The position numbers and the translations under genes are program-made. This document shows positions 1 through 26,472 of a stretch of 26,472 bases of DNA, in pieces. This DNA is from a virus. The notes beneath the pieces are model-generated. The model was not told where the DNA came from and ran no database searches. It saw nothing but the letters and a program-made list of their open reading frames with translations. The DNA is taken from the IMG/VR virus record IMGVR_UViG_3300010885_062306, positions 1-26,472 of that record. One strand, written 5' to 3'. Within the stretch, counting starts at the first letter, position 1. Every line of letters starts with the position of its first letter.

Positions 1-1866
1 CTTTTTGGCAAAATCAAAAACGCCACTGGCGGTGACCAGGGTGTGGCCAAATATGTGACAAAATATCGCGAGTTTGCTAAAAAACATCCTATTGCTCAGG
101 GTATCCTGTATAGCGCATTGGTAGCTGCCGCTGGTTTGGCCACTGCTGGTGCTGGTGCTCCTGCTGCACTGGGACTGTTTAAAATGACCGATCGTCTATT
201 ACAAGGCGACAAGTTTAGCCAAGCAGTGATGAAAGGTTTGACTGCTGCTGGTGCGGCATTGATGGTACAGGACATCAAACAATTTTTCGGTGGCAGTGGA
301 CAGATGCCAGATCAACAAGCTCAGGACCTGGCACAGGCCACAGACCAACGTGATATGAATCCTGCTGGTCAAGCTGCCGCAGCTGATCAGAGGGATCTAA
401 ATCCCAGAGCCGCTGCCAATGCTGCTGCCGATAGAAGCATCGCTGCCGACAATCCAGGCACACCTGCACCACCTGTGGACAACACCCATGATTATGTGGT
501 CAAACGTGGTGACACCCTAAGCCAGATAGCACAGCGTAATCATGTCAGTGTCAAAGACATGATGGATGCCAATCCTGGTATCCGTAATCCCAATGCATTG
601 GCAGTGGGACAAGATCTAAAAATACCTGAGCCCACAGGCAATAAAATCTATGCAGGCGGCGTGGGCACAGAGGCAGATACCGCACGTGGTGTAGCAACAG
701 GCAAGTATATGCCCGCACAACAAGCACTGAAAGCAGCAGCACAAGGTGTGGCTAAAAAGAAGCTGGGTGCAGACATCTGGTCAGCTGGATATGAATTTTC
801 CGGATTGCCACTGAGTGAAATGGTAGATGCTATTGCCACACAAGATCAGGCCTTGCTGAACGAATCACTGGGTATCGAAAGCAATAGTGTCGCGCTCACA
901 CCTGCTGGTGTGGGTATGATCATGTACAATCTGGCTGGCTTGCACAATTATCTCCTGGAAGCCGATCCAGCTAAACCTGGCATATTCAGCCGTATGGCAT
1001 CAGGTATAGGCAACATGGCTAAAAACCTGGGCAATAAAGTCACAGCAGACAAGCTGGCCAAAGCATGGAAGAGTGCAGGTAGTCCCACTGACAGTGATGA
1101 AATCCGCAGGATGTTGTATGTAAACGGTGTGAATAAAGACATCGTAAGCAAAGTATATCAGGAATTGAATATTCCAATCAGTAATGCTCAGGCCAGAGGT
1201 GGCGCTCCTGCACCTGGTGGTACGTCACAACCTGCTGCATCTACAGCTAATGCACCAGCGGCTGGTTCCACACCTGCTGCAAATGCTCCTGCTGCACCAG
1301 CAGCAAATAAACCAGTCCGTGGTGGTGTTCGCAACAGTAAACAAGCAGCAGATCAAGCACTGGCATTGGTTAAACAGGTACGCAAACGCGACCGTGCTAA
1401 AGTTAAAAATTACATCAAACAAGAACTGGATAAGATTCCAGAGAGTGTGGCTGAGAGTATCGAACAAGCACGTGGGTTGTTGAAACTGGCGGCGTTCGCT
1501 CCTGCTGATCGTAAACAAGAACTGATCGCAGAAGCTGCAAATGCAGCACAACAGGCTGCTATCGCCATCAGCATGAAGAAAGCTGGTAAGAAACCTAAAA
1601 AAGACGAAGCAGTGCAACCTGGTCAATTTGTAGAACCCAGTAATGCTGCCAAGCAACAGATCAAAACAAACAACCAACAGAGTGCAGACAAAGCAGCTAT
1701 TGGTCGTGCTCAGATGGGTATAATGAGCATGGATGAAGCTGAAAAGAAAGGCCTTTACTATTATGTCAATCAACGTAAGAAGAAAGGCATAAGCCGCAGC
1801 AAAGGCAATCCCAAAGCTCCTACAAGTCAAGAATGGAAAAACGCTGCTAAGACTGCCAAAAAATAA
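1..1866 (+). CDS. LysM-domain protein, probably virion-associated (5' partial)
   Basis: The reading frame is already open at base 1, so the true start lies upstream; GTG at 43 is only the first start codon in view. The N-terminal part has a hydrophobic Ala/Gly-rich stretch (about 105-290). A short DQRD[ML]NP repeat follows (about 345-405), then one LysM domain (about 487-630; YVVKRGDTLSQIA, then NP.....L.VGQ.L.IP). LysM domains bind peptidoglycan-type glycans, so a role at the host wall during entry or as a virion component is plausible. After the LysM come an uncharacterised middle region, an Ala/Pro-rich linker (about 1195-1315) and a basic tail ending KAPTSQEWKNAAKTAKK, a style I associate with marine T4-like phage structural proteins. 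No lysozyme or other catalytic domain is visible. Function beyond LysM is unknown. Confidence 0.75.
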   Translation, partial: LFGKIKNATGGDQGVAKYVTKYREFAKKHPIAQGILYSALVAAAGLATAGAGAPAALGLFKMTDRLLQGDKFSQAVMKGLTAAGAALMVQDIKQFFGGSGQMPDQQAQDLAQATDQRDMNPAGQAAAADQRDLNPRAAANAAADRSIAADNPGTPAPPVDNTHDYVVKRGDTLSQIAQRNHVSVKDMMDANPGIRNPNALAVGQDLKIPEPTGNKIYAGGVGTEADTARGVATGKYMPAQQALKAAAQGVAKKKLGADIWSAGYEFSGLPLSEMVDAIATQDQALLNESLGIESNSVALTPAGVGMIMYNLAGLHNYLLEADPAKPGIFSRMASGIGNMAKNLGNKVTADKLAKAWKSAGSPTDSDEIRRMLYVNGVNKDIVSKVYQELNIPISNAQARGGAPAPGGTSQPAASTANAPAAGSTPAANAPAAPAANKPVRGGVRNSKQAADQALALVKQVRKRDRAKVKNYIKQELDKIPESVAESIEQARGLLKLAAFAPADRKQELIAEAANAAQQAAIAISMKKAGKKPKKDEAVQPGQFVEPSNAAKQQIKTNNQQSADKAAIGRAQMGIMSMDEAEKKGLYYYVNQRKKKGISRSKGNPKAPTSQEWKNAAKTAKK

Positions 1867-1878
1867 GGAATAATAAAA

Positions 1879-2028
1879 ATGGCCAAAGCCCCTAAACAAA
1901 CCGTTGTACACAAAAGAATCGCAGTAAACAAGAAAACTAGCCAGGGGCTAGGCAATATCAAAAAAGCCAGTATGAATAAAAAAACCAAAGCTAATTTTAA
2001 ACCTTATCGCGGCCAGGGAAAACCATAA
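1879..2028 (+). CDS. Small basic conserved phage protein (49 aa)
   Basis: ATG at 1879 follows an AAGGAA ribosome site at 1865-1870 and opens a 49-codon frame ending at TAA 2026-2028. The product is strongly basic, with many Lys and Arg, and has no hydrophobic segment. Its end, from SMNKKTK to FKPYRGQGKP, matches the Asn-Lys-rich ...YRGQG[KR] ending I recall from small proteins of marine T4-like phages. It lies 12 bases after the LysM gene and probably shares its transcript. Binding to nucleic acid or packaging into the head would suit the charge, but that is inference. A 6-bp inverted repeat (CTAGCC/GGCTAG, 1937-1951) lies inside the gene and has no T-run, so I do not call it a terminator. 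Confidence 0.6.
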   Translation: MAKAPKQTVVHKRIAVNKKTSQGLGNIKKASMNKKTKANFKPYRGQGKP

Positions 2029-2041
2029 TAATTATTTTACA

Positions 2042-3184
2042 ATGCAAGTACATTTGGAAAAAGAAAATTATAGTTACATAATACATCAGGGCCCCGATCC
2101 AGATCTTATGAAATTTGTTAGACCTGGTTTTCTAAATTATGTAGAAAGCATATACGATCTGATAGATTTATCTGGGTTCTATGTGTGTATAATCAATGTT
2201 TCTCAAATTTTTAACATAAATCAAATGGGATATGTAAGGGAAATATCAGATTGTTATGAATATCTATCACATTGTCAACAAATAGCAGCACTCAAAAACA
2301 AAACTTTTTTGGTAGTATTGGACAATGTATATGAAGCACCTTGTTATGACGACAATTATAAAGAAATAATAGATAATCTAGTAGAACATTTATGTATCAC
2401 TTACAAGCAGGTAAGCATACTGGGTTTTGCCTTTGATTATGAAAGTAAGGTCAAGCACATAACAAGCCATTTGGTATGTTGTGATAGAAACTTGAACAAT
2501 TATGATTATAAAACTATACCTCAGCATCATTTTATAAGCCTTGCTAGACGTCCTAGGCCATGCAGAATTTTTTCCACAATAATGCTATTAGATAGAGGTT
2601 TGGAAAAATATGGATATATTAGTTTGGGCTCCATGGAGGAAGATACCGGATTCCATAGGGTAGCAAAAAAAACATTGCCAGACAGATATGCAGATAGATT
2701 TCCGTTTTTGATAGATGGGTTTATAAACGATTATGATGGCCAATATGGTAAAGATTTCAAGATCACCCATGCTTTTTTTAATTTTGTCAATGAATCAAGT
2801 GCTGATAAAAATGCAGATAACGGATTTTGGACCAGAGCATGTATGACCGAAAAAACCACCAAAGCATTTGCAGCAGGCCAGATACCTATCATATTGGGGC
2901 CATATGGTAATTTGCATTGTATAAGATCCATAGGGTTCGATCTATTCGATGATATAATTGACAACAGTTATGATTCCATAACAAATCAATATCTCAGGAC
3001 AATCAAAGCAGTTGAACAATTGGAAAAAGTATGTGATAAACCCATACAGTACTGGCAGGAGTGGAAACAGCAAAACATGGAAAGATTCGAAAAAAATAAT
3101 TTCATACTTAAAAACCTTATGAAAAATCATAGGCATGAAACACAACTGCTGATCCAGGACTATCTCAAAGATATTAAAATATAA
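2042..3184 (+). CDS. Putative glycosyltransferase (GT10-like C-terminal region)
   Basis: This is a 380-residue soluble protein without a signal peptide. The C-terminal third has the pattern ACMTEKTTKAFAAGQIPIIL, then GP.GNL...RS.GF..FDD..D.SYD, which resembles the acceptor/donor end of fucosyltransferase-like (GT10-type) enzymes and many phage proteins annotated that way. In the middle, SLARRPRPCRIF.....L..GL...GYISLGS also fits such proteins. The expected activity is sugar transfer from a nucleotide sugar, but the acceptor is unknown. The gene is clearly more AT-rich than its neighbours and has no evident Shine-Dalgarno sequence before its ATG (context ATTATTTTACA). It looks like a later addition to a structural region. 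The family assignment is by pattern only. Confidence 0.45.
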   Translation: MQVHLEKENYSYIIHQGPDPDLMKFVRPGFLNYVESIYDLIDLSGFYVCIINVSQIFNINQMGYVREISDCYEYLSHCQQIAALKNKTFLVVLDNVYEAPCYDDNYKEIIDNLVEHLCITYKQVSILGFAFDYESKVKHITSHLVCCDRNLNNYDYKTIPQHHFISLARRPRPCRIFSTIMLLDRGLEKYGYISLGSMEEDTGFHRVAKKTLPDRYADRFPFLIDGFINDYDGQYGKDFKITHAFFNFVNESSADKNADNGFWTRACMTEKTTKAFAAGQIPIILGPYGNLHCIRSIGFDLFDDIIDNSYDSITNQYLRTIKAVEQLEKVCDKPIQYWQEWKQQNMERFEKNNFILKNLMKNHRHETQLLIQDYLKDIKI

Positions 3185-3216
3185 ACAAATAAGATAAATA
3201 TTTTGAGGATAAAAAC

Positions 3217-3657
3217 ATGAGCCAGATTCGCGATTTGATAGAAAAACTTACAGCTATTTCAGAAAACCGTCCTGCTAAAGGCGATGGAATTTATTTGGAA
3301 TTTGGTAACACACTATGTGTGGAATCGGAAATTATAGAAATCACAGAATCAGGTGATTTTATCATCAGTGGTGATGATAGATTCATGCGTGTTGTGGAAA
3401 GCCTGGAACTCATGGAAGCGGAATATCACGGTCGTAAAGTCCCTTTGGGCAAGCCCATGAAAGGCGATGTTAAAAAAAGCAAAGTGTATGTACGTGACCC
3501 CAAGACTGGCAATGTGAAAAAAGTCAACTTCGGCGACAAGAACATGCGTATCAAGAAAAGTATTCCTGGTCGTCGCAAGAGCTTCCGTGCCAGACATCAT
3601 TGTGAAAATCCCGGACCACGTACAAAAGCACGTTATTGGTCATGCAGAGCATGGTAA
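3217..3657 (+). CDS. Conserved T4-like phage protein, probably virion-related
   Basis: This 146-residue protein has an ATG preceded by GAGG at 3205-3208. The C-terminal half is highly basic and distinctive: KVYVRDPKTGNVKKVNFGD, then a short basic stretch, then RRKSFRARHHC, NPGP and KARYWSC..W. I recognise this ending from conserved proteins in the structural region of cyanomyoviruses and other marine T4-like phages, but I cannot name the function. Two Cys and two His in the last 25 residues (HHCENPGP......YWSC) could bind a metal; that is inference. The acidic N-terminal half (about residues 25-70) differs in character, so a two-part protein is likely. It is followed after one base by the next gene and is probably co-expressed with it. 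Confidence 0.65.
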   Translation: MSQIRDLIEKLTAISENRPAKGDGIYLEFGNTLCVESEIIEITESGDFIISGDDRFMRVVESLELMEAEYHGRKVPLGKPMKGDVKKSKVYVRDPKTGNVKKVNFGDKNMRIKKSIPGRRKSFRARHHCENPGPRTKARYWSCRAW

Positions 3658-3658
3658 C

Positions 3659-3862
3659 ATGCGATTAAAAGAAATCATATCTGAAGTTGGTGGTGTAGGT
3701 GTAGTAGCAGGTGATAAAAAATCAGCTAAAGATCCCAGATACAGCAACAGCATGACTGTAGATATAAAACCTGGTGAAACAAAAAGACAAGCTGCAAAGT
3801 TTGGTAATAGTACCAACAAAATAGGACTACCACCTATAGCTAGCACAAACGGAAAGATTTAG
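3659..3862 (+). CDS. Small conserved phage protein with MRLKEI leader (67 aa)
   Basis: I choose ATG 3659, one base after the TAA of the preceding gene, over an upstream in-frame start at 3587 that would overlap it by 71 bases. The product starts MRLKEIISE-VGG. It continues with KDPRYSNSMTVDIKPGETKRQ, which resembles small proteins of marine T4-like phages. The MRLKEI leader recurs in the gene at 4719. It resembles a head-targeting leader followed by a prohead-protease-type site ([IL]-x-E). If so, the protein would be carried inside the capsid. There is no membrane segment and no catalytic motif. Confidence 0.6.
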   Translation: MRLKEIISEVGGVGVVAGDKKSAKDPRYSNSMTVDIKPGETKRQAAKFGNSTNKIGLPPIASTNGKI

Positions 3863-3875
3863 AAAGTTCTGTAAT

Positions 3876-4703
3876 ATGACAGTTTTTTATGAAGGTTATA
3901 GTACTTTTTCTGATTACAGGAAAAATTATCTCTTAAACAACAATAAAAATGTAAATGAATCTATGTTTATGGACGGGCCTTTTCCCTGCGTCCAACATTA
4001 TCATGCTAAAGATAATGCATTTAAGAAATTCTATAAAGATTATACTGGTCCTGATTTTAATTACAATTTTAATTCTTTGGGTTTTAGATCTCCGGAGTTG
4101 GATAAAGATAATCCAGCTTTGGCAAGTTTCGGCTGTAGCCATACTATGGGCGTAGGTGTTCCAGAAGCATCCAGGTTTTCTTATGTGTTTGCGAAAAAAT
4201 TAGGTCTGATAAATTATGATTTTAGTGTATCGGGGTGTGGCAATCTAGACATAATCCGTAATCTGGTTGCTTTTCTTAAAAAAGATAGGAAAAATACTGA
4301 TACAAGGATGATATTGATAGCATGGAGCCATCCTACTAGATCCAATGTCATAACATACAGGAATGAAAAATTAATAGCAGAAATGATATATCCAGCCCAG
4401 GATCATTTCAAAGATAAGCAGATCGATATGTATAAAGAATTGTGGCATCAATACGGTAGCCAAGTATACACTCTGGAAATTATGAAAACAGCAGAATTAC
4501 TTTGTGAACTTGCAGGTATTCCATTGATTCAATTCAATGTGTATCAGAAATATTGGACACTACCTCATAAACCCATAGATACGTTATATCAGATAGATTG
4601 GAAAGAATTAGATAAAGGCCGAGATGCCAGCCATTTTGGAATACAGACACATGCTCAGATAGCTGATTTGTTATATGATTCCTACACATACATAATTAAA
4701 TAG
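3876..4703 (+). CDS. SGNH/GDSL-type hydrolase-like protein
   Basis: The 275-residue product shows the SGNH hydrolase blocks. Block I is ASFGCSHTMG with the likely nucleophile Ser88. A block II-like SVSGCGN lies near residues 117-123. The C-terminal DxxH is Asp250-Ala-Ser-His253, followed by a helix. NFNSLGFRSPE, before block I, is also typical of SGNH proteins attached to glycan pathways. SGNH enzymes hydrolyse esters, often acetyl groups on sugars. The likely substrate here is a surface glycan or a virion sugar, but this is inference. There is no signal peptide. Like the gene at 2042, it is AT-rich and lacks a clear ribosome site (context GTTCTGTAAT before ATG), so it looks like an accessory insertion between conserved small genes. 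Confidence 0.65.
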   Translation: MTVFYEGYSTFSDYRKNYLLNNNKNVNESMFMDGPFPCVQHYHAKDNAFKKFYKDYTGPDFNYNFNSLGFRSPELDKDNPALASFGCSHTMGVGVPEASRFSYVFAKKLGLINYDFSVSGCGNLDIIRNLVAFLKKDRKNTDTRMILIAWSHPTRSNVITYRNEKLIAEMIYPAQDHFKDKQIDMYKELWHQYGSQVYTLEIMKTAELLCELAGIPLIQFNVYQKYWTLPHKPIDTLYQIDWKELDKGRDASHFGIQTHAQIADLLYDSYTYIIK

Positions 4704-4718
4704 TTTAATAAATAACAT

Positions 4719-5072
4719 ATGCGTTTAAAAGAAATCACAGAAGCAGCACAGAGCGTTACTATACAGGGCAGGCATCCCATCAGTGCAGGCGCACGTGGTC
4801 TTATGGCAGCTAGATGGAAATACGATAAGATCGTTGATGCTGCTGCTCCTAATAACACCAAAAATGCTGTAAGCAAACTGGCCAGCAACTTGGATGGCAT
4901 AGAGAAAACAGATTATGCTACCATCAATGGTCTCATGCAGGAAATCAGTCATGAGTTTGTGATCGATCCTAAACAACTACATGATGCTTTTATTAAAAAA
5001 TATAATTTGACTCCAGATGCGTTTGCTGTTAAATTAAAGCATGACCGAAACAACAGACCCAAATCAATCTAA
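4719..5072 (+). CDS. Small conserved phage protein with MRLKEI leader (117 aa)
   Basis: The protein begins MRLKEITE-AAQS. Its first six residues are the same as those of the protein at 3659, and the ITE|A junction matches the [IL]-x-E|[AG] cleavage rule known for the T4 prohead protease. The rest is helical and mildly basic, with no motif I recognise. The C-terminal part (about residues 75-110: ISHEFVIDPKQLHDAFIKKY) reads like a small DNA- or protein-binding helical domain. The gene overlaps the next one by 32 bases. A role as a head-packaged or scaffold-associated protein is inferred from the leader only. No Shine-Dalgarno is obvious before this ATG. Confidence 0.6.
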   Translation: MRLKEITEAAQSVTIQGRHPISAGARGLMAARWKYDKIVDAAAPNNTKNAVSKLASNLDGIEKTDYATINGLMQEISHEFVIDPKQLHDAFIKKYNLTPDAFAVKLKHDRNNRPKSI

Positions 5073-5256
5073 CTTTATCCCTGATCCTAAAAAACATTTG
5101 TACATCAGCATCGCCAAAAGTGCAGTGAGGATACTGGCCTGTGCTGATGCCATCTATCTGGCAGCACTAGCTGACAGCATCCCATACAGTATTATCGCGC
5201 TGGCTGCTGGTATGCTTATCGCAGAATTGCTGGGACTGGCAGAGGAGATGGTATGA
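5041..5256 (+). CDS. Small membrane protein (71 aa)
   Basis: The protein has a short hydrophilic N-terminus (about residues 1-20) and then about 45 hydrophobic residues (VRILACADAIYLAALAD, then PYSIIALAAGMLIAELLGL) that would form two transmembrane helices, with an acidic end (AEEMV). It starts inside the previous gene (32-base overlap), and its stop overlaps the next start by 4 bases (ATGA), so translation is coupled. Small two-helix membrane proteins with this LLG.AEE end occur in marine T4-like phages, but I know no function for them. A holin-like role cannot be excluded, though nothing in the sequence shows one. Confidence 0.6.
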   Translation: MTETTDPNQSNFIPDPKKHLYISIAKSAVRILACADAIYLAALADSIPYSIIALAAGMLIAELLGLAEEMV

Positions 5257-5717
5257 GCACCACGGCTGTCGATGATCAACTTTTCCCTACCCCTGAAAAT
5301 ACCATAACCCTATCTGGCACTGGCAACGGCTGGGGAGCAGGCAACGGCCAGATGTACACTGCTATGCCTTTGGGTGGAACAGTGGGCGCCACAGGCAACT
5401 ACGCATTACCATCTGGAACTATCAGCATTCCGCCTGTAACTTCTTACAATGGTTGGAGCATATCACAAAACCCGAGTAATCTCAGCATGAGTACAAGTAT
5501 CTTGAGCATAATGGCTGAAGGTGATGGCGACGCCATGATCAAGACCAAAAAGAACACCATCAACCTGGACGAGATGGCCAGCATGATGGAAACTGTAAAA
5601 GAACGATTGTTGATTCTTACGCCCAACTTTGAATTGCATGAAAAATATCCAGCACTGAAAGAAGCATACGAACATTACAAAGTGTTAGAAGCAATGATGG
5701 CGGCTGACGATAAATAA
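5253..5717 (+). CDS. Conserved phage protein with C-terminal helical module
   Basis: The 154-residue product has a Gly/Thr/Asn-rich first half (LSGTGNGWGAGNGQMY, then PLGGTVGATGNY), probably extended or beta-structured. A charged middle follows (DAMIKTKKNTINLDEMASMM), then a helical C-terminus of the form EKYPALKEAYEHYKVLE. A related C-terminal helix occurs in the protein at 16817. This kind of protein is common in the structural regions of marine T4-like phages. A virion or assembly role is likely by position, but the function is unknown. The start is fixed by the ATGA overlap with the preceding gene. Confidence 0.6.
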   Translation: MSTTAVDDQLFPTPENTITLSGTGNGWGAGNGQMYTAMPLGGTVGATGNYALPSGTISIPPVTSYNGWSISQNPSNLSMSTSILSIMAEGDGDAMIKTKKNTINLDEMASMMETVKERLLILTPNFELHEKYPALKEAYEHYKVLEAMMAADDK

Positions 5718-5720
5718 TTG

Positions 5721-6011
5721 ATGCTGCCAGTAACACTTAATGAATATTCCAAAGATGATCTAAGTTTTAGCCATTGTTTGCGCCGTACCCGCACCAATCC
5801 CAGATACAATGTGACATTAGTGGAATCGGGAATACGAATAACTGACAACAAACACTTTGATGTTTGTCTGACCACTGGGTTTAATTACAATGAAGGTGCG
5901 CCTGTATTTGCTTATCGTATGCTGAGTGAAAATATCGATTACAGCAAACGTCCAGAGATCAATGCCTGGTTAGATCGTGCAAAAGAAAAATTTGAATCCG
6001 GCTACATTTAG
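5721..6011 (+). CDS. Hypothetical phage protein (96 aa)
   Basis: I choose ATG 5721, three bases after the previous stop; a TTG immediately before it (5718) is an alternative. The product is a small soluble protein without signal peptide or membrane segment. It contains LRRTRTNPRYNVTLVESGIRITDNKHFDV and ends in an acidic/basic helix (EINAWLDRAKEKFESG). I do not recognise the family. It closes the conserved small-gene run; a sigma70-like promoter for the next gene overlaps its last codons. Confidence 0.5.
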   Translation: MLPVTLNEYSKDDLSFSHCLRRTRTNPRYNVTLVESGIRITDNKHFDVCLTTGFNYNEGAPVFAYRMLSENIDYSKRPEINAWLDRAKEKFESGYI

Positions 6012-6020
6012 TAGTATAAT
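5992..6020 (+). promoter_or_regulatory. Sigma70-like promoter for the DsbA-like gene
   Basis: TTGAAT at 5992-5997 is separated by 17 bases from TATAAT at 6015-6020. The start codon of the next gene is at 6041, with GGAG at 6031-6034. It is the first convincing sigma70-like promoter in the window. Confidence 0.5.
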
Positions 6021-6040
6021 ATCAATCAATGGAGTAATCA

Positions 6041-6313
6041 ATGAGCACTAGAAACTTTAACCCCGAAGAACGGGCGAAACTCAAATCACTTATGACTGAA
6101 AGCATGGGTGTCATGACAGAGATCGAAGTACTGTCAGGCGGACTGAATGACACAATCAGCGCCATTGCTGAAGAAATGCAAATCAAACCCAGCGTACTAA
6201 AACGAGCCATCAAGATGGCACAGAAGCGTGACTTTGATAAAGTGCGCGATGATCTGGATCTGATCGAAAGCATCCTCAATAGTACAGACAAATTGCAGAA
6301 TCCTGAAGACTAA
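6041..6313 (+). CDS. DsbA-like dsDNA-binding / late-transcription protein
   Basis: This 90-residue, all-helical charged protein lies directly before the DNA polymerase gene. The core GGLNDTISAIAEEMQIKPS and LKRAIKMAQKRDF resembles the helix-turn-helix-like core of the small DsbA family of T4-like phages. DsbA binds double-stranded DNA and aids late transcription. Length (T4 DsbA is about 89 residues) and fold expectation agree, but sequence identity to T4 is low by eye. GGAG at 6031-6034 gives good spacing to ATG 6041. Alternatively it is an unrelated small HTH protein. Confidence 0.5.
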   Translation: MSTRNFNPEERAKLKSLMTESMGVMTEIEVLSGGLNDTISAIAEEMQIKPSVLKRAIKMAQKRDFDKVRDDLDLIESILNSTDKLQNPED

Positions 6314-6321
6314 ATTATAAT
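6293..6321 (+). promoter_or_regulatory. Sigma70-like promoter for the DNA polymerase gene
   Basis: TTGCAG (6293-6298), a 17-base spacer and a perfect TATAAT (6316-6321) lie before the polymerase gene. The transcript would carry a leader of about 60 bases containing a small inverted repeat at 6332-6345. Confidence 0.45.
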
Positions 6322-6331
6322 ATAGTCAATC

Positions 6332-6345
6332 GTACACCACTGTAC
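6332..6345 (+). other. Small inverted repeat in the polymerase mRNA leader
   Basis: GTACA-CCAC-TGTAC forms a 5-bp stem with a 4-base loop. It lies 42 bases before the start codon of the DNA polymerase and upstream of its ribosome site AAGGAG (6377-6382). In T4 and RB69 the polymerase represses its own mRNA by binding a leader hairpin, but that one lies at the ribosome site, so the parallel here is loose. Confidence 0.25.
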
Positions 6346-6387
6346 ATGTAGAATGGTTAGGCTGGCCAAAAGCAGCAAGGAGAATTT

Positions 6388-9042
6388 ATGAGTTACGTAG
6401 ACGCATTATTGGATCGTCAGAAAGAACGCATCCACATCGTAGAGAGGGTTGATGGCAAGAGAATCTATAAAGAATACCCTGTTGTTTATACCTTCTATTA
6501 TGCTGATCCTCGTGGCAAGTGGCGTAGTATTTTTGATACTCCCGTTAGCCGCATTAGCACTCGCAGCAGTAAAGAGTTTCGCAAAGAACTAGCTGTACAC
6601 AACAACAAAGAAATCTTCGAGAGCGACATCAATCCCATCTTCCGTTGTTTGGAAGACAACTACATCGATAAAGATGCACCCGAACTAAACATCGCATTTT
6701 TCGATATCGAGACCGACTTTGATAACAAGCGTGGATACAGCACACCATCCGATCCTTTTACCAAAGTCACAGCCATAACAGTATATCTCAACTGGATGAA
6801 TCAGCTGATCACTCTGGCGTTGCCGCCAGAAAGCATGAGCATGGATCAGGCTAATGAAATTAGTGCCAAATTCGACAACACATTCATGTTCGACAATGAA
6901 GCTGATCTGTTGTTGACATTCCTGGATCTGATCGAAGATGCAGACATCCTGTCAGGTTGGAACTCAGGCGGATTTGATATTCCCTACATGGTCAATCGTG
7001 TGGCCAGAGTGTTGAGTAAAGATGACACTCGTAGATTTTGTCTGTGGAACCAGTTTCCCAAAGAGAGGATATTTGAAAAATATGGAGCGGATCAACTTAC
7101 TTTTGATCTGGTTGGCCGGGTTCATATGGATTATATGGAACTGTATCGTAAGTATACTTACGAAGAGCGGCACAGTTACAGCCTTGATGCTATCGGCGAG
7201 TATGAACTGAACGAACGCAAGACAGCCTACGAAGGCAGCCTGGACCAACTATACAATCAGGATTTTGAGACATTCATCACATACTCCAGACAGGACGTGG
7301 CACTGCTGGACAAGCTGGATACCAAACTCAAATTCATCGATCTAGCCAACGAACTGGCACACGCCAACACTGTGCTACTGCAAACTACCATGGGCGCAGT
7401 GGCAGTGACAGAACAGGCCATCATCAACGAAGCACATCGTCGTGGCATGGTGGTGCCCAATCGCAAAAGCAAGACAGACACAAGTGAAACACAAGTAGCT
7501 GGTGCTTATGTGGCCTATCCTAAGAAGGGTCTGCACAAATGGATCGGCGCTATCGATATCAACAGTTTGTATCCGTCAGCTATTAGAGCACTGAACATGG
7601 GTCCAGAGACTGTGATAGGTCAGCTGAGACCTCATATGACAGATACATACATCGCTGACAAGATTGCCAAAGGCAGCAGCATGGCATCAGCATGGGAAGG
7701 ACTGTTCGGCAGTCTGGAATATGAAGCTGTGATGCGACAGGATCCTGGTGCAGAGATTGTCATCGACTGGGAAAACGGTGAATCGGAAGTGTTCAGTGCC
7801 AAGCAGATATACAACTTGCTGTTCAACACCAACAAGCCCTGGGCCATCAGTGCTAATGGTACTATCTTTAATTTGGAAAAGCAGGGCGTGATTCCTGGCT
7901 TGCTGGAACGCTGGTATGCTGAACGTGAGGAAATGCAGGCTAAGATGCGAGCCTGTACTGATGCCAAAGAGCGAGCCTTCTGGGATAAACGACAGCTGGT
8001 TAAAAAAATTAACTTGAACAGTCTGTATGGTGCTATCCTCAACGGTGGATGCAGATTCTTTGATCAACGTATCGGACAGAGCACCACACTGTGCGGCAGA
8101 GCCATCGCCAAACACATGGATGCCACTGTGAACCAGATGATCACAGGCGACTATGATCATGTGGGCAAAGCTATCATCTATGGTGATACTGACTCGGTGT
8201 ATTTTTCAGCTTGGCCTATCGTGGCAGCAGATGTACAGCGCGGCATGGAATGGGACAAAGATATCTGTGTGCAACTGTATGATCAGATCAGCGATCAGGT
8301 AAACGACACATGGCCGGATTTCATGTACAAGGCGTTCCATACTACACCAGAGCTGGGCGCCATCATCAAAGGCGGCCGTGAACTGGTGGCAAGTTCAGGA
8401 TTGTTTATTACCAAGAAGCGTTATGCTGTGCAGATTTATGATCTGGAAGGCAAGCGTCTGGATACAGAAGGCAAAACCGGCAAAGTAAAAGCCATGGGGC
8501 TGGACCTTAAACGCTCAGATACTCCCAAAGTAGTACAGGACTTCCTCAGCGATATCCTGAATCAGGTGTTGAATGGTGCAAGCCGTGAACAGATTGTTGC
8601 TGCTATCAGAGAGTTCAAACAGGTGTTTAAACAGCGTCCAGCTTGGGAAAAAGGCACACCCAAACGTGTGAACAAGCTGACACACTATGGTGATCTGGAA
8701 AAGAAACAAGGCCGAGCCAACATGCCTGGGCATGTACGAGCTGCCATCAATTGGAACTACATGCGTAAGATGCATGGTGACAATCGCAGTATCGAGATCA
8801 CTGATGGTATGAAAACCATCGTGTGCAAGCTGAAAAACAATCCCCTGGGACTGACCAGCATCGGTTATCCCACAGACGAAAGCCGTATTCCGCAATGGTT
8901 TAAAGAAATGCCATTCGACAATGGCAGCATGGAAGATACTATCGTCACACAGAAAGTGGAAAACCTGCTGGGCGTGTTGGAATGGAATCTGGAACACAGT
9001 ACCAATATCACTAATACATTCAGCAAGTTCTTTGAGGTGTAA
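6388..9042 (+). CDS. 43: DNA polymerase, family B, T4 gp43 type
   Basis: This is the replicative DNA polymerase with 3'-5' proofreading; its 884 residues compare with about 900 for T4 gp43. Exonuclease motifs are present: Exo I FFDIETD (Asp106, Glu108), Exo II NSGGFDIPYM (about residue 193) and Exo III YSRQDVALLD (about 299-308). Polymerase motifs follow: A DINSLYPSAI (about 390-399), B KKINLNSLYGA (about 540-550) and C YGDTDSVYF (about 598-606) with both catalytic aspartates. The C-terminus is NTFSKFFEV, a PIP-box-like spacing suited to binding a sliding clamp, as the C-terminal tails of T4/RB69 polymerases do. AAGGAG at 6377-6382 precedes ATG 6388. The same FxKFFEV peptide recurs in the DpdA-like enzyme at 10678. 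Confidence 0.97.
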   Translation: MSYVDALLDRQKERIHIVERVDGKRIYKEYPVVYTFYYADPRGKWRSIFDTPVSRISTRSSKEFRKELAVHNNKEIFESDINPIFRCLEDNYIDKDAPELNIAFFDIETDFDNKRGYSTPSDPFTKVTAITVYLNWMNQLITLALPPESMSMDQANEISAKFDNTFMFDNEADLLLTFLDLIEDADILSGWNSGGFDIPYMVNRVARVLSKDDTRRFCLWNQFPKERIFEKYGADQLTFDLVGRVHMDYMELYRKYTYEERHSYSLDAIGEYELNERKTAYEGSLDQLYNQDFETFITYSRQDVALLDKLDTKLKFIDLANELAHANTVLLQTTMGAVAVTEQAIINEAHRRGMVVPNRKSKTDTSETQVAGAYVAYPKKGLHKWIGAIDINSLYPSAIRALNMGPETVIGQLRPHMTDTYIADKIAKGSSMASAWEGLFGSLEYEAVMRQDPGAEIVIDWENGESEVFSAKQIYNLLFNTNKPWAISANGTIFNLEKQGVIPGLLERWYAEREEMQAKMRACTDAKERAFWDKRQLVKKINLNSLYGAILNGGCRFFDQRIGQSTTLCGRAIAKHMDATVNQMITGDYDHVGKAIIYGDTDSVYFSAWPIVAADVQRGMEWDKDICVQLYDQISDQVNDTWPDFMYKAFHTTPELGAIIKGGRELVASSGLFITKKRYAVQIYDLEGKRLDTEGKTGKVKAMGLDLKRSDTPKVVQDFLSDILNQVLNGASREQIVAAIREFKQVFKQRPAWEKGTPKRVNKLTHYGDLEKKQGRANMPGHVRAAINWNYMRKMHGDNRSIEITDGMKTIVCKLKNNPLGLTSIGYPTDESRIPQWFKEMPFDNGSMEDTIVTQKVENLLGVLEWNLEHSTNITNTFSKFFEV

Positions 9043-9043
9043 C

Positions 9044-9898
9044 ATGGGTATGGAAACTGTTGACCTACAAAAAATGTACAATCAGATCCAGGAAGTCCAG
9101 GATCTGTTTAACATCACGGCTGCTAACAGTGAACAATACCATCATGTGACCATATTGATCAATCAGCTCAAACTGTATTTTGATCAGCATCTGGACAATC
9201 ACAAGGAAATATTGTATTCACACAGCAAACAGATGACCGAAAACTTGTACAAACAGGATCTGGAATTACGTAGAAAGTTTGTACAGAGCAATCGGCTGGA
9301 TCAATATGACGTGGACAGATTTACTGGGTTGGTCACAGCCAACAGCAGTTTTGCTCTGCCCACATTGGAGTTGTTTCCTGGCACAGGGCAACTGTTGCCA
9401 GCGATGGTACATGGCGAGCCGCTGTATCTGGTTGACCGTTATATAGAGATATGTAATGAAGCAGCGGCAGTGTTGAACAACGAGTACTATGCTGATCGCA
9501 GACTGAGAAAATATGCTGTGAAGGATTATGATCTCAGCGCACTACCACAAAATGCCATTGCTGTGGCTTATTGCTTTAACGAGTTCTTCTATGCTGACAC
9601 GGATTACATTCGTAATTGGTGTGACAGCATTTATAAAGTACTGATGCCTGGTGGACGTTTCGTGTTCAACTTCATGCCAGAAGATGAACTATGGGCTATC
9701 GAAGCATGTCAAAAAATGGACTTCAGCATCATCGATTATCGTGCCTTGCTACGGTATCTCACCAACACAGGCTGGCAAGTGGAAACATGCGACAAGCATC
9801 AGTTTCATGGCAGCTACATCAGCATCATCAAACCTGGTGCCATTGCAGACAGATTAAAACTTACTGGCAGCAGTGCAGAAATTATTGATATTCGTTGA
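9044..9898 (+). CDS. Class I SAM-dependent methyltransferase-like protein
   Basis: ATG 9044 follows the polymerase stop by one base, with GAGG at 9034-9037; an in-frame start further upstream would lie inside the polymerase gene. The 284-residue protein starts with a helical region (about 1-95). A Rossmann-type methyltransferase core follows: motif I LELFPGTGQ with the Gly-rich SAM loop, an acidic LVDRY at the next strand, and VLMPGGRFVFNF as the strand typical of small-molecule or protein methyltransferases. No DNA-methyltransferase catalytic motif ([DN]PP[YFW] or the Pro-Cys loop) is visible, so DNA methylation is not supported. The substrate is unknown. Its place between polymerase and clamp suggests co-expression with replication genes. 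Confidence 0.65.
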   Translation: MGMETVDLQKMYNQIQEVQDLFNITAANSEQYHHVTILINQLKLYFDQHLDNHKEILYSHSKQMTENLYKQDLELRRKFVQSNRLDQYDVDRFTGLVTANSSFALPTLELFPGTGQLLPAMVHGEPLYLVDRYIEICNEAAAVLNNEYYADRRLRKYAVKDYDLSALPQNAIAVAYCFNEFFYADTDYIRNWCDSIYKVLMPGGRFVFNFMPEDELWAIEACQKMDFSIIDYRALLRYLTNTGWQVETCDKHQFHGSYISIIKPGAIADRLKLTGSSAEIIDIR

Positions 9899-9913
9899 AT
9901 TAACCTATATACT
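9885..9913 (+). promoter_or_regulatory. Sigma70-like promoter for the clamp-like gene
   Basis: TTGATA (9885-9890) and TATACT (9908-9913) are spaced by 17 bases. The start codon at 9934 would leave a leader of about 14 bases that includes AAAGG (9921-9925). Confidence 0.4.
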
Positions 9914-9933
9914 AAAACAGAAAGGTAAGAAAC

Positions 9934-10674
9934 ATGAAAGATTTTCTAATTGATATCGTGTCACATACACTGCCGCTGGGCGTGTTAGATCTGATCAAAG
10001 TGACAGGAGATGACAAGAGCACTGTGTTGGACAGTATCAGTACTGACCAACAGAATAATAATGTTATTTTTAAAGCCACATTCAATACTCCTAATCCAGC
10101 ATTTGCTGGCGTATTTGGTATGCCCAACATCAGCAAACTGCATACAATCTTGAATATTCCCGAATATAAAGAAAATGCTGATATCACTATCAAGCAAAAG
10201 ACCAAAGACAACATCAGTGTTCCTGGCAGCTTCCATTTTGAAAATGGTGCAAAAGATTTCCAGAACGAATATCGTTTGATGGACGCCAACTTGGTCAACA
10301 GTCGTATTCCAGCTACCAAGTTCATGGGTGCCAACTGGCATGTGACACTGGAACCCACTGTGGCCAGCATCATGCGTTTGAAATTCCAGGCACAGAGCAA
10401 CAGCGATGAAAAATATTTTATTGCCAAAACTGAGAATGGCAATCTCAAGTTTTATTTTGGTAACCACAGCACACATGCTGGTAACTTTGTGTTCCAGGGC
10501 GGTGTGACTGGTGCACTGAGCAATGGCTGGGAATGGCCAGTGGCTATTGTGCAGGCTATTTTGGGTCTGGATGGCGATAAGACTATTAAGTTCAGCGATG
10601 ACGGTATGGCACAGATTGTCGTAGACTCAGGACTGATCACTTATGAATACCTTATTCCAGGACATACGAAGTAA
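9934..10674 (+). CDS. Probable sliding clamp (gp45-like processivity factor)
   Basis: The 246-residue protein (T4 gp45 is 228) has no catalytic motif and reads as repeated beta-strands with helices, as expected for a clamp. Clamp-like pieces are FGMPNISKLHTILNIPEY near residues 65-85 and the C-terminal ...TIKFSDDGMAQIVVDSGLITYEYLIPGH. The latter resembles the last strands of phage clamps (strand, acidic turn, strand, Y.Y.LP). It sits two genes after the polymerase, with its own promoter. A ring that tethers the polymerase to DNA would fit the PIP-like tails in the polymerase and the DpdA-like protein. The assignment is by pattern and position; a structure prediction should show two or three clamp folds. 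Confidence 0.55.
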   Translation: MKDFLIDIVSHTLPLGVLDLIKVTGDDKSTVLDSISTDQQNNNVIFKATFNTPNPAFAGVFGMPNISKLHTILNIPEYKENADITIKQKTKDNISVPGSFHFENGAKDFQNEYRLMDANLVNSRIPATKFMGANWHVTLEPTVASIMRLKFQAQSNSDEKYFIAKTENGNLKFYFGNHSTHAGNFVFQGGVTGALSNGWEWPVAIVQAILGLDGDKTIKFSDDGMAQIVVDSGLITYEYLIPGHTK

Positions 10675-10677
10675 ACT

Positions 10678-12222
10678 ATGAAAAAGCAAGTGGATCTAAA
10701 AACCAATCAGGAAGACTATGCCTTGTTTCTACCGGCGTTGAGTGGTTTTTATTCCACTTACGTGGGCAGACAACGCTTTGCAGAGCATGTGCCTGCAGAG
10801 CGTATCCCTGCTGCACTGGGTGGAATGGAAGGACTCAACTTTCTCAACAGCAAAGAAGGTGTCTTCCATTACCCCTGGTGTCTGTATAGCGCAGGACATG
10901 CCAACTTGGACATTGGGTCTAATCCCAAAGAAGATATGGTGCGTACTCGTGAGGAAGGCAGTTTTATCCTGGGCGACTCCGGCGGTTTCCAGATAGCCAA
11001 AGGCGTCTGGGAAGGTGACTGGCGAGCAGGATCAGGTTGTGACAAAGCACAAAAGAAACGTGTGGATGTTCTCAACTGGATGGAAGAGTACATGGACTAT
11101 GGCATGGGCCTGGATATTCCCGGCTGGGTAGGACGTACTCCACGTGGTCGTGAAGCCACAAAGATCACCACATATCAGGAAGCGGTGGATGCCAGCAAGT
11201 ATAACTTTGAATACTGGATGCGCCACCGCAAACACAAGTGCAAATTCCTAACTGTTCTACAGGGTGATAATCACACACAAGCTGATGAATGGTATGCTGA
11301 GATGAAAAAATACTCAGACCCTAAACAGTTTCCAGATGATCATTTCAATGGCTGGGCCATGGGATCACAAAACAAATGCGATCCGCATCTGGTTCTCAAA
11401 CGTCTGGTCACACTAATTTATGATGGACTTCTTGAGTCTGGCAAACAGGATTGGGTGCATTATCTGGGTACCAGCAAGCTGGAATGGGCCATGATGTTCA
11501 CAGATATCCAACGTGCTATCCGCAAGTATCATAATCCCACACTGACCATCAGCTTCGACTGTGCAAGTCCATTCCTTGCCACAGCCAATGGGCAAGTATA
11601 TCACGAAAACCGTCTAACTGATCGTGGCAAATGGATGTACAAAATGAGCAAGTGTGTGGACGACAAGAAGTATGCCACAGACCCCAGGAACTTCCGTGAT
11701 GCTGTTATCCAGGACGGATTGTTCACAGACTTTATCAAGAGCCCCATCATCGATGCCTGTGGTATCAGCGACATCTGCCACTACAAGCCCGGCGATCTCA
11801 ACAAGATCGGTAAGGAAGGCCGCACCAGCTGGGATAGCTTCAGCTATGCACTGCTGATGGGACATAACATCTTCGCTCATATCCGTGCAGTACAGGATGG
11901 CAATGCTCGTTATGATTTCGGTGTTGTTCCGGCCAGTCTGGTGCAGGAGAAGTTCGAACAGAAGTTCTTCCGTGATGTGGTGGACGGTATCTTCAGTGCT
12001 GGCAGCTATGGCAAAGCCATGGAGTATGTGGAAGAACACAACAAGTGGTACATGGACATCGTGGGCAGCAGTGCCAACGGCTTCCTGGGTAAAAAAGCTG
12101 TGAACAGCAGTACCGCTTTCGGCAAGTTTTTCGAAGTGGAAGAGTTTGTTCCAGACACTGCCAGAGATGACAGCGGAATGAACGAAGCCAATCTGGATAA
12201 ACTGGAAGAACTAATTGATTGA
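10678..12222 (+). CDS. dpdA: DpdA-type DNA guanine transglycosylase (TGT superfamily)
   Basis: DpdA enzymes are relatives of tRNA-guanine transglycosylase that exchange guanine in DNA for a 7-deazaguanine. This 514-residue protein shows the TGT barrel landmarks: LGDSGGFQ with Asp100, GLDIPGW with Asp146, FLTVLQGDN (about 190-198), GWAMGSQ (about 225-231), HYLGTSK (261-267) and ISFDCASP with Asp294. The CxCxxC zinc site of bacterial TGT is absent, as I would expect for a DNA-acting relative. FolE, QueD and QueE genes in the same window would supply the precursor. Residues 483-487 (KFFEV, within AFGKFFEVEEF) repeat the polymerase C-terminal peptide. The gene starts 3 bases after the clamp-like gene. 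Which guanines are replaced, and with which derivative, cannot be read here. Confidence 0.85.
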   Translation: MKKQVDLKTNQEDYALFLPALSGFYSTYVGRQRFAEHVPAERIPAALGGMEGLNFLNSKEGVFHYPWCLYSAGHANLDIGSNPKEDMVRTREEGSFILGDSGGFQIAKGVWEGDWRAGSGCDKAQKKRVDVLNWMEEYMDYGMGLDIPGWVGRTPRGREATKITTYQEAVDASKYNFEYWMRHRKHKCKFLTVLQGDNHTQADEWYAEMKKYSDPKQFPDDHFNGWAMGSQNKCDPHLVLKRLVTLIYDGLLESGKQDWVHYLGTSKLEWAMMFTDIQRAIRKYHNPTLTISFDCASPFLATANGQVYHENRLTDRGKWMYKMSKCVDDKKYATDPRNFRDAVIQDGLFTDFIKSPIIDACGISDICHYKPGDLNKIGKEGRTSWDSFSYALLMGHNIFAHIRAVQDGNARYDFGVVPASLVQEKFEQKFFRDVVDGIFSAGSYGKAMEYVEEHNKWYMDIVGSSANGFLGKKAVNSSTAFGKFFEVEEFVPDTARDDSGMNEANLDKLEELID

Positions 12223-12223
12223 C

Positions 12224-12252
12224 GTTTACACTTGATTAGTGTAAACTGATAT
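12224..12252 (+). promoter_or_regulatory. Perfect 8-bp dyad over a possible promoter
   Basis: GTTTACAC (12224-12231), a 7-base loop and GTGTAAAC (12239-12246) form a perfect inverted repeat just after the DpdA-like gene. TTTACA inside the first arm plus TGATAT at 12247-12252 (16-base spacing) would make a weak promoter covered by the dyad, so an operator is possible. No T-run follows, so a terminator is less likely. Confidence 0.4.
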
Positions 12253-12274
12253 CATAACAACTACAGGAACAGTT

Positions 12275-12616
12275 ATGACAGACGATAACGCAGATCTTAG
12301 CAAGCGTATCTACTTGGAATGTGAATGTACCGACTTCGATCACACTGTGCGTGTGAGCCTTTGGGATTGGAACAACTATACTAATCCTGAGGGTAGCAGC
12401 GCACCAGAAATGATCGTGGAATATCATCTGAACAATCACGAAAATTGGTATCAGCGTGTATGGTCTGCTATCAAATATGTGTTTAATCGGGAAAGCATCG
12501 TGTATCATGATGTGATGATCGATCAGGCCAGTGTAGAGAAACTTCAGAGATTGTGTATAGATTATAAACTAGCACATGAACTTTATAAATTAGGAACAGC
12601 CAACAATGGCAAATAA
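12275..12616 (+). CDS. Conserved phage protein (113 aa)
   Basis: This soluble protein has the pattern IYLECECTDFDHTVR, then IVEYHLN..ENWYQRVWSAIKYVF, then a short linker and a helical C-terminus (SVEKLQRLCIDYKLAHELY). I recognise this from small proteins found in many tailed phages (a CEC...H start, then W.R.W.A.KYVFG). Cys and His in the first 20 residues could bind a metal. The function is unknown. AGGA at 12264-12267 precedes ATG 12275. The gene overlaps the next by 11 bases. Confidence 0.6.
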   Translation: MTDDNADLSKRIYLECECTDFDHTVRVSLWDWNNYTNPEGSSAPEMIVEYHLNNHENWYQRVWSAIKYVFNRESIVYHDVMIDQASVEKLQRLCIDYKLAHELYKLGTANNGK

Positions 12617-13136
12617 AAACGATCTATATATCACCACAGCAGTCACAGATGCACTGAGAAAAGCAGTTGACATGCCTGTGCCTGATGCTATACTAAAGGA
12701 CGCTAATACCATGACTTATATTACTGAAAAGATTGCACAGGATCCTGAAATGATCAGACACAGCATGATTTGGGTCAAGTTTCAGATGGAAGGCATTCAC
12801 AAATATCCAGCAGCCATCACTGACCCCAACTTGGCAGATGTCAGTTTCCTGGGTTTCCCACATCGTCACATGTTCCACTTCCGTGTGGGCATCGAAGTTT
12901 TCCACAACGATCGTGATATCGAATTCATCCAGTTTAAACGCTGGCTGATCAGCTTGTATGGCGGGGCAAATGAACCTGTTATTGAGCTGGACTACAAGAG
13001 CTGCGAGATGATCGCAGATGAACTATATGAACAAATTGCAGACAGATATCCTGGCCGGGATGTCAAAATCGAAGTAAGTGAAGATAATGAAAATGGATGT
13101 GAAATCTCATATTGCAAGGCACACTCACATGATTAA
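12606..13136 (+). CDS. Conserved phage protein, possibly T-fold (QueD-like layout)
   Basis: This 176-residue soluble protein starts inside the preceding gene (11-base overlap). Its layout recalls 6-pyruvoyl-tetrahydropterin-synthase-type T-folds: a His in MEGIHKYP (His65), an HxH in GFPHRHMFHFRVGIEV (His86, His88) at the start of a strand, DIEFIQFKRWL, then SCEMIADELYEQI (Glu134), then VKIEVSED near the end. Three His in this order could form the zinc site of such enzymes. The catalytic Cys that precedes HxH in QueD is missing, so it is not a standard QueD. The family is widespread in phages and, to my knowledge, uncharacterised. The T-fold idea is inference. The next gene overlaps by 8 bases. 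Confidence 0.6.
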   Translation: MANKNDLYITTAVTDALRKAVDMPVPDAILKDANTMTYITEKIAQDPEMIRHSMIWVKFQMEGIHKYPAAITDPNLADVSFLGFPHRHMFHFRVGIEVFHNDRDIEFIQFKRWLISLYGGANEPVIELDYKSCEMIADELYEQIADRYPGRDVKIEVSEDNENGCEISYCKAHSHD

Positions 13137-13341
13137 GAACAAGCAAGTAAATCGTACCTTTGATGATCTGGATGCCTATCGGGCGTTCTGTGTGGAGTTT
13201 GGTTTTCGTTTCGACGTAGCTGACCTGTATAAACGCAACACTCCCTATGGGCAGTATGAGCGTCATCGCAGAGGTGACCCTGTGCGTAACAACTGGCAGA
13301 TCGATGCTGAGCAATTTGCCAGCATGGAATTTAAACACTAA
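13129..13341 (+). CDS. Small conserved phage protein (70 aa)
   Basis: I choose ATG 13129, which overlaps the previous stop by 8 bases, the same arrangement used elsewhere in this genome; longer in-frame starts (13078, 13087, 13093) would overlap further. The product is basic, with NRTFDDLDAYRAFCVEFGFRF and ADLY..NTPYGQYERH, typical of a small family in marine T4-like phages with no known function. There is no membrane segment. Confidence 0.55.
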   Translation: MIKNKQVNRTFDDLDAYRAFCVEFGFRFDVADLYKRNTPYGQYERHRRGDPVRNNWQIDAEQFASMEFKH

Positions 13342-13358
13342 CTGACAGGCCCGGCCAG

Positions 13359-13625
13359 GTGATCTTACCCTACATAGATAAGCCTATAATCTATACACAA
13401 TTCGACAGTGGCAACATTGTCGAATTTCCTGTCAAAGAGAATTGGTGGACAGAACGACAACGAATCATGTACGCTATAAAAGGCTGGTGTACTGAGCAGG
13501 GCCTGCGTAACGGCACAGATTACCTGTTCATGCGGATGCCTGATGATAGGAAGCACATACCCATATGGTTCAAAGAACAGTGTTATGCCAGTATGCTGGC
13601 CATGGCGTTATATGCCCAAGAATAA
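13359..13625 (+). CDS. Hypothetical phage protein (88 aa)
   Basis: The start is GTG 13359 by length, with AGG immediately before it, which is poor spacing, so the true start is uncertain. The product is soluble, with ENWWTERQRIMYAIKGWC and MRMPDDRKHIPIWF. I do not recognise the family. It overlaps the next gene by 14 bases, which supports its being translated. Confidence 0.45.
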   Translation: MILPYIDKPIIYTQFDSGNIVEFPVKENWWTERQRIMYAIKGWCTEQGLRNGTDYLFMRMPDDRKHIPIWFKEQCYASMLAMALYAQE

Positions 13626-13908
13626 CGACTGCATAACTTTTGACAGCAAAAAGATCACCAGCAGACCTGTGAGTAATGGATATTGGATAGGTCCTGGGGA
13701 TGGTTACGAAGGTGCTCTGAATGGCAATTATCAAGACACAGAAGCAGCCATCATAATTGCCAACAAGTTGGGCGAACAGGGATACCAATATCACACTGAT
13801 TTCACATTTGTCACATTGGGTTTGGACGGTGTAGTATTATATTTTTATAATAAACAAGCTGAAACATTCGCTGTCATGCAGTGGGATTTATTGACTAGAC
13901 AGTGGTAA
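13612..13908 (+). CDS. Hypothetical phage protein (98 aa)
   Basis: ATG 13612 is preferred; in-frame ATG 13585 is an alternative with a larger overlap. The soluble product contains a Gly-rich YWIGPGDGYEGALNG, then TEAAIIIANKLGEQGY, then strands ending in a Trp-rich tail (VMQWDLLTRQW). I do not recognise it. It closes the run of small genes before the biosynthetic cluster. Confidence 0.5.
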   Translation: MPKNNDCITFDSKKITSRPVSNGYWIGPGDGYEGALNGNYQDTEAAIIIANKLGEQGYQYHTDFTFVTLGLDGVVLYFYNKQAETFAVMQWDLLTRQW

Positions 13909-13926
13909 AGATAGTAGAGTATAAAC

Positions 13927-14706
13927 ATGAGCAAAAAACAAAACAAAAGAGTAGTACTAGTAACAGGTGGCTTCGATCCACTACACAGCGGACACATCAA
14001 ATATATCACAGAAGCAGCCAAGCTGGGTGACACTCTGGTAGTAGGCGTCAACAGCGACGCCTGGTTGACCAGGAAAAAAGGTCGTCCTTTCATGCCCTGG
14101 CTGGAACGTGCGTCAGTTATCGATGCACTTAAACCAGTGGATGTGGTCATCGACTTCAACGATGACAACAACAGCAGCGCACATGCTATCCAGCAGGTGC
14201 TGGACATGTATCCAGATGCCACTATCGTGTATGCCAATGGTGGTGATCGCGGGCAGGGCAATATTCCAGAACAGGATCTGATCGATAACCCCAGGCTGGA
14301 ATATGTGTTTGGTGTGGGCGGTGATGACAAGGCCAACAGCAGCAGTTGGATCCTGCGTAACTGGCAAGCACCACGTACTCAACGCATCTGGGGGCATTAT
14401 GATGTGCTGACAGAATATCCAGACGTCAAGTTGAAAGAACTGGTGGTGGAACCTGGTCGTTGTCTCAGCTATCAGCGTCACTTCCAGCGTAGTGAAGTGT
14501 GGTTTGTTCGTTCAGGTGTAGCACGTATCATCTATAATTTTGGTGATCGTGAGTACACTGAGATCATCAACAAGCATGGTGTGTTCGTGATCCCACAGGA
14601 AGGTTGGCATCAGCTGATCAATCCTGGTGCGGAACCACTGCACATCATCGAAATCCAGTATGGCGATGCCTGCCTGGAAGAAGATATCGAGAGAGTCAAT
14701 CAGTGA
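13927..14706 (+). CDS. Nucleotidyltransferase-cupin fusion protein
   Basis: The N-terminal domain (about residues 8-145) is a cytidylyltransferase/RfaE-II-like nucleotidyltransferase: VTGGFDPLHSGHIKYI carries the HxGH site (His20-His23), followed by LVVGVNSDAW. Such enzymes join a sugar- or polyol-phosphate to a nucleotide. The C-terminal domain (about 155-255) is a single cupin of the type II phosphomannose isomerase type: LVVEPGRCLSYQRHFQRSE, SGVARI and VIPQEGWHQLINPG. These isomerise or epimerise sugar phosphates or bind sugars. Together they suggest production of an activated sugar. The stop overlaps the GTG start of the next gene, a glycosyltransferase, by 4 bases, so the product is probably the donor for that enzyme. 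The exact sugar is not readable. Confidence 0.8.
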   Translation: MSKKQNKRVVLVTGGFDPLHSGHIKYITEAAKLGDTLVVGVNSDAWLTRKKGRPFMPWLERASVIDALKPVDVVIDFNDDNNSSAHAIQQVLDMYPDATIVYANGGDRGQGNIPEQDLIDNPRLEYVFGVGGDDKANSSSWILRNWQAPRTQRIWGHYDVLTEYPDVKLKELVVEPGRCLSYQRHFQRSEVWFVRSGVARIIYNFGDREYTEIINKHGVFVIPQEGWHQLINPGAEPLHIIEIQYGDACLEEDIERVNQ

Positions 14707-15776
14707 TCAACAACATCTACATCGTACCCATCGAACCTATCGATCAGCGTTATACCAGGCAATGGTATGATAATATACCTGATATCATAAACAACATCAT
14801 TGAACGTTGGGAGATCGATTATCAGGTCATAACCATCGATGGCGAGCAGCCCAAGACTGGCACCACGACCGGTGCCTTTCTGGATTTTGCGGTAACCAAC
14901 CAGTACAAAGCCAGCCAGACACAGCGTATCGCAGAACTGTTTACTGCTGGCAAAGTACTGCCAGGTGACAAGTTTTTAATCACAGATGCTTGGAACTTTG
15001 CCATCACTGCTATCAGATACATGAGCGATTTGTTGGATATTCCAGTGGAGATACATGGGATCTGGCATGCCGGAGCATATGACCCCACTGACATCTTGGG
15101 CATGAAGATGCAGAAGCCCTGGCCCTGGCGACAGGAAGCTGCCTGGTTCTATGCCTGCGATTACAATTATTATGCCACGGATTTTCACAGGCAGTTGTTT
15201 TTAACAAATCTGGGTATCGACCCCAGCGGTTGGCACAAGGCTGTGCGTTCAGGACAACCACATGACATGATCGTAGACGAGCTGAGGTCATATCGTCAGA
15301 GCAAGCGTGAAAAAACTGTGATGTGGCCACATCGTCTCAATGCCGACAAGCAGCCAGAGATCATGCGTGATGTTGCCAAGCATATGTCGGTGATTGTCAC
15401 GCAGGAACAAGACTGGAGCAAGCAGGAATATTATCAGCAGTTGGGCAAAACCAGTGTGGTGTTCAGTTGCAGCCTGCATGAGAATCTGGGTATCAGTCAG
15501 ATGGAAGGTGTGCTAGCTGGTGCCATACCTGTGGTTCCAGATCGCGCCAGCTACACTGAGATGTATCCTGACATCTTCAAGTATCCCTCTGAGTGGACCA
15601 GCAGTGTAGACAACTATTACAAACACAAGGATCGTATGATTGGGTTGATTGCTGATCGTATGGAAAATTACAATTATTATGCAGATGCACTCAAGGAATG
15701 TGAAAACAATTTGATTGCCAACTATTTAAATGCTAATATAATGATAGGTAAACTCATAGGAAAAAACAGTGACTGA
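14703..15776 (+). CDS. GT-B fold glycosyltransferase
   Basis: I choose GTG 14703, overlapping the previous TGA (GTGA), rather than an in-frame start about 100 bases upstream. The 357-residue protein shows the GT4-like donor-binding end: VFSCSLHENLGISQMEGVLA, then GAIPVVPDRASYTEMYP (about residues 252-288). Before it come WPHRLNADKQPEIM and an Asp-Ala-Trp segment (about 95-105). There is no membrane segment. Its donor is probably made by the preceding nucleotidyltransferase-cupin. It overlaps the FolE gene by 8 bases. The acceptor could be a virion protein, a surface glycan or a modified base; nothing in the sequence decides. It does not resemble the T4 alpha- or beta-glucosyltransferases by eye. 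Confidence 0.7.
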   Translation: MINNIYIVPIEPIDQRYTRQWYDNIPDIINNIIERWEIDYQVITIDGEQPKTGTTTGAFLDFAVTNQYKASQTQRIAELFTAGKVLPGDKFLITDAWNFAITAIRYMSDLLDIPVEIHGIWHAGAYDPTDILGMKMQKPWPWRQEAAWFYACDYNYYATDFHRQLFLTNLGIDPSGWHKAVRSGQPHDMIVDELRSYRQSKREKTVMWPHRLNADKQPEIMRDVAKHMSVIVTQEQDWSKQEYYQQLGKTSVVFSCSLHENLGISQMEGVLAGAIPVVPDRASYTEMYPDIFKYPSEWTSSVDNYYKHKDRMIGLIADRMENYNYYADALKECENNLIANYLNANIMIGKLIGKNSD

Positions 15777-16458
15777 AGTAAGCAAAAAGATTAAACAACG
15801 TCTGGAAGCTGATGGCAAGCGTTATTGGGCTGGTGACAACATCAGCTCATATATCGAGCCAGGTGAAAAAGAACAGCTGATCGATGAATTGAATGCCCGG
15901 TTCGATGCGGTGCTGGATAGTCTAGTGATCGATCGTGAGAACGATCCCAACAGCCATGATACAGGCAGGCGTCTTGCCAAGATGTATGTGAATGAGCTGA
16001 TGCGAGGTCGCTATTATCCAGCACCGGATGCAACCGCTTTTCCCAATGAGATGGAGGATCGCTATGAAGGAATGTTGGTGGTCAGGAGCGAATTGCGTAG
16101 TGTTTGTAGCCACCATCATCAACCTGTCACTGGTGTTGCTTACATCGGTATTATTGCTGCCGATCGCCTTATCGGTCTTAGCAAGTATACTCGTATTGCT
16201 CAATGGTGCGCTCGTCGTGGAACTCTACAAGAAGAGCTGTGTAATGATATCGCGAAAGAGATCATGAAGACCACTGGCAGCAGTAATGTGGGTGTGTATA
16301 TCCAGGCCACACATGGCTGCTGTGAAAACCGTGGCATCATGGCCAAGAGCAGTTTAACACAGACTACCGTGCTAAAGGGCAGCTTCTTTTCAGATCCTGG
16401 CACAAAGAAGGAATTCTTCGACAACATCAAATTGCAACAGGAGTTTGCTTGCAGATGA
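15769..16458 (+). CDS. folE: GTP cyclohydrolase I
   Basis: FolE converts GTP to 7,8-dihydroneopterin triphosphate, the first step of both folate and 7-deazaguanine synthesis. The 229-residue protein has the family signature: SVCSHHHQP with zinc ligand Cys113 and His116, GLSKYTRIAQWCARR, LQEELCNDIA, then HGCCENRG with the second zinc Cys at 184. Length fits the family (E. coli 222). The start is GTG 15769, overlapping the glycosyltransferase by 8 bases, and it overlaps the following gene by 4 bases (ATGA). Together with QueD- and QueE-type genes downstream it is best read as feeding deazaguanine for DNA modification rather than folate. Confidence 0.95.
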   Translation: MTEVSKKIKQRLEADGKRYWAGDNISSYIEPGEKEQLIDELNARFDAVLDSLVIDRENDPNSHDTGRRLAKMYVNELMRGRYYPAPDATAFPNEMEDRYEGMLVVRSELRSVCSHHHQPVTGVAYIGIIAADRLIGLSKYTRIAQWCARRGTLQEELCNDIAKEIMKTTGSSNVGVYIQATHGCCENRGIMAKSSLTQTTVLKGSFFSDPGTKKEFFDNIKLQQEFACR

Positions 16459-16817
16459 ACATAGTCTATGAATCAGAACAAGCAGTGCCAGAAAGATTCC
16501 GATCTAATCCCAAGAAGCTGGGATGGTTCAAGCGTTGGTTTTTCCGTATGAGTGCAGAAGCTCGAGATCACACATTATCAGAATCCAAATCAGCACCAAG
16601 TGATATAGTGTGGGCAGGACCTATCGGTAAACAGACAATCAATACTCGCAACAGCATCGATATGAGCCTGGTCAGAGCAGATGGTGGTTGGATAGTCCAA
16701 TTCCAAACTTGGGACGAGCACCGTGACCGTCATAATGTAAACCATTATGTGATTCCAGATACAGAAGATTTTGGCTCACGTCTAGCAGAGATCATAACAT
16801 TGCAGTGTATGAGATAA
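16455..16817 (+). CDS. Conserved phage protein (120 aa)
   Basis: ATG 16455 overlaps the FolE stop (ATGA); a TTG two codons upstream is less likely. The N-terminal half is basic and Trp/Phe-rich (KKLGWFKRWFFRM). The C-terminal half has SLVRADGGWIVQF, then H.VI.DTEDFGSRLAEIITLQ, a pattern I know from small conserved proteins of marine phages. The function is unknown. It ends in a one-base overlap with the next start (TAATG), so it is translated with the FolE operon. Confidence 0.55.
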   Translation: MNIVYESEQAVPERFRSNPKKLGWFKRWFFRMSAEARDHTLSESKSAPSDIVWAGPIGKQTINTRNSIDMSLVRADGGWIVQFQTWDEHRDRHNVNHYVIPDTEDFGSRLAEIITLQCMR

Positions 16818-17095
16818 TGACACCAAACAAACATAATTTGGTCCCAGTTGATTATGAATACGACACTGGACACATCATACCAAGCTGGCGTGACCAAGCG
16901 CCAGCAGGAACATACTTGGTAAACAGTGGTGGACCCAAAGACAGTCCAGGATGGGTAAGTTATAACGAGCACATCCTGGAAGCGTCAGGAGGAATTCCTG
17001 TCATTGAGCAGGCAAAATTACGTGAACAACACCCTGCATTACAGGAAGCCTGGGATGCATATGTGGCTTTGATGCACGTTTGCAATGATAAGTAA
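16817..17095 (+). CDS. Small phage protein with shared C-terminal helix (92 aa)
   Basis: ATG 16817 shares its first base with the previous stop. The N-terminal part is soluble and Pro/Gly-rich (YLVNSGGPKDSPGW). The end, LREQHPALQEAWDAYVALM, resembles the C-terminus of the late-region protein at 5253 (E.xPAL.EA...Y..L, ending DK). This suggests a reused protein-interaction helix. The function is unknown. It is the last gene of the first biosynthetic transcript unit; a promoter follows at 17126. Confidence 0.55.
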   Translation: MTPNKHNLVPVDYEYDTGHIIPSWRDQAPAGTYLVNSGGPKDSPGWVSYNEHILEASGGIPVIEQAKLREQHPALQEAWDAYVALMHVCNDK

Positions 17096-17125
17096 CTTAC
17101 AGCGGCGCTCACGGCTTCATCCCGC

Positions 17126-17154
17126 TTTACAAATTCTGCAGCCTATGCTATATT
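17126..17154 (+). promoter_or_regulatory. Sigma70-like promoter for the QueD-FTR1-QueE unit
   Basis: TTTACA (17126-17131), a 17-base spacer and TATATT (17149-17154) lie in the 76-base gap before the QueD-like gene. AGGAG at 17161-17165 is its ribosome site. A 5-bp AGCGG/CCGCT repeat (17101-17126) upstream is weak and lacks a T-run, so I do not call a terminator. Confidence 0.5.
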
Positions 17155-17171
17155 AAACATAGGAGACTAAT

Positions 17172-17669
17172 ATGCAATCAATCACATACAAATATACCAG
17201 CACCAAGGAATACGTGGATGCGTTTCCCTGCGCCTATCGCCAGTGGCGAGCAGACAGCCATTGCAATCTGATCCATGGCTATGCCTTCAGCATGAAGTTC
17301 TACTTTGGAACAAATGATCTGGATGTGCGTAACTGGGCAGCAGATTATGGTGGTCTCAAAGAGCTCAAGAAGATCCTGGAAGATCAATTTGATCATACAT
17401 TGCTTGTGGCTGAAGACGATCCTGAACTGGCAACATTCAAATTGCTACAGGAAAAACACATGGCCAAGCTGACTATCCTGCCCAAGCTGGGTTGTGAAGG
17501 TCTCGCAGATATGCTGTACAAGTATATCAATACTGTTTATATTCCAGACATGTGGGGTCCAGGTGAAGCAGAACGTTTGTGGTGCTATCGCGTGGAAGTG
17601 CGTGAGACACAGGCCAATATGGCATTCCGCGAAGGTCATCGCGAATGGAACGAGGACTTAAATGCCTAA
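17172..17669 (+). CDS. queD: QueD-like 6-carboxytetrahydropterin synthase family protein
   Basis: QueD turns dihydroneopterin triphosphate into 6-carboxytetrahydropterin. This 165-residue protein keeps much of the family: catalytic Cys31 and HG of the HGH motif (SHCNLIHGY), ADYGGLKELKK, FDHTLL with Asp74-His75, a GCEGLADM segment in place of PTxE, and VEVRET with Glu145. Two of the three usual zinc histidines are Tyr: FPCAY (Tyr22 for the FxAAH His) and HGY (Tyr37 for the second HGH His). I recall similar FxCA.RQWRA...C.L.HGY proteins in other phages, so this is probably a phage subfamily rather than a broken gene. Its exact reaction may differ from that of E. coli QueD. It overlaps the next small gene by 8 bases. 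Confidence 0.8.
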   Translation: MQSITYKYTSTKEYVDAFPCAYRQWRADSHCNLIHGYAFSMKFYFGTNDLDVRNWAADYGGLKELKKILEDQFDHTLLVAEDDPELATFKLLQEKHMAKLTILPKLGCEGLADMLYKYINTVYIPDMWGPGEAERLWCYRVEVRETQANMAFREGHREWNEDLNA

Positions 17670-17832
17670 TAGCTGGACTGTAGAGCTAGAAGAAGATAAA
17701 GAAACGGGAGAATTGCTTCTCCCGTTTCCACCAGATTTGCTTGCCCAGATGGGCTGGACACCAGGCACTGAATTATGGTGGCAAGACAACGCTGACGGCA
17801 CAGTCAGCATAAGAGAGAAGAAACATGAGTGA
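17662..17832 (+). CDS. Small AbrB/MazE-like phage protein (56 aa)
   Basis: ATG 17662 overlaps the QueD-like stop by 8 bases, and the TGA at 17830-17832 overlaps the FTR1-like start by 8 bases. The product reads W.VELEED.ETGELLLPFP.DLL..MGW.PGTELWW.DN.DGT.SIR, the layout of a swapped-hairpin AbrB/MazE-type domain (E.G.L.LP..LL..LGW..GD.L). Such small proteins are common in phages. DNA binding is known for AbrB relatives but not shown for these. Its codons 14-23 form a perfect 12-bp inverted repeat (17701-17728). Coupling on both sides suggests it helps set expression of the cluster, which is inference. Confidence 0.65.
   Translation: MPNSWTVELEEDKETGELLLPFPPDLLAQMGWTPGTELWWQDNADGTVSIREKKHE
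17701..17728 (+). repeat. Perfect 12-bp hairpin inside the small AbrB-like gene
   Basis: GAAACGGGAGAA (17701-17712), loop TTGC, then TTCTCCCGTTTC (17717-17728). The stem is perfect with a 4-base loop. On the + strand no T-run follows (CCACCAG). On the - strand it would be followed by TTTATCTTCTTC, but no - strand gene uses it. It could slow or protect mRNA between the QueD-like gene and the permease/QueE genes. Confidence 0.7.
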
Positions 17833-18421
17833 TATTTTAAGCACTATACTAGTTGTTTGCAGAGAAGGTTTCGAAAGTGTCCTGCTCACAGCGTTGATTT
17901 TGAAGTTTTTACCAGAAGATCTAAAACCCCAATATTACATAAACTTTGCCATCTGCTGGATTGTCAGTCTAGCACTGGGACTGTATGCTGCCAGTGAGTT
18001 TCACGAATATATGGAACAGTGGGAGCCAGTTATAAACATCGTAACTGGTGTGGTACTGATCTATATCTTTACCACCAGCAAGGCTGTTTACAACCACGCT
18101 CGTGAACACGCTGAGGAAATCACCACAGCTACCTGGATCAGCACACATATCACCATATCGCTGATTGTATTGCGAGAAGCTGCTGAAAGTACCATATTTC
18201 TTGCTGGTAACATCAGCCGCGGCTGGGACAACACCCTAATAGGTCTAGCCATTGGCGGCGTATTATTGGTAGCTTTGTTAAAGTCAGCAAACCAATTGGG
18301 TAAAGCACTAGTAAACAAAATAATCTTCCGTGTGGTTGGATTTAGCTTGCTTTTATTAGGTGCTTATTATATAATAGACGGTATAAACGACATCATTATC
18401 AGGATAGCAGAGTACATTTAA
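17825..18421 (+). CDS. FTR1/OFeT-family iron permease-like membrane protein
   Basis: FTR1-type permeases move iron across the inner membrane. This 198-residue protein has six or seven hydrophobic segments (about 4-28, 38-58, 68-84, 104-128, 136-156, 165-190). It carries both diagnostic REXXE motifs inside membrane helices: REGFE (13-17) and REAAE (117-121, in SLIVLREAAESTIFLAG). The helix after the second motif is Gly-rich, as in the family. It is shorter than usual (about 270-280) and lacks large loops, but both halves are present. It overlaps the upstream gene by 8 bases and shares one base with the QueE start (TAATG). It is therefore integrated in the deazaguanine operon. QueE needs an iron-sulfur cluster, which gives a possible reason; this is inference. 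I know of no well-described phage example. Confidence 0.8.
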   Translation: MSDILSTILVVCREGFESVLLTALILKFLPEDLKPQYYINFAICWIVSLALGLYAASEFHEYMEQWEPVINIVTGVVLIYIFTTSKAVYNHAREHAEEITTATWISTHITISLIVLREAAESTIFLAGNISRGWDNTLIGLAIGGVLLVALLKSANQLGKALVNKIIFRVVGFSLLLLGAYYIIDGINDIIIRIAEYI

Positions 18422-19269
18422 TGTTCGGAAAAAATGAAATAATCGGAAAAAGTTACTTTAATCAAGCTGCTGACGATCAGTTATTTGTCACTAGCATATT
18501 CTATACCCTACAAGGCGAAGGTCCTTATCGTGGTGAGCCAGCAATCTTTGTTAGACTAGCTAAATGCAATCTGGCATGTAGCTTCTGTGACACCTACTTT
18601 GACGGTGGTGACTGGCTGACATTTGATGATGTGTATGATCGCATCATGGAAGCTGCTGTCAAATATTTTGGTGGCGAGGTACCTGGATGGTTTGATCAAA
18701 AGGTAGGATTAGTCATTACTGGTGGTGAGCCTATGCTGCAAAAGAATCTGGGTATATTCCTGGAAAAAGTCAAAAACTTGTTTGCCTGGACCCAGATTGA
18801 AAGCAATGGCACAGTGTGGCAGGATATTCCTGCAGAAACTACACTGGTATGTAGTCCCAAGTGTCTGGAAAAAGATGGCAAACCTGTCAAGTATCTTAAA
18901 CCCAATACAGATGTCATGGAACGTGCAGATTGTCTCAAGTTTGTCATGAACGCAGACCCAGATAGTCCATATAGTGAAATCCCAGATTGGGCACATGAAT
19001 ATGCCAGCGTGGGCAGTGGCAAACAGGTGTTTATCAGTCCCATGAACATCTATAATCGTGAGCCTAAGAACAGTAAGCAGATGCGTAGCACCAAGAACGA
19101 CATCAGCATGGAAGAGCGCAGTGCAGTAGATGAAGTCATCAGCTTCTGGGAAGAAGGTCTATTAAATATGACTGAGAACCAGAAGAACCATGAGTACACC
19201 GCACAGTATTGTGCTCGCAATGGTTTCACTTTAAACTTGCAGATACACTTGTATGCAAGTTTAGCCTAA
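18421..19269 (+). CDS. queE: 7-carboxy-7-deazaguanine synthase (radical SAM)
   Basis: QueE rearranges 6-carboxytetrahydropterin into 7-carboxy-7-deazaguanine with SAM and a [4Fe-4S] cluster. The protein has YTLQGEGPYRGEPAIFVRLA near the start, then the cluster motif CNLACSFC (Cys49, Cys53, Cys56; CX3CX2C) followed by DT. ITGGEPMLQ (about 100-108) and ESNGT (about 122-126) follow, all typical of the family. At 282 residues it is longer than most QueE proteins (about 210-245); the extra length is mainly in the C-terminal third, after VFISPMNIYNREPKN. The start ATG shares its first base with the stop of the iron permease gene. Its product is the likely base, or base precursor, used by the DpdA-like enzyme. 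Confidence 0.92.
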   Translation: MFGKNEIIGKSYFNQAADDQLFVTSIFYTLQGEGPYRGEPAIFVRLAKCNLACSFCDTYFDGGDWLTFDDVYDRIMEAAVKYFGGEVPGWFDQKVGLVITGGEPMLQKNLGIFLEKVKNLFAWTQIESNGTVWQDIPAETTLVCSPKCLEKDGKPVKYLKPNTDVMERADCLKFVMNADPDSPYSEIPDWAHEYASVGSGKQVFISPMNIYNREPKNSKQMRSTKNDISMEERSAVDEVISFWEEGLLNMTENQKNHEYTAQYCARNGFTLNLQIHLYASLA

Positions 19270-19278
19270 GGTAATACT

Positions 19279-19506
19279 ATGGAAGAAACTGAACTTTTAA
19301 CTGATGACGAAGTAACCTATCTGGTTATCAAGTATTTGTATGATCAGAAGAATCTGGGTCGTGAGTACATAGCACTCAGCGAATTGTATGAATATCTGGG
19401 AAACGAACTGCCAGACGATGAGGAAGATATGTGGTTCGCCATCAACGAAAATGGCATAGAACACATAGAAAACCTCAGTATCAGCAGAAGCAAATACATG
19501 AATTAG
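19279..19506 (+). CDS. Small acidic hypothetical protein (75 aa)
   Basis: The protein is strongly acidic (EETELLTDDEV, then ELPDDEEDMWF) with predicted helices and no Cys or membrane segment. It follows QueE by 9 bases and probably shares its transcript. I recognise no family. Phages often use small acidic proteins as DNA mimics or host inhibitors, but nothing specific supports that here. Confidence 0.5.
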   Translation: MEETELLTDDEVTYLVIKYLYDQKNLGREYIALSELYEYLGNELPDDEEDMWFAINENGIEHIENLSISRSKYMN

Positions 19507-19507
19507 G

Positions 19508-19535
19508 TTGACAAAGCTGATAAATATCGTATACT
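19508..19535 (+). promoter_or_regulatory. Strong sigma70-like promoter for the secreted protein
   Basis: TTGACA (19508-19513), a 16-base spacer and TATACT (19530-19535). It is followed by AGGAGG at 19547-19552 and ATG at 19561. This is the best promoter plus ribosome site combination in the window. Confidence 0.6.
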
Positions 19536-19560
19536 GATAATAGGCCAGGAGGGTCATATC

Positions 19561-19869
19561 ATGCGTAAACTAGCAATCGCTACAGCAGTAATTGGAATTT
19601 TAGCATCAGCTTCAGCAGCCAATGCTGACTATTATGGACATCGACACGGTGGATATCACGGTGGTGGTGGATATCGCGGTGGCTGGGCTGCACCACTGAT
19701 CGGTGGACTGATTGTGGGTGGCATCGTGGGAGGTGCATTAGCACAACCACAACCTTATTATGCTCCACCTCCCGCATATCGCACAGAATGTCAGATCGTT
19801 CCAGTTTACGACCGTTATGGTTACTATCGCGGTGAACGTCGCGAGTGCTACCAAGTACCCAATTATTGA
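19561..19869 (+). CDS. Secreted glycine-rich protein with glycine zipper
   Basis: The first 22 residues (MRKLAIATAVIGILASASAA, then NA) form a classic Sec signal peptide with a likely cut before DYYGH. The mature part (about 80 residues) has a His/Gly/Tyr-rich stretch, then APLIGGLIVGGIVGGALA, a glycine-zipper-like segment that can enter membranes. It ends in a Tyr/Pro-rich tail with two Cys (CQIVPVYDRYGYYRGERREC) that could pair in the periplasm. It resembles small secreted proteins of proteobacteria more than phage proteins, so transfer from a host is likely. A strong promoter and ribosome site point to high early expression. Possible roles are superinfection exclusion or envelope change; both are inference. 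Confidence 0.75.
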   Translation: MRKLAIATAVIGILASASAANADYYGHRHGGYHGGGGYRGGWAAPLIGGLIVGGIVGGALAQPQPYYAPPPAYRTECQIVPVYDRYGYYRGERRECYQVPNY

Positions 19870-19876
19870 GGATTAT

Positions 19877-20320
19877 ATGTCATTTTTCAATTCACTGTTC
19901 GGCTGGGCTAAACCCCAAGATTACAAGATCCCCGAGCAGCCTATGTTTACCACGGTCTCTGTAACCACAGAGACCAAACCCAAGAAACCTCGCAAGCCTC
20001 GTGCTAAGAAAACAGAGCCTGCACCAGAACCTCAAGCAGAAACACCAGTTGCTGCTCCTGAAGTAAAAGTGCTCAAATTGGACTTCGATCCAGCTAACCC
20101 TCGCATGGGTAGCTTGGAATTGGATTGGAACGCTGAGTTTATCGACCTGCTGAAAAAACACGGATACCCAGGCAACAGTGCAGAAGATGTGGTTGATGCC
20201 TGGTTGAACGACATCTGCCGTACTATCATTGCTGGCAATAATCCCGGCAATGTGGCTAATTTTGACAATCGTTATGTGAACAAGCGTAACTTGGGTGATG
20301 GCAAGACAGAAGTCAGTTGA
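19877..20320 (+). CDS. Conserved phage protein with basic Pro-rich linker
   Basis: ATG 19877, with GAGG just upstream, is preferred over an in-frame start inside the previous gene. The 147-residue protein has a short N-terminal part (MSFFNSLFGWAKP). A Lys/Pro/Ala linker follows (about 35-65; PKKPRKPRAKK, then PAPEPQ). The C-terminal domain is MGSLELDWNAEFIDLLKKHG, then GY-type and VVDAWLNDICR segments, a pattern I know from conserved phage proteins. The function is unknown. The linker suggests tethering of the C-terminal domain to something. Confidence 0.55.
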   Translation: MSFFNSLFGWAKPQDYKIPEQPMFTTVSVTTETKPKKPRKPRAKKTEPAPEPQAETPVAAPEVKVLKLDFDPANPRMGSLELDWNAEFIDLLKKHGYPGNSAEDVVDAWLNDICRTIIAGNNPGNVANFDNRYVNKRNLGDGKTEVS

Positions 20321-20344
20321 CATTCTGTCAGAAAGTGTTATATT
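20317..20344 (+). promoter_or_regulatory. Sigma70-like promoter for the exonuclease gene
   Basis: TTGACA (20317-20322), a 16-base spacer and TATATT (20339-20344), preceded by GTGT. A 7-bp inverted repeat GACAGAA/TTCTGTC (20305-20311 and 20323-20329) brackets the -35 box and could be an operator. The start codon at 20351 leaves almost no leader and no Shine-Dalgarno. Confidence 0.55.
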
Positions 20345-20350
20345 AGTATC

Positions 20351-21352
20351 ATGAAATACTTACTCGTAGATACAGCCAATCTGTTTAGTCGTGCGCGGCA
20401 CAGTACCCCTCGTGGTGCTGATACCTGGAGCAAACTGGGTCTAGCCCTGCACATCACTTTCAACGGTATCCTTAAAGCTGACAGGCTACACAAGCCTGAT
20501 CATGTGATCTTCTGTCTGGAAGCTCGCAGTTGGCGCAAGGACCACACGGGCACCTACAAGGCCAATCGCAAGGTTACCCGTGATAAAATGACCACCAAGG
20601 AGGCAGAAGAAGATGAAGAGTTTTGGGCTTGTTTTGATGATCTCAGCAAGTGGCTTGCTGAGCGTACCAATGCTACTGTCATTCGCGTGGAACGAGCTGA
20701 AGCAGACGATCTTATTGCCCGATGGATTGCTCTTCATCCAGAGGATCAGCACACTATCCTTAGCAATGACAGCGACTTTTTGCAGCTATTGGCACCAAAT
20801 GTTGACATCTACAACGGACTGACCAATCAGCTGATCAACTTGAACGGTTACTTCGATGACTGGGGCAAGCCCGTGGTTGATAAAAAAACCAAAGAAACAA
20901 AGACTGTGCCAGATCCTGAATGGTTGCTGTTTGAGAAGTGTATGCGTGGTGACGCCAGCGACAATGTGTTCAGTGCTTATCCTGGTGTGCGTACTAAAGG
21001 CAGTGCTAAGAAGGTGGGCCTGACAGAAGCCTTTGCAGACAAGGACAAGAAAGGCTGGGCTTGGAATAACATGATGTTGCAGAAGTGGACCGACCATGAA
21101 GGCACAGAACATCGTGTACTGGATCGTTATCTGGCCAATCGTGAACTGATCGATCTGACACAACAGCCCACAGAGATCCGCGATCATATCGACAGTCATC
21201 TGCTTGCTATCACACCCAAACAGGCTAACCAAGTAGGGTCGCAACTGATCAAGTTCTGTAGCAAATATGAACTGGTCAAGATGACAGACAATGTCAAATC
21301 GCTGGCTGAGGTACTCAGCAAAAGTCTACCTAAGGAAACAATAGATGCTTAA
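20351..21352 (+). CDS. rnh: 5'-3' exonuclease / flap nuclease (T4 RNase H type)
   Basis: Enzymes of this family remove RNA primers and 5' flaps during lagging-strand synthesis. The 333-residue protein (T4 RNase H is 305) shows the FEN/PIN metal sites in order: LLVDTANLF with Asp7, TYKANRK (68-74) for the helical arch, AEADDLIA with Glu117, Asp119 and Asp120, SNDSDFLQLL with Asp140 and Asp142, and KCMRGDASDNVF..YPGVRTKG (about 199-220), the helix-hairpin-helix metal site. The C-terminal 100 residues are helical and lack known motifs. It overlaps the next gene by 8 bases. It fits with the polymerase and clamp-like genes as part of a T4-type replisome. Confidence 0.93.
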   Translation: MKYLLVDTANLFSRARHSTPRGADTWSKLGLALHITFNGILKADRLHKPDHVIFCLEARSWRKDHTGTYKANRKVTRDKMTTKEAEEDEEFWACFDDLSKWLAERTNATVIRVERAEADDLIARWIALHPEDQHTILSNDSDFLQLLAPNVDIYNGLTNQLINLNGYFDDWGKPVVDKKTKETKTVPDPEWLLFEKCMRGDASDNVFSAYPGVRTKGSAKKVGLTEAFADKDKKGWAWNNMMLQKWTDHEGTEHRVLDRYLANRELIDLTQQPTEIRDHIDSHLLAITPKQANQVGSQLIKFCSKYELVKMTDNVKSLAEVLSKSLPKETIDA

Positions 21353-21818
21353 AGCTAAAAACATAGTGGAGAACCGTTTCTGGGTTCTGGAAAACGATGC
21401 TGGAGAACGCATTGGTACTATCGCACAGAACAAAGATGCAGTGAGTTTTCGTGTGGATGGCACCAGCGAAGACTTTCCCACCATGCAGGAGATGATGCAG
21501 AAAAAAGGCATCGTGATGGTGCGGCGTAGCAAGGAAACCAAACAAGTTACCAACAGCACTGATGTATATGGTTATCCTACCGGTCATACACCACATAATG
21601 AAATCTGGAATGTGCAGTTGAAACTGCCACTGTATACCAAAACTGCCAAGAGCAGCAGCTATCATTGTGCTGGCTATTATATCATCAAGTTTGATCGAAC
21701 CTGGTGCAAGAGTTATACACCCAAACTGATCACGCTCCAGCGGTATCCATTCAAAGGTCCTTTCAAGGATAAGGCAGAACAAACTTCAGCATTGCGAGCA
21801 GCACTTGAGACCGCCTAA
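21345..21818 (+). CDS. Conserved phage protein (157 aa)
   Basis: ATG 21345 overlaps the exonuclease stop by 8 bases. The product starts with LKAKNIVENRFWVLENDAGERIGTI, a beta-rich start typical of a small conserved family in marine T4-like phages. VYGYPTGHTPHNEIWNVQ and a Tyr-rich CAGYYIIKF segment follow. There is no membrane segment and no catalytic motif I can name. Its coupling to the exonuclease suggests a role near DNA replication, which is weak inference. Confidence 0.55.
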   Translation: MLKAKNIVENRFWVLENDAGERIGTIAQNKDAVSFRVDGTSEDFPTMQEMMQKKGIVMVRRSKETKQVTNSTDVYGYPTGHTPHNEIWNVQLKLPLYTKTAKSSSYHCAGYYIIKFDRTWCKSYTPKLITLQRYPFKGPFKDKAEQTSALRAALETA

Positions 21819-22032
21819 TACACACTGGATTCGCAAGTTCAATGACCGTGCTAAAAGCGTAACCGGCACAGGGCGACAGGTCATGGAAAACGAGGAAATA
21901 CGCGGTTTACAAGCAGAATTGCTGGATGTCTTGTGTTATACCAATGATCTGGAAAATCAGATCGAACAGTTAGAGCAAAAATTAAAAGATTCAGAAGTTG
22001 TCAGTGTGGAATTGCAAGGGGGAAATTTTTAA
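21805..22032 (+). CDS. Small coiled-coil protein
   Basis: The frame runs from TTG 21805 (75 residues, 14-base overlap with the previous gene). An internal ATG at 21883 gives a 49-residue alternative. The upstream part (WIRKFNDRAKSVTGTGRQVM) looks protein-like, so I keep the long form with doubt. The C-terminal part ENEEIRGLQAELLDVLCYTN, then LENQIEQLEQKLKD, is a clear coiled coil. The function is unknown. The stop codon lies inside a weak TTAACAC/GTGTTAA inverted repeat (22029-22048). Confidence 0.5.
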   Translation: MRPPNTHWIRKFNDRAKSVTGTGRQVMENEEIRGLQAELLDVLCYTNDLENQIEQLEQKLKDSEVVSVELQGGNF

Positions 22033-22048
22033 CACTTTTTTGTGTTAA
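22029..22048 (+). repeat. AT-rich inverted repeat at a composition boundary
   Basis: TTAACAC, six T, then GTGTTAA form a 7-bp stem over the stop codon of the coiled-coil gene. No T-run follows on the + strand, so a terminator call is weak. AT-rich sequence begins here and runs to about 24240. Confidence 0.35.
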
Positions 22049-22071
22049 TAAATACTATATCAACAATTATC

Positions 22072-22380
22072 ATGTCTAGACCTAAACCGCAAGTATTGCT
22101 CGAAATAACAAATAAAAACACTTATAAGTCAGATCAGGTTTTGGCTTCAGAAGGTATTTGGGCAGTGTATTATGACAACCAACCTATCAATTTAAAAACC
22201 AATAGTTTATTGGCGCAATATCCTGGTCCCAAATACAAGAAAACCAGCTTCAGCAATCCTGGTCATGCTATCAATCTTTGTAAAAAATTAAACATTCAAC
22301 ATAAAAGTGCTAAATTTAGTGTAGTACTACTAAACAAAGGTTCACAGGTTTATCCTGTCAAAAATGAAAAGCAAGTCTGA
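22072..22380 (+). CDS. Conserved marine phage protein (102 aa)
   Basis: ATG 22072 is chosen because MSRPKPQVLLEITNKNTYKS is the start I recall for this small family in marine T4-like phages; a GTG ten codons earlier is less likely. The protein continues WAVYYDNQPINLKT, YPGPKYKKTSFSN.GHA.NL and ends in a short beta-like region. It is basic and soluble, with unknown function. No Shine-Dalgarno is seen. It overlaps the next gene by 17 bases. Confidence 0.6.
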   Translation: MSRPKPQVLLEITNKNTYKSDQVLASEGIWAVYYDNQPINLKTNSLLAQYPGPKYKKTSFSNPGHAINLCKKLNIQHKSAKFSVVLLNKGSQVYPVKNEKQV

Positions 22381-22726
22381 TTGGACATTAGAGCTTTTCC
22401 ACCATTATCAAACAGATAAAAATACTGTTCCAGGGAAAGATTTATACATATTGCTCTGGTATAATGTCAATATAAATCGTGGTTTTCGTTTAACTAATAT
22501 GGGCTTTGAAATATTTAAAAATCTGGGATATTATGTCTATACCCATAAACTTGATGTAAAGACCTATCCAATGACCAGCAAGATTTTAGTAGCCATGGAT
22601 AGAGTTGTAGATAGCCCATGGCATTTGAGTAAACAAAATGAAATAACCTTTACAGATGGCCGTATAAGCAGTATGTTGGTATTCTGTCAGGGTAATTTAC
22701 AGCAAGCTATCGATACTCTGGGATAA
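22364..22726 (+). CDS. Conserved phage protein (120 aa)
   Basis: The product reads as an alpha/beta protein: YILLWYNVNINRGFRLTNMG, then FEIFKNLGYYVYTHKL, then MTSKILVAMDRVVDSPWHL, and ends SSMLVFCQGNLQQAIDTLG. I recognise the RLT..GF...........L..Q.L.LDR....P...-type layout from small proteins of marine phages, with unknown role. It overlaps the previous gene by 17 bases and precedes the radical SAM gene by 7 bases. Confidence 0.55.
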   Translation: MKSKSDWTLELFHHYQTDKNTVPGKDLYILLWYNVNINRGFRLTNMGFEIFKNLGYYVYTHKLDVKTYPMTSKILVAMDRVVDSPWHLSKQNEITFTDGRISSMLVFCQGNLQQAIDTLG

Positions 22727-22733
22727 TTACCAT

Positions 22734-24230
22734 ATGACAGATTGTGTAATTTTAAACGGTTCGTCGATGACAGGACCAACAGCTAAACAGGCCGGCAGTT
22801 ATCGTATCGCCACGCAGTTGCGTGATGCTGATTTCAGCTGCCAGGTTATTGACATAAGCGGTTTTTATGAATATAAATTATTTTTCCATTATATTAAAAA
22901 ATTCATCACAGACAAAACTATTTGGCTTGGTATAAGCAATGTATTTTTGTTTAAAATTTGTGAAGTGAGTTGGCCTATGACAATTCAAAGGCAAGAAAAT
23001 AATATCATTCCCACAGAAGATCAAAAACAAAAATTGAATGATTTTTTTGCTACTTTTACTGCTGATCTTAAAAAAGCATATCCCAATTTAAAATTGTGCT
23101 ATAGTGATGCAGGAAAAAGAATAAGCATAACTCATCACGGTTGGACATGTTTTCAGGGTTTTGTGGACAAAGAGATAATAGATTTTACGCATGACTGTTT
23201 GGCTGATAAAAAATTAAAACTAAACATCTATAAAAAAGAATATCCTGAATTTAATACTAGTAAAATACACTGGTTGCCTCAAGACATTTGTAATAATGAA
23301 AAAGTATTGCCTATCGAAATCAGTCGCGGCTGTATTTTCAAATGTGCTTTTTGTGCTTTTCCGCTCAATGGCAAAAAGAAACTGGATTATATTAAAGATG
23401 GCAACACTCTAAGACAAGAGCTGATATACAACTATGACAATTATGGTATCACGGATTATATCTTTACTGATGACACATTGAATGATAGTGTGGAAAAATT
23501 ATTAGACATTAAAAAAGTATTGGATAGTTTGCCCTTTAGGATCAACTTTGTCAGCTATCTGAGATTGGACCTGATGGTAACTAAACCAGAAATGGCAGAT
23601 ATTTTAGCTGAAATGGGAATGATCAGCGCACACTTTGGAATAGAGACTGCCGACAAACAGGACGGGCTTTTGATTGGCAAAGGAATGGATTTTCAAAGAC
23701 AAATAGACTACCTAAATCAAATAAAACAAACATCATGGAAAAATATCACAACTCGTGCATCTTTTATCATGGGTTTTCCCAATGATAGTTGGGAAAAAAT
23801 CTATAAATTGATAGATTGGATCAAAAGAGAAGATAACCCTATAGATGAAAATCTTCCTATCACGCTGGCTATAGTACACAAAGAATTCCAACATAGTCGT
23901 CATTTATGGTTTAGTAATATAGATATAAATTATGAACAAATGGGATATGAATTTACAGAAAAAGATGGTAAACCAACATGGTACAACCATAAATCAGGAC
24001 TTTATGAAATAGATCTATTTAATTATCAAAAAATTGTTAGTAAAGAAATAATACCTAACAGCAAATATACAGTATTTGATTTAATGGATATGTATAATTT
24101 AGGTATTGACAAACAAGATCTTATGACTATGAATAGACGTCAAATCCAAGAAAAATACGATATTCCAGCGTTAAAAAAACAGATGAGCTTGAATTATTAT
24201 CGTAACCTTATGAAATATAAGGCAAAATAA
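22734..24230 (+). CDS. Radical SAM protein, possibly B12-binding type
   Basis: The 498-residue protein has the radical SAM cluster motif CIFKCAFC (Cys200, Cys204, Cys207; CX3CX2C) preceded by EISRGC. YIFTDDTLN, LRLDLM, then HFGIET and ASFIMGFPN follow, in the usual barrel order. Residues 1-190 include AGSYRIATQLRDADFSCQVI, which resembles the start of the B12-binding domains of B12-dependent radical SAM proteins, but the base-binding DxHxxG motif is not visible. Such enzymes methylate or rearrange unreactive carbons; the substrate here is unknown. The gene is AT-rich and has no Shine-Dalgarno (context ATAATTACCAT before ATG). It looks like a later acquisition. It is not a QueE and not a standard nucleotide-synthesis enzyme. 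Confidence 0.8.
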   Translation: MTDCVILNGSSMTGPTAKQAGSYRIATQLRDADFSCQVIDISGFYEYKLFFHYIKKFITDKTIWLGISNVFLFKICEVSWPMTIQRQENNIIPTEDQKQKLNDFFATFTADLKKAYPNLKLCYSDAGKRISITHHGWTCFQGFVDKEIIDFTHDCLADKKLKLNIYKKEYPEFNTSKIHWLPQDICNNEKVLPIEISRGCIFKCAFCAFPLNGKKKLDYIKDGNTLRQELIYNYDNYGITDYIFTDDTLNDSVEKLLDIKKVLDSLPFRINFVSYLRLDLMVTKPEMADILAEMGMISAHFGIETADKQDGLLIGKGMDFQRQIDYLNQIKQTSWKNITTRASFIMGFPNDSWEKIYKLIDWIKREDNPIDENLPITLAIVHKEFQHSRHLWFSNIDINYEQMGYEFTEKDGKPTWYNHKSGLYEIDLFNYQKIVSKEIIPNSKYTVFDLMDMYNLGIDKQDLMTMNRRQIQEKYDIPALKKQMSLNYYRNLMKYKAK

Positions 24231-24242
24231 TATTTTTTTTTT
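24206..24242 (+). terminator. Possible weak terminator after the radical SAM gene
   Basis: CCTTAT-GAAAT-ATAAGG (24206-24222) is a 6-bp stem, and a run of ten T lies at 24233-24242. The ten-base gap between stem and T-run is too long for a standard intrinsic terminator, but AAAAT-AAT-ATTTT directly before the T-run could help. Confidence 0.35.
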
Positions 24243-24244
24243 GG

Positions 24245-24272
24245 TTGACAGTATCATAATCTGTGTTATATT
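24245..24272 (+). promoter_or_regulatory. Sigma70-like promoter with GTGTTATATT box
   Basis: TTGACA (24245-24250), a 16-base spacer and TATATT (24267-24272). The 18-base string from 24263 to 24280 (GTGTTATATT, G, AATTATA) recurs with one change at 25310-25327, upstream of the MoxR gene. AGAG precedes the start at 24296. Confidence 0.6.
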
Positions 24273-24295
24273 GAATTATAAACAGAGAGCAGCGA

Positions 24296-24643
24296 ATGTC
24301 AGAATTTTTAGAAAAATTACCCGGTACTTTGGAGTTTCGCGATGCATTTCGCCAGGCTCTTAAAAATAATGGTGTGCAGATAGACGATACCAAGACCACC
24401 AATTTCCGAGGCAGCTTTTACAATCTCATACGCAATATGCGGCTATCGGGTTATCCTAGTAACCTGATAAAGCATACCAGGTCGGTGCATTTCAGTTTCA
24501 AGACGGACGATGAAGCCGCTGTTAAAAGATCCTTGGATGAGATCACAGTGTGGTTCAGTATCGCAGATAAGCATCTGGAGATGGATCACAGATGTACCTT
24601 TGGCAACGAATATCGCATATCCTGTATCTGTGTATTAAACTGA
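24296..24643 (+). CDS. Hypothetical phage protein (115 aa)
   Basis: The protein is basic and soluble. It has FRDAFRQALKNNGVQID, FRGSFYNLIRNMRLSGYPS and, near the end, ITVWFSIADKHLEMDH plus two Cys (ISCICVLN). No family is recognised. It has its own promoter with a box shared with the MoxR gene and is followed after 9 bases by the next gene, so it may belong to the same early programme. Confidence 0.5.
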   Translation: MSEFLEKLPGTLEFRDAFRQALKNNGVQIDDTKTTNFRGSFYNLIRNMRLSGYPSNLIKHTRSVHFSFKTDDEAAVKRSLDEITVWFSIADKHLEMDHRCTFGNEYRISCICVLN

Positions 24644-24652
24644 GAGGTCCTT

Positions 24653-25291
24653 ATGACACAAGTAACTCAAGTACCATTGACCGAAGCACTAAGTGCTGCC
24701 TGTGCAGCATTGCGTATCAATACCAAGTATGTGCGCCGTGAAGAAGCTACAGAAGAAGTCAAAGCCAACAGCTGGCTGATGACAGATATCCTCAACGGCA
24801 AAATTGAGATGACTGATGCCGACCGAGAAGAAGGTGCCAACCTGCTCAGCTTCCTGCAAGGCAAGTTGCCAGATCTGATCGCAGAGACACTGGAGAGCTA
24901 CTGGCAGAAATGCGTACTAATGACCGAAATGAAGACGATCCGTGTGGATGATTACAAGAACATCGCGTTCATCGCCAGTATGCCCAGCAGCTATTTCAAT
25001 ACTCAACAGCGTGAAGAAATGATCATGCAGATGAATACACTGGCAGAGAACAGCAGCCATTTCGGTAGTCGTGGTGATGCTTTTCCCTCTCAGCGTGTGG
25101 AGATCGTGGGTGCGGTGTACAGCCGCAATTACTTCAAGTGGTACCACACTGCTCTCACAGAGCAGAAGAACATGATCCGGTTTCCCTTGACCGATAAGAT
25201 CGAGCCAGGTACATCGGCAATTATCAGCGGTAAGATCCACAAGCATGGTGACAGCAATACAACTATTTTACATTATGTGCGAAAAAAGTAG
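24653..25291 (+). CDS. Conserved phage protein (212 aa), MoxR-associated by position
   Basis: This 212-residue soluble protein has a helical first half (LTEALSAACAALRINTKYVR, an acidic middle, LLSFLQGKLPDL). The beta-rich second half is DYKNIAFIASMPSSYF, HFGSRGDAFPSQRVEIVGAV, a YFKWYHTAL segment and a C-terminal VRKK. The second half, with its SHFGS.GD...... sequence and final strands, looks like a nucleic-acid- or protein-binding beta domain. I do not recognise a named family. GAGG precedes the ATG. It ends just before the MoxR promoter, whose -35 box follows its stop. Confidence 0.55.
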   Translation: MTQVTQVPLTEALSAACAALRINTKYVRREEATEEVKANSWLMTDILNGKIEMTDADREEGANLLSFLQGKLPDLIAETLESYWQKCVLMTEMKTIRVDDYKNIAFIASMPSSYFNTQQREEMIMQMNTLAENSSHFGSRGDAFPSQRVEIVGAVYSRNYFKWYHTALTEQKNMIRFPLTDKIEPGTSAIISGKIHKHGDSNTTILHYVRKK

Positions 25292-25319
25292 TTGACTGTC
25301 TGATGTGATGTGTTATATT
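25292..25319 (+). promoter_or_regulatory. Sigma70-like promoter for the MoxR gene
   Basis: TTGACT (25292-25297), a 16-base spacer and TATATT (25314-25319) preceded by GTGT. GGAG (25338-25341) serves the ATG at 25351; an in-frame ATG at 25336 lies before it and is less well placed. Confidence 0.55.
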
Positions 25320-25350
25320 AAATTATAGTTTGATGATGGAGAAACTAAAA

Positions 25351-26472
25351 ATGGCTAAGAATACCGAAACTTTTACCGAAGTCCGTAGCGTCACCTTGCA
25401 AGCCGCCAAGCGCGAAATCATGGTGTGCGCTCGTCGCAAGCGTCCTGTGTTCCTGTGGGGCGCACCAGGTATCGGCAAGTCCGAACTTGTGGAACAGATC
25501 ACTAACGATCTGGGCGGCAAGATGTACGACTTGCGACTGGCACTCATGGATCCTTCAGATCTCAAGGGTGTGCTTTATTACAACCCTGCCGTGGGCAATG
25601 CCATGTGGAACGCTCCGCCTGATCTGCCCAGTGCAGAAGATGCTGCCAAGTATCCAGTGGTTGTGTTGTTCTTGGACGAAATGAACAGCGCCGCACCTGC
25701 CACACAAGCCGCTGCCTACCAGCTGGTTCTCAACCGTCGTGTGGGTACTTACGAACTGCCTGACAATGTTGTTATCGTTGCCGCAGGTAACCGTGATACC
25801 GACCGCGGTGTCGTGTATCGTATGCCTAGCCCACTTGCCAACCGCTTTGTTCACTTGAACTTGCGTGTGGATTTCGACAGCTGGAATGACTGGGCACTGA
25901 ACAACGGCATCAATCCCGACGTTGTGGCTTACGTTACCTGCAACAAGAATGACTTGTTCAACTTCGATCCACGTAGCAGCGGCACCAGTTTTGCCACACC
26001 ACGTAGTTGGTCTTTTGTTAGCGAGCTGTTGCAAGAGCAGCTGACTGACACTGAGCTCAACGATCTGGTATCAGGTACTGTGGGCGAAGGTGTTGCACTC
26101 AAGTTTGCCGCACACCGCAAAGTTGCCAGCCAGATGCCCAATCCCACGGACATCCTCAACGGCAAGGTGCGCGAGCTCAAGACCAAGGAGATCGGTGCCA
26201 AGTACTCCTTGACTGTCAGCACATGCTACGAGCTCAAAGACAGCTTCGTGCGTCGCGGTGCCGAACAGATGAAGGAAGCAGACAATGCTGCTTGGCATCA
26301 GGAATTGGACAACGTGTTCCGCTTCTTCCTGGACAATATGGACACTGAATTGCAGGTCATGATGTTGGCTACGCTGATGCGTACCTACAAGCTGCCGCTC
26401 AAGACCAGCAAGATCACCAATTACAAAGAATACCATCAGCGTAACGGTGACTTTATTTTGGCAGCTGTCAAA
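25351..26472 (+). CDS. MoxR-type AAA+ ATPase (3' partial)
   Basis: The gene runs off the window end; 374 codons are visible. Walker A is WGAPGIGKSE (36-45), Walker B VVVLFLDEMN (103-112), and sensor 1 is VIVAAGNRDTD with Asn147. LANRFVHLNL (about 160-170) fits the arginine-finger region. MoxR ATPases act as chaperones that remodel or insert metal into partner proteins, usually with a VWA-domain protein encoded next door; that partner would lie beyond the window. MoxR/VWA pairs are known from several marine phages, but their role is unknown. GGAG at 25338-25341 fixes the start. Codon use is GC-richer than in the radical SAM block, so it belongs to the main genome type. Confidence 0.9.
   Translation, partial: MAKNTETFTEVRSVTLQAAKREIMVCARRKRPVFLWGAPGIGKSELVEQITNDLGGKMYDLRLALMDPSDLKGVLYYNPAVGNAMWNAPPDLPSAEDAAKYPVVVLFLDEMNSAAPATQAAAYQLVLNRRVGTYELPDNVVIVAAGNRDTDRGVVYRMPSPLANRFVHLNLRVDFDSWNDWALNNGINPDVVAYVTCNKNDLFNFDPRSSGTSFATPRSWSFVSELLQEQLTDTELNDLVSGTVGEGVALKFAAHRKVASQMPNPTDILNGKVRELKTKEIGAKYSLTVSTCYELKDSFVRRGAEQMKEADNAAWHQELDNVFRFFLDNMDTELQVMMLATLMRTYKLPLKTSKITNYKEYHQRNGDFILAAVK

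Follow-up and report, generated by a model that had tools for sequence, protein, structure and literature searches.

How phages that hypermodify their DNA by base exchange mark it before restriction enzymes meet it is an open question. This question is raised by a stretch of viral DNA of 26,472 nucleotides (IMG/VR record IMGVR_UViG_3300010885_062306, positions 1 to 26,472, hereafter the window), which encodes a replicative DNA polymerase, a clamp-like protein and a DpdA-like base-exchange enzyme (Table 1). A first-pass annotation had claimed that the polymerase tail and the DpdA-like protein carry a common peptide and that the enzyme is recruited to the clamp. The reading reached here is that phage base exchangers are likely to be clients of the sliding clamp (probability about 0.8), with the binding itself being inferred.

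Table 1. Positions of the features discussed in the window.
Feature	Position	Strand	Basis or remark
T4 gp43-like family B DNA polymerase, 884 aa	6388..9042	+	PHROG 262 E 9.6e-196; PF00136/PF03104
Polymerase C-terminal peptide TNTFSKFFEV, putative clamp-binding	9010..9039	+	translation, residues 875-884
PCNA/gp45-type sliding clamp (predicted), 246 aa	9934..10674	+	AlphaFold mean pLDDT 91.5; PCNA fold
Clamp residues 128-135, interdomain-connector-like loop ending W135	10315..10338	+	covaries with both tails
Clamp residue M225	10606..10608	+	A/V with L tails, L/M with F tails
DpdA-like base-exchange enzyme, TGT fold, 514 aa	10678..12222	+	AlphaFold model against TGT 2ash_B; Foldseek TGT
Putative clamp-binding peptide STAFGKFFEV of the DpdA-like protein, residues 478-487	12109..12138	+	translation; outside folded core; covariation
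Acidic tail downstream of the peptide, ending NLDKLEELID	12139..12219	+	LxxLEE-like pattern also seen in relatives
GTP cyclohydrolase I (FolE), entry enzyme of preQ0 synthesis	15769..16458	+	PF01227 E 1.8e-37
QueD-like 6-carboxytetrahydropterin synthase	17172..17669	+	PF01242 E 4e-15; TIGR03367 E 9e-8, under curated cut-off
QueE-like radical SAM enzyme	18421..19269	+	NCBIfam QueE models E ~1e-18, under curated cut-offs

The polymerase matched RB69 polymerase chains in the PDB (best E 2.2e-62), and its C-terminal peptide, which had earlier been started one codon late at 9013, is followed by the stop codon TAA (9040-9042). Over the last seven residues, six are identical between the polymerase and DpdA-like peptides, and when the DpdA-like protein was shuffled 20,000 times, a 6/7 match to the polymerase C-terminal 7-mer arose three times (~1.5e-4). 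The claim of a common peptide therefore held, on the translations and the shuffles, as did the claim that its codons differ, which they do at several residues (TTC AGC AAG TTC TTT GAG GTG in the polymerase and TTC GGC AAG TTT TTC GAA GTG in the DpdA-like gene). With a matrix made from the polymerase tails of other phages, the DpdA-like peptide was the top site within its own protein (5.9 vs 2.0 for the next). When all positions of all proteins in the window were scanned with the polymerase-tail matrix, it ranked only 7th among the 37 genes and was not singled out. The window by itself is insufficient to settle the question of a shared peptide, which is settled by the relatives.

For the DpdA-like protein, sequence searches of Pfam (no family at E <= 10), NCBIfam (none at E <= 5), PHROGs and PDB were all empty with regard to family identity, and only the fold search was informative. 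The AlphaFold model was aligned with TGT 2ash_B by VIA-align with Z 20.1 over 299 residues at 4.3 A, and the best Foldseek match was also a TGT (E 2e-6). D100-SGGFQ, D146, Q195-G196 and D294 are invariant across 52 DpdA-like sequences, which we take to be the TGT catalytic pattern (DSGGFQ, a second Asp, QG and an Asp in the second half) from the motif without an alignment. Since no match to curated families was found, and no sequence relation to the DpdA of phage 9g (hhalign E 0.33) or to DpdA2 of nt-1 (hhalign E 0.13) was detected, the label stays DpdA-like only. The preQ0 synthesis genes present in the window are those encoding FolE, QueD-like and QueE-like proteins, while a scan of the window proteins gave no QueC, the window being a fragment. 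The enzyme probably swaps guanine in DNA, where DNA as the substrate is inferred and modification of the DNA of these phages is untested.

The peptide lies outside the folded core of this enzyme, as residues 465-514 come after the TGT-fold core and have pLDDT <50. A position within the folded core would have refuted the recruitment claim and did not occur, on the evidence of AlphaFold and not of co-folding. A shallow alignment may account for part of the low pLDDT, because the stretch preceding the motif (GTRxN-GKK) is also conserved.

The protein encoded at 9934 shows a two-domain clamp fold and was recognized as PCNA by Foldseek (best E 6e-10), with VIA-align Z up to 18.4 against PCNA chains (226 residues, 3.4 A). 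No sequence similarity to known gp45 or PCNA was detected, the PDB profile search gave unrelated top matches, hhalign against nt-1 gp45 gave E 0.23, and the PHROG match was phrog_12062, of unknown function. Two phage records name distantly related proteins as sliding clamp or PCNA. The protein is thus predicted by the model to be a PCNA-fold clamp, and a trimeric ring on DNA is inferred. The earlier claim that a clamp-like gene lies directly before the DpdA-like gene held on the basis of this fold, and the gene order is general, with the clamp gene immediately upstream of dpdA in 155/160 loci.

Among 146 phage loci in which both the polymerase and the DpdA C-terminus are complete, a recognizable motif of the form F/L-x-x-[L/F/M]-F-[D/E]-hydrophobic was present in 129 of the DpdA-like tails, and the polymerase tails in relatives are mostly TTFNxLF[ED][WF] (75 examined, 37 distinct). 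In the 42 distinct tail sequences that terminate in the motif, the anchor positions are F/Y in 41, L/M in 42 and F/W in 42. A strict C-terminal motif was found in 10/862 called ORFs of seven long contigs, nine of which are polymerase or DpdA, and with the matrix made from polymerase tails only, DpdA ranked 3/138, 2/159, 3/175 and 2/97 when the ORF C-termini of four of the seven contigs were scored. The conservation of the motif is thus shown, to which the relatives add two points absent from the first-pass annotation: the peptide stands either at the extreme C-terminus or ahead of an acidic tail, and several loci nearest to the window (L002, L003, L005, L006) have only a weak or degraded form of it.

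At the expected site, 17/146 loci have no recognizable DpdA motif. Eleven of these end in LW or FW followed by E/D (LPDNLWDF, DLWENN, NFWEIST), possibly as a replacement for the motif, and in the other six neither motif nor substitute is visible. In twelve bacterial relatives the tail motif is absent, with no polymerase or clamp match at any of those loci. The searches for relatives covered the best 80 of 597 and the best 80 of 94 returned, and the enzymes of Vibrio 2.275.O and PA5oct, as sole queries, retrieved no viral loci.

The polymerase tail, the DpdA tail and clamp residues changed together in evolution. On the DpdA tree of 129 loci (251 branches, the 17 loci without a recognizable motif excluded), motif position 4 (L/F/M) changed six times in the polymerase and seven times in DpdA, with five changes, including one reversal, falling on the same branch to the same residue in both proteins. 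None of 200,000 random placements reached five coincidences, and of 412 DpdA columns scanned the motif column alone reached five. Absence of covariation with the polymerase tail would also have refuted the recruitment claim, and this did not occur. On the polymerase tree, four coincidences were observed (128 tips, one row having dropped out); the reversal at L166 is present on the DpdA tree and absent here. One locus is discordant (L175, with DpdA changed to F and a polymerase LF), and unmatched changes were found in DpdA (to I, L178) and in the polymerase (M, L163). The motif position was set by hand for 11 loci where the automatic choice had fallen on the wrong stretch (L188, L070, L071, L062, L063, L059, L195, L180, L190, L005 and L226). 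The 412-column scan took the DpdA states from MAFFT columns without these hand calls for the same 129 loci, and the hand-checked set supplied its reference branches.

In the clamp, residue 225 is A/V in 117/117 L-type loci and L/M in 9/9 F-type loci, and residue 135 is F in 10/12 F/M-type vs 2/117 L-type loci, while the window clamp retains W135 despite its F-type tails. No single clamp column was significant once the 227 columns were corrected for (best p ~0.0016). In the model, the loop 128-135 follows helix 118-124 and leads into strand 135-139. We take clamp 225 to be equivalent to Pro234 of PCNA, as placed by matching the last two strands and by PCNA numbering and not computed; the pocket location is therefore our own placement, and the identity of the pocket is inferred. 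In PCNA, the PIP leucine contacts Pro234 and the PIP aromatic contacts Leu126, Ile128 and Tyr250 (PMC10087552).

Among the closest known systems, T4 alpha-glucosyltransferase binds gp45, while beta-GT does not co-purify (Sommer 2004, cited in PMC13216743). It is likewise a phage enzyme modifying DNA after synthesis on the phage sliding clamp, but it is a glycosyltransferase acting on hydroxymethylcytosine without base exchange, and no peptide motif or covariation is named for it in the relevant sections of PMC13216743. T4/RB69 gp43, gp55 and gp33 carry C-terminal hydrophobic clamp peptides (PMC2988020, PMC3012046), which are hydrophobic and acidic like the peptide described here, interchangeable between clients and seated in a hydrophobic clamp pocket. 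Those clients are a polymerase and late-transcription factors, whereas the client described here is a base-exchange enzyme, in which an acidic tail often comes after the peptide. Phage DpdA (9g) and DpdA2 (nt-1) are TGT-related, occur with FolE/QueD/QueE and insert preQ0 into phage DNA (PMC6884629); unlike the window enzyme, nt-1 DpdA2 ends in ...AEYPDFKS with no recognizable motif. No prior statement of a DpdA-clamp link was found in the literature searched.

The DpdA of phage 9g and its relatives has no detected sequence relation to the window enzyme and adjoins a beta-type clamp, and in 9g dpdA is also next to the polymerase and clamp. Exact LF/FF ends were found in 11/13 of the 9g-type DpdA examined. 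DpdA1 ends such as QVSLF, QMELF, QELF and QRLF resemble the short linear bacterial beta-clamp binding motif Q-aliphatic-x-[L/M]-[F/L], which is often C-terminal (PMC11139829), although the Q or the aliphatic residue is missing from many of them. The window enzyme, in contrast, has a gp43-like motif paired with a PCNA-type clamp. Of 236 phage records with a 9g-type DpdA match, tails were read for 16 besides 9g itself, and 5 of the 7 viral loci from a further search were examined.

In the proposed mechanism, the peptide in the disordered C-terminal tail of the DpdA-like enzyme would dock into the pocket of the PCNA/gp45-type clamp that is also used by the C-terminal polymerase peptide. The clamp would remain on freshly copied DNA and keep the enzyme there, where guanine would be exchanged for a 7-deazaguanine made via the phage FolE/QueD/QueE. 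The recruitment claimed in the first-pass annotation is supported by fold, tail position and covariation, with no binding data. Its further claim that recruitment couples modification to replication is probable and remains inferred.

The rival reading that remains possible is that the clamp-bound tail is a mere tether, raising local concentration on any loaded DNA with no coupling to replication. In its favour, T4 alpha-GT co-purifies with gp45, yet the alpha/beta ratio is set mostly by regulatory strength and not by clamp binding (PMC13216743). Tail conservation and covariation over deeply diverged phages indicate that binding matters to the phage, but they cannot separate tethering from coupling to the fork. 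That the enzyme instead competes with or displaces the polymerase at the clamp, as a regulatory brake and not recruitment, is very unlikely; both tails seemingly use one pocket per clamp subunit, but no separate evidence supports a brake, and clients can co-occupy the ring, a PCNA-type trimer having three client sites.

It is equally hard to credit that the common peptide reflects chance hydrophobic ends or separate roles in folding, dimerisation or stability. Short hydrophobic-acidic ends do arise randomly, and the seventh rank of the window site fits this. Against it stand two unrelated proteins that change to the same residue on the same branch, the clamp changes that match them, a strict motif that ends just one other ORF of 862, and the position of the peptide beyond the folded core. 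That gene conversion homogenised the tails of polymerase and DpdA is all but excluded. About 3 kb separates the peptides in the window, and they change jointly, but the codons of the common residues differ within loci and flanking residues are mostly unshared (window, L206, L186, others). This candidate was rejected on the codon differences and on the lack of longer identical DNA tracts around the motif in the 10 loci inspected.

The tails of polymerase and enzyme and the clamp changed jointly, which gives a rare record, read in sequences only, of a docking pocket retuned together with two clients. Since 9g-like phages grow in laboratory E. coli, the clamp-client idea is directly testable there. 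A base exchanger borne by the clamp, if true, would be a specific and testable answer to the question of how the mark is placed in time.

The DNA polymerase in the window, a T4 gp43-like family B enzyme, ends in TNTFSKFFEV, and the DpdA-like protein, a putative base-exchange enzyme, carries STAFGKFFEV at residues 478-487. Six of the last seven residues are identical, a match reached by only 3 of 20,000 shuffles. The first-pass annotation had described this shared peptide as encoded by differing codons and had placed a clamp-like gene directly before dpdA, and both statements held, the former by translation and codon comparison. The clamp protein had no Pfam match better than E 5.9, but its high-confidence model (pLDDT 91.5) has the PCNA fold (Foldseek E 6e-10; VIA-align Z 18.4, 226 residues, 3.4 Å). 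None of the sequence families searched matched the DpdA-like protein; residues 14-421 of its model resemble tRNA-guanine transglycosylases (Z 20.1, 299 residues, 4.3 Å), and FolE, QueD-like and QueE-like genes lie downstream of dpdA. Burial of the peptide in the DpdA core would have refuted clamp recruitment, and this was not the case in the predicted model, where the peptide lies C-terminal to the transglycosylase domain within residues 465-514, all at pLDDT <50. Since residues 463-477 are also conserved, the low pLDDT around the peptide may partly stem from a shallow alignment.

Coordinates of the features in the window and at two related loci
Feature	Position (strand)	Remark
Polymerase C-terminal peptide	9010-9039	
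Methyltransferase-like gene	9044-9898 (+)	Separates polymerase and clamp genes; Pfam support weak (E 0.007); shared by some close relatives
Clamp gene	9934-10674 (+)	246 aa
DpdA-like gene	10678-12222 (+)	514 aa
DpdA-like peptide	12109-12138	
Acidic tail	12139-12219	LxxLEE-like letters
FTR1-like permease gene	17825-18421	In a phage contig; Pfam E 3e-6
Small gene, N-terminus MSFFNSLFGW	19877-20320 (+)	
RNase H-like exonuclease gene	20351-21352	
Radical SAM protein gene	22734-24230	Nearest PhpK-type models, E 6e-23, below cut-off
AAA ATPase gene	25330-26472 (+)	AAA Pfam E 8e-7; weak MoxR-like matches; truncated by contig end
ORF of locus L082	G001:C1:299-970	223 aa, no PHROG match
Gene of Vibrio phage 2.275.O	L123:6678-7157	Between clamp and dpdA

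A strict C-terminal pattern was met by 10 of 862 called ORFs on seven long contigs, nine of the ten being polymerase or DpdA. Because this pattern was picked post hoc, with the data already seen, a matrix was also built from polymerase tails alone. With this matrix, DpdA ranked 3/138, 2/159, 3/175 and 2/97 among the ORF ends of four contigs; on the three remaining contigs the DpdA motif was internal, decayed or outside the last 16 residues. The only other ORF with the strict motif was that of L082, which ends REIYMTLWEEFN.

The N-terminus MSFFNSLFGW of a small gene just upstream of the exonuclease gene also fits the polymerase-tail matrix (score 19, above the 11.8 of the window polymerase itself), with L at motif position 4, unlike the F of the window. 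It is kept in five close relatives (L131-L135) and is not present in L136 or in the PA5oct and Atu_ph07 homologues; the product could be a further clamp client.

The first scan covered 80 viral loci (best 80 of 94) with relatives at 50-88% identity, giving, with the window added, 78 complete DpdA C-termini, 61 of them distinct. Forty-two of the 61 extend no more than about three residues past the motif, with F/Y at position 481 in 41, L/M at 484 and F/W at 485 in all 42, and variable residues at 478, 480, 482 and 483. The remaining 19 are extended beyond the motif. In one extended group the internal motif is degraded (QFGNHFD, NYQKLTEE) and the new end is LWDF, LWEN or FWEI, possibly the motif shifted to the new C-terminus. 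In the window's own clade an acidic tail of 27 residues, closing with an LDKLEE-like sequence, follows the motif, which is well defined in the window, L001 and L004 and weaker in L002, L003, L005 and L006. Many DpdA-like proteins have such a conserved tail after the motif (RDDSGLDEKKLDKLEE, DDDELRALEE; also among the tails of L163-L242); its function is unknown, and it may be a second docking site.

A broader query returned 597 viral loci at greater distance, of which the best 80 were added. The tails are likewise paired in two isolates, Vibrio phage 2.275.O (NNTDLFDW in the polymerase, NNNDLFGW in DpdA) and Pseudomonas phage PA5oct (HFDSLFGW and FNSLFDV, respectively). Of 160 viral loci, 155 have the clamp gene immediately before dpdA in the same orientation, and three of the remaining five sit at contig edges. 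At one locus (L213) neither clamp nor polymerase was found nearby, nor was the DpdA motif. In twelve bacterial relatives (L148-L157, L159, L160; 25-31% identity) no tail motif was found, the best weak match being YQSLFDQ (L155), and no polymerase or clamp match was found on their loci. The gene between clamp and dpdA in phage 2.275.O ends ENLWGFKPK, resembling the LWDF termini seen among the extended DpdA proteins. The relatives in Sinorhizobium phage Phosso (L124), L127 and L128 end VEGLF and GGIFS, closer to the beta-clamp type of end; the Phosso gene is distant from the PCNA-type clamp gene and near DnaE-like, primase and DnaB genes.

Covariation was examined in the 146 loci where the C-termini of both polymerase and DpdA were complete. 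They comprise 100 distinct motif pairs, and the residue preceding the invariant F (motif position 4) was L, F or M. The joint polymerase/DpdA counts were L/L 115, F/F 9, M/M 2, L/F 1, L/I 1 and M/L 1; 17 loci without the DpdA motif were counted apart, and 11 motif positions were set by eye. On the DpdA catalytic-body tree (251 branches; 6 polymerase and 7 DpdA changes), the two proteins switched to an identical residue on a shared branch five times: in the window, in L206, in the ancestor of L015 and L027 (to M), in the L165-L189 clade and, as a reversal, in L166. Not one of 200,000 random placements gave so many. On the polymerase-body tree, four of five polymerase changes coincided (random placements 0/200,000); L166 is not nested there, which leaves its reversal in doubt. 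Among 412 variable DpdA columns, which served as an internal control, the motif column alone reached five coincidences, and the next best, with four among 41 changes, was the motif's own position 487. A tree kit pair test for F gave 4/4 independent pairs in the same direction, too few for significance (sign test p 0.125). The expectation that the DpdA peptide covaries with the polymerase tail was borne out.

When clamp columns were compared with branch-wise rates, the top columns were W135 (p about 0.0016), S221, M225 and T128, none significant singly after correction for 227 columns; they map to the connector-like loop formed by residues 128-135 and to the region of the turn that precedes the penultimate strand. 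All 117 L-type loci have A (114) or V (3) at residue 225, all nine F-type loci have L (8) or, in the window, M (1), and residue 135 is F in 10/12 F- or M-type loci versus 2/117 L-type loci. In PCNA, under the connector loop, the PIP-peptide leucine contacts Pro234 and the aromatic residue contacts Leu126, Ile128 and Tyr250 (PMC10087552). Clamp residue 225 is taken to be opposite Pro234, by strand matching and PCNA residue numbering rather than computation.

No sequence relation to the window enzyme was detected for the classical DpdA of phage 9g (hhalign E 0.33); the 9g genes run in the order polymerase, processivity clamp, dpdA, folE, queD. Eleven of 13 9g-type relatives end exactly in LF or FF (QELF x2, MELF x3, QGLF, QRLF x2, PVLF, PGLF, QGFF), and the other two, close to 9g, end LQDLFDE; in comparison contigs an [LMF]F end occurs in 5/1,027 ORFs, at least one being such a DpdA. 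Among eight further records, LF/FF ends were found in V2.117 (QPGLF), Sulfitobacter M39 (TQGFF), Dp-1 (QRRLF; phage DnaN a few genes past DpdA) and R5C (QVSLF). Hilltopfarm, Arbiter, Finch and phiSM have a DpdA without this end and no clamp annotated in the stretches examined; nt-1 DpdA2 also lacks it. The natural beta-clamp motif is Q-aliphatic-x-[L/M]-[F/L] (PMC11139829), matched by QVSLF and QMELF and only partially by the remaining ends.

Clamp-bound DNA modification is already known in kind, since T4 alpha-glucosyltransferase binding to gp45 was confirmed by pull-down in a 2026 paper (PMC13216743) and gp43, gp55 and gp33 have interchangeable C-terminal clamp peptides in common (PMC2988020); for the T4 glucosylation ratio, the same 2026 paper concludes that expression outweighs clamp binding (PMC13216743). 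No earlier report of a clamp-bound base exchanger with such an evolutionary record was found in the literature searched. Recruitment of the DpdA-like enzyme to the clamp, as first inferred, is supported as far as sequence reaches: without binding data, the polymerase and DpdA-like tails very likely bind one shared clamp pocket (probability about 0.85). With somewhat less confidence, and with the modification itself unmeasured, DNA modification in these phages would likely be coupled to replication.

Follow-up and report, generated by a model that had tools for sequence, protein, structure and literature searches.

A compact FTR1-type permease gene directly before queE in phage contigs: a candidate accessory metal transporter

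Among the 7-deazaguanine pathway genes of a 26.5-kb virus record (26,472 nt, analysed as a whole and referred to here as the window) lies a gene for a compact membrane protein related to the iron permease FTR1. On balance, we favor this protein being a phage accessory metal permease of the FTR1/EfeU superfamily, the metal probably being iron, that would act on host iron supply generally. FolE, QueD and QueE are all encoded in the window, and Pfam and PHROG matches of the FolE, QueD-like and QueE-like neighbors (Table 1) corroborated the placement of the permease within a que gene run. The preliminary description of the open reading frame—a 198-aa membrane protein with both REXXE motifs—was accurate as to coordinates and neighbors, and also as to the overlaps: the permease start at 17825 precedes the end of the AbrB-like ORF at 17832, giving an 8-base overlap, and its last base (18421) doubles as the A of the queE ATG, a 1-base overlap within TAATG. 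The label of the AbrB-like ORF (17662-17832) reflects a likeness noted by eye; no Pfam match was obtained for it.

Table 1 Features of the permease neighborhood (window coordinates).
Feature	Coordinates	Strand	Description
FolE, GTP cyclohydrolase I	15769..16458	+	PF01227, 129 bits
QueD-like 6-carboxytetrahydropterin synthase	17172..17669	+	PTPS, 56 bits
AbrB-like small ORF	17662..17832	+	56 aa; PHROG_661, unknown function; directly upstream of permease
FTR1-type compact membrane permease	17825..18421	+	198 aa; six predicted helices; REGFE 13-17, REAAE 117-121
QueE-like radical SAM 7-carboxy-7-deazaguanine synthase	18421..19269	+	PHROG_2076, 176 bits
Predicted secreted His/Gly-rich protein	19561..19869	+	In close relatives with or without permease

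Peptide-pattern scans of 2.9 million IMG/VR contigs, which catch near relatives only and may miss distant copies, placed the permease in four contigs: the window, L002 and L003 (92% identity each) and L168 (54%). All four copies sit between an AbrB-like ORF and queE, directly before the latter, with the start/stop overlap between permease and queE present in the window, L002 and L003. REGFE and REAAE are retained throughout; a third motif, REHAE (residues 93-97), is variable (KEHAE in L003, MEHVK in L168). The gene is real and under strong purifying selection, with dN/dS values of 0.02-0.05 for the close copies (one pair being saturated at synonymous sites) that resemble those of queD and queE. 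A chance occurrence of the REXXE motifs is ruled out by this selection, by the profile match presented below and by composition-preserving shuffles of the permease, only 2.5e-5 of which contained a REXXE pair 90-125 residues apart. Base composition was uninformative with respect to a recent transfer, the GC content of the permease (0.41) being near that of queE (0.43).

The preliminary description assigned the protein to the FTR1 family, and the profile searches agreed. Pfam FTR1 (PF03239) matched the window permease with 27.3 bits (cut-off 25.3), albeit over residues 6-54 only; among the other phage copies, L002 scored above the cut-off (28.6), and L003 (24.7) and L168 (19.2) fell below it. 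An independent profile, built from bacterial proteins retrieved with PF03239 (29 sequences, none from phages), aligned to residues 5-180 with 33 bits (best of 2000 shuffles, 13), and a profile from a larger set aligned to residues 5-189 with 57 bits (best shuffle, about 13). In line with this, hhalign paired the permease with bacterial FTR1 over residues 2-190 (probability 98%, E 1.3e-13). The phage REXXE motifs align with the bacterial ones, and all phage copies retain their Arg, Glu and Glu residues, which are 94-100% conserved in 68 bacterial homologues; a difference lies in the second motif, where the permease has Ala at a position that is Gly in 97% of the bacterial proteins. The more specific models scored far lower than they require: TIGR00145 reached 30.4 of 303.8 bits (residues 5-186), and NF041756 (EfeU) 19.6 of 255. 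Because of these profile and hhalign matches, the conserved motifs and the shortfall against TIGR00145, we classify the permease, at the level of sequence, as a true but highly divergent FTR1 superfamily member and not a canonical EfeU.

Hydropathy analysis located REGFE in helix 1 and REAAE in helix 4. EfeU has seven helices. All four phage copies showed six hydropathy peaks, and lysines and arginines are distributed seven to two between the sides of the membrane, indicating an N-out orientation; peaks and charge bias together point to a six-helix protein whose two termini face outward, so that the seventh helix seems to be lacking. Structure prediction gave a first model with a pLDDT of 46 and a second of moderate confidence (pLDDT 65). 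The latter indeed comprised six long helices, yet a Foldseek search of PDB and viral libraries returned no significant match for it, and no FTR1 structure was found in PDB for comparison. A general resemblance of the second model to halves of large transporters, as seen with VIA-align, did not exceed the level usual for helical bundles.

What might such a permease be for? One explanation, put forward in the preliminary description alongside a broader change of iron flow in the cell, is that it is dedicated to QueE, keeping the [4Fe-4S] cluster of the phage enzyme filled during infection. Consistent with this are the overlapping adjacency of the two genes in the window, L002 and L003, the CxxxCxxC motif retained by the window QueE, and L168, where the adjacency is maintained although QueE is of another lineage (the L168 QueE is under 30% identical to the window QueE and mostly 43-60% identical to the QueE encoded beside sampled QueD genes). 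However, QueE proteins some 90% identical to that of the window occur without a permease: in L010 (91%) a divergent AbrB-like ORF stands between queD and queE, and in L011 (90%) queD directly precedes queE. L130 likewise lacks the permease, its queD being followed by an AbrB-like ORF (63%) and a queE of the other type. No further copy turned up in the 77 QueE loci or the 80 best QueD loci, together about 150 related loci of the que pathway, and no multi-helix protein stood directly upstream of queE in the other sampled QueE loci. The position directly before queE held for four of four permease copies; all other sampled QueE and QueD loci lack the gene. Common ancestry of the site would account for the adjacency, and the other phage FTR1 that we recovered (L252, see below) lies on a contig in which no radical SAM gene was found. 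Since L010, L011 and L130 do without the permease and the QueE of L168 is of another lineage, the permease is an accessory gene of this site that has been gained or lost more than once and is not required for QueE. The link between QueE and iron is therefore weak, and supply of QueE alone is unlikely. Because this operon, which makes a modified DNA base, occurs without the permease in most sister phages, the permease probably has a broad effect on iron entry into the infected cell rather than serving one enzyme. As a separate observation, the two phage QueE lineages exchange at one site after queD within this phage group (L168 1052-1897; L088-L165).

The preliminary description also held that iron permeases are unusual phage cargo, and their rarity was borne out. 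None of 50,697 isolate-phage records contained a convincing relative of the permease. An EfeU query of the same records gave six unannotated partial matches, one at 1e-25 and five weak, which may represent bacterial DNA. A pattern for the second motif matched one IMG/VR contig, L252 (IMGVR_UViG_3300049070_000040), from an unrelated phage; it encodes a 211-aa FTR1-type protein (187-822; PF03239, 45.5 bits), and a lytic transglycosylase domain is encoded in an ORF close by. Both phage-borne proteins carry both REXXE motifs, but that of L252 has seven predicted helices and is 19% identical to the permease. The window DNA polymerase is nearest to that of Sinorhizobium phage Phosso (50%), followed by Agrobacterium phage Atu_ph07 (45%). 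Phosso, the nearest isolate relative, shares the gene order of the window (polymerase, folE, queE, exonuclease-like gene), with no FTR1-annotated gene before queE.

The four phage permeases grouped as a single clade (100/100) in a 72-sequence tree, and the stem leading to this clade measured 3.6 changes per site. The sequences nearest by tree path were compact, 215-aa FTR1 proteins from genomes of about 1.0-1.2 Mb. Owing to the length of the stem, the placement of the phage clade is unsure and a change of substrate within it is possible. No close cellular donor emerged: a first genome scan found no relative, and the best later candidates were distant EfeU and compact FTR1 proteins. Compared with bacterial EfeU/FTR1 (PF03239, TIGR00145, OFeT family), the permease shares both REXXE motifs and their spacing, the residues F125, G140, G144 and F168, the predicted N-out orientation and a full-length profile match, but differs in its length (198 aa as opposed to about 275), the apparently missing seventh helix, an identity of roughly 20-30% and its location in a que gene run, with no EfeO-type M75 partner found in seven related records, each of which may be a fragment. 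The compact bacterial proteins (L181, L182, L183, L186) resemble it in length and motifs; they are about 28% identical to it and, with 91 bits, score far higher against PF03239. The EfeU encoded on a contig titled Bacillus subtilis (L176, JAHREI010000003.1) is nearly identical to that of Pseudochrobactrum, and the genome is probably mislabelled.

The divergence bears on two further explanations. That the permease moves another ion or works in the other direction, i.e. takes up Pb, Mn or Zn or acts in efflux, would fit the Ala in place of the conserved Gly of the second motif and the inclusion of lead transporters in the iron/lead transporter superfamily (PMC2573884); we nonetheless hold it to be quite improbable, as the motif glutamates and arginines are unchanged and the neighborhood gives no sign of another metal. 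No sequence match links the permease to YhhQ/QPTR, which shares with it the tie to phage 7-deazaguanine pathways; paired REXXE motifs are not known from QPTR. A recruited transporter of the 7-deazaguanine precursors preQ0/preQ1 on an FTR1 scaffold is also improbable. In its favor are the position of the permease inside the que gene run, its extreme divergence from iron permeases, the failure to find QueC in eight related records, all fragmentary, and two precedents: uptake of Q precursors has been demonstrated for unrelated transporter families (PMC11130926), and the preQ0 transporter YhhQ occurs in some phages (PMC6884629). Against it, both REXXE motifs, which are of the metal type, are conserved in full, folE, queD and queE are present such that import is not obviously needed, and no known Q-precursor transporter (QPTR, QueT/QrtT) was among the Pfam matches of the permease up to E 0.1.

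Several other genes of the window deserve mention. The ORF at 10678-12222 (514 aa) bears a TGT-like GDSGGFQ motif, recognized by eye; it had no match in Pfam, PHROG or PDB, related proteins in Pseudomonas phage PA5oct and in Phosso are annotated as hypothetical, and it is possibly an unrecognised DpdA-type transglycosylase. The His/Gly-rich protein (19561-19869) contains a glycine-zipper-like stretch, is conserved after queE in close relatives and is possibly a metal binder; its presence in phages without the permease speaks against a specific partnership. A second radical SAM protein (22734-24230; 52 bits) has a GC content of 0.32, which, being much below that of the rest of the window, suggests recent acquisition. 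At 13927-14706, a cytidylyltransferase-like domain is fused to a mannose-6-phosphate-isomerase-type cupin; the next ORF, which has no Pfam match, stands where Phosso has a glycosyltransferase.

Returning to the accessory metal permease that we favor, the following picture can be drawn. The permease would be a phage-specific, shortened and very divergent form, present in a single subgroup among the Phosso-like large phages. It would be made together with the que enzymes through overlapping, coupled translation, and probably be co-transcribed with them. In the inner membrane of the host, its N-terminus would face outward, and the two REXXE motifs, one in helix 1 and one in helix 4, would form the ion path. 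The infection as a whole might then profit from an increased import of iron, or of a different first-row metal, the potential beneficiaries being Fe-S proteins (radical SAM enzymes among them), ribonucleotide reductase and respiration. We infer transport activity, ion, direction and benefit; what the analysis shows is family membership, motif conservation, the predicted topology, purifying selection, operon position and patchy presence. Such a broader change of cellular iron flow, the second suggestion of the preliminary description, is plausible.

Our survey of the open-access literature found no description of a phage-encoded FTR1 permease. More tentatively, though as a possibility to be taken seriously, some large phages may reprogram host iron import by means of their own compact FTR1-type permeases, which would form a new class of auxiliary genes, expressed along with DNA-modification enzymes and acquired more than once, as also in L252. 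In many waters, bacterial growth is iron-limited; by supplying a permease for this metal, a phage would influence the metal economy of its host at the membrane. In addition, the six-helix, shortened form would offer a test of the minimal part of the FTR1 fold that transport needs.
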